Positions 1-52,144 of a stretch of DNA of 52,144 nt are shown in pieces. The DNA is taken from positions 1-52,144 of the IMG/VR virus record IMGVR_UViG_3300037843_000033, one strand, 5' to 3'. The stretch comes from a virus. Every line of letters begins with the position of its first letter. The first letter of the stretch is position 1. Under the pieces are notes generated by a model. It was given only the letters and a program-made list of their open reading frames with translations. It had not been told where the DNA came from and did no database searches. A program made the translations under genes and the position numbers.

Positions 1-126
1 GCGCTCCACCACTGCCGCCACCGGCTGTGGGTGAGCTTGATTCGTTAGCCAACTCGCGCATGATTGCTTTTCGCTCATCACCGTTGGCACTTATTATCTC
101 CCACATCTTTTCGCCAGGGAGCATTG
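1..126. repeat. Terminal overlap, copy 1 of a 126-bp exact direct repeat
   Basis: These 126 bases recur without mismatch at 52019-52144. A minus-strand reading frame passes straight through the joint when base 1 is placed after base 52018, so the repeat is most simply the overlap of a circular assembly and not a biological terminal repeat. The unique genome is 52,018 bp. Confidence 0.95.
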
Positions 127-337
127 GATCATAGTCACGTCGGCATTTTCCTATGCGTATTGACTCTGTTTCTGGATGCTCGGCGAGCTTGGCGACCATT
201 TCACCAAGCTCCTTTGGCGTCTTGCATGTGCCGATTATCTTGCCGCCATTTGTGCCGGTGGATTCCCAGTTCCACACCGGAGCTAGAGGCCGTTGGCCAT
301 CATTGGCGAGTTCGGAGCGTATTGGCGCGGCAGTCAT
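1..337 (-). CDS. Hypothetical protein crossing the circular junction (first 112 codons)
   Basis: The gene starts with ATG at 337-335, reads down to base 1 and continues on the circle at 52018-51999, where it ends with TGA; the full product is 118 residues. The start overlaps the TGA of the upstream gene as ATGA, and its own stop overlaps the ATG of the next gene as ATGA, so it lies in a coupled string of small minus-strand genes. The N-terminal half contains WNWESTGTNGGKIIG and the C-terminal tail is Gly/Ser-rich. I do not recognise a family. Base composition is clearly richer in G+C than the phage backbone, as for its neighbours, which suggests recent acquisition. Confidence 0.75.
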   Translation of the reverse strand, partial: MTAAPIRSELANDGQRPLAPVWNWESTGTNGGKIIGTCKTPKELGEMVAKLAEHPETESIRIGKCRRDYDPMLPGEKMWEIISANGDERKAIMRELANESSSPTAGGGSGGA

Positions 338-582
338 GGGGTGAGCTTGTCGTTGTCCTGCGCTTCGTTTGCGAGAGACTCCAACATTTTCGCCCATCGT
401 AGATGTTTGGAGCGGTTTCTCGCAGCGTGGCGTTGCCAGCCCTCTCCGAGGTTCTTTGCCATTTGGACATCTGTGTATATGCTGACCTGCTTTCGATGGT
501 AGCGGGCGCAGGCCAACAACGCGCCGGAGCCAACCTGCGGTTGGCCCGTCGCTTGAACGCTTTTATTCGATTTCGTGCTCAT
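334..582 (-). CDS. Hypothetical small basic protein
   Basis: An 82-residue product, basic in the middle (RHAARNRSKHLRWAKM) and acidic at the end, with no recognised domain. ATG at 582-580 overlaps the TGA of the preceding gene (ATGA) and its TGA overlaps the ATG of the next one in the same way. This tight spacing is the main reason for accepting it, because opposite-strand frames are also open here. It belongs to the G+C-rich minus-strand module around the genome joint. Confidence 0.6.
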   Translation of the reverse strand: MSTKSNKSVQATGQPQVGSGALLACARYHRKQVSIYTDVQMAKNLGEGWQRHAARNRSKHLRWAKMLESLANEAQDNDKLTP

Positions 583-980
583 AGAGTTATCGCGCAGGTG
601 GCCCAGCTTGGTCGGTTAGGCCAAATGCCGTAGGCGAGCATCCCGAAGCGGTTATCGGTATCCATTTCGGACTTTTTGAGCCGCGTCTTTTTGCCGTCTA
701 TACATTCGGTTTCGATTTCGTCTGGCAGGAATTGGTAGAGCCAGAGTGGTATCAAGCGCATCGGATTTTCTTCCGACCACTTGCCGAAGCCGAGGTCGTC
801 CATTTGCTCGGCGGTGAGTTCCGCGATGTTGATTGTTCCGATTTTGTCTTTCTGCTTTTCATGGACTTCGCGGATTTTACTGGCGGCGAAGTCGGCGCTC
901 CAGTTTGTGTAGTTCATCACTTCGGCGGCGCGGTTGAGTATGCAGCGCCGAAGGGTTTGGCATTGTTCGTATGTGTTCAT
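579..980 (-). CDS. Hypothetical protein
   Basis: A 133-residue soluble protein without signal or membrane segment. It is predicted mostly helical at the N-terminus (RRCILNRAAEVMNYTNWSADF) and carries an acidic/aromatic centre (GFGKWSEENPMRLIPLWLYQ). No family recognised. The stop is shared with the start of the 82-residue gene downstream (ATGA). Only a weak ribosome site is visible before the ATG (ACACAAA). It is part of the G+C-rich block, so it may have entered the phage with its neighbours. Confidence 0.65.
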   Translation of the reverse strand: MNTYEQCQTLRRCILNRAAEVMNYTNWSADFAASKIREVHEKQKDKIGTINIAELTAEQMDDLGFGKWSEENPMRLIPLWLYQFLPDEIETECIDGKKTRLKKSEMDTDNRFGMLAYGIWPNRPSWATCAITL

Positions 981-1001
981 TTTGTGTTTCGATGTTTTGG
1001 C

Positions 1002-1193
1002 CTAACAACCGCATCGAGCCAATGCGGCGGTGTCGAAGGCTATTCCCTGATGATTCAACACCCAGCGCCCGTTTCGCATGTCGGTGGCATACGCCTGAAC
1101 GGTGTTCTCCGACACCTTGCGGTTGCGCGGGTTGTGCTTCTCCAGAACGTCAATGGCCCATTCGGGAGTTATTGTCTCAACTTTTACTCGCAT
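1002..1193 (-). pseudogene. Truncated ParB-like N-terminal domain
   Basis: The 63-residue frame starts at ATG 1193-1191 after a good ribosome site (AAAGGAC). It resembles the beginning of ParB-nuclease-like phage and plasmid proteins: NPRNRKVSENTVQAYATDMR followed by GRWVLNHQGIAFD. In full-length relatives this is followed by a GQHR-type motif and a longer catalytic domain, but here the frame ends after about ten unrelated residues (TAALARCGC). I saw no continuation in the other frames. It is therefore probably a deletion remnant; a short stand-alone protein is the alternative. Confidence 0.5.
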
Positions 1194-1343
1194 TTGTCAG
1201 TCCTTTCTTTTGAATGACGGTCGGGTTTGATGCGATAGCGCCTTTTTGTTTCATTCTCATTCATAATTATTTTATTTGTTGTTCAACATTTAGAAACTAA
1301 TTGCCGCCCTCAGTTTATACAAAGAGCGGACTTAGTTACTAAC

Positions 1344-1952
1344 TTACTCAGGAGATGTGGTCTCTGTGGCGGCTTCCTTCGAGCGACGCGCTTTGCGCTC
1401 TTCAAAGTCAGCCTTCAAGCTATTCAATGTAGCAGTCATAGTGGCCATCTTAGCCTTTGCATTGGCAATGGCAACGGCATCCCCGGATTCAAATGCCGCA
1501 ATAAGAGTGACAGAAGTGAACTCCTTATACTCATTAACAGCAGCTTGATAGGCCTCATTAAGCTCAGACAGACGCATTGCAGAGGACTTGAGATTCGTCC
1601 AGAAGCCCAAGAACTTCTCCAATGAGAAGATACCATTCTTCAACCCGCCAGCCTTTTCAGACTCTTCGTCGCCAGTAGCATCCTCAACAAAATCTTGGCC
1701 ATACCGACGGCCAATAGTATTGAGGGCATTTTTGACATTAGTTTTTCCCCACCATGCCAAGTCAGCCAAAAAGATTGGGTCAGCGGCAGGCAAAGAGTCA
1801 GTACCATCAGTTTCAATCTGTGCAGCTTGGTAAGGCTTATCTTTCCAAGCATCACGTTTGCCTGTACAGATGGTTAGAATCTTTTCAACGCCATTACGCA
1901 CTACTTTGTGAGCAGTAGCCAGTGGATTGTGTGTATGTTGTGTTTCACTCAT
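1344..1952 (-). CDS. Hypothetical protein, probably early
   Basis: A 202-residue protein, Ala/Glu/Lys-rich with long helical stretches in its second half (about residues 110-195, KFLGFWTNLKSSAMRLSELN onward) that could form a coiled coil. No catalytic motif and no membrane segment. The ATG follows an A-rich leader (AACAAACATAACATAT) without Shine-Dalgarno sequence, the pattern seen before several minus-strand genes here. A palindrome at 2001-2017 lies 49 bases upstream of the start. Function unknown; the position at the end of a leftward early-type transcript suggests a host-takeover or DNA-related role, by context only. Confidence 0.75.
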   Translation of the reverse strand: MSETQHTHNPLATAHKVVRNGVEKILTICTGKRDAWKDKPYQAAQIETDGTDSLPAADPIFLADLAWWGKTNVKNALNTIGRRYGQDFVEDATGDEESEKAGGLKNGIFSLEKFLGFWTNLKSSAMRLSELNEAYQAAVNEYKEFTSVTLIAAFESGDAVAIANAKAKMATMTATLNSLKADFEERKARRSKEAATETTSPE

Positions 1953-2000
1953 ATATGTTATGTTTGTTTTGTTTTTGTTTGTTTCTTGCTAATACTAAAT

Positions 2001-2017
2001 GCAATCAATTGATTTGC
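2001..2017. promoter_or_regulatory. Near-perfect palindrome, possible operator
   Basis: GCAATCAATTGATTTGC reads as an inverted repeat around CAATTG with one extra T on the right arm. It sits in the 80-base gap between the zinc-ribbon gene and the 202-residue gene. A dimeric regulator could bind here, but it is a single copy and no partner protein is identified. Confidence 0.25.
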
Positions 2018-2032
2018 ACTTAATAAATTGTG

Positions 2033-2236
2033 TTATTCATAAGATTCTAAGAATTTTCTTTGTTGTTCAATTTCTTGTGGAGTTGAAGGTTGGTATGAAC
2101 CTAAGTCAAGTGAGCCTCTAGATTTACATTGCTTACACTTTGCCTCACAGTAAGTATCTGTTAAGTTAGAAGTATCTTTTGGTTCAGTTCCAACTTGTTC
2201 ATGACCACATTCTTGACAAGTTCTTATCCAAATCAT
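2033..2236 (-). CDS. Small zinc-ribbon protein
   Basis: The 67-residue product contains four cysteines in two pairs, CQEC near residue 8 and CEAKCKQC near residue 35, as in a zinc ribbon. Function unknown; many phages carry such small zinc proteins. The frame is open to 2293, but the ATG at 2236-2234 is preferred because it follows an A-rich leader with repeated AGAACAACAAA, as before other minus-strand starts, and because the cysteine domain begins directly after it. Confidence 0.65.
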   Translation of the reverse strand: MIWIRTCQECGHEQVGTEPKDTSNLTDTYCEAKCKQCKSRGSLDLGSYQPSTPQEIEQQRKFLESYE

Positions 2237-2327
2237 ATTGGTTTGTTGTTCTATTTGTTGTTCTATTGTAATCAAGCAAGGACAGTATAGCATTTATCAT
2301 GCCACACAAAGATTAGATACTAAATGG

Positions 2328-2343
2328 ATGTTAGAAAGTATAT
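2328..2343 (-). promoter_or_regulatory. Copy A of the 16-bp element ATATACTTTCTAACAT
   Basis: On the minus strand this reads ATATACTTTCTAACAT, identical to copies at 5851-5866 (plus) and 44603-44618 (minus). It lies about 90 bases upstream of the zinc-ribbon gene and points toward it. The location between genes and the consistent orientation toward the next genes suggest a phage promoter or activator site. Confidence 0.45.
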
Positions 2344-2353
2344 TAGTCAATGA

Positions 2354-2749
2354 CTAGAAAAAAATTTTCTCCAAAAGAATAACTCCAACACAAGCAACTG
2401 TTCCTTTTGGAGCTAGCATACGAATATTCTTATTACGATTGTGCCAAAAGGCTTTAATATTTTCGGCATTAATAATATTAATGTCTTCTGCATCAACAAT
2501 GTATCTAATTCTCACAGCAGAGATAAGTTGAGCTTTCCAAACTTCATGTAAAGCATGAAACTGAAAAGCAAATGCATGCTCTTTTGTGGAAAAAGCCAAT
2601 AGTTTAGTATTAGCTAATTTTGGTAAGGTTAATTCGTTTGGTATGTAATCAACGGTAAAAGCACGATATTCTGGATTATCGCTACGACCATAGTTAGCAC
2701 TTCTAAGAATACCTTCGTCAGTTCTGATTACTACTTTATATCCAATCAT
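2354..2749 (-). CDS. Hypothetical protein
   Basis: From the ATG at 2749-2747 the product has 131 residues (MIGYKVVIRTDEG...). It is a mixed alpha/beta protein with a hydrophobic C-terminus (VACVGVILLEKIFF) and no motif that I recognise. The frame is open to 2851, but the internal ATG is preferred: it follows AGAAAGAACAACAAT, the leader found before other minus-strand genes, and avoids overlap with the upstream gene. Confidence 0.65.
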   Translation of the reverse strand: MIGYKVVIRTDEGILRSANYGRSDNPEYRAFTVDYIPNELTLPKLANTKLLAFSTKEHAFAFQFHALHEVWKAQLISAVRIRYIVDAEDINIINAENIKAFWHNRNKNIRMLAPKGTVACVGVILLEKIFF

Positions 2750-2762
2750 ATTGTTGTTCTTT

Positions 2763-2969
2763 CTAGTTATTCTTTCCACGGTGTAAATCACGTTTAGACG
2801 GAGCCTTATTACTAACAGCTTGTCCACCTTCTTGTATAACTTTGCCAACAAGATAAGATGGAATGTTCCTAGTTACCTTTTCAGGTTTGGCTTTCCAAGG
2901 ATGTTTGACATGGAAAGTGTGTTTAACTGTTCCTATTGCTTTTATTGCTAATGTGTTGGGTGATGCCAT
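2763..2969 (-). CDS. Hypothetical small basic protein
   Basis: A 68-residue lysine/arginine-rich product (MASPNTLAIKAIGTVKHTFH... ending KRDLHRGKNN). The charge suggests contact with nucleic acid, but no fold is recognised. It starts 27 bases downstream of the 3' end of the tmRNA and may be transcribed with it. The leader is A-rich (CCAAAATAAAACT) without Shine-Dalgarno. Confidence 0.6.
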   Translation of the reverse strand: MASPNTLAIKAIGTVKHTFHVKHPWKAKPEKVTRNIPSYLVGKVIQEGGQAVSNKAPSKRDLHRGKNN

Positions 2970-2996
2970 AGTTTTATTTTGGTTAACTAGTTAAAT

Positions 2997-3287
2997 TGGT
3001 GGAGCAGACGGGAATTGAACCCGTGTCCAATAACTATTTCGCACTAATGAATTACAAGTTTACTAAGGGGCGACTGATTTCAGTCACCATCCACCATTGG
3101 TCAGTTAAACTGTGACCAAACCAGCATCCACATAGCCGTAATGTGCAAGCACGGCATCAGCTTGTGCAACAGACATTGCGTAGTCTTGGTTAGCATTTGT
3201 TTTGCCTAGAGAGTTTTAAGTGGCCAACTAGACATCCACTACTTGCATTAGTTTTGATTTAATTACTGTCGAAACCATTACTGCCCC
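2997..3287 (-). ncRNA. ssrA: Transfer-messenger RNA (tmRNA) with unusually long tag frame
   Basis: The minus strand has the tmRNA tRNA-like ends. The 5' GGGGCAG pairs over seven bases with 3' CTGCTCC, with a G-U at the third pair, the alanine identity element. ATGGTTTCGACAG follows the 5' stem, the T-arm is ACGGG-TTCAATT-CCCGT, and CCA is encoded. tmRNA rescues stalled ribosomes and adds a degradation tag. The likely tag frame begins at or next to GGC after CTCTCTA (GKTNANQDYAMSVAQ...) and ends at TAA in the loop of a TTGGTCA/TGACCAA hairpin, as in known tmRNAs. That gives about 32-33 residues ending GLVTV, much longer than the usual 10-15 and without the normal Leu-Ala-Ala end. The resume codon is inferred. 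A pseudoknot-type helix GGTGACTG/CAGTCGCC follows the tag. Confidence 0.88.
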
Positions 3288-3590
3288 GTTATTAAAATTG
3301 TTTCCATACTAACATACTGCCTGCACAAAGTGTTTAATCCACTTGGGGCTAGAGGGTTAGTATGGAATATGTTTTGATACAGTTACATTGTCTGCATCTT
3401 TTACAAATTAGTCCTGCCATCATACACTAGCCTTGTGTATCTTATAGTTGCCGATACACTAAGGGCCGACGTATGATTCTACATTGACATATTCTTATAG
3501 CAACTTCTATGCCATTGTATATCATCACTAATTCAACCAAGATTTTAGCTCTTGGATTGGCTTTGAAATTTAGGTTGGTGAGGGTTGGAA
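3288..3590 (-). other. Noncoding interval with strong RNA folding potential, upstream of the tmRNA
   Basis: No convincing gene. There is a 12-bp perfect inverted repeat TTCCATACTAAC (3302-3313) / GTTAGTATGGAA (3356-3367) enclosing a second hairpin (AAGTG/CACTT). A second unit has outer arms ATCATAC (3419-3425) / GTATGAT (3471-3477) around GTGTATC (3435-3441) / GATACAC (3453-3459), and CCAAG/CTTGG follows near 3540-3556. It may be the tmRNA precursor leader or one or two separate small RNAs. Confidence 0.5.
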
Positions 3591-3623
3591 GCTATGCACT
3601 AGAATAAGAGTCTAGTGGATAGC
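3591..3623 (-). terminator. 3'-end hairpin after the Ala-repeat gene
   Basis: GCTATGCACTAGA and TCTAGTGGATAGC form a long stem around ATAAGAG, 8 bases beyond the stop codon at 3631. No U-run follows on the minus strand, so it is a terminator or 3'-protecting hairpin, not a classic Rho-independent terminator. A sister hairpin with the same outer arms is at 4494-4525. Confidence 0.45.
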
Positions 3624-3630
3624 ATGTTAG

Positions 3631-4101
<471 letters not shown>

Positions 4102-4493
4102 AGCTGCCAACCCACACTTATTTACAGTCCAAGAGAGTCTGAAGACTTACCTTCAGTTTGGTCTCTTGACTAGCTTTGCCATGATAGTCTTGCTCTCAAC
4201 AGGCATTGCTTTATGGCCTAACAATCTTTCGATTCTTAGTTAGGTTAGAATCATAAACATACACGTAATATGTTCTAAATGGTGCAATGAAATGTATAAG
4301 AGATTGGATACTCTTAAGTTCTTCTAGTGTAAAATATAGTAATTACTTATACAATACTAAACTGCTACTCCACCTTATCACACTGATATTGTATGTGATT
4401 ATTCAGTCAATACACAGTCATTGCACCAGTTAAAACACATTCTGGACATTCATTCGGCTAACAGCCGTCGTTATTCTACATAATGGACTAGAA
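4102..4493 (-). other. Structured noncoding interval
   Basis: No gene seen in about 390 bases. Several perfect inverted repeats nest or follow each other: CAAGAGA (4130-4136) / TCTCTTG (4162-4168) around CTGAAG (4139-4144) / CTTCAG (4151-4156); GATTCT/AGAATC near 4230-4250; GGTGCAATGA (4281-4290) / TCATTGCACC (4418-4427) enclosing TACAATA (4349-4355) / TATTGTA (4387-4393); and CGGCT/AGCCG near 4455-4467. This looks like a multi-branched RNA. It shares the 3' hairpin style of the 3288-3623 interval. Strand assigned by neighbouring genes only. Confidence 0.45.
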
Positions 4494-4525
4494 GCTATGC
4501 ACAAGTATTGGCTACTTGTGATAGC
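4494..4525 (-). terminator. 3'-end hairpin, sister of the one at 3591-3623
   Basis: GCTATGCACAAGTA and TACTTGTGATAGC pair around TTGGC, 6 bases after the stop of the gene at 4531. The outer sequence GAAGCTATGCAC ... GATAGCATGT is shared with the hairpin at 3591-3623 while the inner stem differs but still pairs, which indicates selection for structure. Confidence 0.45.
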
Positions 4526-4530
4526 ATGTA

Positions 4531-4740
4531 TTATTTTCTTGGTATAGCTATATCAACAAGAATACGCATAACATGTGAATCTTGTTCCAAAGATTTACAC
4601 AGTGTTTCTATACGCTTACGTGCATCATCTTTAGTAAATTCCCAGTTACCATTTCTTATAACTACGCCATGTCTGTTAAAACCTTGAAACTTAACTAGAT
4701 ATATTTCATTCATAGCTTCTAATCCACTATTTCGAGACAT
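4531..4740 (-). CDS. Hypothetical protein
   Basis: The frame is open to 4782 with a TTG. An ATG at 4740-4738 gives 69 residues and another at 4713 gives 60 (MNEIYLVKFQGFN...), so the start is uncertain. The product has a beta-rich front part and a helical tail (KDDARKRIETLCKSLEQDSH). No family recognised. It follows the 197-residue gene on the same strand and ends in front of the 4494-4525 hairpin. Confidence 0.55.
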   Translation of the reverse strand: MSRNSGLEAMNEIYLVKFQGFNRHGVVIRNGNWEFTKDDARKRIETLCKSLEQDSHVMRILVDIAIPRK

Positions 4741-4785
4741 AGAATCTAAATTGACAGGATAGCTATTGTGTATTGTGTCCAAGTA

Positions 4786-5379
4786 TTACTTGTGACTTGC
4801 AAGTGCCGTTTGAAGCAATTCAACAGCATGCTGTTGCGCTTTCAATTCCTCACGGCTAAACTTGCCCACATTATCAAGCATGAAGTCCATGCGAGCTTGT
4901 GCGGCAGTTAGGCCGAATGTATCGCACAGTTTGAACTCATTCGGTTGCGGATCATACACTGATACCATTTTGTCAGTCTTGCTACGCACTAACTTGTCAC
5001 CTTTGCCAATACGCGTCATTAGGATACCATGCCGTGTAGTTACTTTGGCATCATTGGCGATAGCCGTGTTAGCTATGACAATAGCCTGATTCCGCCAGAA
5101 TGATTCGACAGCTTCCTTGCACTTGTCGAATGCGTCGTCTGGCAGTTTCGTCGGCTTGTTTTGCTCGTCAAACTTGGGAATACCAAGTAATGAGCGAACG
5201 TCATCAATCACACACAGTAGCAGACTAACCTTGCCTTTTGTGCTACTGAATTGTGCGCCATTGTCAGACTTGCGCTTGGCATTGACTTTCACGCGTTCGT
5301 TATAGTCAATCTCGTTTGGCGTGCTAATGGCTGCTTTGTTAGACGGTGGCTGTTGTGCTAGTGTTTTTGTTTCGTTCAT
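4786..5379 (-). CDS. Hypothetical early protein, first gene left of the control region
   Basis: ATG 5379-5377 (MNETKTLAQQ...) gives 197 residues; the longer frame to 5469 runs through a leader hairpin (ACTGTC-TTTT-GACAGT near 5427) and is unlikely. The first 45 residues are low-complexity, followed by an alpha-helical domain with KGKVSLLLCVIDDVRSLLG near residue 50 and a C-terminal helix (REELKAQQHAVELLQTALAS). No recognised domain. It is the first leftward gene next to the AT-rich intergenic region, the usual place for an early regulator or takeover protein; function unknown. Confidence 0.7.
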   Translation of the reverse strand: MNETKTLAQQPPSNKAAISTPNEIDYNERVKVNAKRKSDNGAQFSSTKGKVSLLLCVIDDVRSLLGIPKFDEQNKPTKLPDDAFDKCKEAVESFWRNQAIVIANTAIANDAKVTTRHGILMTRIGKGDKLVRSKTDKMVSVYDPQPNEFKLCDTFGLTAAQARMDFMLDNVGKFSREELKAQQHAVELLQTALASHK

Positions 5380-5719
5380 TGTGTTTTCGCCCAGACTTCC
5401 TTTGTGGTTCAATAGGGTTAGACTGTCAAAAGACAGTGTTAGTCTATTTAAGTCATGGGAAATTGGCACAACGCTATCCCGTCAAGTTAGATTCTATTCT
5501 CCCTACAATTTCCGCCATAATATATGTATCTTGTACCTATATTATACGTGTCTTTGTAGGCCGCATTACGTGCCTGTCAAGTTACCGCTCAACTCGCAAA
5601 GTGTTAGCTGCTACCTAGTGGAACATCACTAGACTAACTAACTATGCTGGCAGTATAGCAGGTCATATATGTATGTCAATGCCTATTTTGTAAGTATATT
5701 TACTATATTCACCCTATTG

Positions 5720-5734
5720 TGGCACACTATATGC
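5720..5734 (+). promoter_or_regulatory. Sigma-54-type (-24/-12) promoter match 1
   Basis: TGGCACACTATATGC fits the sigma-54 pattern TGGCAC-N5-TTGC with GG and GC at the required spacing and one base off (A for T at the -12 element). It points toward the virion operon. The genome also encodes an NtrC-type activator with the sigma-54 contact loop. Confidence 0.45.
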
Positions 5735-5850
5735 TTACATTAGTATCTCTTATTCTCCCCTGTATATTATGCTTAGTATAAGACTGTGTTATATTAAATG
5801 TAATGTATAAGATATAAATATATTATATTATATTTATATTATATTATCTA

Positions 5851-5866
5851 ATATACTTTCTAACAT
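5851..5866 (+). promoter_or_regulatory. Copy B of the 16-bp element ATATACTTTCTAACAT
   Basis: Identical to the minus-strand copies at 2328-2343 and 44603-44618 and preceded by TCTA as copy A is preceded by ACTA. It lies in the divergent control region and points to the rightward genes. Confidence 0.45.
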
Positions 5867-6171
5867 TTTAAATATTTATGTATATTAATGTTATATTATT
5901 TCAAATAATATATCCTACCTTTATACTCTACAAAGTATATCGGCTAATATAGGTGCTATTCATTAGTGATGCTTATGCACTAACACGTCATAATAGCATC
6001 TAATCATACCTATGCTAGGTTAGTTAGTCTAATGGTTCAGGATGGCTAGACGAAACCAGAAAGAGAAACACGAAACTGAACTATGACTCTCTCTTGATAC
6101 GAACATTTTGAAATCCAGCTAAATGATACAGATAGGCTAATATGAAGGGAGAATTAGCTAGTAATATATGA

Positions 6172-6186
6172 TGGCACAGAAAATGC
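6172..6186 (+). promoter_or_regulatory. Sigma-54-type (-24/-12) promoter match 2
   Basis: TGGCACAGAAAATGC has GG and GC at sigma-54 spacing and differs from TGGCAC-N5-TTGC by one base. The expected RNA start lies about 12 bases downstream, at the ATG of the first rightward gene (6200), so the message would be leaderless for that gene or the gene would begin later. Confidence 0.4.
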
Positions 6187-6199
6187 TATAGATGCATAT

Positions 6200-6403
6200 A
6201 TGAGTAGTAAAGAGTATGCTAAGTTAACTGTTCAGAGAGATACTATAAGTAGGTTACTTAAAGGGCCAACTTTGAAAATACACAGAGTTAGCCTTGAGAA
6301 ACAGTTGAGCGAGATAAGAGACAGAATACGTTTAGCACATAGGGAACAATTTTATGGAATTGAGCGACAATCAACAGGTTCAACCTTCGACTATACTGAG
6401 TAA
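6200..6403 (+). CDS. Hypothetical small protein, first rightward gene
   Basis: A 67-residue, highly charged helical product (KIHRVSLEKQLSEIRDRIRL) with no known domain. The ATG follows GATGCATAT without Shine-Dalgarno and lies 13 bases after the second sigma-54-type site. Its 3' end overlaps the next small gene in another frame. Small helical proteins before terminase are common; function unknown. Confidence 0.5.
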   Translation: MSSKEYAKLTVQRDTISRLLKGPTLKIHRVSLEKQLSEIRDRIRLAHREQFYGIERQSTGSTFDYTE

Positions 6404-6527
6404 AGAGTGTGGATTTGCTAGTAGTCTTAGTGGGAAACAGACTATTAAAACTATCAGCATTAGTGAATGGGAAGTCGAAAAGGCCGCCATAATTCCTGTA
6501 ACTCAAACTGAACATCCATTGCCATGA
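6354..6527 (+). CDS. Hypothetical 57-residue protein
   Basis: ATG 6354 to TGA 6527 in a different frame from the preceding gene, which it overlaps by 50 bases (MELSDNQQVQPSTILS ... EHPLP). The stop overlaps the next ATG as ATGA, which supports real translation and coupling. No family recognised. The frame is supported by position only. Confidence 0.45.
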   Translation: MELSDNQQVQPSTILSKECGFASSLSGKQTIKTISISEWEVEKAAIIPVTQTEHPLP

Positions 6528-6766
6528 AAACTATACGAATGGACAATAAGTCAGAAGCAAAAGAGTATCTGACTAATCCACCAGAGAAAACTCATACTAA
6601 AGAAGAACTAGAACAACTTCATGCTTGTATTCATTATACACACATATTCAAACATGACGAATCAATGGAGAAAATGAATGAGGAAGAGATTGTTGAGAGA
6701 CAAATGCCAGGTTCTACTAGACAGCTAGATAGACTAAAGAAACTTGGTATAGGAAGATTTAAGTAG
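6524..6766 (+). CDS. Hypothetical acidic protein
   Basis: An 80-residue charged protein with His-rich centre (HACIHYTHIFKHDE) and basic end (RLKKLGIGRFK). It overlaps the 57-residue gene by ATGA and ends one base before the small-terminase candidate. No domain recognised; it may be a packaging accessory by position. Confidence 0.6.
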   Translation: MKTIRMDNKSEAKEYLTNPPEKTHTKEELEQLHACIHYTHIFKHDESMEKMNEEEIVERQMPGSTRQLDRLKKLGIGRFK

Positions 6767-6767
6767 T

Positions 6768-7214
6768 ATGTCAGCGGAATTAAATGCAATCAAAACTGCC
6801 TATGAGGAAGAAGGTTTAACGCCTGACTTTATAGCAGAAGATAGAGGTTTAGACTTGGCTGCTGTAAAGGCGGCCCTGATGCAGTCATCTTCTAAATACC
6901 GTAAAGATTGTGGTATAGAAGATGAGAAATCAGACTCTATTAATTTTTCTAAAGATGAACAAGAACGAGTTAAGAATGTAATACTTGACATTGCATTAGG
7001 TGCAGATGACGACCACCTAAGATTCAAAGCAGCCGCATTTATACGTGATGATGCAAAAGGCCGCCGTGATGTTGTACGAAACATGGCTGGCAACAATTTT
7101 AATGTACTATTTCTTAACCAGCAGTTAGCTAAGGTTGGCAAGATAGCTGATGGACTTAAGCAAGCTGTTTTGGGTAATGGGCATACAGACAGAAAGGCTA
7201 TTGTTGATGTCTGA
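6768..7214 (+). CDS. Probable small terminase subunit
   Basis: A 148-residue protein directly before the large terminase, with which it overlaps by 8 bases. The N-terminal 30 residues (AYEEEGLTPDFIAEDRGLDL, then AAVKAAL) look like a helix-turn-helix as used by small terminases to bind the packaging site. The middle (KDEQERVKNVILDIALGADD, then FKAAAFIRDDAKGRRD) is helical, fitting oligomerisation. The assignment rests on position, size and this layout; no direct family match was recognised. Confidence 0.6.
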   Translation: MSAELNAIKTAYEEEGLTPDFIAEDRGLDLAAVKAALMQSSSKYRKDCGIEDEKSDSINFSKDEQERVKNVILDIALGADDDHLRFKAAAFIRDDAKGRRDVVRNMAGNNFNVLFLNQQLAKVGKIADGLKQAVLGNGHTDRKAIVDV

Positions 7215-9045
7215 CAACGATTTAGAAATTGAGCAATTACTGCAGAAAGTTAATTCCTCTTCCGAGGAACAGACTACTCACAGAGTTGTTCCTGATGAGA
7301 AGTTAAAGATGGAGCCTTCTATTACCGTTCCACCTGTTCCTCTATCTAACCCTCTAGCCCCAAGTTCCGAAGTTATTCATACAATAGATACACCTGCTAC
7401 TTTTGATGGCTTAGCTATAAAAGACCCTGTTGACTTGCTAGTATTGCTAGACGAGAACATACAGAATGGAACTATTAAGCTTCATCCTTGGCAAATTCAA
7501 TTTATGCTTGACTTTGCTAACCCTAATCACACTAAGGAGCAGCCTTTTCAAGCAGCAGTTCAATCGTGTAATAGTTCAGGTAAAGATAAATATGTAATAG
7601 CTGCCTGTGCTGTATGGCTAGCTATGCGGTATCAAGGTGTAGAGATACCAATTACTTCATCTTCTGGTACACAACTTGACAGTCAGACTTGTGCACACAT
7701 TGACCGCCTTTGTAACCGTTCTAATGCTATTTTGGGCCCAATGTGGAAGTTAAACTACCGTTATTATGAGTTCAAGCATATTGGCAGTTTAGGAGAACCT
7801 AACCCATCCACTATTAAGTGTTTTGCAACTGATGAAGCTGGCAAAGCAGAAGGATACCATCCATCTGATGCTGGGAGAAAAATGGCAATATTTACATCAG
7901 AAACTAAGTCTATACCAGATGATATAACTGATGCACTAGAGAGATGCACTGGATTTACTCATAGAGTAGACGCATCATCACCTGGATTAGCAGCAGGGTA
8001 CTTTTATAATACTTGTTCATCTGCTATTCCAAGAGAAGAAATAGATGATATATGCTCTCTTACTTCTGTCCAGACTGTCTTGTATAAGATAACAGCTTAC
8101 CAGTGCCCACACATAACTGAATCAGAAATTAATCGTATAGCTTCTAAACTTCCTGGGGGGAAGAATAATCAAGTATTTAAGTCATCAGTCGAAGCCGAAT
8201 TTGGTTCTACATCTGAAATGGTAGTTATACCATCCAACTTTGTATGGGGAGCAGTGTCAGACTTACCTAAAAGGAAAGTGCCATTTAATATAACTTGGAT
8301 TCAAGAGCCGCATAACACAGCAGGGTTAGACTTATCTGATGGCGGCGCTGAGACTGTATTAGCTATTAGGAATGGTAATAAGCTACTCGGTATTGAGGCA
8401 TTTAGACTGGAAGATACCGAAGATACGCTAGACTATCTTACTGAAACTTTATTTCCAAAATGGAATCTCAAGCACAAAGATGCGTTGATATTTGGTGACT
8501 ATTGTGGTATGGGTGGCCCAATGCTTAGGGCACTAAAGAGACGTAAATGGTCTAATGTAAGGTTTGTGGATAGCCGTAACAAGGCTTCTGAGCCTAAGAC
8601 GTACGCCAATAGAGGTACAGAATTATTCTTCAATGTAAGACATTTGTTAGCTGGAAAAGAACTTATACTATACTATGATAAGTTGCTTATCGACCAGTTA
8701 TGCACTAGATACTATAAATTGAGAGATGGCGTGATACATCAATTGCTTTCTAAAGTAGAACAGAAGGCTAAGGGATTTCCTTCACCTGACCGTGCTGATG
8801 GTGTTAACCTCTGTTTCTGGAATTATAAATCTACTAGAGTATCAGAAGAAGATGAAGAACCATTTGAGAAAGAGAAAGAAGATGATAAAGATAGGCAAGT
8901 AGTAGTTAATGATTTTGACCAGAAAGTATGGGCAGAAACAGGATGTAAGAAATACAATCCTGAACATGTGGAGGCAGACAAGTCTGATTTACAGGAAGAA
9001 ATAGAACAATACAACAAACAAAGAACACAACTAATTGGAGTATAA
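7207..9045 (+). CDS. terL: Large terminase subunit (DNA packaging ATPase/nuclease)
   Basis: ATG 7207 gives 612 residues; the frame is open to 7150 but the upstream stretch overlaps the small subunit. The motor cuts concatemeric DNA and pumps it into the prohead. Visible parts: packaging ATPase domain with 'HPWQIQFMLDF' near residue 93 and a divergent Walker A (SCNSSGKDK, residues 120-128); RNase H-like nuclease domain with acidic motifs GLDLSDGGAE (about residue 375), FGDYCGMGG (about 430) and SPDRADGVNLCFW (about 530). The C-terminus (about 540-612) is very acidic and charged. The ATPase motif lacks the usual GKT/S ending (GKD), which is seen in several divergent terminases. Confidence 0.9.
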   Translation: MSDNDLEIEQLLQKVNSSSEEQTTHRVVPDEKLKMEPSITVPPVPLSNPLAPSSEVIHTIDTPATFDGLAIKDPVDLLVLLDENIQNGTIKLHPWQIQFMLDFANPNHTKEQPFQAAVQSCNSSGKDKYVIAACAVWLAMRYQGVEIPITSSSGTQLDSQTCAHIDRLCNRSNAILGPMWKLNYRYYEFKHIGSLGEPNPSTIKCFATDEAGKAEGYHPSDAGRKMAIFTSETKSIPDDITDALERCTGFTHRVDASSPGLAAGYFYNTCSSAIPREEIDDICSLTSVQTVLYKITAYQCPHITESEINRIASKLPGGKNNQVFKSSVEAEFGSTSEMVVIPSNFVWGAVSDLPKRKVPFNITWIQEPHNTAGLDLSDGGAETVLAIRNGNKLLGIEAFRLEDTEDTLDYLTETLFPKWNLKHKDALIFGDYCGMGGPMLRALKRRKWSNVRFVDSRNKASEPKTYANRGTELFFNVRHLLAGKELILYYDKLLIDQLCTRYYKLRDGVIHQLLSKVEQKAKGFPSPDRADGVNLCFWNYKSTRVSEEDEEPFEKEKEDDKDRQVVVNDFDQKVWAETGCKKYNPEHVEADKSDLQEEIEQYNKQRTQLIGV

Positions 9046-9048
9046 CTT

Positions 9049-9378
9049 ATGCCAGAAACATACGACCCGCAGAAAAGAACATTTATTCACAAACCAGAAG
9101 TAAAGACTTGTATAACTTGTGGTCAACCTTTGCCATCTGATGTTAAACCAATGACTAATGAAATGAACAACTATCTTAATCCTATATCTAACAGAGTAGT
9201 CTGTATGAATAGTAGTGAGGATATTGTAGAAGTTCAAGGAGTTAAACTGTACAAAGTTACAGGCAATAAAGAAGGTAAGCCAATTTCTAAACACATTCCT
9301 GTCGAACCACAAGCTGAAATTGTAGTTGCACCAGTCAAGGTGCTACCTAGTAAACCAACCACAACACCAACCAAATAA
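9049..9378 (+). CDS. Hypothetical protein with CxxC pair
   Basis: A 109-residue product four bases after terL, preceded by GGAG. It has one CITC pair near residue 21 and a further Cys at about residue 52, then a Pro/Thr/Lys-rich tail (KVLPSKPTTTPTK). Perhaps a half zinc site or a disulfide. No family recognised. Confidence 0.65.
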   Translation: MPETYDPQKRTFIHKPEVKTCITCGQPLPSDVKPMTNEMNNYLNPISNRVVCMNSSEDIVEVQGVKLYKVTGNKEGKPISKHIPVEPQAEIVVAPVKVLPSKPTTTPTK

Positions 9379-9383
9379 GTATT

Positions 9384-9620
9384 ATGCCTACTGACCAAGA
9401 TGCTAAGAATGTAACGGATGCTAAGAATGTAACGGATAGTCTGTCTAGTGTTAAGCAAGTAGTTACTTCTCATAATGAGACTATTGCTGCACATGATAAA
9501 GTTCTTGCTGTTGAGCAAGATATTCAAGCTAAGAGAGCCGCTGGTAGCAAAACTGTTAAGCAGGACAAACCTATTGTTCTACCTAAGAAAGAAATTGAAA
9601 AGGAGGTGGCTCGTGGCTAA
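9384..9620 (+). CDS. Hypothetical small protein with tandem repeat
   Basis: A 78-residue Lys/Asp/Val-rich protein predicted to be a long helix. The first residues contain DAKNVT twice, coded by an exact 18-bp tandem duplication. It ends inside the start region of the next gene. Unknown function, between terminase and portal. Confidence 0.6.
   Translation: MPTDQDAKNVTDAKNVTDSLSSVKQVVTSHNETIAAHDKVLAVEQDIQAKRAAGSKTVKQDKPIVLPKKEIEKEVARG
9399..9434 (+). repeat. 18-bp exact tandem duplication
   Basis: GATGCTAAGAATGTAACG occurs twice head to tail, keeping the frame and doubling DAKNVT in the product. Confidence 0.95.
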
Positions 9621-9888
9621 ACCAACTGACCAACCCCAAGATGAACCATCTGGTGGTAATATGGAAGATGCTCAGCAGACAGGAGTTGTTATTCCAGAGG
9701 AGTTTCAACAGGCTGTTCATGGTGTGCTAAAGAAAGCTACTACTAAGCATCATCTTAATCATATCAGGGATAGAGTATATGCCAAGGAAGATGAGATGAG
9801 AAAGGCCGAAGAAGCTAAGAAAAGTAAGGGTAGTAAGAAGGGCGAAGGAGTTAATTTCTCAACTGACACTCCAGGTTCACCTATTTAA
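9613..9888 (+). CDS. Hypothetical charged protein (GTG start)
   Basis: GTG at 9613 follows a perfect AGGAGG at 9601-9606 with six-base spacing, so it is preferred to the longer frame from 9475. The 91-residue product is Lys/Glu-rich and helical (YAKEDEMRKAEEAKKSKGSK). It overlaps the preceding gene by 8 bases and precedes the portal. It could be a head-assembly helper; no family recognised. Confidence 0.65.
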   Translation: MAKPTDQPQDEPSGGNMEDAQQTGVVIPEEFQQAVHGVLKKATTKHHLNHIRDRVYAKEDEMRKAEEAKKSKGSKKGEGVNFSTDTPGSPI

Positions 9889-9900
9889 GGAGACAATCAC

Positions 9901-11823
9901 ATGCCAGACGCCAGTTCAGACAAGTCAATAGACTATATAAATAGTACGGACTATAAAAAGTTGGTTAGTAAGTTGAACAACTTGAAGGACATTACTTTCG
10001 ACTTGACTAACAAAACTCTGGCATCTAGGCGACTTCGATATGCAGAAATTGATATTGAAGTTGAAAGAAAAGCTGGGAGGATTGCGCCGGACGAAATTTA
10101 CGTACCTCAACACATAATAGACACGAACATTCGCCGTGAGCAATCCTCCTACATTCAATATATAACTCAATCCCCACGAGCAGTTATACTTAAAGATAGA
10201 GTTGACCCATCTTTTGACTTGTCTTTGCTTGAAGTTGACTTGACAGAGAAGCTACGTTTTGATGGTTGGCAACTGTCAACCTACGCTAACATTGATGCAT
10301 CTCAGGCCAATGGATATGGTATAATGGAAACAGTACAGGACTTAAATAATCCTGGAGATATTGGCAGAGAGCATGTTCAGTATGGCGATTTTGCATTTAT
10401 AGCTGATACTCGTGATTTGCAGAAAGCTGAGTTCTTGGGGCGGTCATATTACTTTACTAAGTCTAAGTTACTAGCCCTTACTAAATCTGAGAGTGAGAAT
10501 GACAGATGGGATAAAGAGCAAGTTGATAAGTTACTTAAGATGGAGCCTAATGACGAGCAGGCTCAAATATACTCTGGTACATCTACCATAAATAGGTCAC
10601 TATACAAGATTATTAAAGTAATGTTCAGAGTTAAGGGAGTTGTACATGTAGCATGGTGTGCTCCTGTGTTCTGCGACGATTGGTTAAGAAGCCCTAGAAA
10701 ATTGTATTTAGGTCGTAGAAAACTTAATCAGGGGGCTGCTAAAGTAGCTCCAATGCTTGCCAAAGTTCCACCAATGTTGGAAAAAATAGCAATACCATTA
10801 TTTAAGAAGCGTAATCCATCTTTAACTGATGCACACATACAACAGATAAAGAATGGAGTGCCACCCTCTGATGAAGAATATGAGACTCAGTATCCATACT
10901 TCATATATCCCTATCTTATCTCAGAAAATGACACAATAGCTAACCTTAAAGGCAGAGTGTTTCTTGACCAAGATACTCAAAATGCTGCTTCTAGTTTACT
11001 GTCTAGCTTATTAACTAAAGCTCGTAGGTCAGCAGGATTATACTTCTCTAAAGATGTTTCTGACCCAAATGATGACTTCTTATTGCAAAAGAATGTATAT
11101 TTCAAGCAGGGAGCCTTGCTCAATGGCAAGATTAAAGAATTTAAGTTAGATGCACCTGACGCGCAATTGTTTACTGCATTAACAACTCTTGTGTCAGCTA
11201 ATCAGCAAGAAACTTCACAAGTTAACTTTGCAGAGAATAATAGACAAGCTGATAGTAGAAAAACAGCTACAGCTATAAAGGCGGCTACAGCGCAGCAACA
11301 GCAGCTAAGTGGCGTTCAAGTTACACTATTTTCTGTTGCAACTAAGAATCAATACACCTACGAGTGTGACATTATCAAGTCAAGAGTGTTGGCTGGACTC
11401 ATTAAAGTATCACCCATACTAGCTCAATTGTATGCTCGTTCGTGGACTGTTAAACCATCTGGTGATACAGATGTTATCGAAAAACAGAAGATGATTGAGA
11501 CTATGCAACAGGCTTGGCCAGTAGTGCAGAATACTGGTGCTGCTTCTTTATTCTTAACTGACTTGCTAGAGAAAATGTTTCCCGACAATGCTGCTAAGTA
11601 TGTCAAGGCTATACAAGACCAGCAGCAACAGCAGCAAGGACAACAAGCCCAGCAACAACAAGCATTTATGTCTAAAGTTAAACAACTAGCTGACCAAGTT
11701 GTAAGTCTGTCTAAACATAGAGAAATGTTTTCTGAGACTGGATTAGTAAATGCTTTACCAGCAGTTCAAGCTGCTGCTCAACAAATAGAACAAATGCAAC
11801 AACAAGCAAAAGGACAACAATGA
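9901..11823 (+). CDS. Portal protein (probable)
   Basis: A 640-residue protein after AAGGAGACAATCAC, in the normal portal slot between terminase and scaffold/capsid. The portal is the dodecameric ring at one vertex through which DNA passes. Support: size and position, the N-terminal helical segment, a long helical region in the middle (about 320-480, including TALTTLVSANQQETSQ and NNRQADSRKTATAIKAATAQ) and a Gln-rich C-terminus (about 580-640), typical of podovirus portals with helical barrels. I rely on context and size more than on a signature motif. Confidence 0.75.
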   Translation: MPDASSDKSIDYINSTDYKKLVSKLNNLKDITFDLTNKTLASRRLRYAEIDIEVERKAGRIAPDEIYVPQHIIDTNIRREQSSYIQYITQSPRAVILKDRVDPSFDLSLLEVDLTEKLRFDGWQLSTYANIDASQANGYGIMETVQDLNNPGDIGREHVQYGDFAFIADTRDLQKAEFLGRSYYFTKSKLLALTKSESENDRWDKEQVDKLLKMEPNDEQAQIYSGTSTINRSLYKIIKVMFRVKGVVHVAWCAPVFCDDWLRSPRKLYLGRRKLNQGAAKVAPMLAKVPPMLEKIAIPLFKKRNPSLTDAHIQQIKNGVPPSDEEYETQYPYFIYPYLISENDTIANLKGRVFLDQDTQNAASSLLSSLLTKARRSAGLYFSKDVSDPNDDFLLQKNVYFKQGALLNGKIKEFKLDAPDAQLFTALTTLVSANQQETSQVNFAENNRQADSRKTATAIKAATAQQQQLSGVQVTLFSVATKNQYTYECDIIKSRVLAGLIKVSPILAQLYARSWTVKPSGDTDVIEKQKMIETMQQAWPVVQNTGAASLFLTDLLEKMFPDNAAKYVKAIQDQQQQQQGQQAQQQQAFMSKVKQLADQVVSLSKHREMFSETGLVNALPAVQAAAQQIEQMQQQAKGQQ

Positions 11824-11882
11824 ATTGTATAGTTAAAGGAGTTTCATCTCCCAGATAGTCTTGGAATAAGAAAGGATTTGCG

Positions 11883-12137
11883 ATGAACATCACACCTGAA
11901 AATGCATTATCTTATCAACATGCTGAATGGTTAAATCATCCTGTTACAAAACAAATGCTTAGCATACTAGAAAAACAGAAACAGCATATTATTAATTCTG
12001 GTTGTTCCTCTGCTGGTGTACAAGGTATTGACCCTTTTTGGTTTCAGTTACAATTTAGTAATGTAAAAACTATTGATGTTATTAAGAACTGGATTACTAA
12101 CACAGAACAATTTATTCAACAATTAAACAAACAATAA
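11883..12137 (+). CDS. Hypothetical protein
   Basis: An 84-residue helical product (ENALSYQHAEWLNHPVTKQM) after a weak GGATTTGCG leader, between portal and scaffold. Small proteins here often assist head assembly; nothing is recognised directly. Confidence 0.6.
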   Translation: MNITPENALSYQHAEWLNHPVTKQMLSILEKQKQHIINSGCSSAGVQGIDPFWFQLQFSNVKTIDVIKNWITNTEQFIQQLNKQ

Positions 12138-12143
12138 ACTACT

Positions 12144-13406
12144 ATGGCCAACGAACAACTTAAACCTGCTCCTGATGCTGGAAAAATACCCACACCTGTA
12201 ATGCCTTCTGAACCTCCAAAAGAGGTTAAGGAAATGACCTTCTCTATTGACCCAACTATATTAGGTCAATCTAGCGATTCTACTATTAAAGTCGACGGGA
12301 AAGAAGTCAAGACTGAGCCAGCAGCAGTTAAAGAGGATGCTAATAAGAAGGAGGTTGAGCCTATTCTTAAAGCTCCAAAAGAGGAAATAGCTAAAGCAGA
12401 TACTAAAGTTCCGGCTGACAAACCTAAAGATGAAGTCACTAAGAAAGATGTTAAGGAGCTTGTATCTGTTCTTAAACCACCTACAGAAGTTAAGAAGGAT
12501 GATGTTAAGAAGGATGAGCCTGTTAAGTCCGACAAGAAACCTGAACTTATTACGCCTGTTAAACCAGATGGGCACGATGCTTTTGACTATTCTTCTTTTA
12601 CTCCACACGAGCAAATTACTCTTAAGAATATGTCCCGCCAGTCAAGAGAGTACACAGCTAACTTAATTAAGGAAAACAAACAGTTAGCGGCCCTTAAAGA
12701 CTCGACATACCTTCAACATGAACAGGGATATACTCTTTCACCTGAATATCAAGAGATACAGCAGAGAAACTATTTTGCTCAGACAGAAGCCAAATGCTGG
12801 GAAAGAGCACTGCTTAATATAAAAGCTGGAAAGAAATTTCAAAATATTGTAGGGTTTGACCAGAAAACAGGTCAACCAATTATGAGTCAAGAACAAGACC
12901 CAACTGACCAAGATGAAATTCGCATATCTAATAACTTAACTTTGTGTTCTCAACATATTGGACAATATAACAATACTTTACAAACTTACCCTCAACGATT
13001 TCGTCAGCAAGTCCAGTCTGACTTACAAGCTATTGAACAGACACAGAAAGAACGATTTGCTTGGGTAGCCGACCCTAAATTGTTAGAATATTCTATTAAT
13101 GTAGATGGAGAGGACAAGAAAGTTAGAGATATTAAAGAAGATTTTAAGAATATTCTTCCTATCTATAGGCGTAATGATATTTTGGCCGATGTAGCTTCTA
13201 ATTTGTTTGTAGCTATGGTTATTCAAGGAGCAGAACTTAAAGAGGCCAGAAATGGTCAACAAATAGCTGAAATTAAGAAACAGGAAGCTACAAGAGCCGA
13301 ACCATCGTCTGATAATGTGGACAGTCAGTTGAAGAAAACAGAAATTAATGGTAAACCAATACCTTCTATGTTTAGCTTAGAAGGTGCTCCTTTTGAGAGG
13401 AGATAG
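12144..13406 (+). CDS. Probable scaffolding protein
   Basis: A 420-residue protein directly ahead of the capsid region. Residues about 40-145 are a low-complexity Lys/Glu/Asp/Pro/Val section (repeated KKDVKK, KPPTEVKKDD), followed by a helical part with Gln-rich stretches (about 170-340). This is the usual look of scaffolding proteins, which form the temporary core around which the capsid assembles. The C-terminus (GKPIPSMFSLEGAPFERR) is short and ends two bases before the HNH gene. Assignment by position and composition. Confidence 0.6.
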   Translation: MANEQLKPAPDAGKIPTPVMPSEPPKEVKEMTFSIDPTILGQSSDSTIKVDGKEVKTEPAAVKEDANKKEVEPILKAPKEEIAKADTKVPADKPKDEVTKKDVKELVSVLKPPTEVKKDDVKKDEPVKSDKKPELITPVKPDGHDAFDYSSFTPHEQITLKNMSRQSREYTANLIKENKQLAALKDSTYLQHEQGYTLSPEYQEIQQRNYFAQTEAKCWERALLNIKAGKKFQNIVGFDQKTGQPIMSQEQDPTDQDEIRISNNLTLCSQHIGQYNNTLQTYPQRFRQQVQSDLQAIEQTQKERFAWVADPKLLEYSINVDGEDKKVRDIKEDFKNILPIYRRNDILADVASNLFVAMVIQGAELKEARNGQQIAEIKKQEATRAEPSSDNVDSQLKKTEINGKPIPSMFSLEGAPFERR

Positions 13407-13407
13407 T

Positions 13408-13935
13408 ATGAGATTGATGCCAACTTTAAGAGAATCTGAGATAGAAAGATTCAAAGCAAATTTTATTTCTTCTGATGAAATATCATGCTGGAACTGGACT
13501 GGTGCTTTAACTAAAGCTGGCTATCCTGTTATGAGAATAAGAGGTAGATTTAATATTTATGGGCACAGAGTAGCATATAGACTTAAAAACGGTTTCTTTG
13601 ACCAATCTTTATATGTATGTCATAAGTGTGATAACTCAAGATGTGTAAATCCCAGTCATTTATTTTTAGGAACTGCTTCTGATAATACAAATGATATGCT
13701 ACAAAAGGAAAGACAAGCAGTTGGAGAAGATTATAATAAGAAATTAAAACAAGAAGATGTGTTACAAATACTAGCATTAAATAGGGGCAATACTCCTCAA
13801 AAGGAAATTGCAAGGATTTTTGGAATTAACCAGAGTAATGTTAGTAGGATAGTAAATGGTTATAGATGGAGGCATATTAAGAAGGTCATAGTTGGCATGA
13901 AAATTGCTACAGTCAGTCCTGTAGTAACCACTTAA
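13408..13935 (+). CDS. HNH homing endonuclease
   Basis: ATG 13408 follows a strong GAGAGGAGAT; 175 residues. The HNH domain is complete: CWNWTGA (about residue 28), GHRVAYRLKNG (about 52), then VCHKCDNSRCVNPSHLFLG with DNTNDM (about 70-100), giving the His/Asn catalytic and zinc-binding residues. A helix-turn-helix follows (QKEIARIFGINQSNVSRIVN, about 128-150), as in DNA-binding tails of homing enzymes. Such enzymes cut intron- or gene-less alleles and spread their gene. It sits exactly where the capsid gene would be expected to begin, and the capsid frame behind it has no ATG. Confidence 0.92.
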   Translation: MRLMPTLRESEIERFKANFISSDEISCWNWTGALTKAGYPVMRIRGRFNIYGHRVAYRLKNGFFDQSLYVCHKCDNSRCVNPSHLFLGTASDNTNDMLQKERQAVGEDYNKKLKQEDVLQILALNRGNTPQKEIARIFGINQSNVSRIVNGYRWRHIKKVIVGMKIATVSPVVTT

Positions 13936-13966
13936 AGGCACAAGGGTATGTGCAATAGCCTCTAAT

Positions 13967-14035
13967 CTTTCTCAAGGGCATGGGATTAACAAATAGTTAA
14001 CCATGTAGCATCTAATGTGATGCTCAAAGAGAAAG
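13967..14035 (+). promoter_or_regulatory. Three-way-junction RNA structure before the capsid gene
   Basis: CTTTCTC (13967-13973) pairs with GAGAAAG (14029-14035). Inside are CATGG-GA-TTAAC / GTTAA-CCATG (13979-14005) and AGCATC / GATGCT (14007-14024). The closing 3' strand is also the purine-rich stretch best placed as ribosome site for the capsid frame, so folding could hide it. Alternatively this is the 3' part of an intron carrying the HNH gene. Confidence 0.5.
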
Positions 14036-14102
14036 AAAATTTACGCCAAGTTATTACAATCAGCCAGGTTCATTCGCTAATGCAATCATTCAGCCGAATA
14101 AC

Positions 14103-15377
14103 TTGTTCGCTCAACTTCCTTTCTACCTTGTTCATAATGAGGTAGAACAATACTGTAACTGGAATGAATTTGACCAAATGTATGGGTCAATTCCGTGGCA
14201 GGAAAATATGGGTTCTGTCATGGAAGCAGTTACTCCACAGCGTTCACCTGTAGGTCGTTCGTTCTTCTTTCCTAATCCTATTACTACAGCCAGTAATAAG
14301 GACATCTATCAGGTTACAGAATCAAATGAACAGGCTGTGTTGTACAAACACAAGTATGGTTCATTTGTGTTTAACTTCATTCCTTCATTCCAAGTATTTT
14401 GGGATAAGTACATTAAGTTTAACTCTGATGATATTGTTAAACAAATTGCTGTAAGCAATAACCAGTTCATCGAAACACAGATGTGGCAGAATGCTACTTA
14501 TGTGTATATTTGTGGTGTTGGTCTTAGCGCTGGTGCTCCTACTGGTGCGATGAACTCGACTCTTAATGCAGCCAACTCTAAGTCTGCTGCATGGCTAGTT
14601 GCCCTTACTCAAGGCACAGCAGCTAATCCTGGCCCACTTCAAAATCTTCGTATTCGTGATGCATACCGTGCAGTAATGAATCTGCAAGATGATTTGGGTG
14701 CTCCTTCATTTAATGGTGCTAAGAACATGCCGAAAGACAATGAGGGTCTTAAGGGCCGTTATGCACTGTTCTGTGGTTCTGAGGATTACTTTAACTTTAC
14801 CTTTGACCCTGATGTTAATGGTGTTGTTGGTACACAAGGTATGTTAAAGTCTGTTAATCTTGACTTGCTGTTTAATGACTTCAAAGGTTCCTTGTTTGGT
14901 ACATTGACATGCAAGATTAAGAAGTATCCTATTCGTTATAGTACACAGAACATTGTTGATGGTGCTGGTACTGTTCTTTGGGCGGCTGGATTTCCTATTG
15001 ACCCTGAAATCTTCGACCCAACTGATAACAAGTGGAAACCTAATCCTTATTACACATCACTTGTGTCTGCTCCATACTCTATTGCCTGGCTACTTGGTGA
15101 TAACTTCTGTAAGACACTCAAGGTTGGCCCTCCACCTAAAGAGTTTGCTACAAAGAATATGTCAGGTGAGAAATTCTACTCACTGCGATGGAATGGTGAG
15201 GTTCGTTTAACTGACCAGATTCTTATTACTAACTCTGATGGTTCGATTGAACTTAACGACTATGGTGAAAACTTGCAGCTTAAGTCTCAACTAACTCATG
15301 GATTGATTATGACAGAAAGACGTTTTGCGTTTCCAATTATAATTGCACGTTCTCGTCCAGCAATTACTTCTGTCTAA
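14103..15377 (+). CDS. Major capsid protein (probable), start codon unclear
   Basis: The frame gives 424 residues from a TTG at 14103. The same frame stays open upstream to 14016 and reads TPSYYNQPGSFANAIIQPNN directly before it, which looks like genuine protein sequence. There is no ATG, GTG or TTG in that part; ACG at 14043 lies 7 bases after GAGAAAG. Position after scaffold, size, lack of signal, and regular alpha/beta composition fit a capsid protein. The usual start region is occupied by the HNH gene and an RNA structure, so expression may need a non-standard start or splicing. Capsid role is inferred from position and size. Confidence 0.75.
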   Translation: MFAQLPFYLVHNEVEQYCNWNEFDQMYGSIPWQENMGSVMEAVTPQRSPVGRSFFFPNPITTASNKDIYQVTESNEQAVLYKHKYGSFVFNFIPSFQVFWDKYIKFNSDDIVKQIAVSNNQFIETQMWQNATYVYICGVGLSAGAPTGAMNSTLNAANSKSAAWLVALTQGTAANPGPLQNLRIRDAYRAVMNLQDDLGAPSFNGAKNMPKDNEGLKGRYALFCGSEDYFNFTFDPDVNGVVGTQGMLKSVNLDLLFNDFKGSLFGTLTCKIKKYPIRYSTQNIVDGAGTVLWAAGFPIDPEIFDPTDNKWKPNPYYTSLVSAPYSIAWLLGDNFCKTLKVGPPPKEFATKNMSGEKFYSLRWNGEVRLTDQILITNSDGSIELNDYGENLQLKSQLTHGLIMTERRFAFPIIIARSRPAITSV

Positions 15378-15404
15378 CATATAATAACAATAAATAATAC
15401 GAAT

Positions 15405-15911
15405 ATGAATAAATATTTCAAACTTGCTGCTATTGGATTGCTGTTGGCTAGTTCTAGTGCAATGGCATCCTTTACACAAACTACTACGGTAACTGGTAAC
15501 GCTATGGTAAATCTATTGACCCTTGTCAATGGTTCTGCCAAAGTTAGTCAAGTTACTATTCAAGCATCCACTGCAACTAATACAGCAGTTATGCTGTATG
15601 ATTGCCCTACTAATGCACTAACATATGTTAATCCTGCTTATACAAATAGGACAGCGTATGCTACTAACCTAATTACAGGGCCATTGACTAATTATTATGG
15701 CGTTGTATTCTATCAAACTAATATGGCATTGGTCGATGTAACTAACAATGTTGTTGCTTCTACTACCAACAGTTATAATTCGTTTGGTTTTTCAGCAACT
15801 GCTAGTACATCAACAACCTATAGTTCTCTTAACTTGTATTTCGAACATGGATTGTGGGTGACTAATACAACTGCTGGTACTGCTGTATTTACTATTGTTT
15901 ACGTTCAATAA
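15405..15911 (+). CDS. Secreted Thr/Asn-rich protein after the capsid gene
   Basis: 168 residues. Residues 1-22 form a clear Sec signal peptide (MNKYFKLAAIGLLLASSSAM, cleavage likely after AMA). The mature part is very rich in Thr, Asn and Ser and predicted to be beta-strands. It lies between the capsid gene and a strong terminator, so it should be made at high level with the capsid. Export of a protein coded in the head operon is unusual; it may be a surface or decoration protein, or a cargo that changes the host envelope. No family recognised. Confidence 0.7.
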   Translation: MNKYFKLAAIGLLLASSSAMASFTQTTTVTGNAMVNLLTLVNGSAKVSQVTIQASTATNTAVMLYDCPTNALTYVNPAYTNRTAYATNLITGPLTNYYGVVFYQTNMALVDVTNNVVASTTNSYNSFGFSATASTSTTYSSLNLYFEHGLWVTNTTAGTAVFTIVYVQ

Positions 15912-15924
15912 TTAATAAAAGAAA

Positions 15925-15961
15925 GGGGGTGAGACTAGTGTAACAGCTAGTCTCACCTTTT
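15925..15961 (+). terminator. Rho-independent terminator
   Basis: GGTGAGACTAG and CTAGTCTCACC form an 11-bp perfect stem with an 8-base loop, followed by TTTT. It closes the capsid transcript. Confidence 0.85.
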
Positions 15962-15968
15962 CAAATTT

Positions 15969-16352
15969 ATGCCACTTCGAGTAACAAATGCAGTAGAGAA
16001 GAATACATCTTGTGACCCTATAGTGCCAATAGTTGTGGCTGACAGTAAAGCTGTGACTGTATTGCCAGACATTAGTACATCAAAAGGCGAATGGCTAGGA
16101 CGTTATATTCAGAATGTAGGAGCTAATGATTGCTATTATGCAATAGGTCATGACTGTGACCAAACTAATTTCAATGGTATCTTATCTAAGCCTGCTTCTA
16201 CTAATTCTGATTCATTTGGTTCTGGACAACAATTTGATGCATCTAACACAGGTCAGAAAATTTCAGTATTTTCTCGTGGTGGAACAACTATTGCTGTTAC
16301 ATCTATACGTCGAAATGATAATGCTCAAGGACAAGGCAACATACTGAAATAA
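15969..16352 (+). CDS. Hypothetical structural protein
   Basis: 127 residues, beta-rich, without signal peptide (MPLRVTNAVEKNTSCDPIVP...). It begins 8 bases after the terminator and overlaps the spike gene by one base. The Gly/Ser/Thr-rich second half (FSRGGTTIAVTSIRRND) resembles small head or tail decoration proteins. No family match recognised. Confidence 0.6.
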   Translation: MPLRVTNAVEKNTSCDPIVPIVVADSKAVTVLPDISTSKGEWLGRYIQNVGANDCYYAIGHDCDQTNFNGILSKPASTNSDSFGSGQQFDASNTGQKISVFSRGGTTIAVTSIRRNDNAQGQGNILK

Positions 16353-18103
16353 TGAAAAGATTATTTGTAGTCTTATTGGTTGGATGTACATTATCTGTAT
16401 ATGGTATTGGTGGATTAGTTAGTCCGACTATAAGTGCTAATGGTGGCGTAGGGAGTGCGATGTGGGCGGCGGGCGTGGCCAATGAGTATTGGGACACGAA
16501 CTTTTGCAAATTTGGGACGAACGATGATTCGAGCGCATATCAGTCGGTGCTCGACCAAGCCAGCAATGGGCCGATTGTGATTCACGGAACGGCGATGGCG
16601 ACTTTTGCGAAAACTGTGACGAACAGGTCAAACACGAAACTTATTGGAGATTCTCCGGTTGCGGGTTTTCGAGCCGCAAATAACTTAAACGACCACCTAT
16701 TCATCACTTCGTTGAATGGGAATGTGATTTTAACCTCTAACGAGTGGATTGAAAATTGGAGCCTTGATGGCAACAGTTTCAATCAAAGCTGCAAACAGTA
16801 CATTTCAACGAACAGTCCACACCATGCTTGGATTACTAATATCAATGGAACTCTTTATAGCGATGGCCAGCCCGCTGGTTCGTCTCAGATATTTTCCACG
16901 ATGTTTTGGCTTAACTCGGTTGATGGGGTTGTTTTGAAAAACGTCAAATTTATTAACTATCCTGGATTTGGCCCATTGATGGGGGGACATTGCTACAACG
17001 TAATGGCTTCGGACTGCTCAATCATATTGACAAATGTAATTCAAAACGATGGACCTCACTTTTGGGGAGACTCTGGGTTTATCCGTTGGAACAATTTATA
17101 TGTTACCAACATCGAGGATGACTGGATTGCCTTCTGTTTCAATGAAATGAATCCGTCGAGCATGGGTTGGACGAATACTTGCAATTATCCCGGACGCGGC
17201 ACGAATCAGGGGAATCTTTACAATATAATTTTTGATGGAGTAACTTTTATTGGCACAAATGGGCAGGGGATTCGGTTCCTTTCTTATGCTCAAGACGGTT
17301 ATGGATGCTTCACCAATATCGCCCTCAAAAACATCACCGGAACGACTTATTTTGCACCTGATATGGTTCGCAGCGTTGTTTGTGATGTTGGAAGTGCTAT
17401 ACTCCCATTCAGCAATTTGATTTTGGAAAACTTTAATGTTGGGGGTTTCCCTTCAGTGATTCTGAACACGCTTACCGGAGACAATATAACAGTGAGAGGG
17501 TTTCAGACTTCCGACGCTCCGCGAGACGGTATTGGGGGTGTGGCCAACGATGGTACAACGTATTCATATTTCTCTTTCATGCGCCCGTTGCGAAACGCGA
17601 CACTCCAAAACATTCAAGTTAATCTTTCAAGCAACGAAGGCGTCACCAACATATCCATTGTCCGCAATCGCTATTTGACGACAAATATCTTGGTGGCCAA
17701 TTCGGTTTTCAACATTCCCGCAACGAACTTTGGGGCTGTGGTGCTGAACGAGGCCACAACTGGTATCGGAAACAATCCCATCATTTCAGGGACTTACTAT
17801 CCATCCACGACGGCTGCCTGCACGAACACCAGCACGGGGACTTGGATTGCTTTGGGGGACGGTTCACCGATTCTTTCGGCGTTGGCTGGAATTAGCACTA
17901 ACACTTTGACCGTTGGCTCAACCGGCGTGACCAACAATACCAGCTATAATTATCTGCTCACCATTACCGCCGGGACAGGGCTGGCTCTGAAAGACCCGAA
18001 CGGCAACCAGTTCGCCACGCCGGTTCTTGGGGACACGGTTCCGCTCAAACCGGGATGGAGATTCACGGGAACAACAGTCACCGCCCAATGCTACCAGCAA
18101 TGA
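16352..18103 (+). CDS. Tail spike-like beta-helix protein with lipoprotein-type signal
   Basis: 583 residues. The N-terminus (MKRLFVVLLVGCTLSVYG) is a signal peptide with a lipobox LVGC, odd for a virion spike. From about residue 48 the NDDSSAYQSVLDQA pattern and repeated short strands with Asn/Gly turns indicate a right-handed pectate-lyase-like beta-helix to about residue 460, the fold of spikes that bind or cut surface sugars. A C-terminal domain (about 490-583, ALGDGSPILSALAGISTNTL, ending in PGWRFTGTTVTAQCYQQ) may trimerise it. The first about 90 bases are AT-rich like the phage; from about 16440 on the G+C content is much higher, so the gene is a chimera of phage head and foreign body. 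Confidence 0.7.
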   Translation: MKRLFVVLLVGCTLSVYGIGGLVSPTISANGGVGSAMWAAGVANEYWDTNFCKFGTNDDSSAYQSVLDQASNGPIVIHGTAMATFAKTVTNRSNTKLIGDSPVAGFRAANNLNDHLFITSLNGNVILTSNEWIENWSLDGNSFNQSCKQYISTNSPHHAWITNINGTLYSDGQPAGSSQIFSTMFWLNSVDGVVLKNVKFINYPGFGPLMGGHCYNVMASDCSIILTNVIQNDGPHFWGDSGFIRWNNLYVTNIEDDWIAFCFNEMNPSSMGWTNTCNYPGRGTNQGNLYNIIFDGVTFIGTNGQGIRFLSYAQDGYGCFTNIALKNITGTTYFAPDMVRSVVCDVGSAILPFSNLILENFNVGGFPSVILNTLTGDNITVRGFQTSDAPRDGIGGVANDGTTYSYFSFMRPLRNATLQNIQVNLSSNEGVTNISIVRNRYLTTNILVANSVFNIPATNFGAVVLNEATTGIGNNPIISGTYYPSTTAACTNTSTGTWIALGDGSPILSALAGISTNTLTVGSTGVTNNTSYNYLLTITAGTGLALKDPNGNQFATPVLGDTVPLKPGWRFTGTTVTAQCYQQ

Positions 18104-18501
18104 ACCGCCGCGACTACATAGGTTTGGGAGCCTCGCTCGCGCTGCTCATCCTTGGCATTTTCTGCGTGATGGTTAGCACGGCGAGTAGCCAGCCCTTGCC
18201 GCCGGCTTCCACTAACATCGTCGTACACATCTCGACCAACGGCTGCACGGTGCTGGTCGTGAATGGAAGGCCGGTTGCCACGAACTGCGCGGGCATTCCG
18301 CACAAGCAACTGTTCCCGGTGCTGTTGAAGGATGAAATCAAGGTGCCGATTTATTACCTCTGCACGAATGTGGAGCAACAGCGGTTCCTCTGCAATCGGT
18401 TTAATGGAACTAACTGGGTTCTATTGACGAGCACGAACGTCAACGGGCCGTGGCAGCGATGGGGCACGGTGACAATAACAATGACCTGCACGAACGCATG
18501 A
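18100..18501 (+). CDS. Membrane-anchored or secreted Asn/Thr-rich protein
   Basis: ATG 18100 overlaps the spike stop (ATGA); 133 residues. Residues 8-28 are a hydrophobic helix (GLGASLALLILGIFCVMV), either anchor or signal. The rest is periplasmic-type with four or five cysteines and the phrase WVLLTSTNVNGPWQRW, a style common in Verrucomicrobiota secreted proteins. Function unknown; located in the holin-containing block, so a lysis role is possible but not shown. Confidence 0.6.
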   Translation: MNRRDYIGLGASLALLILGIFCVMVSTASSQPLPPASTNIVVHISTNGCTVLVVNGRPVATNCAGIPHKQLFPVLLKDEIKVPIYYLCTNVEQQRFLCNRFNGTNWVLLTSTNVNGPWQRWGTVTITMTCTNA

Positions 18502-18518
18502 AAGGGTGAACGGACAAG

Positions 18519-18851
18519 ATGACGAACATACTAACTGCATTGACTGTCGGGGCATTAACCAGCGGCAGCATGTTTGCTGAATCTGCCGTGTCGGGGAACA
18601 CGCAAGTTCCATTGGGCGAAGCGTTGGCGGTTTTTGTTTTTGCGTCCGGGTGTGTCTGGTGGCTTGGGCGGGACCGTCAGAAAACTTCTGATGACATTCG
18701 GCAGATAAAAACTTCCATTGAAGGGCTGCAATGCAATCACCATTTGAAACTGCTGGAAACAGTTATGCGCCGCCTTGGTCGGATTGAGGGAAAGCTGAAT
18801 CTTGCTCAGTTTGAAAGTCTGACCGACAAAGAAAAGGAATCTACCCCATGA
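18519..18851 (+). CDS. Small membrane protein with cytoplasmic helix
   Basis: 110 residues. Hydrophobic N-terminus and a membrane segment at about residues 33-50 (EALAVFVFASGCVWWLG), then a charged helical tail (DDIRQIKTSIEGLQ ... ETVMRRLGRIEGKL) likely to form a coiled coil. Arrangement next to a holin candidate suggests a lysis-cassette protein. No family match; ribosome site is weak. Confidence 0.55.
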   Translation: MTNILTALTVGALTSGSMFAESAVSGNTQVPLGEALAVFVFASGCVWWLGRDRQKTSDDIRQIKTSIEGLQCNHHLKLLETVMRRLGRIEGKLNLAQFESLTDKEKESTP

Positions 18852-18908
18852 ACAACTTCCCCGACGACCTTCTGACGCTAAACAAATCGTTCAATCCGTA
18901 GGAAAATT

Positions 18909-19121
18909 ATGGTAAAATCACTAATAGCAAATTGGAAAACAACGTCAGCAGGACTGACAATGATTGTCGGCGCTGCTGTTCACATGGGCTACGCACTTCA
19001 TGCTCACGGACTGACCGAGCAGGACTGCACTGGAAGCCTTCTGGCCATCATCGGCGGCATTGGTTTTATTGCCGCTGGCGATGCAAACGTAAATCCACCA
19101 ACACAACCAAAAACACCATGA
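18909..19121 (+). CDS. Probable holin
   Basis: 70 residues with two hydrophobic segments (TTSAGLTMIVGAAVHMGYAL and TGSLLAIIGGIGFIAAGDAN) and short charged ends, the layout of small phage holins that open the inner membrane for lysis. The phrase NWKTTSAGL and IGGIGFIAAGDAN is typical of this group. Its stop overlaps the next ATG (ATGA). No endolysin gene is visible nearby. Confidence 0.65.
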   Translation: MVKSLIANWKTTSAGLTMIVGAAVHMGYALHAHGLTEQDCTGSLLAIIGGIGFIAAGDANVNPPTQPKTP

Positions 19122-19687
19122 ACAAAACACTGAAACTCTGTACAATTGCAACCATCGGCCTGCTCGCTCTGGCGGTCAGCGCAAGGGCGCAAACATCAAC
19201 CAATCCTCCGGCATTAACCACTGCCCAAGCTCTCACTATTGCCGGAACAAATGCTCTGAATGGCTTGGAGTCTCTAAGTCTCACTCCGGGTTTTGTCGGT
19301 TCGGCATTTGCTGGCAACATTAGCGGCAATTCATTCGCCGGGGTTGCCATAAATACGCTTCCAACAAACAACATCAGTGCCGGCGTGTTCATCGCGGACT
19401 TTTACAAGCACAACAAATCCGATGTGTTTGAAGGAAATGTGAGTGTGGCCTACAACGCCACAGCCACCTTGCCAATCGTCGGCGAGTTGCCGTGCGTGAT
19501 TACCGAAGGGCCAGCCACAGACATCAGCAACGCCAAAACGGTGTATAACGAAAACACGCTGCTCACGGGGAAGACGTGGGTGTTCAACAAAAACGTCACA
19601 CTGGCTGTGAACGGGGGTGGGGTCTATCTAACCAAATATCACAACCCCGGCTGGATGGCGACGGCGAATCTGGTTTGGAGATTCTAA
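19118..19687 (+). CDS. Outer-membrane-like secreted protein
   Basis: ATG 19118 overlaps the holin stop; 189 residues. Residues 1-24 are a classic signal peptide (CTIATIGLLALAVSARAQ). The mature part alternates short strands and ends in ATANLVWRF, a terminal Phe after an aromatic/hydrophobic alternation, which is the sorting signal of outer-membrane beta-barrels. Such a cargo could alter receptor access or permeability. It closes the G+C-rich block. Confidence 0.6.
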   Translation: MNKTLKLCTIATIGLLALAVSARAQTSTNPPALTTAQALTIAGTNALNGLESLSLTPGFVGSAFAGNISGNSFAGVAINTLPTNNISAGVFIADFYKHNKSDVFEGNVSVAYNATATLPIVGELPCVITEGPATDISNAKTVYNENTLLTGKTWVFNKNVTLAVNGGGVYLTKYHNPGWMATANLVWRF

Positions 19688-19700
19688 TAATGTATTCAAT

Positions 19701-19727
19701 GAGAGTTGATATAATACATTAACTCTC
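19701..19727 (+). promoter_or_regulatory. Hairpin containing TATAAT
   Basis: GAGAGTT (19701-19707) and AACTCTC (19721-19727) pair around GATATAATACATT. It stands between the G+C-rich block and the AT-rich tail genes. It may be a terminator for the block, a promoter (TATAAT) for the tail genes, or both; no U-run follows. Confidence 0.35.
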
Positions 19728-19744
19728 ACTAAACAAATTATACT

Positions 19745-20992
19745 ATGAGTTATCCTTTAGTTCCACCACCATTAAATGATACAGGAGCTTGGCAAATACC
19801 AAGAACCTTACAAAGATGGTTAGACATTAATCCTATTACTCACTTAACTAGAACTCAGGCATATATTACCTTGCCAGCATTCAATGTAAATGTTAATTGG
19901 TTAGGATATTCTGATATAGTTGCGTCATTTAACTATGAAGGGCCAAATAACTTTAGTTTGATTGGTTTTAATATTGAACCTAGTTCTACTCCTAATTATT
20001 TGTTATGTATAATGTGGAAAGATAGTAAAGATAATGTAAATCGCTATAAGTTGTGGTCTGGTGTTGGCGAAATATTATATTTCAATATACCAGTATATGC
20101 AGGACAAAAAATAGGAAAGAATTTTAGACTTGAGATTTGGTCAACTAATAATACACCAGCAATACAAACAAACAATATACAGGTGTACACTTCTGTTCTT
20201 GGCAAGCAGGACTATAGATGGGGAACCGATTTTACACTAGTTAGTACAGATGGACTTGGAACTAATTTTGGAAATATAAATACGCCTCCTATTCCACCAA
20301 GTATAAATGGATTGTTTGGGTACGACCAATCTACTGGCGTATACGTCACAGATAATATTTATCCGTGGAATGATAGATTTAATGGTCTAAATTTAGATAG
20401 TACAGCAATACATGAGGGGCCATTATCAATTGGTTATGGTACTACTCAAACACCATATTATTTTCAGTATAATGAAGGAATATATTTGTCTGGAATAAAT
20501 ATTCAGCCAGCATATCATATAATATTGTCCACACAGATATACAATGTTGCAGGAAATGGTCAAGAAGTTATACTAACTTATTCTGGAACGAATGGCAATT
20601 TTGAAGTAAATCAAATAAATAATAAGATTCAAGCAGGATTTAGCAATTTAACTTTGCATACATTCAATACAGATGCTTCACTACAGCCAGTCATTATTGA
20701 ATGCATAATAACTCCAGCACTAAACTGTACTATAAATTTATGTGACAAACTTGGGAATATATTAGAAACTTATAATGCTGGAACTATTGCTGCACTAGGA
20801 AATATAACAGAAATCCAATATGGTCAAGGTGGAGTATTCTATGCCGCTGGACTTTATGGATATTCTTCAATATTAACTAATGTACAAAGACAACAAGTAA
20901 TTTCTACAATTAACTATTATAGCTATCTAAACATACAATCATTAACACTACCATTTGTATTTCCAGCTAATGCATCTCCACAATCTAATTAA
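19745..20992 (+). CDS. Tail fibre/receptor-binding-like protein with lectin-type C-terminus
   Basis: 415 residues, no signal peptide. Starts with MSYPLVPPPLNDTG. Residues about 200-400 have the strand pattern and closing phrase of a concanavalin-like (LamG) domain (...SILTNVQRQQVISTINYYSY), used for sugar binding. Rich in Asn, Tyr and Ile as are the neighbouring tail genes. Likely part of the host-recognition apparatus; alternative, a general tail decoration protein. Confidence 0.55.
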   Translation: MSYPLVPPPLNDTGAWQIPRTLQRWLDINPITHLTRTQAYITLPAFNVNVNWLGYSDIVASFNYEGPNNFSLIGFNIEPSSTPNYLLCIMWKDSKDNVNRYKLWSGVGEILYFNIPVYAGQKIGKNFRLEIWSTNNTPAIQTNNIQVYTSVLGKQDYRWGTDFTLVSTDGLGTNFGNINTPPIPPSINGLFGYDQSTGVYVTDNIYPWNDRFNGLNLDSTAIHEGPLSIGYGTTQTPYYFQYNEGIYLSGINIQPAYHIILSTQIYNVAGNGQEVILTYSGTNGNFEVNQINNKIQAGFSNLTLHTFNTDASLQPVIIECIITPALNCTINLCDKLGNILETYNAGTIAALGNITEIQYGQGGVFYAAGLYGYSSILTNVQRQQVISTINYYSYLNIQSLTLPFVFPANASPQSN

Positions 20993-20995
20993 TAT

Positions 20996-22381
20996 ATGTC
21001 ACAACCATCAAACATAGACTTTGTCGCCCCATTTGACCCTACAGGTTATGCATCTATATCAGGTGCTCAACTACTTCAATTAGTATCAGGACTATATCCT
21101 AATACTAGTATAGGACTAAACCTTATAACTGCTGACATAGCAGGTATTCCACAAGTACCTAATGCTACCACTAATACTAAATGGCAGAATTATACATGGA
21201 TTAGACAGTCAGCTACCTATGTAACTGCTTATGTATGGAATCCTAATGGAGCCACTGATGCTACATATCTTAATTGGGTAACTGTAGCTTCTGCTTCTAT
21301 TGGAGCAGGAACTATCCAAGGCTACATGATAGCTCCTAATACTATTCCAGCATCAGCCATAATTAGTATATCAGCTACCCAAATATCTGGTTCTGTTGTT
21401 CCAGCATGGCTAGCACAGCTTAATATAGCTGGAGCAGCATATTCAACTAATGGATTAATGAATAATAATTCACCTGTATTTGGTGTACTTAATGGTGCTG
21501 GCTCTACAGTTGGAATACCTGTATTCGGTACTCAAGTAATACCTTCTACTGCATACGGATTACAAACTATTGGAGGAAGCGCAGTAGCATTAGCTAGCCC
21601 TATTGTTGATAATAGTATTACTACTAGACAGCTACTATCGAATGGTGGCACAGCTACCACAGCAGCAACTATTGCAGCAGTCGACCCAAAAACTAATATA
21701 ATTGTACCAACTACATCTATTCCTGGAATACCTAGCAATACTTCTGTTCCACAAGCTTCTGCTATAGGTGATATTCTTGGAATAGGATATAATGCGAATG
21801 CAGCACAGTTAGGTTTTGTTACTATTAGCAGAGCATTGTTAAATTTAGCTGACCCTGCTAGTGTAGCAGGACAAGTTCAGATTCCAATTGTAAAAGCAGC
21901 AGCTACTGCATATTCGTATGCTAATTTTGGCAACTTAACATTGCAAAAAATAAACGCACAATATTCAACAGCTACCGATTGTACAGGTTCAGTCAGCATG
22001 ACTGATAGTGTAGCTGGCATGACCACAAAAGGTACATCACGTTCTAGTGGAGTGGCTGTTACAATCACTCCTTTAGCTGGAACTTCTGGCTCTAAAGTAA
22101 TTGTTACTGCTCATGTTCCTGTATATTTGAGTATAAGTGGCGGGGGAGCCTTATGGTTAGGCTTATATGATTCTGTTTCTGCTTTATTTATAGCTTTTGC
22201 TAGATTTGGAGGAACAAATATTTCCAATGTTATTACTCTAAAAGGAACAACTGCTGCACTAACAGTGAATACTGCAAGAACATTTACTATTTATATTGGA
22301 ACCACATCAGGGACAGCAGCTAATGCACAAACTAACTATTATTCTGAAGGTGCATTTATAACAGCAGAAGAAGTTCTATAA
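20996..22381 (+). CDS. Tail fibre-like structural protein
   Basis: 461 residues, beta-rich and Thr/Ala/Ser-rich, with repeated hydrophobic phrases (YLNWVTVASASIGAGTIQGY, then MIAPNTIPASA) typical of fibre shafts and phage tail proteins. The last about 130 residues form a beta-sandwich-like domain (KVIVTAHVPVYLSISGGGAL). No enzymatic motif. Placed between the lectin-type protein and the nozzle-like protein. Confidence 0.6.
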   Translation: MSQPSNIDFVAPFDPTGYASISGAQLLQLVSGLYPNTSIGLNLITADIAGIPQVPNATTNTKWQNYTWIRQSATYVTAYVWNPNGATDATYLNWVTVASASIGAGTIQGYMIAPNTIPASAIISISATQISGSVVPAWLAQLNIAGAAYSTNGLMNNNSPVFGVLNGAGSTVGIPVFGTQVIPSTAYGLQTIGGSAVALASPIVDNSITTRQLLSNGGTATTAATIAAVDPKTNIIVPTTSIPGIPSNTSVPQASAIGDILGIGYNANAAQLGFVTISRALLNLADPASVAGQVQIPIVKAAATAYSYANFGNLTLQKINAQYSTATDCTGSVSMTDSVAGMTTKGTSRSSGVAVTITPLAGTSGSKVIVTAHVPVYLSISGGGALWLGLYDSVSALFIAFARFGGTNISNVITLKGTTAALTVNTARTFTIYIGTTSGTAANAQTNYYSEGAFITAEEVL

Positions 22382-22382
22382 T

Positions 22383-24197
22383 ATGGCTGAGTACAAACAA
22401 AATTCATTCTCTGGTGGATTTAATCTTCTACTTGATGATACTAGACTTCCTGTATCATTTAAGTACAAAGAGGGAGATACTCCTTATGATATTACATACA
22501 ATCAATATCGACTTGGAATTAATACACGCACACGCTTCGATGTATGTTCTCCTATAAATTCATCAACTGTAGATTTATTAGCACCGGCAGGAATAAAACA
22601 AGCCCTAATAGCTTTTGGTAATTATATTATCTTATTCGTATCTGGCACAGCATGGTATCAGTTAAATGGTACACAAGGATGGATTCAGATAAATGGATTC
22701 TCGATGGATAAAGTTGCCCCAAGATATTGGACATGTGCAGTTCCACTAACAACAACAAATTATGGCCGCCTTGCAAATCCTGTAAGTGGAACAGTTGCCC
22801 TTCCAAATGCAAATGGTGGAATTAATCAAGTTCAAACTAATATAGTAGCTGGTGAATTTGGAAACACACCAGGACTGTTAGTTCAAGACGGAATTAATCA
22901 GTCACAGTTTATTTATGTTGATAACAACAATAATGTACAGTGTCGAACAACGCAAACGTATGATGAATGGTCATATCCACTGGACAATACAACATTAAAG
23001 CTAACAGGGCCTGACAATAGAGAGTATGTTCCTGTTGGAACCTTTATGGAATGGTACAATGGAATACTATTTATAGTTGACACCAATTTTGAATATATTT
23101 ATCGTTCAGTGTCTGGCAGGCCATTAGATTTTGTTGTTAATGTTGATATGTATGGACAAAAAGGTGGCGACGCTTCTACAACATCATATTCTGTTGGTGT
23201 ATCAGGTATTACTGCTATGAGAGCTATGCCAGGAAATAGTTTATTTGTAGCTGCGGGTGGTGCATCAACATTTTTAATTACACTTAATCAGACACCGAAT
23301 GCTCCTACTATATTTGGAGAATACACTTTTAACAGACAAGTATTGTTTAATTCTAATTGTATAACTGAAAGAGGCATTATTGATATATCTGGCTCACCTA
23401 ACTCATCTAATGCCGGTGATACAGTATTTATTGATGCTAATGGTTTGCGTTCATTTAATGCAATTTTATCATTACAGAATGAAGGTCGTAATAGTATTTT
23501 TTCAGCTACCATTTCTGGATTATTTGCTGGAATAATAAATTCAACTACTATAACTGCATCTACAGGTTCTGGTTGGGCATCTGCTATAATGTTTGATAAC
23601 TATGCAATATTTTCTGTAAACACAGTATTTGGATACGTATTAGTAGTGTATGATACTATTAACAATGTGTATCAAAGTATAGATACACTGCAAGTTGGTA
23701 ATCATGCTGTTAAACAATTTGCGGCTATTACTATAACAACATTATCTTTATTTGCAATAACTGATGATGATAGAGTTGTTAAACTTTACTCATCTCCTAC
23801 TTTTGATTCTTCTACTATTCGATTAGGCGCAGTTAGTGCACAAGACCCTAAAAAAGAATTGAAAGTTATAAATGTTCGTGCTATATTTTCTAATATAACT
23901 ACTAATAGTACATTTACATGTAAATTGTTTGTAAACAATAGACTAGAACAAACTGTAACAGAAAAGCTAGAATATGTCAATCCTGTTACTCCTTATAATG
24001 GTGTTCCTATTGGAACTGATATTGATACACAAACTAACAATACATTATTTTCATTTCCAAACTCGTCACAAGGATGGAAAGCTTTTGTAGTATTAACATG
24101 GACAGGAAGTGCATCACTTACATCTACGTCAATCACTACTATAGATGAAACTCCAATGCAACCAATTCGTACTCAAGCTGTTATTCAGCAAACATAA
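22383..24197 (+). CDS. Tail nozzle-like protein (podovirus tubular B / stabilisation type)
   Basis: 604 residues. It starts with SFSGGFNLLLDDTRLPVSF and NQYRLGINTRTRFDV, which recalls the beginning of T7 gp12-like and other nozzle proteins ('I...GG...D..R....NG....GL..RP'). It continues as repeated beta-propeller-like strands (LFVSGTAWYQLNG, TVFIDANGLRSFN). These form the distal tube of short tails and hold the DNA after packaging. Followed by the adaptor-like gene in the usual order. Family inferred from the pattern. Confidence 0.65.
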   Translation: MAEYKQNSFSGGFNLLLDDTRLPVSFKYKEGDTPYDITYNQYRLGINTRTRFDVCSPINSSTVDLLAPAGIKQALIAFGNYIILFVSGTAWYQLNGTQGWIQINGFSMDKVAPRYWTCAVPLTTTNYGRLANPVSGTVALPNANGGINQVQTNIVAGEFGNTPGLLVQDGINQSQFIYVDNNNNVQCRTTQTYDEWSYPLDNTTLKLTGPDNREYVPVGTFMEWYNGILFIVDTNFEYIYRSVSGRPLDFVVNVDMYGQKGGDASTTSYSVGVSGITAMRAMPGNSLFVAAGGASTFLITLNQTPNAPTIFGEYTFNRQVLFNSNCITERGIIDISGSPNSSNAGDTVFIDANGLRSFNAILSLQNEGRNSIFSATISGLFAGIINSTTITASTGSGWASAIMFDNYAIFSVNTVFGYVLVVYDTINNVYQSIDTLQVGNHAVKQFAAITITTLSLFAITDDDRVVKLYSSPTFDSSTIRLGAVSAQDPKKELKVINVRAIFSNITTNSTFTCKLFVNNRLEQTVTEKLEYVNPVTPYNGVPIGTDIDTQTNNTLFSFPNSSQGWKAFVVLTWTGSASLTSTSITTIDETPMQPIRTQAVIQQT

Positions 24198-24199
24198 AT

Positions 24200-25171
24200 A
24201 TGTTATCTTATGTATTACAACAAATTGGCTATAAAGTAGGACTGAATCCTGCTGACAGTGGCCAGAGAGCAGTTCTATTACGCTTCGCTAATACTGCTGC
24301 TAAAGAGTTATACAGTATCTCTGATATGTCAGGTTGTTTAGAAGAACAGTATTTCAAGATTAATGCTGACCAAACTATATCCTTGCCAGAGTATGTAGGA
24401 CAAATAAGAGCAATGAGGGAATCTTGGTCACATATAGCTATTAAGCTATCACAAATGCGACCAAGGTATAATCAGTTTAACTGGACACAAGAATGGCGGA
24501 ATTGGAGAATAAAAGGACTACAGACACTACAAACATCCTTGCAAAATCAATCTAAATTAATAGTGTCTGCGACTACTATAGAATCGACACCAGCTATTAT
24601 TAACATTTCAGGGCCGTCAATAGGTTCTACTAATGTGTCCGAAACTATTACACTGTCAAGCACTCCAATTCAAACTTCTAATACATATCTTGATGTGTCT
24701 GCTTTTACTAGAAATACTGTTGGCCAATATGATATTATTCTATCTGATATAGATGGTAATCAAATATCATACATACCTAACAATAAACTTAAAGCACAAT
24801 TTCAGATAATTGATATTTCTACATCACCTTGGTTTCCACCTAATGTTAATCCATTGTTAGGTTGGGTTGAAGTTCTATACAAGAAATCATTACCTTGGTT
24901 TCAAAATGATAATGATGAGTTTCCTGTTCCTGGATATGACGAAGTATGGATTAATAAATGCTTGCAATTATGGTATGAAGAAGCAAAAGATATACAAACA
25001 GCAACAGCCTATTATCAGAAAGCTATAGCATTGTTAGCACAGATACATGAGGATGCTAATAGAGGAACAGCGGATGAGGTTGCATTTGTAGAAAATCCTC
25101 ATGATAGAATAAATCATCGTACAGGATTTGGAAGAGACTGGCAATATGCTTATAGAATTACAGGAAGATAA
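24200..25171 (+). CDS. Head-tail adaptor-like protein (podovirus tubular A type)
   Basis: 323 residues. N-terminal helices (YKVGLNPADSGQRAVLLRFA, then NTAAKELY), middle beta domain (about 110-210) and C-terminal helical part (YDEVWINKCLQLWYEEAKDI). Adaptors of this type begin with a two-helix domain that docks to the portal; the partner nozzle gene ends two bases before. Assignment by context and architecture. Confidence 0.55.
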   Translation: MLSYVLQQIGYKVGLNPADSGQRAVLLRFANTAAKELYSISDMSGCLEEQYFKINADQTISLPEYVGQIRAMRESWSHIAIKLSQMRPRYNQFNWTQEWRNWRIKGLQTLQTSLQNQSKLIVSATTIESTPAIINISGPSIGSTNVSETITLSSTPIQTSNTYLDVSAFTRNTVGQYDIILSDIDGNQISYIPNNKLKAQFQIIDISTSPWFPPNVNPLLGWVEVLYKKSLPWFQNDNDEFPVPGYDEVWINKCLQLWYEEAKDIQTATAYYQKAIALLAQIHEDANRGTADEVAFVENPHDRINHRTGFGRDWQYAYRITGR

Positions 25172-25191
25172 CAAATTTGATACATTAATTT

Positions 25192-26367
25192 ATGGCTAAA
25201 TCATCTGCACTAACTGGTTCTCCACTGCCCCTCGATAGTAAACAGGCAAAACTGTGGAATACTTATGCTACATATCTTCCGCAGATAATGAATATAACAA
25301 ATGCACAGGAAACTCCTGCTGCATTAGCTCAATTAGGTGCAACACAAGCTACATTACCTGGATATAATGCACTTAATTTACAACAACTATTACAATATGG
25401 TTTACCAACAGCACAAGCTGGTCAACAAATTCAGAGTTCAAATGCTTTAGCTGGTTCACAAACACTACTTGACCAACTTCAAGGGCCGGGTGGACAAGCT
25501 GCTATTTATGGTACTGCTCTTAATAATGCTCTTAATCCAGCACAAGCTGCTGCTAATGGTCAAGCTGCTAATCTGGTTAACAGTATTAACCTCAATGGCT
25601 TATCTGGCGGTGAGCAAGCAGCAGTTGAACGCTCACTAAACCAATCTAATTATGCCACTGGAAACCTAGGATTAGATAATGCTACCAATGCTGTATCAAA
25701 CGCTATGCAATTTGGTAATGCATTACAAGCTAAACGTGCTGCTTTGGGGTCGGCCCTTGGGACTGCCACAGGGGTTGCTTCTTCTCAGAACCAGCAGATA
25801 AATCCATTTGCTGCTGCTATTGGCCAGCCTAGTCCAGCTACACAATCTAACTTTGGTACTAATACATTCTCTCCAACTAGTCCAAATTCTCTTGGTTCTA
25901 ATACATCTAATACATTTGGATTTGGTTCAGGTTTGCTAGGAAATCAAACGTCAATGCAGAATACTAATACATCTGCTGGCGCGCAACTTGGAGTGGCTAA
26001 TGCAATACCAGCATATATTGGTTCTGTATGTTGCTTTATTATGTTGGAAGCATATCATGGAACTATGCCAACGCATGTTAGAAAAAGTAGAGATAAATAC
26101 TACAAGTATTCAACAGATATGGCTGCTGGATATAGGAGAGTAGCATACTACATAGTGCCATTAATGAAAAAATCAAGTGCCGTTCGCTCTATAGTTTGGC
26201 ATCTTATGGTACATCCAATAACTAAACATCTTGGATTCGTACATGGAATAGAAGATTATTCATGGCTTAATAAAAAGATTTGTAGATTTTGGCTCAGAAC
26301 ATGGACTATTCTAGGCAGAAACAAGAATGAGTCTGCATATAATAAGGAATTTACTTATGCCTTTTGA
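25192..26367 (+). CDS. Internal virion/ejection-type protein with conserved C-terminal domain
   Basis: 391 residues. Residues 1-275 are Ala/Gln/Asn/Gly-rich and low in charge, as ejection proteins often are. The last about 110 residues form a different domain beginning VCCFIMLEAYHGTMPTHVRK, with RDKYYKYSTDMAAGYRRVAY and a Leu/Ile/Lys/His end. I recognise this 'CCFI-LEAYHG' C-terminal domain from many phage virion proteins, but its role is not known. The stop lies inside the next gene. Confidence 0.6.
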   Translation: MAKSSALTGSPLPLDSKQAKLWNTYATYLPQIMNITNAQETPAALAQLGATQATLPGYNALNLQQLLQYGLPTAQAGQQIQSSNALAGSQTLLDQLQGPGGQAAIYGTALNNALNPAQAAANGQAANLVNSINLNGLSGGEQAAVERSLNQSNYATGNLGLDNATNAVSNAMQFGNALQAKRAALGSALGTATGVASSQNQQINPFAAAIGQPSPATQSNFGTNTFSPTSPNSLGSNTSNTFGFGSGLLGNQTSMQNTNTSAGAQLGVANAIPAYIGSVCCFIMLEAYHGTMPTHVRKSRDKYYKYSTDMAAGYRRVAYYIVPLMKKSSAVRSIVWHLMVHPITKHLGFVHGIEDYSWLNKKICRFWLRTWTILGRNKNESAYNKEFTYAF

Positions 26368-26683
26368 TTGGAGTAATTTTGGAAATGTAGTTACGTCACA
26401 AGCACAAGATGTGTTAAAGAATAGATTAGCGCAATCACCTATTGGTGGAGCGTATAATACAGTAGCACCCATATTCGGAGCACCTTCTTTAATTGGTCAA
26501 TCTTCCTCACAATATTCTCAAAATCAACAACCACAACAGCCACAAACTAATCCACAAGATGCTGTTTTGAATCATTGGCAGCAACAAAATCAACAAACTG
26601 CCTCCGAAGGGCCACCTGTACAGCAAGTTAGTACACCAGAAGGAAAAGGTGCCCAAGTAGCACTTGCTTTAATCGGGCTTTAA
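26357..26683 (+). CDS. Small Gln-rich virion protein
   Basis: ATG 26357 (MPFDWSNFGNVV...) gives 108 residues and overlaps the preceding gene by 11 bases; the longer frame from 26327 is less likely. Gln/Pro/Ser-rich in the centre. Begins with FDWSNFGNVV, which resembles the start of internal proteins. No family recognised. Confidence 0.55.
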   Translation: MPFDWSNFGNVVTSQAQDVLKNRLAQSPIGGAYNTVAPIFGAPSLIGQSSSQYSQNQQPQQPQTNPQDAVLNHWQQQNQQTASEGPPVQQVSTPEGKGAQVALALIGL

Positions 26684-26707
26684 TCGGAGCATTATTATAA
26701 TAACATT

Positions 26708-27982
26708 ATGCCATTAGCACAAGTATTAGGAGATATATTAGGGGATGTAGGCAATGCAGCTTACAATCCACAGCCTAACCCTGCGTATGGAGCAGTTAAA
26801 GTTAGTCCTGATGACTATGTAAAGCATCTTAAAGCAGCAGGTATTAATTTGCCTGACAACTATCAGCCGCCACAATCTAATATGTGGCTATCACCAGATG
26901 GTAAGGACGTTACTGACCACGTTAATCAAGGGTTATCACCCAATGACCCATTTATAAAACCTGGATTTATGGCTAAACTATTTTCATCTAATGCTAGAGA
27001 CATTCAAGGAAGAAATGCAGTAGCAGAAGCTTTCCCAGGTCAGCAAGCACAAGCACTGGCTGCTCAACAGAAAGCTATTTATGGCACAGGTCAAGCTTCA
27101 ACTGGCTCTGCTATAGAGAGAGCTAAAACTATCGGACAGCAACCAGCTAATACTATTCCATTCGTAGCTGGTGTTGGTGGAATTGACCCTAATGCTATGG
27201 GAACTGCTTCTGATGTTATGGCTAGAGGGCAAGCTGGAACATATCCTGCTGCTGCCGAAGCAGCCACTAGACAATACGGAACTATTGGTGCACAAAATAC
27301 ACCAGAAGCATATGACCCTATTGCCCAAAATGCTGTAAGAGAGGCATCGACTGTTCAGCCATTTAGACAAATTGGCGAAGAATTTCAATCATTATATCCT
27401 GGACTTGGTGGTACAGCACTCAATATTGGTGCTATTAATCCCTCAACAGGAGTTATGGGTCAAGTTCATAATCCTGTTCAATCTTTACCAGTTAGTATGC
27501 TAGGTAATTCTCTTGGTGGTGGAATGACACAAGGGCCAACTGGTGCTGCATATCCTGTTAAACAGCCACAAGTAGCTGTACCACCTATGGGTTTAATAGG
27601 TCAGTCTGCTCCACAACAATCTAGTCAGCCACAACAATTAGCTCCATTTACTCCACCTGTTAATAAAGAAGGAACATCAGGTGCAGCTAACGTTACTCCT
27701 GTTCGTGGGACAGAGTTTGGTTTTGATAAGGATGGCAATGTATACTATATGCCAACTGGTGAATATTATGCTCCAGAATACTATGAGAATACCCCTGTTG
27801 GCAAAGCAATCAAGCATGCTATGAGTTTAAGCAAAGCTGTAGAGTCTGATAGAAAAGCTGCTCAACTACCTCATGGGTTTGGGTATGAACTTGGCAAGGC
27901 TTGGCACGATAGCTTTGGTTTTAATAGAGGACTTATTGGCCCTGCTGCTATTAATCTGTACCATAAAACAATAGGAGAATAG
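26708..27982 (+). CDS. Internal virion protein (probable)
   Basis: 424 residues, Ala/Gln/Gly/Pro-rich, no signal and no membrane helix. It is placed between the small Gln-rich gene and the giant gene, as ejection proteins are. One C-terminal part (GFDKDGNVYYMPTGEYYAPE, about 340-360) is acidic/aromatic and differs from the rest. Function inferred from position. Confidence 0.55.
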   Translation: MPLAQVLGDILGDVGNAAYNPQPNPAYGAVKVSPDDYVKHLKAAGINLPDNYQPPQSNMWLSPDGKDVTDHVNQGLSPNDPFIKPGFMAKLFSSNARDIQGRNAVAEAFPGQQAQALAAQQKAIYGTGQASTGSAIERAKTIGQQPANTIPFVAGVGGIDPNAMGTASDVMARGQAGTYPAAAEAATRQYGTIGAQNTPEAYDPIAQNAVREASTVQPFRQIGEEFQSLYPGLGGTALNIGAINPSTGVMGQVHNPVQSLPVSMLGNSLGGGMTQGPTGAAYPVKQPQVAVPPMGLIGQSAPQQSSQPQQLAPFTPPVNKEGTSGAANVTPVRGTEFGFDKDGNVYYMPTGEYYAPEYYENTPVGKAIKHAMSLSKAVESDRKAAQLPHGFGYELGKAWHDSFGFNRGLIGPAAINLYHKTIGE

Positions 27983-27983
27983 C

Positions 27984-30900
27984 ATGCCAGTTCCAGCACA
28001 AGACATTCCATTTCTTAAATCGCAAGGTTGGACAGATGACGAGATTGCTAATTATAACCCACCTGTTCAACCTCAACAGCCTATCACTGTTCCACAAACT
28101 ATTGGTCGTACACTAATAGCGCATGGTGGTGGTATATTAGGTGGTGGTGCAGGAGCTATTGGTGGTGGGGCACTAGCCGGAACAATGGTCGAGCCAGGAA
28201 TAGGAACTATTGTTGGTGGTATTATAGGTGCATTAGCTGGTGGCTATGCTGGTCAGAAAGGCCAACAAGCTATTGAGTCACCAGAAACTTATGAGCAACA
28301 ACAGTTACTCGCTCAACAAGCTGCTGAACAACATCCTAATATAGCAGAAGGAACCGATATAGCTGCTGGTGCATTGGCATCTGGTGGTATGTTCTCTCCA
28401 ACAACTGCTGTTAAAGGTGTTGGCGGAATTATAGGTCGCTTAGGTGGTAAAGCCCTCACACAAGAGGCTAAATCAGTATTGTTACAGTCTGCTCTCAACC
28501 CTGCTATATCTACTGGTGTATCATTAGCACAAGGACAGGGTGTTCCAAGTATAGGTGAATTGGGCAAACAAGCAGCAGGCGGAGCGTTGTTTGCTAAGAG
28601 TTGGCTGCCTCATGGCAGGTTAGGTGAGCCAAATCCAGAAGTTAATAATAACGCGTTAACTACTAGTGGTAGTCAAGAGCCGACGAGCAAACCTTGGGTG
28701 TCGCCATTTACTGCTGTAGATGATGCTGGGGATTATAAGATTGGGAATAAACAAATACAAAGTTTGTTTAAGAAGAAAGACTCAGGATTCTTACAACCTG
28801 TTCCCAAGGATGCAGATGCCATTACTAAAGCATATATCAATACGGCAAATGAGAAGTTAGCTGCATTGCCAGTTGACCAGATGCGAGAGATGTTACACCA
28901 GAAATCTATGGGTGAGAAGGCTAATGATATTGAAGGGGTGAATGAACCAGAAGCAGGGTTAAGGAGTGAAGAAGAACCAACAGGAGAAGAAACACCTATT
29001 ACTAGAGCTTTAATGGGGTTAGAACCTAGAGGGGAAATTAATGACAATACTAAGATTCCAACAGAAGATACTAGTGCAACTAAACCAGTATTTACTACAG
29101 AAGTATTGCAAAAGATAATTGATAAGGGAGCAACTAAACCAGTATCAGTACAGAGAATATTTCCAAAACTTAATCTGTCTGTTCCAGAAGCAACAGAAGC
29201 ACTACGTCAGGCTGACCTATTAGCTGAGTTGCATGAGAATAGACCAATAGTACAATCATTACCACAAGGAGAAGAAAATGCCACTGGAATACGAGAAAAC
29301 ACGGGACAGCCTAGTGAGACAGGGCAAGTCGCTCAAAGCAGCCAAGTCAGAGGCGGCAGCAATATGGTGGAGCAGACACCCAGGAGCGCAGAATCCATTT
29401 CACAGGAAGTCAGCAGCAAGTTACCAAAAAGCCAGGAGTATAAAGGGATAGTTCAGTCAGCTCCACAACATCCTGAGTCAGATTTCATATCTAATGCTGC
29501 ATACATGATTCAGCATCCAGAAGAAATGGGTCTGTATAAAAATCAACAAGGAGCATTTAATGGGACACAGTTGTTAGGTACACTTAAGAATAAGATTCCA
29601 TCTCTTGAGTGGGAGATGCTAAAGGCTGCTGGAATAGAAAAGGCTTTTGAGGGGAGAAAGATTTCAGGAGAAGATGCGGCTAGGTGGATACAAGACAATG
29701 AACCGAAGGTGGAGGTGAGGAAGTTTGGGGAGGGTGCGTTGTCGGGAAGCACTCCAGAGTCCGCAGAACTTGCACAACTACAACACGAATGGAAAGATGT
29801 GCTTCCTTTTGGAACTCGTAATTCTGTTGATTCTTATTTACGAGAATACATGAATGACCCTGAATCAGCAGGTACTTCTTCGTGGTATAATCAGGCAGTT
29901 CAAGATTACAAGGATTCCTTAGAAAGTGGGGCTACTGGGTTTAATATGAAACCTAGTGAATTTGGTAGTCGTATGCGTCGTTATGCCGAACTTGGTTCTA
30001 ATGTTGACAATGCTATGGGTGATAACTCCCACTGGCAATCCATCGCCCCCAAGTCCGAACAACACATGCCAGGGTATGTGGAGATTGCGGTGGTGAAGCC
30101 ACGCAAAACAAAATATACAGTAGAAGAACGTCAGCAGATAATGCAGAAAACGGGACGTCATCCAGGAGAGTTTCCTGACCAATTCCCCTCCTCCCACAAC
30201 TTCCCACCGAACACCCTCGGCTTCGTGCGTGGGTATATGGAGAACGTGAATGGCGAGAAGGTGTTCCACGTGATTGAAGTGCAGAGTGATTGGGCGCATC
30301 GTGTGAGAGAATACAAAGAAGCAGTAGCACGAAATCAAGGTCGTGACCTTTATCCCGGATGGCATGACGTAACAGGAAAAGAGCAAGACCCCCTTCTCTC
30401 CCACTACGAACGTCTCGCTCTGAAAGCCGCGATTGAACATGCACGTTCTCAAGGTGCTACGAAGATAGCGATTAGTGATGCGGAGACAGCGATGATGACG
30501 GAGGGGCATGATAGAGCCGGAACTGATATAGGTGGTAGTCTAATAGCAAGCTATCTAAGTAAAAACGAAGCTATCACTCGACTGAAAGAACTAAAAGGTA
30601 AAGCCGAACAATATGATACTGGCTTCAAGTATAAAATAGTAAAGAATGGCAGTAGATATGAAGTGCACCGAGATATAAACGAAATCAAACAAGAACCCGG
30701 AATGCGTCTCCACTACGACCGCACTCTTCCTAAAATCGCAGAGGAGCTGACGGGGAGTAAGGGGGAGAGGGTGAGTTTTGGGGAGCATAAGAATGCTATA
30801 GAACATGAGCGTGACTGGCGTCCTGAGTATGGGCCGGGATTGAGCGATAGACCTCGCTCCGACCTCATCTTCCGCAACCCCGACGGCACGCCAAAAACCG

Positions 30901-33900
30901 ACGTCTCCGCTCGTGTATATGACATATCTAAGATACCAGAACGTCCACCTAAACTATTTGGCAAGAATTATTCTCCTCTCTCCGACTACAATCGTTATCA
31001 AGAGTTAGACAGACAGCGTGTAGCAATGGAGAGTAAAATTACTGACCCCGAAGAATTAATGGCTAGTCCAGAACACCAAGCTATTAGTAGAGAACTAGAA
31101 GCTATTAAGAATCGTAATGGTGGCATGCCTCCACCACAGTTTCCAGAGAATAGAGTAATGATGCCTGTTCAATTACAGTCACACATACTTAATGGTAAAG
31201 CTACTACAGGTAGTATATTACATGGTCTGGCTAATACTCCTGACCATCCCTTGCAAGAGTTAGCTAAAGGTCTATTAGATGCTGCTGATACGAAATCACT
31301 TAATGTTAAATGGTTCCATGATGCACGCCTGGACAAGAACAATGGCCAAACTATAATTAAAAGAATACCATATCCAGAATACGGTAACGTTGATAACCTT
31401 GTCGCCCGACTTAAGAAAGAATATCCAGGAATGGAAATTCTAGAAATGGGTAGATACAATGATATAAAAGTAATTGACCCGAAGACAGGCTATGGCAAGA
31501 GAACTCACTATGACCCAATAACTGATAGAGTTAATATTGGTACCGGCTCAGCTGGTGATGCTAGAGTTGTTATGGAAGAAGCTGTGCACAGTTTGACTTC
31601 TAAGAAGATTCCTTTCTTTAAAGGACAGGGTGAAGAATACTACAACAGACTTAATACTTATCTTAAGACTGGTTCTAATGAGCATGTTAAGGATTTGATT
31701 AGGTCATATTTTGAGACGGCTAAGGCTCTTGGGATACATCCAGAATTATTTAAGGATACTGAAATGCCTCTACATCCTAAAGGTGCAGCAGGAAATCCAG
31801 ATGAAGCTGTTAGTCAAATACATGGTTATGGAGCTACAACCAAATATGCAATGGGCAACCTTGACGAGTTCATTGCTCAAGCTATTAAAGACCCTGAGTT
31901 CCAACGAGTATTAAATGGCATTAAGACAACTGACAATCGTACAGTTTGGCAAACAATAGTTGATGCTGTGCGAAATTTACTTGGCCTAGATGCTAAAGCT
32001 GGTTCTATGTTAGATAGAGTACTCAGAACTTCTGGTGAGTTAATTAGTCAAGAGAGACCAGAAGGATTGACTAGCATTAAGGATAGAGTTAATGCCCCAC
32101 CAAAAGAAGGTGAACATGTAACACCAGAACTCAAACCCTTCTTTGGTCGTGCTGGTAGATTTTTTCAGAATGCTATAGAAAGGGCTAGAACAGTAGCACC
32201 AGAAGTGTCTGATGCATACCATAGATTCTACAATGCCCGCTCTGAGATATTTGGTAAGGTTTATGGTAATGTAAAGAATGTAATGAATCGAACTGGATTT
32301 ACTACAGAAGATGGAAAACGATTAATAGAAGCCCAACGACAAGAAGAACTAACTGGCAAGCCTATCGCTACAACATTCTTTAAGAATAATGCTCAGCGAC
32401 AAGTTTGGAATGAGTATAAGTTACGATACAAAGAACAAGGTGAAGAAGCCGTCAAAGACAAGCAGCCAGTGTATGACTACAATCAGCATCAGTTTCGCAT
32501 TAGACAACTGTCAGATACATCTCACCCTATGATGCTTAATCCTAAAATTGGGGAGATACTACGAGCTAACACTGACACAGAGAAAGTCGACCAGCTTAAA
32601 CAAGACTTCCTAGATAATCAGAAAGCTCATGGTGTCAGTTTGACTGATGCTCAAGAGAACTTAGCAACTGAACTTAAAGCCATGCAAGGTACTGCCTCCA
32701 ATACTGGTTCAGGAAGTATGGCACATTTTAATGCTAATAGACGTGCTCAAGGGATACCTCTCCCACCCTCTTGGCAGAGAGATAACTTCGAACAGAACTT
32801 AAGAGCATATGCCTCTCGTAATGCTGGTGACAGAGCACACTATAAATACATCGAGTCTAATCCATCTGTTATGGCTCAGTTAGGAGAAACTCATGATGCA
32901 TGGGGTCGTCCTATTCCGCCAACAAATAAGCCAGTTGTTGCTGGCAATCAGTTTGTTAAATCATTAATCAATGAATCAAAAGGAGAAGTTGGCCCACAAG
33001 GATTCTATACTGAACGTGCTGGTTCATCAACTGCAACTGCTCTGTTCATATCTTCTCCTGCTTTGTCTGCTGTTCATGTACCTATATCTAATATATCTGG
33101 TATTGTCGGGCTAACTAGAAATCCTATTGAGACAGGTAGAACTCTGTTAGCTGGACTAAAAGGCATGTATAGTGGAGTAGCAACTGCTAATAAGAATGGA
33201 CTGGTTATTCCAATGGCTAGACCAGTATCAGACATATGGGATTCTTCTTTAACTACTGCCGAGCACTTTCAAGCTATGGCATCAATAGTTAGACGAATTG
33301 CCTCTTTCAATGATATTGCTACAAAAGCTAACTTAGGTTACATGCAGGCGGCCATGGAATTTTTAGTACCTAAACGTGTTGCTCAGGCTAACTATGGTGA
33401 GGGAGTTGGAGCTAAAACTTCTCAGCAATGGTTGCGAAAATTAGACCCTGACTATACTATAGGTAAACAATATTCACCAAATGAAACACAACAATTAGCT
33501 TCTAGGGCCGTTGGCTATCTGCATGGCACTAATGACCCACGTTCAATGCCAGAATGGATGATGCGTGATTCAGAGATTTCAGGTTTCTTCTCTATTGCTC
33601 ATTGGTCAGTTGCTCAGACAGATAGATTTATGCGTGATGTATGGACACCAGCAACTAAGGGAGACTTAACTCCACTAGTCGCATCTATGTTTGGTGCGAC
33701 ACTAGGTGGATATATTATCAAAGAATTGAGAGAACAAATATCTGGCAAGCATTCTCCAATACCCTCTTTGCAAGAGATAGCCGCATCAGATAGGCAGTTC
33801 AAAGGTAACGCTGGCCCATTAGCATATAACATGATTTCTGCATTACAGTATGCAGGATTTGGCGGAGTGTTTAGTCAAATTGCCAAGTGGCCATTTGATG

Positions 33901-34541
33901 TTGCATACAAAAATATTCCACAAGCCGCTGCATTTCCATTGGATGAAGAAATAACAGATATAGGTGGTACTATATCTAATGTAGCATCTGCTCTGGCAAA
34001 TGACCCGAACATCAACTATGTTGACTTAGCTAAGAATGTAATGGCTCATGTACTTACATCTGACTTTAGGTTAGCTAGAGAAGGATATAATCAATTAATT
34101 AATAATGGGATGATAACTGGAACACTAGCAGAGAAGAAAGCACTGTCAGATAAGATGAGTCAGCTTAGACGATTTGAACAGGTTGAAGGATTACCATTCA
34201 ATGCACAAGATGCTAGTAATGCAAATCCATACATGAACCTTGAACAGAAGAAATTCAAACTAGAACAAGACCCACAGAAAGCTGTGGCCATGTTACCAGG
34301 ATTAATTAGTAATATTATAGAACATTATTCTAAGACTCCTGATGTAATGATGGGCAAGTTAAAAGCTCTTAAAGAGAACTCTTATTCTACTTTTCCCTCA
34401 ATGGAAGAAATGCCTCTGTCCTTCTTTAAGTACATAGGTTATCTTAACAGGACGGAAGGGCCAGAGGCAGCGCAAGCTCAACTGATGGATTATATGAAAC
34501 ATAAAGTGATTAACGAGGCTAAGAGCTCTGTTGTTCCTTAA
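27984..34541 (+). CDS. Giant internal virion (polyvalent-type) protein, 2185 residues
   Basis: Begins one base after the previous stop. N-terminus FLKSQGWTDDEIANYN, then a glycine-zipper stretch (about 40-95, GGGILGGGAGAIGGGALAG) that could enter membranes. Residues about 640-1000 look like a domain of phage/plasmid polyvalent proteins: FHVIEVQSDW (about 765) and RLHYDRTLPKIAEELTG (about 911). Near residue 1197 MEEAVHSLT resembles a zincin helix in which the first His is replaced by Glu, so peptidase activity is doubtful. The C-terminal third is helical with hydrophobic parts (ALFISSPALSAV, about 1690). Such proteins are injected with the DNA. The stretch around 30000-30900 is visibly richer in G+C. 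Confidence 0.75.
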   Translation: MPVPAQDIPFLKSQGWTDDEIANYNPPVQPQQPITVPQTIGRTLIAHGGGILGGGAGAIGGGALAGTMVEPGIGTIVGGIIGALAGGYAGQKGQQAIESPETYEQQQLLAQQAAEQHPNIAEGTDIAAGALASGGMFSPTTAVKGVGGIIGRLGGKALTQEAKSVLLQSALNPAISTGVSLAQGQGVPSIGELGKQAAGGALFAKSWLPHGRLGEPNPEVNNNALTTSGSQEPTSKPWVSPFTAVDDAGDYKIGNKQIQSLFKKKDSGFLQPVPKDADAITKAYINTANEKLAALPVDQMREMLHQKSMGEKANDIEGVNEPEAGLRSEEEPTGEETPITRALMGLEPRGEINDNTKIPTEDTSATKPVFTTEVLQKIIDKGATKPVSVQRIFPKLNLSVPEATEALRQADLLAELHENRPIVQSLPQGEENATGIRENTGQPSETGQVAQSSQVRGGSNMVEQTPRSAESISQEVSSKLPKSQEYKGIVQSAPQHPESDFISNAAYMIQHPEEMGLYKNQQGAFNGTQLLGTLKNKIPSLEWEMLKAAGIEKAFEGRKISGEDAARWIQDNEPKVEVRKFGEGALSGSTPESAELAQLQHEWKDVLPFGTRNSVDSYLREYMNDPESAGTSSWYNQAVQDYKDSLESGATGFNMKPSEFGSRMRRYAELGSNVDNAMGDNSHWQSIAPKSEQHMPGYVEIAVVKPRKTKYTVEERQQIMQKTGRHPGEFPDQFPSSHNFPPNTLGFVRGYMENVNGEKVFHVIEVQSDWAHRVREYKEAVARNQGRDLYPGWHDVTGKEQDPLLSHYERLALKAAIEHARSQGATKIAISDAETAMMTEGHDRAGTDIGGSLIASYLSKNEAITRLKELKGKAEQYDTGFKYKIVKNGSRYEVHRDINEIKQEPGMRLHYDRTLPKIAEELTGSKGERVSFGEHKNAIEHERDWRPEYGPGLSDRPRSDLIFRNPDGTPKTDVSARVYDISKIPERPPKLFGKNYSPLSDYNRYQELDRQRVAMESKITDPEELMASPEHQAISRELEAIKNRNGGMPPPQFPENRVMMPVQLQSHILNGKATTGSILHGLANTPDHPLQELAKGLLDAADTKSLNVKWFHDARLDKNNGQTIIKRIPYPEYGNVDNLVARLKKEYPGMEILEMGRYNDIKVIDPKTGYGKRTHYDPITDRVNIGTGSAGDARVVMEEAVHSLTSKKIPFFKGQGEEYYNRLNTYLKTGSNEHVKDLIRSYFETAKALGIHPELFKDTEMPLHPKGAAGNPDEAVSQIHGYGATTKYAMGNLDEFIAQAIKDPEFQRVLNGIKTTDNRTVWQTIVDAVRNLLGLDAKAGSMLDRVLRTSGELISQERPEGLTSIKDRVNAPPKEGEHVTPELKPFFGRAGRFFQNAIERARTVAPEVSDAYHRFYNARSEIFGKVYGNVKNVMNRTGFTTEDGKRLIEAQRQEELTGKPIATTFFKNNAQRQVWNEYKLRYKEQGEEAVKDKQPVYDYNQHQFRIRQLSDTSHPMMLNPKIGEILRANTDTEKVDQLKQDFLDNQKAHGVSLTDAQENLATELKAMQGTASNTGSGSMAHFNANRRAQGIPLPPSWQRDNFEQNLRAYASRNAGDRAHYKYIESNPSVMAQLGETHDAWGRPIPPTNKPVVAGNQFVKSLINESKGEVGPQGFYTERAGSSTATALFISSPALSAVHVPISNISGIVGLTRNPIETGRTLLAGLKGMYSGVATANKNGLVIPMARPVSDIWDSSLTTAEHFQAMASIVRRIASFNDIATKANLGYMQAAMEFLVPKRVAQANYGEGVGAKTSQQWLRKLDPDYTIGKQYSPNETQQLASRAVGYLHGTNDPRSMPEWMMRDSEISGFFSIAHWSVAQTDRFMRDVWTPATKGDLTPLVASMFGATLGGYIIKELREQISGKHSPIPSLQEIAASDRQFKGNAGPLAYNMISALQYAGFGGVFSQIAKWPFDVAYKNIPQAAAFPLDEEITDIGGTISNVASALANDPNINYVDLAKNVMAHVLTSDFRLAREGYNQLINNGMITGTLAEKKALSDKMSQLRRFEQVEGLPFNAQDASNANPYMNLEQKKFKLEQDPQKAVAMLPGLISNIIEHYSKTPDVMMGKLKALKENSYSTFPSMEEMPLSFFKYIGYLNRTEGPEAAQAQLMDYMKHKVINEAKSSVVP

Positions 34542-34734
34542 ATAGTTTCGGGTTACCAAACCAACTATTTTTGGAATCTATCCATACTGCAATGACAAGA
34601 TTACTTCCTAACTCTTTATATTCCATATCATCTCTTTTATAGTTAGTAAATCGTAAGCAAGCAACCAATGCCTCATTATCTATTTTAGGCCAGCCAATAG
34701 GTTCAGTATTTCTATACATATTATACTTTCCCAT
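34519..34734 (-). CDS. Hypothetical small protein
   Basis: 71 residues with aromatic and acidic residues (YNMYRNTEPIGWPKIDNEAL), C-terminus SWFGNPKLFKEQQSS. It converges with and overlaps the 3' end of the giant gene by 23 bases and starts inside the MazG-like gene's last codons (14-base overlap). No family recognised. Confidence 0.55.
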   Translation of the reverse strand: MGKYNMYRNTEPIGWPKIDNEALVACLRFTNYKRDDMEYKELGSNLVIAVWIDSKNSWFGNPKLFKEQQSS

Positions 34735-35041
34735 CCTTCTTATTTTTAGTCCAATCTCTTTTCTTGACTTCTTCCCAAGTGTTCGATACTGCCATACTTA
34801 AGTCAATATCATTCTGTTCACAATAGTCAGCTAGATATATTACAATATCACCTATCGCGTCTATCTTAGATAGATGATGGTCTATTACTTTACCTCTAAT
34901 ACCTTGCTCTGCTTTCAAATGAGCATGACATAGCTCACCAACTTCTTCTGACACACCAAGTAAAGGTTGATGTTTCTGTTTGTCAGGGAAGTTTTTAGCA
35001 GACCATTCTGCTACTTGTATTTGTAATTGTGTTAGGTTCAT
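34721..35041 (-). CDS. MazG-like nucleotide pyrophosphohydrolase
   Basis: 106 residues, all helical. EEVGELCHAHLK (about residue 31) matches the EExxE metal-binding helix and DAIGDIVIYLADYCEQN (about 60-77) matches the second acidic helix of the MazG/dUTPase-like all-alpha NTP pyrophosphatases, which hydrolyse (d)NTPs or (p)ppGpp. Phages use them to shift nucleotide pools or stringent signals. ATG overlaps the helicase stop as ATGA. Confidence 0.75.
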   Translation of the reverse strand: MNLTQLQIQVAEWSAKNFPDKQKHQPLLGVSEEVGELCHAHLKAEQGIRGKVIDHHLSKIDAIGDIVIYLADYCEQNDIDLSMAVSNTWEEVKKRDWTKNKKDGKV

Positions 35042-36423
35042 ATTGCTTTATATACCATGTATTGTTTGTGTGTCAGTTTATCCTCAGCAGAATCCTCTAC
35101 TATCTTACCCGTCCCTATTAAATGTCCTAGAATATCTTCTGCTGATTTCTTACCTTGTGGTAATGATTTCCAGAACTCAGTTACTATATCTACCATTGTT
35201 GTTGTGTGTCGTTCACCTATGTAATGAAATATCTTATCTGTTACTTTAGCTAGAGGATTGTCAGTCTCAGATTGTAGAGCTAAATGCATAGTAGGTTCCT
35301 CTCTATCTAATATTTCTATTGCTCTCTTAACTTCCTCTACACCTATTACCATATCATTATTCTGAATACCATCATAATCATTCTCAGAAAAGTGTTCGGC
35401 CATAGCAACCTTCTTAACCATAATTAGTTTCCTAGTGTAGTAGTGTACTAACTTAGGTGAACTATTGATTCGGTTCTTAGGGTTAGAATCAAAGTCTATC
35501 CACCAATCATCTAGGAACTTAGCAGCCTCAGGAGTAAATCTAACTTGACCATACAACTTAGCTAGATTCTTTATGTGTGCTAACAACTCTGCTCTATACC
35601 TAGCTTGTTCAGGAGTCGGTTCTGGTATATCTGATACTGACTTACGATTCTTGATTGCACATATAAATAAGCATCTCGCAGCAAATCCAGTACCTATCAG
35701 TTTGTCATTCGATATTTCTTCCATGAAGTCAGGAGTGGTTCCAGCTAAGAAGTTAAGACATCCTCTACGAACTCTATCCTCTCCGTTATTCTTAGTTTTG
35801 TATTCATAGTCTAATGGGCAGCCATGAAGTCCATTGATGTAATGTATAACACTATCGGCTTTCTTTCTGAATAGAGACCCTAGCTCGTCAAGGCAGAAGA
35901 ACATTGAGCAATGATAGTATATATCCATCTTAGGCTCACCAGAACCATTAACATATGTAAAGTTAATTCTCCTGCCGGCCTTGGACATACTATCTACTAA
36001 TGCTTCATAAGTAGTGGCATCTGGCGCGTATGGAAATAGGGTAGCATCCACTTTCTCTCCACCACGTTTAAGCTTCATAGTAGATGCTTCTGCATCCTCA
36101 AGATTAGCTTGCTCGACTTTCTCTATGACTAATTTTTCTTGGTCAGAGGACTTATCATGAACGGTGTTGAAGTCTTTTTTCTTGTGAAATTTTAGGAACT
36201 CCATCACGCGAGTTAGTACTAATGATTTGCCAGTTCCCGGTGGGCCATATAGAATACCATACATATTACCGAACAATGGATTAGTACCATTCTTAGGGTC
36301 AGCACCAAATGCAACTCTGCGTTGTAATGATGCGGCTACAATGAATCGCCAGCCCCAAGCAATATAGCTATTAGGGCTAGGCAGAGCATCATTGTAGGCC
36401 ATCCATTTGTCAAAGTTGGTCAT
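35038..36423 (-). CDS. Replicative AAA+/DUF3987-like helicase
   Basis: 461 residues. Opening WRFIVAASLQRRVAFG is typical of DUF3987-type phage ATPases. Walker A GILYGPPGTGKSLVLTRV (about residue 53-70) and Walker B-like FFCLDELGSLF (about 170), then FLAGTTPDFMEEI as a sensor-like motif. The C-terminus is a winged-helix-like domain (VTDKIFHYIGERHTTTMVDI). Likely unwinds DNA at the phage fork, near the polymerase. Starts by ATGA overlap with the zinc gene. Confidence 0.75.
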   Translation of the reverse strand: MTNFDKWMAYNDALPSPNSYIAWGWRFIVAASLQRRVAFGADPKNGTNPLFGNMYGILYGPPGTGKSLVLTRVMEFLKFHKKKDFNTVHDKSSDQEKLVIEKVEQANLEDAEASTMKLKRGGEKVDATLFPYAPDATTYEALVDSMSKAGRRINFTYVNGSGEPKMDIYYHCSMFFCLDELGSLFRKKADSVIHYINGLHGCPLDYEYKTKNNGEDRVRRGCLNFLAGTTPDFMEEISNDKLIGTGFAARCLFICAIKNRKSVSDIPEPTPEQARYRAELLAHIKNLAKLYGQVRFTPEAAKFLDDWWIDFDSNPKNRINSSPKLVHYYTRKLIMVKKVAMAEHFSENDYDGIQNNDMVIGVEEVKRAIEILDREEPTMHLALQSETDNPLAKVTDKIFHYIGERHTTTMVDIVTEFWKSLPQGKKSAEDILGHLIGTGKIVEDSAEDKLTHKQYMVYKAI

Positions 36424-36671
36424 AGTTTATTTAGTTCTTCCTCAATAATTCTTGCATGACAAGTTGGAGAGGCAGTACCACAACCAGGACAATAAAGAAT
36501 GGCTCCGTTATTAATTTGTTCTTTCAACCATTTAACTTTATCCGGACAATACTTAATAACTGCTTGAAAATGTTTTCTATATGATTCTGACACTACTAAC
36601 TCTCTTTTTGGATTACCAAACAATCCATCAAATATTCCGCCAGAAGATGCTCTTCCAATATTAATCTTCAT
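36420..36671 (-). CDS. Small zinc-binding-type protein
   Basis: 83 residues. CPGCGTASPTC with a further His/Cys near the end suggests a zinc knuckle (about residues 60-75); another Cys (YCPDK) is at about residue 40. It is coupled on both sides by ATGA overlaps (polymerase C-part before, helicase after), so it belongs to the replication set. Role unknown. Confidence 0.65.
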   Translation of the reverse strand: MKINIGRASSGGIFDGLFGNPKRELVVSESYRKHFQAVIKYCPDKVKWLKEQINNGAILYCPGCGTASPTCHARIIEEELNKL

Positions 36672-37723
36672 ATAGCTAAAGTTTTCAGTCCCATCGGATT
36701 ATCTTTCTCTTTGAATGGTGCCCAATTAAGACCCACTTGTGTCTCAGATTTCATGTTGAATACTACTCCATCAACGGGTGAAGTAAACTCCTGTTCAATA
36801 AATTCTTTCTGTTTTCTTCCGCACTGCATTGCTTCTTCTATAGGACATTGAGATACTATGCTGTCATGGCCATTAAGTAACAAGTCCCAATCAAGATGAT
36901 TAGTCTCTATGTATTCCTGCATTGCACAGTATGCTCTGTTAGTTATCTCACCTACCGTTGATTGCGGAGTCCATGCATAGAATGATTTATAGTCTTGTTC
37001 CGATGGACTATGCTGACTAAGATAATAAGGAGCTCCAAAGAAGTTATAAAGTATTCTTGTCTTTTCAGCTTGATAACGAACTCGCCTATTACGTTCAGGA
37101 ATTTCAGGAAATAACGAACGATGTATTACTAGAAATCTAGTGGCTTCGTCCATTGGGAGAGATATTTTTCCGCCAGATTTCTCCAAAACATTCATTCTAA
37201 ATGCTTGTGCTTGTACATCATAGTTAGCACTAAGATTAGTTTGTTTGCCAAAATAATAATATCGTTTAGATGATGGCCAGTTGTCAGTCTCTTTTATTAG
37301 ATGCGACAAATCTTTCCAGTATGGATTAGATTTTAGTGCTTGTATAGGCGTCTTTAGTACATCTTGTATATCAAATCCTGGTACATCTTTCATTTCTTTT
37401 TGCCATACATGAGGAAACAAATGAGCACTAACATACACATGAGAATGTACTCCATGAATGAATAGCTGTCTATATGGGCCAGCTTCACAATCATATCCCA
37501 TGATAAGAGCTTCGGCTCCGGCTTGGTCAGTCTGAACCAAAATCTTACCATCATCAGGTACATATATCTGACGCATTGATTTCTCAATGTTTTGTAAGTT
37601 ACCACCAAAACCTATCTTCTTCAACTTGCCATTGATATACTGTTTCTTAGGCATAATTTGCCTAGAACGCAGACGAAAAGATTCTGCGCCAGCTACATGC
37701 CACATACAGGAATCTCTAATCAT
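36668..37723 (-). CDS. DNA polymerase family A, C-terminal (palm/fingers) part
   Basis: 351 residues from ATG 37723. Contains the catalytic core: GAESFRLRS ... GGNLQNIEK (start of the polymerase palm), motif A KILVQTDQAGAEALIMGY (about residue 60-77), motif B region RYQAEKTRILYNFFGAPYYL (about 205) and motif C LLNGHDSIVSQ (about 285; HDS in place of the usual HDE). It lacks thumb and exonuclease, which lie in the upstream ORF. The reading frame is the same as that of the upstream ORF but is separated from it by several stops; the frame itself stays open about 40 bases before this ATG. Coupled to the 49-residue ORF by ATGA. Confidence 0.85.
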   Translation of the reverse strand: MIRDSCMWHVAGAESFRLRSRQIMPKKQYINGKLKKIGFGGNLQNIEKSMRQIYVPDDGKILVQTDQAGAEALIMGYDCEAGPYRQLFIHGVHSHVYVSAHLFPHVWQKEMKDVPGFDIQDVLKTPIQALKSNPYWKDLSHLIKETDNWPSSKRYYYFGKQTNLSANYDVQAQAFRMNVLEKSGGKISLPMDEATRFLVIHRSLFPEIPERNRRVRYQAEKTRILYNFFGAPYYLSQHSPSEQDYKSFYAWTPQSTVGEITNRAYCAMQEYIETNHLDWDLLLNGHDSIVSQCPIEEAMQCGRKQKEFIEQEFTSPVDGVVFNMKSETQVGLNWAPFKEKDNPMGLKTLAI

Positions 37724-37869
37724 TTTATGTATCTTAGATACGAGCCTGTAATTACTTTTGAGTTAAAGCTAGATGTAGGAGGCACCCATTCTATACCTAG
37801 TTTCTTAAACCATTTCTTTTGTGCTTCAGTTGGTGGAAGTTGACACACTATTCGTGGTTGTGCTTTCAT
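37720..37869 (-). CDS. 49-residue ORF bridging the two polymerase parts
   Basis: ATG 37869 to TGA 37720, in the +1 frame relative to both polymerase ORFs. It overlaps the last 44 bases of the N-part and ends in an ATGA overlap with the C-part. The product (KAQPRIVCQLPPTEAQKKWF ...) reads like real coding sequence, while the N-part's own last residues (ESTTTNSVSTSTN) look like a wrong-frame tail. Either a genuine tiny gene, or the missing middle of one polymerase reached by +1 and then -1 shifts. Confidence 0.5.
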   Translation of the reverse strand: MKAQPRIVCQLPPTEAQKKWFKKLGIEWVPPTSSFNSKVITGSYLRYIK

Positions 37870-39388
37870 TTGTATTAATCCAAGGAATAAACCTAAGACG
37901 ACTTGTTTCTTTCCTTGTTTGTCTATAAATATTTACTAACGTTAATACAGGATTGTTATACTTGAGTGCTAGTTTGTACAACGACTTCTTACCTAATGAT
38001 GGCTGTCCAGTATCCTTAGACCGAAACATAACAGGATAACCTAACAACTCATGGAAGTAAGTGCAGCATTGTTTAGTCGAACCAGCAAACATGCCAACCT
38101 TTCCTGTTCCTCTTATATCTTTCATGCCTTGCTCACCAATCAAAATCTCAATCATTCTATTGTACTGTACCATCAATCTATCATTTTCATTACACATAGA
38201 ATTTATTTTCGCCTCGTCCGTTTTGATGCCTTGTAACGTGGAGGTAAGATAAGGACGAATACACCGCATAGCAGCCATAATACTTTCAGATAAACCGGGA
38301 ATCGTTCTAGCATATGATTCAATAGCGTTGTAAACTAGATACATAGTGTACACATCTTTACCACAATAGCGTAACCTGTCCATCATTTGTTCATGTGTTC
38401 TGTATGCCATTGAGTTCTCATCTTTATGAAATTTCTCCCATGTCCAGTATGATACACAATGACCAAGAGACTTTTCAATGTCAGGAAAGCATCTATGCAT
38501 AGCTATCATAGTATCATATGTCTTAACTATTGGTATATGATACTTCCACGCTAAAATAAAGAAATCAAATGTTTGACCATTGTGGGCAACTAAAGTATTG
38601 TCTCTAATAGCAATTGCCAAAGCTCGTAAAATACAGTGTAGATTAGTATAAGCCCACTTATAGTTATAATCAAGAACAGGTACAGAATAAATAGTAGAGC
38701 CATCAAAAGAGAAGCTAAAGCATTGCCAATTGCATTCTTCAATGTCTGTCTCTTTGTCATAAAATAATAGTTTGTTCTTGTTATCTTGTAAACACTCTAT
38801 CACTTCTTTAGCTGATGGATAGATAATGTATTTTGGTTTTCCAACCACTGGACTGTAGTCAGCGAGTATCTTCTTACACTTGGATACATCAGCTTTGAGC
38901 CAAAAAGCATAGTTAGCCCTCTTGGTTCTGCCATGTCTCTTAACATCGCCCTCGTCCTCATCTTCATCTGAACCTGATACCTCAGAGTCTGTAGAATAGT
39001 CTTTAGCATATGGATTATTTTCTCCTTCATAGTTACGAGGGTCAACTGCATCTTGCGGAAGATAGGATGCTATTGCAGGAATACCTTTGTGATACATCAG
39101 GGAACCTCTCATTTCATTGAGTGAGTTCCCTAATGTTTCAGGAAGGAATTTATGCATTGCTGATTCTCCAAGTAGTAATATACACTTGGTATCGGGGAGT
39201 AGCGGTGCAGTTTCATCCCTTAATCTCACGTCACATTGCATACTATTATATTCAGGGCGTAGACAATGGTTGTCAAAAAGCAATCCTCCATTTGCACTTA
39301 GTAACCTTAGAGAATCAAATCTGCTTGGATTACTCATGACTACTGTCAATCCTGAATACTTAAACTTTGGTTTGTTCCTTAATAACAT
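37826..39388 (-). CDS. DNA polymerase family A, N-terminal part with UDG-like and 3'-5' exonuclease domains
   Basis: 520 residues. Residues about 50-110 (CILLLGESAMHKFLPETLG, then RGSLMYHKGIPAIASYLPQ) resemble a uracil-DNA-glycosylase fold found fused to some phage polymerases. An acidic linker (SDEDEDEG) follows. The 3'-5' exonuclease shows its three motifs: FYDKETD (about 209), AHNGQTFDFFILAW (about 268) and YCGKDVYTMYLVY (about 339). Then comes the thumb (NPVLTLVNIYRQTRKETS). The polymerase palm is in the next ORFs. Starts within the 66-residue gene upstream. Confidence 0.85.
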   Translation of the reverse strand: MLLRNKPKFKYSGLTVVMSNPSRFDSLRLLSANGGLLFDNHCLRPEYNSMQCDVRLRDETAPLLPDTKCILLLGESAMHKFLPETLGNSLNEMRGSLMYHKGIPAIASYLPQDAVDPRNYEGENNPYAKDYSTDSEVSGSDEDEDEGDVKRHGRTKRANYAFWLKADVSKCKKILADYSPVVGKPKYIIYPSAKEVIECLQDNKNKLLFYDKETDIEECNWQCFSFSFDGSTIYSVPVLDYNYKWAYTNLHCILRALAIAIRDNTLVAHNGQTFDFFILAWKYHIPIVKTYDTMIAMHRCFPDIEKSLGHCVSYWTWEKFHKDENSMAYRTHEQMMDRLRYCGKDVYTMYLVYNAIESYARTIPGLSESIMAAMRCIRPYLTSTLQGIKTDEAKINSMCNENDRLMVQYNRMIEILIGEQGMKDIRGTGKVGMFAGSTKQCCTYFHELLGYPVMFRSKDTGQPSLGKKSLYKLALKYNNPVLTLVNIYRQTRKETSRLRFIPWINTNESTTTNSVSTSTN

Positions 39389-39560
39389 TTGAATCGTGTG
39401 ATGCTAGTTCTGCCATTATAGCAATACCAATAGATTTTATATCATCTATATGGTGAGCAATTATCTTTGTCTCTATATCATTAGCTAATACTGAAATCTT
39501 AACTCCATAAGTTCTTATTTCCCCATTAGTTACTATATTATCCTCAATTCCTATTTGCAT
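39360..39560 (-). CDS. Hypothetical small protein
   Basis: 66 residues, Ile/Asp/Glu-rich and alpha/beta (MQIGIEDNIVTNGEIRTYGV). It overlaps the polymerase start by 29 bases, suggesting coupling. No family recognised. Confidence 0.5.
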   Translation of the reverse strand: MQIGIEDNIVTNGEIRTYGVKISVLANDIETKIIAHHIDDIKSIGIAIMAELASHDSNVIKEQTKV

Positions 39561-39615
39561 AAATTAAATTAAAGCCGATATTATCACAACTCCCTCGGCA
39601 AACGGGAGGAATTAC

Positions 39616-40152
39616 TTAGTATGGTTTAGAAGCACCAGTAGGTGCTGGCCCAAAGATTTGAACTATCTTAGGATAGTTAGTCTTGAGTTCTTTCTTAGTG
39701 ATAGGATTAATCATAACATCACCTTCTTTAATTCCCTTGGCCAGTTGTTCCTTGGTTGGGGACTTGCGTTTAACCTTCTGGTCATTGTCCAATTCAGCAT
39801 AGACAACTTTGCCTTTGAATCCCATTGGAGGATTCTCAGGATTAAAGTTATCTTCATCAACAGGAATCTCACACGCTTTGTAAAGAGCAAGCAAGCGTTT
39901 CTTGTTGTCTTCTGTCTTTTCAATATCAACTTGACCGTCTACTAATGTTTGTACATTCTGATAATACTTAATAGGTATTCCAGCAATGTTATATTCTTCT
40001 CCTGCTACTTCCATTGATTCGGGAGAAACAATTTCTAATCCAAGAGTAAACATTGGATTTTCCTTGCTAGAAGGAGCAAACTTTTCATCTATGAATCTAA
40101 GAATATAATTTGATTGATGTTCAAACACTACATCCATGTTCCATTTCTTCAT
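39616..40152 (-). CDS. Predicted ssDNA-binding-type replication protein
   Basis: 178 residues, beta-rich N-terminal half (FEHQSNYILRFIDEKFAPSS, FTLGLEIVSPESMEV) and acidic/lysine C-terminal half ending PKIVQIFGPAPTGASKPY. Similar size and position as DUF669-type or single-strand-binding phage proteins next to a Sak4-like ATPase. It begins after a hairpin leader (40194-40216). The binding role is inferred from context. Confidence 0.5.
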   Translation of the reverse strand: MKKWNMDVVFEHQSNYILRFIDEKFAPSSKENPMFTLGLEIVSPESMEVAGEEYNIAGIPIKYYQNVQTLVDGQVDIEKTEDNKKRLLALYKACEIPVDEDNFNPENPPMGFKGKVVYAELDNDQKVKRKSPTKEQLAKGIKEGDVMINPITKKELKTNYPKIVQIFGPAPTGASKPY

Positions 40153-40193
40153 TGTTAATTGGCAGTAGGATGCCAGCCTATGTTTTGGTTATC

Positions 40194-40216
40194 CTCTTAG
40201 ATGTTATACCTAAGAG
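40194..40216 (-). promoter_or_regulatory. Leader hairpin
   Basis: CTCTTAG (40194-40200) and CTAAGAG (40210-40216) pair in the 67-base gap before the ssDNA-binding-type gene; GGCA/TGCC at 40161-40174 follows. Possible attenuator or processing site. Confidence 0.3.
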
Positions 40217-40219
40217 AAA

Positions 40220-40405
40220 TCATTTACCAGCAGCCTTAGTTGGCATTGGTGGTTTAGCATTCATCTGGTCGCTCAACTCTTTAAGAGCAGCAACCACATC
40301 TATAAATTCAGAATAGTGAGTTGCTGATTGTTGTACACCTTGTTGAGTAGGAAGTTGGACAGCCAGAATCCATCCATTAGTTATACGAGATATAGTTATG
40401 TTCAT
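40220..40405 (-). CDS. Hypothetical small protein
   Basis: 61 residues; ATG after AAACAACAACATAACAA, an A-rich leader without Shine-Dalgarno. Contains a helix (DVVAALKELSDQMNAKPPMP). Between the Sak4-like ATPase and the ssDNA-binding-type gene. Unknown role. Confidence 0.55.
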   Translation of the reverse strand: MNITISRITNGWILAVQLPTQQGVQQSATHYSEFIDVVAALKELSDQMNAKPPMPTKAAGK

Positions 40406-40408
40406 TTG

Positions 40409-41275
40409 TTATGTTGTTGTTTGTTTTCTCATGTACTTACTAAAGCTTTCCCAATTAGCAGGGATGAATTTTGGTTGATTAACCAGTGAGCCAGACTTAG
40501 CATTAAACAAATCGTCACCTATTGTTTGCCAGTAATATATAGCTGGCCCAACAAATGTATCACACATTGCCTTGAACTCTTTAACATCTTTCATTCCCCA
40601 TGCGGCCAATGACTCTGGTTTGATACTACTATAATCAGTTGGCTTAGCTGCAACATGCTGTCTGAACCAGTCTGTGTAGTCTTTGATTATGGTATCACCA
40701 GACTTGCCAGACAACACAGGACGTATCTTACCTGTGTACTGTCCCGGCTGTCCAACTGTTGTTGGTTTGTCAGGTCGTTCTGACTCATGGCAGAGTAATA
40801 TAACATCACACTTTAGTGACATTAATAAGAATGATATTTCATTAATATACTTCTCCTTTATCTGCCACTCTATAAATTCATTTACTCTACCTGTCTTAGA
40901 AATAGCTACTTCCATTTCGTTAGCCTTAAACCAAATGTGGTATGCGTTCTCAATATCAGACAGTCCATCATTAACAAGGGTTTGTTCACTAGTCAGCTTA
41001 GGAGATTCTTTCTCTAACCAAGCTATGTATCTGTCTTTAACTTCTTCTCTTTTACCGCCTATCTCTGGCTTGTAAAATGGTATCTCATATACGTCAGATC
41101 GGCCTTGATGTGCGCCTAGTCCTCTATTTAGATTCGCAACTATGGGATTAGGAAATGTAAGGGCCGCCCATGTCTTGCCTGTGTTTGGGAATCCTTGAAT
41201 ACCTAGTCGGATTTGTTGTCTGCCTACTACCTTGTCTAATGAATTGCAGTTAGGTGGAATATAAATGTTACTCAT
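40409..41275 (-). CDS. Sak4-like RecA-fold ATPase
   Basis: 288 residues. Walker A GFPNTGKT at about residue 28-35, Walker B-like CDVILLCHESE (about 155), then GKIRPVLSGKSGD, the pattern of phage 'nucleotide-binding' Sak4-type ATPases that help single-strand annealing and recombination. Preceded by AGAAAGAACAACA. Neighbouring ssDNA-binding-type and nuclease genes fit a recombination module. Confidence 0.75.
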   Translation of the reverse strand: MSNIYIPPNCNSLDKVVGRQQIRLGIQGFPNTGKTWAALTFPNPIVANLNRGLGAHQGRSDVYEIPFYKPEIGGKREEVKDRYIAWLEKESPKLTSEQTLVNDGLSDIENAYHIWFKANEMEVAISKTGRVNEFIEWQIKEKYINEISFLLMSLKCDVILLCHESERPDKPTTVGQPGQYTGKIRPVLSGKSGDTIIKDYTDWFRQHVAAKPTDYSSIKPESLAAWGMKDVKEFKAMCDTFVGPAIYYWQTIGDDLFNAKSGSLVNQPKFIPANWESFSKYMRKQTTT

Positions 41276-41289
41276 TGTTGTTCTTTCTA

Positions 41290-41553
41290 TCAGTTACCTG
41301 TGTTCTCTAAATACTTATGTCGTTCTATATTGGCATCTGGTATTATACCCTTCTGAATCTTTACTCCACCAATCTCTATGTTCAAATGGTTTTGTTCAAC
41401 AGTTGTTGTAGAAGGGCCAAGAGTTAATAAGGGATATGCTCTGTTAAAAGCCTGTAACAAAGACTTACCAGATGTATGTTCTATTACCAGAGCTAGTAAG
41501 AACACTCCATCTTTGTCTTTAATATGTATTGAGATTGTTTTTGGTTCGGTCAT
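41290..41553 (-). CDS. Hypothetical protein
   Basis: 87 residues, beta strands and helices (KTISIHIKDKDGVFLLALVI), end EHKYLENTGN-like and charged. ATG overlaps the stop of the upstream zinc gene (ATGA), so it is translated with it. Unknown. Confidence 0.55.
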   Translation of the reverse strand: MTEPKTISIHIKDKDGVFLLALVIEHTSGKSLLQAFNRAYPLLTLGPSTTTVEQNHLNIEIGGVKIQKGIIPDANIERHKYLENTGN

Positions 41554-41720
41554 ACATCAGCCTCAGATAGTTTAGTTAAATCTCTCCACACTCCATCTAC
41601 AAATTCTGCATCACGATTGACTTTATAGATTGTTCCACACGACAAACATGAACCATCTATATCATTTTCATCTACTATCACTTCATCAGCACAGTAAGGA
41701 CATGGATATTCTTTTGTCAT
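41550..41720 (-). CDS. 56-residue zinc-ribbon protein
   Basis: ATG 41720 to TGA 41550. Four cysteines as CPYC (residue 7) and CLSC (residue 25) form a compact zinc ribbon; the rest is acidic (EFVDGVWRDLTKLSEADV). The stop overlaps the next ATG by ATGA, which supports it. Too small for usual gene callers. Confidence 0.7.
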   Translation of the reverse strand: MTKEYPCPYCADEVIVDENDIDGSCLSCGTIYKVNRDAEFVDGVWRDLTKLSEADV

Positions 41721-41726
41721 AACATA

Positions 41727-41927
41727 TTAACTCCATATCAAATCTTTATTTTCAGTTTTAAGTGCAGACAGGGAACGATTTATGTAGTCTGCAACTGGTT
41801 TAGTTTTTACTTCACTCTTCATTCCATTTTGCCAAAGCCAGTGCAGATAACTTGCTGGAACATCTTGCATTGGTGTATCTTTGTATTTACCAAAAGGCAT
41901 TGGTGATAGGTCATCTAGTATAATCAT
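41727..41927 (-). CDS. DUF3820-type protein
   Basis: 66 residues. MPFGKYKDTPMQDVPASYLH and LWQNG are the signature of DUF3820, a small domain often found with exonuclease or helicase modules. It overlaps the nuclease gene (41924) by ATGA. Possible nuclease accessory; molecular function unknown. Confidence 0.75.
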   Translation of the reverse strand: MIILDDLSPMPFGKYKDTPMQDVPASYLHWLWQNGMKSEVKTKPVADYINRSLSALKTENKDLIWS

Positions 41928-42973
41928 ACCTCATTATATTTTAGTGGGTCGAAATGTCTAACTTTGAAATCTCTCTCTAATAAAATCTTAGATACATTTT
42001 CTTCTGAATTACAAACACACCAAAATTTGCAACGTCCCCACTCACCTATACACGACCCGTTAATTAACCCTTCTTGTGGTAAGTAACCAGTCTTAATAGC
42101 TTGTGACAGTCTCTTACATTGGTCGTCAAGAGTAAGTCTAAATGCATCAAGGTCAGAGTCTCTGTATGTAAACACTGATGACCTACCATACGATGTCTCA
42201 TTCATAGCAGGCTTGATAAAGATAGCATCTATAAATGCACCAGTATTAGTCTTACCTATCTGTCCAAGTATAGAGTTAGGTTCAAGGGCCGCCATTAGTT
42301 TTAATGCAACAGTATAAATGCGTAGCTGTCTAGCTCTATCATATTTAGAAAAGTATTCTTTCTTATTCCAAGTTGAGGTTGTTTTGAAATCTCGGATAGC
42401 ATAACAGCCACCCTTAATCCTGCCTAAACCATCTATTGTTCCACACAGATAGATTCGTACTGTATCATCTTCGTAATATAGAATACGGAAGGTTACTTCG
42501 GATGCGGGTTGTAAGAATGATTTGGCTCCATTACAGACTGGACACTCTGATACAGTTAAAATGACTTTATCACCTTCCATTCTAAGACTAGAAGTATCTG
42601 CAAAAGTTCCACTCCCCTTACACTTCCAACAAGGCAAGTTAAGTTCTACTAACTCAAACTCTTGGTCAGGCTTAATATACATTTCCCATGTGTTAAAGGC
42701 TACACCTATCATATGGTTCTTGTCCATAAGATGCGGTGATTTACCTTTGAAGTCAGCCTTAGGTGCAGAGAAAGCTAATTCAGCTTCGGCCCTAGCTGTT
42801 GGTATGTGCCCTTTAGTCTTGTACATCATGTCCCAATACTTATGACATGCTACACCATAAGTTAGTTTGCAATCTTGCACTGGTTCTGTATATCCATCTA
42901 CAACAGTTCTGTGTAAATTAAGAATACATCCAGATGCTCCAAGAGCAGTTGAGTCTAAGTTAATATCAATCAT
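41924..42973 (-). CDS. PD-(D/E)XK nuclease, Cas4/RecB-like
   Basis: 349 residues. Core motif AIRDFKTTSTWNKKEYFSKY (about 190-210) fits 'D-x-K' of RecB-type nucleases, followed by RARQLRIYTVAL (QhxxY-like helix). Cysteine pairs CWKCKGSG (about 114) and CPVCNGA (about 144) form a zinc insert. C-terminal cysteines (CIGEWGRCKFWCVC, about 307-322) with upstream Cys could hold an Fe-S cluster as in Cas4/AddB. Likely processes DNA ends for recombination with the Sak4-like ATPase. Confidence 0.75.
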   Translation of the reverse strand: MIDINLDSTALGASGCILNLHRTVVDGYTEPVQDCKLTYGVACHKYWDMMYKTKGHIPTARAEAELAFSAPKADFKGKSPHLMDKNHMIGVAFNTWEMYIKPDQEFELVELNLPCWKCKGSGTFADTSSLRMEGDKVILTVSECPVCNGAKSFLQPASEVTFRILYYEDDTVRIYLCGTIDGLGRIKGGCYAIRDFKTTSTWNKKEYFSKYDRARQLRIYTVALKLMAALEPNSILGQIGKTNTGAFIDAIFIKPAMNETSYGRSSVFTYRDSDLDAFRLTLDDQCKRLSQAIKTGYLPQEGLINGSCIGEWGRCKFWCVCNSEENVSKILLERDFKVRHFDPLKYNEV

Positions 42974-43209
42974 CTTTTCTTATATGTTAGTAAACTCACA
43001 TCCACCTCAATCCCAAGATTCTTAGCTAGGGCTAATCCTTTAGCTAGATTAGGATTGGCAGACATAAGTTGTTGTTCTTTACGTTTAGCTGGTGTTGCCA
43101 TTTCAGGACGGGTCTCTGGAAAGTATTGAGCGAAATGAATCCTAAGTTCTTCATCAGACATCTTTTCCAAAGTAGCTGCATCACAAGCTATTAGTTCCTC
43201 AATGGTCAT
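42970..43209 (-). CDS. Hypothetical protein
   Basis: 79 residues, helical (EELIACDAATLEKMSDEEL, then QLMSANPNLAKGLALAKNLG). Begins inside the preceding small gene and ends by ATGA at the nuclease start. Unknown function. Confidence 0.6.
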   Translation of the reverse strand: MTIEELIACDAATLEKMSDEELRIHFAQYFPETRPEMATPAKRKEQQLMSANPNLAKGLALAKNLGIEVDVSLLTYKKR

Positions 43210-43363
43210 ATAAGGATGCTAAGTCAGCTAGCACAAATTGCGGTTCTTTATCTGGAATAAATACTGTTACATTTTTCTTTGTTTTCTTTATTGACTGTAT
43301 ATTATGGCCACCAGAAATTCTATGTGTTGACATACCCACATATCTGAACTTATTCTTCTTCAT
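43199..43363 (-). CDS. 54-residue hypothetical protein
   Basis: ATG 43363 to TGA 43199. Basic N-terminal half (KKNKFRYVGMSTHRISGGHN, then KKTKKN) and acidic C-terminus (ADLASLYDH). It is joined by ATGA to the previous gene and overlaps the next by 11 bases, so it is probably real. Unknown. Confidence 0.55.
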   Translation of the reverse strand: MKKNKFRYVGMSTHRISGGHNIQSIKKTKKNVTVFIPDKEPQFVLADLASLYDH

Positions 43364-43983
43364 GACTTAATAATCTTAACCTCTCTTATTGATACAGAAA
43401 ATATAATGTTAGTTAACCCATCTAACTCCATGTTAAGTTGTTCAACTTGTTCAGGAGTCAATAGCAATCCATCCTTATGAAAAGGCTCGGTGGCTTGTGG
43501 GTTGTCTAACCATTCTTCCATGTTACGTTTCCATATAGGATTATCTTCTTCTGCTATACAGACTTCTGCTTTAGGTGAGTCACCTTCTAATACATCATCA
43601 AACTTCATTGCTACTCCTACACCATCTATCATAGAAATAGTAATTTCTTCTCTAAACTTTTTGTATATGCCTTGTTCATCCATATTGTTCTCTACATCCA
43701 ATAGATAACGAAAGGCTTGATTAACTCGTAAGTATAACGAACGAACACTGACATTAGGCCACAAATCTTTTCTATATGTTCGTGGCTGTCTGTCCTTAAT
43801 CATTTCGTCTATGTCTCTTTTCAACCATTCAGCATAACGACGTTTGTAGTATGTAGCATACGATTTACGACTCCAACCATGAGGACGTTTCTTAACAACT
43901 AAATTTACAACTTGTTGCATAGTACGACCGTCATTGAAAGTTACTGTAACAGGCTTGGGTTGTTGTTCTATTGGTTCAGACAT
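43360..43983 (-). CDS. Hypothetical protein
   Basis: From MSEPIEQQ (43983) 207 residues; MLY at 43992 is an alternative. N-terminal basic part (RPHGWSRKSYATYYKRRYAE) and acidic C-terminal part. First gene behind the 0.6-kb structured noncoding interval and probably translated from its transcript. No domain recognised. Confidence 0.6.
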   Translation of the reverse strand: MSEPIEQQPKPVTVTFNDGRTMQQVVNLVVKKRPHGWSRKSYATYYKRRYAEWLKRDIDEMIKDRQPRTYRKDLWPNVSVRSLYLRVNQAFRYLLDVENNMDEQGIYKKFREEITISMIDGVGVAMKFDDVLEGDSPKAEVCIAEEDNPIWKRNMEEWLDNPQATEPFHKDGLLLTPEQVEQLNMELDGLTNIIFSVSIREVKIIKS

Positions 43984-44602
43984 ATAAAGCATTACAGGCT
44001 TGATTGCTTTTTAAGTACGACAAGCTCAGTAAGTTGAACACGTACTAGCATTATGAGTCTCATGCTTCTCGGTAGTCTAATCAGAGTGTTGACTTTCCAT
44101 ACACTCTAAGACACCTTATTATAGTCATCTGTCCTAGTACCGTTGACTCGATAGTAGGTTTCTTAGGTTGTCCTACTATCAAATTAAACGTCCAGTTTTA
44201 TGTGGTTACTGGACAGGTTTATGAATAACCAGCAAAAGCCTAACCAAATGCCGCCACAATACCTTAAATTGTTTAGGCAAAGGGTGGCTCGTGAAAACCA
44301 CAACACTGTTAAGTATTACTTTCAACGCCCGATGCCTTCAAACAGCTAACGTCTAATTCCGTTTACTGTGTATTGTCAGAGTGCCATGTTATAGACATTC
44401 ACTCATTGTCTATACTATTACTTATGTCACAGTTAATCGATGGAGCTTGTGAACAAGGTATCGTCAACCAGTTTAATAATAGCTTCTGTCTTTATTCAGA
44501 ATGTCAAGCGCATATTTTATGTCTATCGCCCAGACAAAATTAACATCTAATTGCTCAATACTATAAGCATTTTCTATGCCAAGTCAAATTAGTGTATAAC
44601 TA
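43984..44602 (-). other. 0.6-kb noncoding region with a series of hairpins
   Basis: No gene seen. Perfect inverted repeats follow each other: AGTACG (44014-44019) / CGTACT (44041-44046), ATGAGTCTCAT near 44053-44063, AGAGTGT (44083-44089) / ACACTCT (44101-44107), GATAGTAGG (44150-44158) / CCTACTATC (44172-44180), GTCCAGT (44190-44196) / ACTGGAC (44208-44214), and ATAGACA (44391-44397) / TGTCTAT (44407-44413). If the 16-bp element at 44603 is a promoter, this would be its leader RNA. It could also be an origin or a small RNA cluster. Confidence 0.4.
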
Positions 44603-44618
44603 ATGTTAGAAAGTATAT
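44603..44618 (-). promoter_or_regulatory. Copy C of the 16-bp element ATATACTTTCTAACAT
   Basis: Identical on the minus strand to copies A and B. It overlaps the last codons of the activator gene and points into the structured region before 43983. Confidence 0.45.
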
Positions 44619-45517
44619 CGTATCTTTCCTAATACATTATATCTTTTCAATGCTTGTTCAAGTGACCTTACATTCAATGACAAATCAATCTTATCATTCA
44701 TTATAGCTTCTTCATATTGAGCTAGAAATTCTTTTGCTTTGACTGGCAACTTAAGTAAATCTCCAAGAGCTATTACTATTGGAACTATATCTCTCTTACG
44801 TTCCCTCAATGGTTTAATGTGCAATTCAAATGTACTTATTCTCGCATACAAATCTTTCCTGAATAGATTCTTATCAACCATTTCTCTTATATTGCGATTA
44901 GTTGCACACACAAACCTACATGAAATCTCTTTTTCATCTGCTGCACCGACAGGACGAATGTATCTTTTGCCATCAATAGGTTGTAATACATTAAGCAACT
45001 TAGCTTGTGTTGACAATGGCAAGTCGCCAATCTCATCAAGAAACATTACTCCATCTTGGGCAGATAGTATTAGTCCTTTCTTACTGCTAGTTGCACCAGT
45101 AAATGCACCAGCAGTATGGCCAAACAGTTCTGACTCCACTAACTCTGCTGGCATAGCCGCGCAATTAATACGAGCAAATGTTCCTTGTCTATCACCTATC
45201 ATTGCTCTAGCTATTAGCTCTTTACCAGTTCCAGTTTCACCAGTAATAAGAACTTCATCATCAACTTTAGCTAGCTTCATAGCATCAGCTTTCATGGCTA
45301 GGGTATCTTCATCTTCGGTTATAAACTTCTTCAACCACAAAGCTGCTCCTGTAACCATATCTACTAACTGTCCATTCTCAATTCTAAACTTTAACTCAGG
45401 AGTAATATCTAGTAACTGTTGTACAGCTTCTACTTGTCCAACAGCTAATAGAGAACGCAGAGTAGATTCTGTTGGAGCTATTCTATCAGGTGTGTTAGGT
45501 TTTTGTATTGATATCAT
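44606..45517 (-). CDS. NtrC-type sigma-54 activator (AAA+ domain, no DNA-binding tail)
   Basis: 303 residues. Walker A GETGTGKE (93-100), the sigma-54 contact loop GAFTGA (137-142), Walker B FLDEIGDL (159-166), sensor ATNRN (about 205) and arginine-finger region FRKDLYARI (219-227) are all intact. These are the defining features of bacterial enhancer-binding proteins, which use ATP to open sigma-54 polymerase complexes. The about 70-residue N-terminus is not a recognised receiver or GAF domain, and no C-terminal helix-turn-helix is visible (it ends about 60 residues after the AAA+ core), so it may act from solution or through another protein. Its target could be phage late promoters at 5720 and 6172. 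Confidence 0.85.
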   Translation of the reverse strand: MISIQKPNTPDRIAPTESTLRSLLAVGQVEAVQQLLDITPELKFRIENGQLVDMVTGAALWLKKFITEDEDTLAMKADAMKLAKVDDEVLITGETGTGKELIARAMIGDRQGTFARINCAAMPAELVESELFGHTAGAFTGATSSKKGLILSAQDGVMFLDEIGDLPLSTQAKLLNVLQPIDGKRYIRPVGAADEKEISCRFVCATNRNIREMVDKNLFRKDLYARISTFELHIKPLRERKRDIVPIVIALGDLLKLPVKAKEFLAQYEEAIMNDKIDLSLNVRSLEQALKRYNVLGKIRYTF

Positions 45518-45527
45518 AATTTAACTT

Positions 45528-45749
45528 TCATATAATTTTCCTATCTTTCGGTTGTACTTTAATTCCCCATCTATACTGAAATTGCCCAGGTCGTATATTG
45601 TATGACTTATTTATTCTACCTGCAAACTCAAAGTTCATACTATCATACAATGACCTAAGAGCTAACGACACTACAGGCGGAACTGTAACAGGTGCTATAG
45701 GCCTAAGCCCCAATGTTAACTGGTTGTTCTGACTCGTTATAGTTTTCAT
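45528..45749 (-). CDS. Hypothetical protein before the activator
   Basis: 73 residues, basic and beta-rich (LTLGLRPIAPVTVPPVVSLA ... WGIKVQPKDRKII). Overlaps the 52-residue gene by 47 bases in another frame and ends 10 bases before the activator. Unknown; could regulate or partner the activator by position. Confidence 0.5.
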   Translation of the reverse strand: MKTITSQNNQLTLGLRPIAPVTVPPVVSLALRSLYDSMNFEFAGRINKSYNIRPGQFQYRWGIKVQPKDRKII

Positions 45750-45861
45750 CTTCTTCCATTACAGACAGACCATGTTCTTCAGCATCACGACGACGCTGTT
45801 CTTTCTCATAGTCCTCAACTAAGAATTGGTATTCTTCACTTGCTAGTTTAAGTCCAATCAT
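45703..45861 (-). CDS. 52-residue acidic protein
   Basis: ATG 45861 to TAG 45703. Acidic helix (SEEYQFLVEDYEKEQRRRDA ... EEDENYNESEQ). ATG overlaps the stop of the previous gene (ATGA). Small and without family, accepted for the coupling. Confidence 0.5.
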   Translation of the reverse strand: MIGLKLASEEYQFLVEDYEKEQRRRDAEEHGLSVMEEDENYNESEQPVNIGA

Positions 45862-46130
45862 ACAACCTTATCTCCCTCTCTAAGTTCTTCATGTTGTTCT
45901 TCATCCTCATGCAACTCATGCACAATGGGGACTATATCGTCATTTGGTACATGAACGAAGGATGGATTGGTTCTGGTAACTTTGATTTCTGTTACCTGTA
46001 CTCTATAACAAACTTGAAATGGTTCAAGATATAAAGCAACAGCATTACACAGTTGTTCGTTATCCAATGGTGCTTTATCTTTAGCTGAATCAGGTATCTC
46101 TACTATTAGTTGTACTACTTTGGTTGTCAT
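45858..46130 (-). CDS. Hypothetical acidic protein
   Basis: 90 residues with beta-type start (KVVQLIVEIPDSAKDKAPLD) and very acidic end (HELHEDEEQHEELREGDKVV). Preceded by AAAGGACGATAAT. No family recognised. Confidence 0.6.
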   Translation of the reverse strand: MTTKVVQLIVEIPDSAKDKAPLDNEQLCNAVALYLEPFQVCYRVQVTEIKVTRTNPSFVHVPNDDIVPIVHELHEDEEQHEELREGDKVV

Positions 46131-46131
46131 A

Positions 46132-46272
46132 TTATCGTCCTTTGTATTCTTTGATTACAACTCTCTTTACAAACTTATCTTTAAGAATAACCAATGCTAC
46201 ATTATGTGCATAGTTTTCTACATTAAAGTTCTTACTTGGTGCTTTTATTTTTATATCAATTTTGATTGTCAT
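46132..46272 (-). CDS. 46-residue hypothetical protein
   Basis: ATG 46272 to TAA 46132; Lys/Ile/Val-rich (MTIKIDIKIKAPSKNF ... KRVVIKEYKGR), probable single beta-sheet domain. Starts 3 bases after the ligase stop and ends 2 bases before the next gene, so it fits the tight operon. Confidence 0.5.
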   Translation of the reverse strand: MTIKIDIKIKAPSKNFNVENYAHNVALVILKDKFVKRVVIKEYKGR

Positions 46273-46274
46273 AC

Positions 46275-47189
46275 TCAATATCCTTCCTCTCTTAATCCAA
46301 TATAGATTGGACTTCTTGGTTTAATTTTCATACCATGTGGTTTGTGTTTGATTGTTATTTGTTTGTCTATCCATTTTGCTTTGTTGTTCCAAATCTCTTT
46401 TCGTAAAGCATCAGTTAGTCCAACACCAGTACCAACCTTAAAGTCTAATCCATTCTTATCTCTAACTAAGAATGCTCCAAGAGTATCTTTGCCTAGTAAG
46501 TTATCTTGACATGACGACCTATCCATCTTACCTACAGCATTATAATTGTCCGAGTTTCCATTCTCCATCTGTTCTAAGAAGCCTACAATAGTTACCTCTT
46601 GTCTTACATAGCGAGCTAGTTTAATAAGATATTGTTCTCTTATAGTAGAGCGTCCTTGTTTGTACGGCGAGTTAGGTGTACGAAAACATATACCTTCTCC
46701 ATGTTCCTGTTCAAAAATCTTAAATGTTCTAAATAAAGTTTCAGCATCTTGACATGGAAAAGGATATTGGTATTCAGTATCTTTCCAGTCATAGTGACGT
46801 ATATTAATGATTGCTTGATTGTATCTTGTTTGATATGGAAGTTCACCAAACCAGTCCAGTATATGAAACTGTATTAAATCCGACCTCTCATGCTCCTTGG
46901 ACATAACTATAGATTCTATCTCATCATAATTAAGCTCAGGATTCCATAATTCCATATCAAATCCTGCTGGCAATTTCATTGCTCTAGCCCTTATGGAATA
47001 GTTAGGTATTAGTTTAAGTGTACGAGATACTAGGTTGTTAAGTTTGATTGCTCTTATACCATCCTTCTTTAGGGTAGCTAGGACTGGATAGCGAAGTTTC
47101 TCCATAGCTGCTAAGATATTAGCATCTGAATGTTCCACTGATGGTGGAAGGAGTGAGGCAGCTAACATGGGGCGTTTGAAGTTTAGCAT
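46275..47189 (-). CDS. ATP-dependent DNA ligase
   Basis: 304 residues. Nucleotidyl-transfer motif I K41-K-D-G-I-R (LKKDGIRAI), motif III GFDMELW (about residue 75), motif IV EGICFRTP (about 165), motif V QYLIKLARY (about 185), followed by an OB-type domain (about 195-304). It seals nicks in replication and recombination with the neighbouring polymerase and helicase genes. Length is within the range of small phage ligases. Confidence 0.88.
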   Translation of the reverse strand: MLNFKRPMLAASLLPPSVEHSDANILAAMEKLRYPVLATLKKDGIRAIKLNNLVSRTLKLIPNYSIRARAMKLPAGFDMELWNPELNYDEIESIVMSKEHERSDLIQFHILDWFGELPYQTRYNQAIINIRHYDWKDTEYQYPFPCQDAETLFRTFKIFEQEHGEGICFRTPNSPYKQGRSTIREQYLIKLARYVRQEVTIVGFLEQMENGNSDNYNAVGKMDRSSCQDNLLGKDTLGAFLVRDKNGLDFKVGTGVGLTDALRKEIWNNKAKWIDKQITIKHKPHGMKIKPRSPIYIGLREEGY

Positions 47190-47192
47190 AGT

Positions 47193-47420
47193 TTAGCTGT
47201 CTCCATAATCAGATGGGTCGCCACCATAACAACCATTATCAAATTCTTGGTCGTCAAAGCCACGAGATGAATAAGCACTATCTCCTGGTATTTCTTTCTT
47301 CTTTACTTGAGTTTCATTGAACTGATAGTAGCCATTTATTTTAGTTCCTTTTGAACCTTTAATTATAAGATAACCACAATTTGACCAAGTTCGGAATGTT
47401 TTCCATGTATGTTCATTCAT
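47193..47420 (-). CDS. Hypothetical Asp/Gly-rich small protein
   Basis: From the second Met (MNEHTWKTFR) 75 residues; MNDMNE at 47429 is also possible. N-terminal half beta-like with KGSKGTKINGYYQF, C-terminal half Asp/Gly/Ser-rich (SSRGFDDQEFDNGCYGGDPS). Ends 3 bases before the ligase. Unknown. Confidence 0.5.
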   Translation of the reverse strand: MNEHTWKTFRTWSNCGYLIIKGSKGTKINGYYQFNETQVKKKEIPGDSAYSSRGFDDQEFDNGCYGGDPSDYGDS

Positions 47421-47421
47421 A

Positions 47422-49707
47422 TCATTCATCCTCTCCTATTTCTCCACCAAGTTCATGTTGTTCTTCATCAGTATCAGGTGGTGGCCCATTCTCTACTAAT
47501 GCTCTTGCTAACTCTTTTGCTTTGTGATAGTTAGTAATAAGGTCTTGCCAATTCTCATGCTGTCTTACAACTTTAGATAGACACTTAAGTCTATGTGTAA
47601 CTACGAAAGCCTGTTCTTCTTCTACTGTTCCACGATAGTATAGGAAGTTTTGTATAGTATCTGATAGACTGGTTAGTCTAGGTACACGACCGCAACCCTG
47701 GACGAGTTCGATAGGACTCCAAGTTGGGCCAACAGTTGCTTTACGAGGTCTTGTGGGTACATTTGCAATATCCTCAACAACTGCATACCCGTTCTTTTGT
47801 CTACGAACTTTGTAGGTAGTTTGTTCATCGGTATGATGCAAGGATAGGCCAACACCCCCCGCTTTGTACGTGTAAATACAATACAAACTCTTACCTGATT
47901 GGAATCTATCGATTTCATGTTGTCTTTGCTCCTTTGATTGATTGCCTAGTCGTAATTCTTTTGGTAAATCTTCAAGAACTCTATCGTCAACATCATCAAG
48001 CATCATATCTTCCATTGTTACCCCTGCTTCTTGAAATGTTTTTAAGTTAGCAGTAACTTTAGCCTTCAATTTCTGCTTGGCTGTTAGCTGTGTTTGCCCG
48101 CCACCCCATATAAGTGATATATTATTACGGTCAATGCCATACTTATCATGCAGTATCTTAGTAACTGCTATGATAGTTTTCTTAAACTTACAAGCTAGTA
48201 CAGCAGCATAACCTTCTTGAACATCATGATACATTCTAGCCGCAAAAATATAACGCTTACAGTATTCAGCAGCAGCTAAGAATATACCTAGTTCTACTAG
48301 AGCTTGGAACCTAGGATTGTCAGTTATAGATTCTTCTAGCTTGGCTTTCCTTATCAGATACTTCTCCCATGCTTCGTCATATTCTTTACGAGTTTCAGGT
48401 GAGTCAAAATCTATTATTTCTACACTATTAATAGCATTGAACTGCCATCTTACACCTTTGACTCGTACAATATAGTCATCCAAATCTTTCATTAGCCTCT
48501 CTACGGCAGCCTCATTATACTCATCAGGTGGCGAAGGGGCCGCAATAGCTGCTGCATAAGTTGGCCAAGTAGATTCAGACAGCTTGGTTCCATGTGGAAA
48601 TCCTAGATGAGATATGTCCTTCTTGGTTGCTATAGCAAATGCTTTAGCTTCTGACACACGGGTAAAGGGAGTGGCTGATAGGAATATCTGTGTGGTGGGT
48701 GTATCAATGGATGAATACTTAATAGCTATCTTATGTTGGATAGAAGAATCATTCTTCAATGTTTGACATTCATCCCAGAATATAACACAAGGATTGATTA
48801 GTTTCTTCCACTCATACACTTCTCTTTCTTCCCCATCAACAATAATATTCTTACACATTATCCATAGCTGTCCAGCCCTAGCTCTTAGCTGTTCAATGTT
48901 AATAACTTCTGTGTCAGATGGATGCTTAATTCCGAAAAACTTAGCATTAACTCTCTTAGTCTGCTCAACAACTGATGAACGAGTTATAGATAGATAGTTA
49001 ACATGACCCCATGTTTTATCAGCTTCAAACTTTCTATCTTTAAGTCGTCTATCTATTGCAGCACAAATAAATGTTTTACCTGTTCCAGTAGATGCAATGA
49101 TTAGTATAGCTGGTTTCTTATCATCACACACTTTATCCAATGCTTCCTTCGTAGCTTTCTTTTGAAACCAGAATAGAAAACCTTTCTCTAAAGCAGATGG
49201 TGCTAGACCATAGTCATTACTATTATTGAATCCAGATTCGTCTAACGAGCTAACGGCTTGGGATGATTGGAAGTGCGGGGTAATTTTGGCATTCGTGCTA
49301 CCATCTGATTGTACTCCTTGCACTGGTAAGTCGGCAACTTTAGGTTGGTTAGATGGGACAATCTTACTGGTATCTGTACTGGCAACTGGTGCAGGAACAT
49401 CACTTTTATTTTCAGTTTCATATTTCCTTTCTTTCAGTTTGTTTTCCAAATCATCGGACAGTTTAGTACACCAGGCTTTTAGTTGTACTATGTCTATAGG
49501 TTTGTCACACTGTTCTTGTGTAAAGTTAGCCAATATGTAGGCATCATCGTAGCCGGTAACATGGTAACAGTCTCTCCATGTTTTGATATTACCAAAGGAG
49601 AACTGTGACTTTAGTTTATTAGTTATACCTAGTATAACTTGCCTTTGCTGTCGTTCAGCTTTGGCTATAGCTTTGATTGCTTGTTGTTCTTTTGTATCGG
49701 TTGACAT
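47422..49707 (-). CDS. SF2 DNA helicase
   Basis: 761 residues. Helicase domain 1: Walker A IIASTGTGKT (about 200-210), DECQ Walker B (about 314) and SATPFTR motif III (about 345). Domain 2: GVGLSLHH (motif V-like, about 610) and QGCGRVPRL (motif VI with Arg finger, about 675). The first 170 residues are a Lys/Glu-rich and Ser/Asn-rich extension. This superfamily-2 helicase probably opens forks or branched DNA; relation to Snf2/DEAD types is not resolved. Confidence 0.8.
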   Translation of the reverse strand: MSTDTKEQQAIKAIAKAERQQRQVILGITNKLKSQFSFGNIKTWRDCYHVTGYDDAYILANFTQEQCDKPIDIVQLKAWCTKLSDDLENKLKERKYETENKSDVPAPVASTDTSKIVPSNQPKVADLPVQGVQSDGSTNAKITPHFQSSQAVSSLDESGFNNSNDYGLAPSALEKGFLFWFQKKATKEALDKVCDDKKPAILIIASTGTGKTFICAAIDRRLKDRKFEADKTWGHVNYLSITRSSVVEQTKRVNAKFFGIKHPSDTEVINIEQLRARAGQLWIMCKNIIVDGEEREVYEWKKLINPCVIFWDECQTLKNDSSIQHKIAIKYSSIDTPTTQIFLSATPFTRVSEAKAFAIATKKDISHLGFPHGTKLSESTWPTYAAAIAAPSPPDEYNEAAVERLMKDLDDYIVRVKGVRWQFNAINSVEIIDFDSPETRKEYDEAWEKYLIRKAKLEESITDNPRFQALVELGIFLAAAEYCKRYIFAARMYHDVQEGYAAVLACKFKKTIIAVTKILHDKYGIDRNNISLIWGGGQTQLTAKQKLKAKVTANLKTFQEAGVTMEDMMLDDVDDRVLEDLPKELRLGNQSKEQRQHEIDRFQSGKSLYCIYTYKAGGVGLSLHHTDEQTTYKVRRQKNGYAVVEDIANVPTRPRKATVGPTWSPIELVQGCGRVPRLTSLSDTIQNFLYYRGTVEEEQAFVVTHRLKCLSKVVRQHENWQDLITNYHKAKELARALVENGPPPDTDEEQHELGGEIGEDE

Positions 49708-49710
49708 AAA

Positions 49711-50169
49711 TTAGTCAGGCTCAGCGCAAAGTATTGCCCATGCAGGTAAAGTAGATAATGTTTCTCTTATTTTTTCTTGATGAAAAAGATACATTGATTT
49801 ATTACTGTTTGGCGGCCCTTGGTTTGGAACTTGTGATAGTGTCATCGTTGATTCACTTCCTTGGATACTCCAACTTCTTAATGATTTCCACCATTCACCA
49901 GTCTCGTCATGCTCATCAAATGAATGAAAATGTATTCCCCTTGAAGTAATTTCATAAGTGTATGTATAATACACTTCTTTATCTATTCCATCGGAGTTCC
50001 ATTGGTCTGACCACTTAATTTTGTATAAGCTTCTATCTTTTCTATGATAGAAATTAACAGTAAATGCAGTTTTGTTTCTTTCCTTAAGAATAGAATCTAA
50101 TCTATCTATTTTAGGTAAAGCTTCTTCTAATCTTCGTAGTAATCTAGTTACTGTTGGCTGTTGTTTCAT
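49711..50169 (-). CDS. Hypothetical protein
   Basis: 152 residues, with basic N-terminus (VTRLLRRLEEALPKIDRLDS) and beta/aromatic centre (KEVYYTYTYEITSRGIHFHS). Begins by ATGA at the stop of the upstream gene. No family recognised. Confidence 0.55.
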   Translation of the reverse strand: MKQQPTVTRLLRRLEEALPKIDRLDSILKERNKTAFTVNFYHRKDRSLYKIKWSDQWNSDGIDKEVYYTYTYEITSRGIHFHSFDEHDETGEWWKSLRSWSIQGSESTMTLSQVPNQGPPNSNKSMYLFHQEKIRETLSTLPAWAILCAEPD

Positions 50170-50618
50170 AATTCCTCCTCTTTAGTTATAATTTTCTTTA
50201 GTCCTAAATAATCCAACACATCTTTATTACCTTTACCAAACACTCTAGCAGCTATTGGCCTAGCCTGCTCAATAGACATTTTGGTTTCTTTGGCTATTGC
50301 TCTAGCTAAGTCATCAATATTCCTATCCTTAATCCACCTAGCTATACGTTCTTTGTGTGCATGTAATTTTTGTCTTGTGTAAGTATCATTAGAAGCTTTC
50401 CATTCAGAGTATCTCCACAAGAGAGGATATTCTAGTGGTTCGCCATCTTTGTCATTGAACTCTACCTTCCATTTAGTAGAGTCCTTTAGTTTGATAGATA
50501 GTATCGTGCCTGTCAAGGGAGTTATTCTGGCACACATTATACCATTAGAATCATCACCTAATATATTCCAGATTAAATCTTGTAAAGGCAGGCTAGTTAA
50601 GTCATCATTAGATTTCAT
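50166..50618 (-). CDS. Hypothetical protein
   Basis: 150 residues with beta-type first half (ARITPLTGTILSIKLKDSTK) and helical second half (HKERIARWIKDRNIDDLARA). Last AT-rich backbone gene before the G+C-rich block. No family recognised. Confidence 0.6.
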   Translation of the reverse strand: MKSNDDLTSLPLQDLIWNILGDDSNGIMCARITPLTGTILSIKLKDSTKWKVEFNDKDGEPLEYPLLWRYSEWKASNDTYTRQKLHAHKERIARWIKDRNIDDLARAIAKETKMSIEQARPIAARVFGKGNKDVLDYLGLKKIITKEEEL

Positions 50619-50621
50619 CTA

Positions 50622-50705
50622 TTACTCTGGCAACTCCTTTCGTTCCTTTGCGTCGGCGCGGCTACGCACGTCATTTGCAGTTCGGGAGTCAGCGAGAGCC
50701 GTCAT
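50622..50705 (-). CDS. Possible 27-residue peptide gene
   Basis: ATG 50705 to TAA 50622 (MTALADSRTANDVRSRADAK ...). It overlaps the end of the upstream gene and ends 3 bases before the next. Short and charged; retained as a possibility only. Confidence 0.25.
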   Translation of the reverse strand: MTALADSRTANDVRSRADAKERKELPE

Positions 50706-51132
50706 CGCTGACCTCCCCGTTGGGCAGCGCGGCGGAGCGTGTCGCCAGTTCGAGGTCAATTTGGACTCGGCGCTTGGTTACTTGGGCGCGCACGAGTAGC
50801 GCAGTATCGCCGCCGCAAGCAGCTTCGATTTCGTCATGGCTGTATCGCCAGTCGGTGAGTGACGCCTTGAGTTTTTCGACGCTTCCGGCGCACAAGATTT
50901 GGTGGTAGTCACCAAAATCAAACGCCAGCACATCCGACCAGTCGGATAGTTCCGCCTCGGTTGCCGCATCGTATTGCTGGGTGTGTTTCACGCTGCCATC
51001 ATTCGGGTCATAGACCGCGAATCCGCAGCCGTCTTTGTATAGGATATATTTCATTTTCGTTTGTTGTTGTTCGCTCTGCCCAACCACTGCCCGGAGCCAA
51101 AGCCGCGTCTCCGGTGTTTTTGATTCATTCAT
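50689..51132 (-). CDS. Hypothetical protein, G+C-rich
   Basis: 147 residues from MNESKTPETR, or 121 from the second Met (MKYILYKDGCGFAVYDPNDG). The second start follows AACAACAACAAACGAAA and may be the real one. Alpha/beta with acidic patches (EAELSDWSDVLAFDFGDYHQ). No family recognised. Higher G+C content marks it as part of the acquired module. Confidence 0.6.
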   Translation of the reverse strand: MNESKTPETRLWLRAVVGQSEQQQTKMKYILYKDGCGFAVYDPNDGSVKHTQQYDAATEAELSDWSDVLAFDFGDYHQILCAGSVEKLKASLTDWRYSHDEIEAACGGDTALLVRAQVTKRRVQIDLELATRSAALPNGEVSDDGSR

Positions 51133-51143
51133 AAATTAAAGAG

Positions 51144-51231
51144 TGAGCGCGGCAGGATTTGAACCTGCATGACCGCATAAGTCAGGGGCTTCTATGCTCA
51201 CCCTTGCGTCTTTTCATTCCGCCACGCGCTC
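51144..51231 (-). tRNA. tRNA-Leu-like gene with irregular anticodon arm
   Basis: Acceptor GAGCGCG/CGCGCTC pairs perfectly, then TG, D-arm GCGGAATG...GACGC, a variable arm TGAC-TTATGCG-GTCA and T-arm GCAGG-TTCAAAT-CCTGC. The length (88) and the long variable arm point to leucine. The anticodon arm does not fold into the normal 5-7-5 form: AGGG...CCCT closes with a bulge or 10-13-base loop containing ATAG. TAG (reading CUA) is the best guess. CCA is not encoded. Confidence 0.6.
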
Positions 51232-51241
51232 ATAAATAAGT

Positions 51242-51266
51242 TGGCCTAAGCAGGACTTGAACCTGC
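51242..51266 (-). other. Second tRNA-like 3' end (T-arm and acceptor)
   Basis: GCAGG-TTCAAGT-CCTGC followed by TTAGGCC-A matches a tRNA 3' end and is nearly the same as the T-arm of the neighbouring tRNA. A complementary GGTCTAA lies at 51380-51374, 139 bases away, too far for an ordinary tRNA. It may be a decayed or interrupted tRNA-Leu, or a recombination scar. Confidence 0.4.
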
Positions 51267-51464
51267 ATGATAAGGTTTCGTCTTTGACTTTCGCTTATCT
51301 ATTCCATGTATTGCTACAATGAGTTTAGCGTCTCTGCCTATCGTTGCCCACTGGGGTCGTACAGTTTCCGCCATTAGACCAACCAAAATTACACCACCCG
51401 GTCTTACATAAGCTTGCCGAGTTATTCGACCCGCCTTTGTTAATGTTATGTCGTTGACTTTCAT
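51246..51464 (-). CDS. Hypothetical protein ending in tRNA-like sequence
   Basis: From MKVNDITLTKAGR (51464) 72 residues; basic and beta-type (GGVILVGLMAETVRPQW). The last residues HAGSSPA are the translation of the T-arm, typical of an ORF that runs into a tRNA by chance. No ribosome site is visible. It may be spurious. Confidence 0.3.
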   Translation of the reverse strand: MKVNDITLTKAGRITRQAYVRPGGVILVGLMAETVRPQWATIGRDAKLIVAIHGIDKRKSKTKPYHAGSSPA

Positions 51465-51499
51465 GTTGCCCACTAACACTGTAAGCTGGCTAGGTGGTG

Positions 51500-51676
51500 T
51501 TAAATTAGCCGAGGTTTATTTGTTCTGTTATAAAAGTTTTTACATTTTTTGCACCAACGAAAGCCATGTAACATTGGTTCATGCGCACAATGAATTGGTC
51601 GAGTAACTGTCATATTATGCCTACCACATAAGCAAAGGAATCTACCTGAATAGTTAATGTGCATTACAAATAGCAT
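51500..51676 (-). CDS. 58-residue zinc-binding protein
   Basis: ATG 51676 follows GAAGGAGTAGT, a good ribosome site; stop TAA at 51500. Cysteines and histidines in pairs (LCLCGRH near residue 14, HCAH near 31, CKKC near 44) make a zinc finger. AT-rich inside the otherwise G+C-rich module. Function unknown, perhaps nucleic-acid binding. Confidence 0.7.
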   Translation of the reverse strand: MLFVMHINYSGRFLCLCGRHNMTVTRPIHCAHEPMLHGFRWCKKCKNFYNRTNKPRLI

Positions 51677-51732
51677 ACTACTCCTTCGTTGCGTTGTTGG
51701 TTTTCGCCATCGTTGATGTCGGCGTTAGGCAT

Positions 51733-52002
51733 CTAAGCATGTAGCGCTATGATGCCAAATTTGTTTCGCGGCAGGTTCCATGTGCAGCATTTCTTGCCGG
51801 TTTCGAGTCCATACTCGATACGATAGTTTCGCGCCAGATTTTCTGCATCGCGCTTGAGCAGACCTTTTGGAATCAGGCTGCGAATATGTTGTCGGATTTT
51901 TTGCCGGTCTGCGGCGATGGCTGGGTCGAGTCCCCACGGATGCCCAACACTGCGCTGCACCGCAACAGCCGGTGCGCACTGCACGTTCAATGTCTCATTC
52001 AT
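51733..52002 (-). CDS. Hypothetical protein
   Basis: 89 residues with basic centre (SLIPKGLLKRDAENLARNYR) and CC pair near residue 73 (GKKCCTWNLPRNKFGI). The ATG (52002) overlaps the stop of the junction-crossing gene by ATGA, after a good AAAGGAC site. No family recognised; G+C-rich module. Confidence 0.65.
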   Translation of the reverse strand: MNETLNVQCAPAVAVQRSVGHPWGLDPAIAADRQKIRQHIRSLIPKGLLKRDAENLARNYRIEYGLETGKKCCTWNLPRNKFGIIALHA

Positions 52003-52144
52003 TTTGTTTGTCCTTTCTGCGCTCCACCACTGCCGCCACCGGCTGTGGGTGAGCTTGATTCGTTAGCCAACTCGCGCATGATTGCTTTTCGCTCATCACC
52101 GTTGGCACTTATTATCTCCCACATCTTTTCGCCAGGGAGCATTG
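51999..52144 (-). CDS. Junction-crossing hypothetical protein, C-terminal part (plus repeated segment)
   Basis: This is the end of the gene that begins at 337. Bases 51999-52018 code for its last residues and stop (QKGQTK and TGA); bases 52019-52144 repeat 1-126 and therefore show the same codons as the first part again. On the circle the gene has 118 residues. Confidence 0.7.
   Translation of the reverse strand, partial: MLPGEKMWEIISANGDERKAIMRELANESSSPTAGGGSGGAQKGQTK
52019..52144. repeat. Terminal overlap, copy 2
   Basis: Exact repeat of 1-126 (from GCGCTCCACCACTGCC to GGGAGCATTG). It indicates a circular or terminally redundant genome whose sequence was opened inside a gene. Confidence 0.95.

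Follow-up and report, generated by a model that had tools for sequence, protein, structure and literature searches.

A compact phage-encoded tmRNA with a long tag that lacks the Ala-Ala end

A one-piece tmRNA gene with an intact tRNA-like domain

The window analysed here is the whole of the virus record IMGVR_UViG_3300037843_000033, 52,144 bases in length. Positions 2997-3287 of its minus strand hold a one-piece tmRNA gene of 291 nt, for which ARAGORN and the Rfam model RF00023 gave identical coordinates; the RF00023 match scored 110.3 bits against a gathering score of 47 (E 2.6e-42) and extended over the full model (1-374). A sequence-only reading of this DNA had proposed a tmRNA at the same place and on the same strand, with intact tRNA-like halves, and both proposals were borne out. 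The acceptor stem (all features of the gene are on the minus strand) comprises 7 bp, in which the 5' strand GGGGCAG at 3281-3287 pairs with CUGCUCC (CTGCTCC in the DNA); the latter is followed by the encoded ACCA, and together they occupy 2997-3007. G3 of the stem pairs with U, so that by its sequence the molecule combines an alanine-identity acceptor with a T-arm and CCA. The T-arm, ACGGGUUCAAUUCCCGU, has a 5-bp stem and lies at 3008-3024 (Rfam alignment and sequence), and TGGTTTCGACAG, read from the sequence, is likewise present in the tRNA-like domain. At 291 nt the gene is at the low end of the one-piece viral tmRNAs, which range from 287 to 462 nt among the IMG/VR matches listed. Promoter-like sites near the gene were no commoner than in shuffled sequences.

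Helices, pseudoknot and resume codon

P2 is an interrupted helix, the 5' strand of which (3241-3268) was assigned from the minimum-energy fold and the Rfam alignment, and the 3' strand (3028-3059) from the fold and from comparison with L002 (IMGVR_UViG_3300018017_000002), a near-identical relative carrying the same tag. The differences between the two tmRNAs fall in a junction, in an internal loop, or at position 3034 in P2, where a G.U pair is replaced by A-U, and the fold is kept. PK1 occupies 3204-3240 and was recognised from the complementarity of AGUGG with CCACU and of GUCUAG with CUAGGC; the Rfam alignment pairs one of these stems. The resume codon GCU lies nine bases past PK1, at gene position 94, with A at position -4 and C at -5. 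In Escherichia coli the A at -4 (A86) is crucial and a C at -5 is tolerated (PMC2481249). At the usual place of PK2-PK4 stands an 8-bp hairpin, GGUGACUG-AAAU-CAGUCGCC (3069-3088), taken from a fold made without pseudoknot modelling.

A tag reading frame of 29 codons

From the resume codon the tag frame runs through 29 sense codons to a UAA stop (3105-3194; ARAGORN and codon listing) and encodes ANQDYAMSVAQADAVLAHYGYVDAGLVTV, which corrects an earlier count of 32-33 residues. The same earlier reading was right that the Leu-Ala-Ala end is missing: in place of the (Leu-)Ala-Ala of a ClpXP-type tag, the peptide closes with GLVTV. Codons 11-29 (3108-3164), ending LVTV, extend beyond the usual tag length, as judged by a median of 13 residues in the survey described below. 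The UAA, at gene positions 181-183, was indeed found inside a hairpin loop, as had been suggested; the loop has nine bases and is closed by a perfect 7-bp stem, UUGGUCA-CAGUUUAAC-UGACCAA, at 3097-3119, the place of P5 (read from the sequence). Among 5000 shuffles, 71 likewise placed a stop codon in a loop closed by a perfect stem of 7 bp or more; this comparison was judged after the fact, and the placement seen here is suggestive.

The openness of the frame, in contrast, proves nothing, since a 29-codon open frame was present in 22% of Markov-shuffled sequences and the +1 frame is open too. The probability that the 19 extra codons would open by chance is 37%. A normal short tag in another frame was considered and rejected: the +1 frame runs for 30 codons to a UGA just past the UAA, the +2 frame stops at once, and an Ala-Ala end is absent from every frame. 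An origin of the tag extension in some protein encoded by the phage or by its relatives was also considered, but nothing matched convincingly; the highest-ranking hit (E 0.2) was to a low-complexity Ala/Asp/Tyr stretch of the open reading frame at 3631-4110. This frame, on the minus strand upstream of the tmRNA gene, contains a low-complexity Ala/Asp/Tyr/Val repeat (AYADAVAADAYADAVAVAAAV) that shows insertions and deletions relative to L002.

Comparison with viral and bacterial tags

IMG/VR was scanned for the tmRNA 5' end in a survey that covered the GGTTTCGACAG and GGATTCGACAG types only, and this yielded at least 179 tmRNAs with at least 101 distinct tags. Among the matches listed, 88 of 101 distinct tags end in Ala-Ala and 95 of 101 in Ala; the median length is 13 residues, with 20 or more residues in 17 tags and 29 or more in four, and mis-calling may account for some outliers. 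The window tag is thus in the tail of the survey, unusual and not unique. Ordinary IMG/VR phage tmRNAs, such as ANNNLHFEQRLAA, share its one-piece form and conserved ends but carry short Ala-Ala tags.

The closest parallel in an isolated phage is that of Mycobacterium phage ArcherS7 (NC_021348, Bixzunavirus Bxz1), which also encodes a one-piece tmRNA with a long, non-Ala-Ala tag; this tag, ATDTDATVTDAEIEAFFAEEAAALV, has 25 residues and ends ALV. The ArcherS7 molecule is longer (435 nt versus 291 nt) and is encoded inside a large tRNA cluster, and both its tag and the phage itself are unrelated to ours. Phage tmRNAs whose long tags lack Ala-Ala are therefore a known kind, and the window adds another case. 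The viral record IMGVR_UViG_3300009124_000002 (L076) likewise has a one-piece tmRNA with a long tag of 33 residues, GEDNIAGLLDEAAAIMNNADAVLAGAEVAEVVA, although the RNA has 417 nt and the tag is otherwise different. Both tags contain ADAVLA, with different third codon positions; a hexapeptide shared with survey tags occurred in 15 of 2000 shuffles, ADAVLA having been noticed after the fact.

Among bacteria, tmRNAs sharing the 5' end of the window gene were found only in Clostridia, Bacilli and Caldisericia MAGs, and their tags are unrelated; two of the Bacilli MAGs have tags of 21 residues. The ssrA tag of Mesoplasma florum resembles the window tag in its atypical length and sequence but belongs to a bacterial gene with demonstrated use of Lon: this longer, unusual tag is still a degron, read by that protease (PMC8138137).

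Relatives and genome content

The window and L002 form a mosaic in which some blocks are identical and others approximately 90% identical. The two sequences are circular permutations of one another, as a complete permuted or circular genome would be. Positions 3067-3424 show zero differences between the two, so that the tag stretch is unmutated and the shared tag is uninformative about selection on the peptide. A search for further relatives with the pattern ANQDYAM found a tmRNA only in L007, which is the L002 contig, and L004-L006 lacked one. No tmRNA match was obtained in five further relatives (49.8-54.3 kb, possibly incomplete records), which have 43-64% identity in the terminase candidate. 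On the strength of these five, and as far as possibly incomplete records show, the tmRNA looks like an accessory, lineage-specific acquisition of the window lineage. At the DNA level, annotated phages matched only in chance stretches and at the ends that tmRNAs conserve, and the 640-aa and 520-aa proteins had no tblastn match among those phages.

Phage-type replication proteins are present in the window. From their order, motifs and conservation, the products of 7150-9045 (631 aa), 9901-11823 (640 aa) and 14103-15377 (424 aa) look like candidate large terminase, portal and major capsid protein, names that are provisional because no family model matched. SmpB (PF01668) was found in neither the phage nor the relatives tested, with working positive controls; the RNA is thus not encoded together with its protein partner, and, if it works, must use host SmpB, which could serve. 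The tyrosine integrase family (PF00589) had no match in the window, and no integrase match was found among the neighbouring open reading frames.

Three other features were recorded. A tRNA with a long variable arm lies at 51144-51231 (minus strand; Rfam 36 bits, not called by ARAGORN) and is also present in L002. DNA polymerase A, at 36668-39388 (minus strand), looks split into two open reading frames, the exonuclease half (37826-39388) and the polymerase half (36668-37723) matching successive parts of phrog_17. The product of 44606-45517 (minus strand) strongly matches the sigma-54 interaction AAA+ domain (PF00158, E 1.8e-54), which is not usually seen in phages of such a size.

Viral tmRNAs reduced to the tRNA-like domain

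The same IMG/VR scans also returned tmRNAs of approximately 77-80 nt made up of nothing but the tRNA-like domain, at no fewer than 17 loci and with at least 13 distinct sequences (L011, L018, L025, L045, L046, L052, L056, L070, L077, L088, L121, L263, L264, L269-L271 and L275). A dedicated pattern located such elements in 31 virus contigs, the further ones being L277-L290. Each has an acceptor stem with an invariant G3.U, a short covarying P2-like stem, a T-arm and CCA, and is without pseudoknots, mRNA domain or tag. In an alignment of 11 elements the three helices were 96.7% paired, six pairs were changed on both sides and G3.U was invariant. None of the elements checked was called by ARAGORN, and the majority are found immediately before the start of a gene.

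The sole phage precedent in PMC4131195 and PMC11915505 is the tmRNA of mycobacteriophage DS6A, which carries little beyond the tRNA-like domain; a similar molecule inhibits tmRNA (PMC4131195). Like the window gene it is a phage-encoded tmRNA variant, but it lacks the mRNA domain and tag that the window gene has (PMC4131195). By analogy with DS6A, it is possible that the elements found here act as inhibitors of trans-translation. They are more surprising than the long-tag tmRNA and may merit more attention.

Discussion

These results support the view that the phage encodes a tmRNA of its own, complete in structure, whose tag is long and altered. The best explanation, to which we give an even chance, is that one lineage of phages of approximately 50 kb acquired a compact, complete tmRNA that rescues ribosomes through host factors and has lost its ClpXP-type end. 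Host AlaRS would charge the RNA, which host SmpB and EF-Tu would deliver, during infection, to ribosomes that had stalled on broken messages; translation would then resume at GCU and end at UAA, freeing the ribosome. Ribosome rescue is most likely what the window tmRNA does, this being the natural reading of its intact parts. The selected benefit would most likely be ribosome release itself, with the Leu-Ala-Ala end lost where degradation was unneeded or unwanted. In an E. coli lambda-immP22 assay, release suffices for phage growth, and neither the correct frame nor destruction of the product is needed (PMC2481249), so that a phage could drop the degradation end and keep the benefit. With LVTV in place of LAA, it is plausible that tagged products would escape ClpXP.

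This explanation is supported by the full-model RF00023 match, G3.U, CCA, PK1, the A at -4 and the stop in its loop, and also by the fold-preserving differences from L002, the lack of an SmpB of its own and the ArcherS7 precedent. It is weakened by the single near-identical relative, the five relatives without a tmRNA match and an open frame of a length that could well arise by chance.

The last step could run differently if the ClpXP-type end had been swapped for another protease signal. A working tmRNA whose long tag is a host-matched degron for a protease such as Lon, FtsH or a Tsp-type enzyme is a tentative alternative, distinctly short of even. Its nonpolar GLVTV C-terminus would suit such a role, ssrA-tagged proteins are also known to go to ClpAP, Lon or FtsH, as the Mesoplasma tag does to Lon (PMC8138137), and bacterial tags of 21 residues exist; the tag peptide, however, has no similarity to those known degrons open to comparison. 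We think it rather unlikely that the RNA is a decoy, titrating SmpB or competing with host tmRNA, with a tag that drifted once the original stop codon had gone. The DS6A molecule and its inhibitory counterpart (PMC4131195), together with the ease with which 19 codons open by chance, speak for such a decoy, but PK1, the A at -4 and the stop hairpin have all been kept, and this argues against a pure decoy, for which they would be needless.

Resumption in the +1 frame is more doubtful again and seems very improbable: that frame is open and, owing to an AAA run before the resume codon, also has A at -4, but frame 0 is favoured, since its peptide opens with Ala-Asn, as most surveyed tags do, and it is ARAGORN's choice. 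Many elements integrate into ssrA (PMC11915505), and a phage doing so might carry away a fragment of the host gene; we regard this origin as barely credible here, given that the whole gene is present, with neither a tyrosine integrase nor an integrase among the neighbouring frames. An att remnant, meaning a partial ssrA gene beside an integrase, was rejected on the same grounds, the gene being complete and PF00589 unmatched.

Phage tmRNAs are common and little studied. Taken singly, the window case is a modest addition to them. Set beside the Bxz1-type phages and L076, it shows long tags without a degradation end in unrelated phages, and it raises the question of whether phages keep ribosome rescue while dropping proteolysis. 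One answer, which we hold as a minority view, is that such a reprogrammed phage tmRNA frees ribosomes and leaves a stable tag, so that rescue would be uncoupled from proteolysis during infection. If true, this uncoupling could hold for Bxz1-type phages too.
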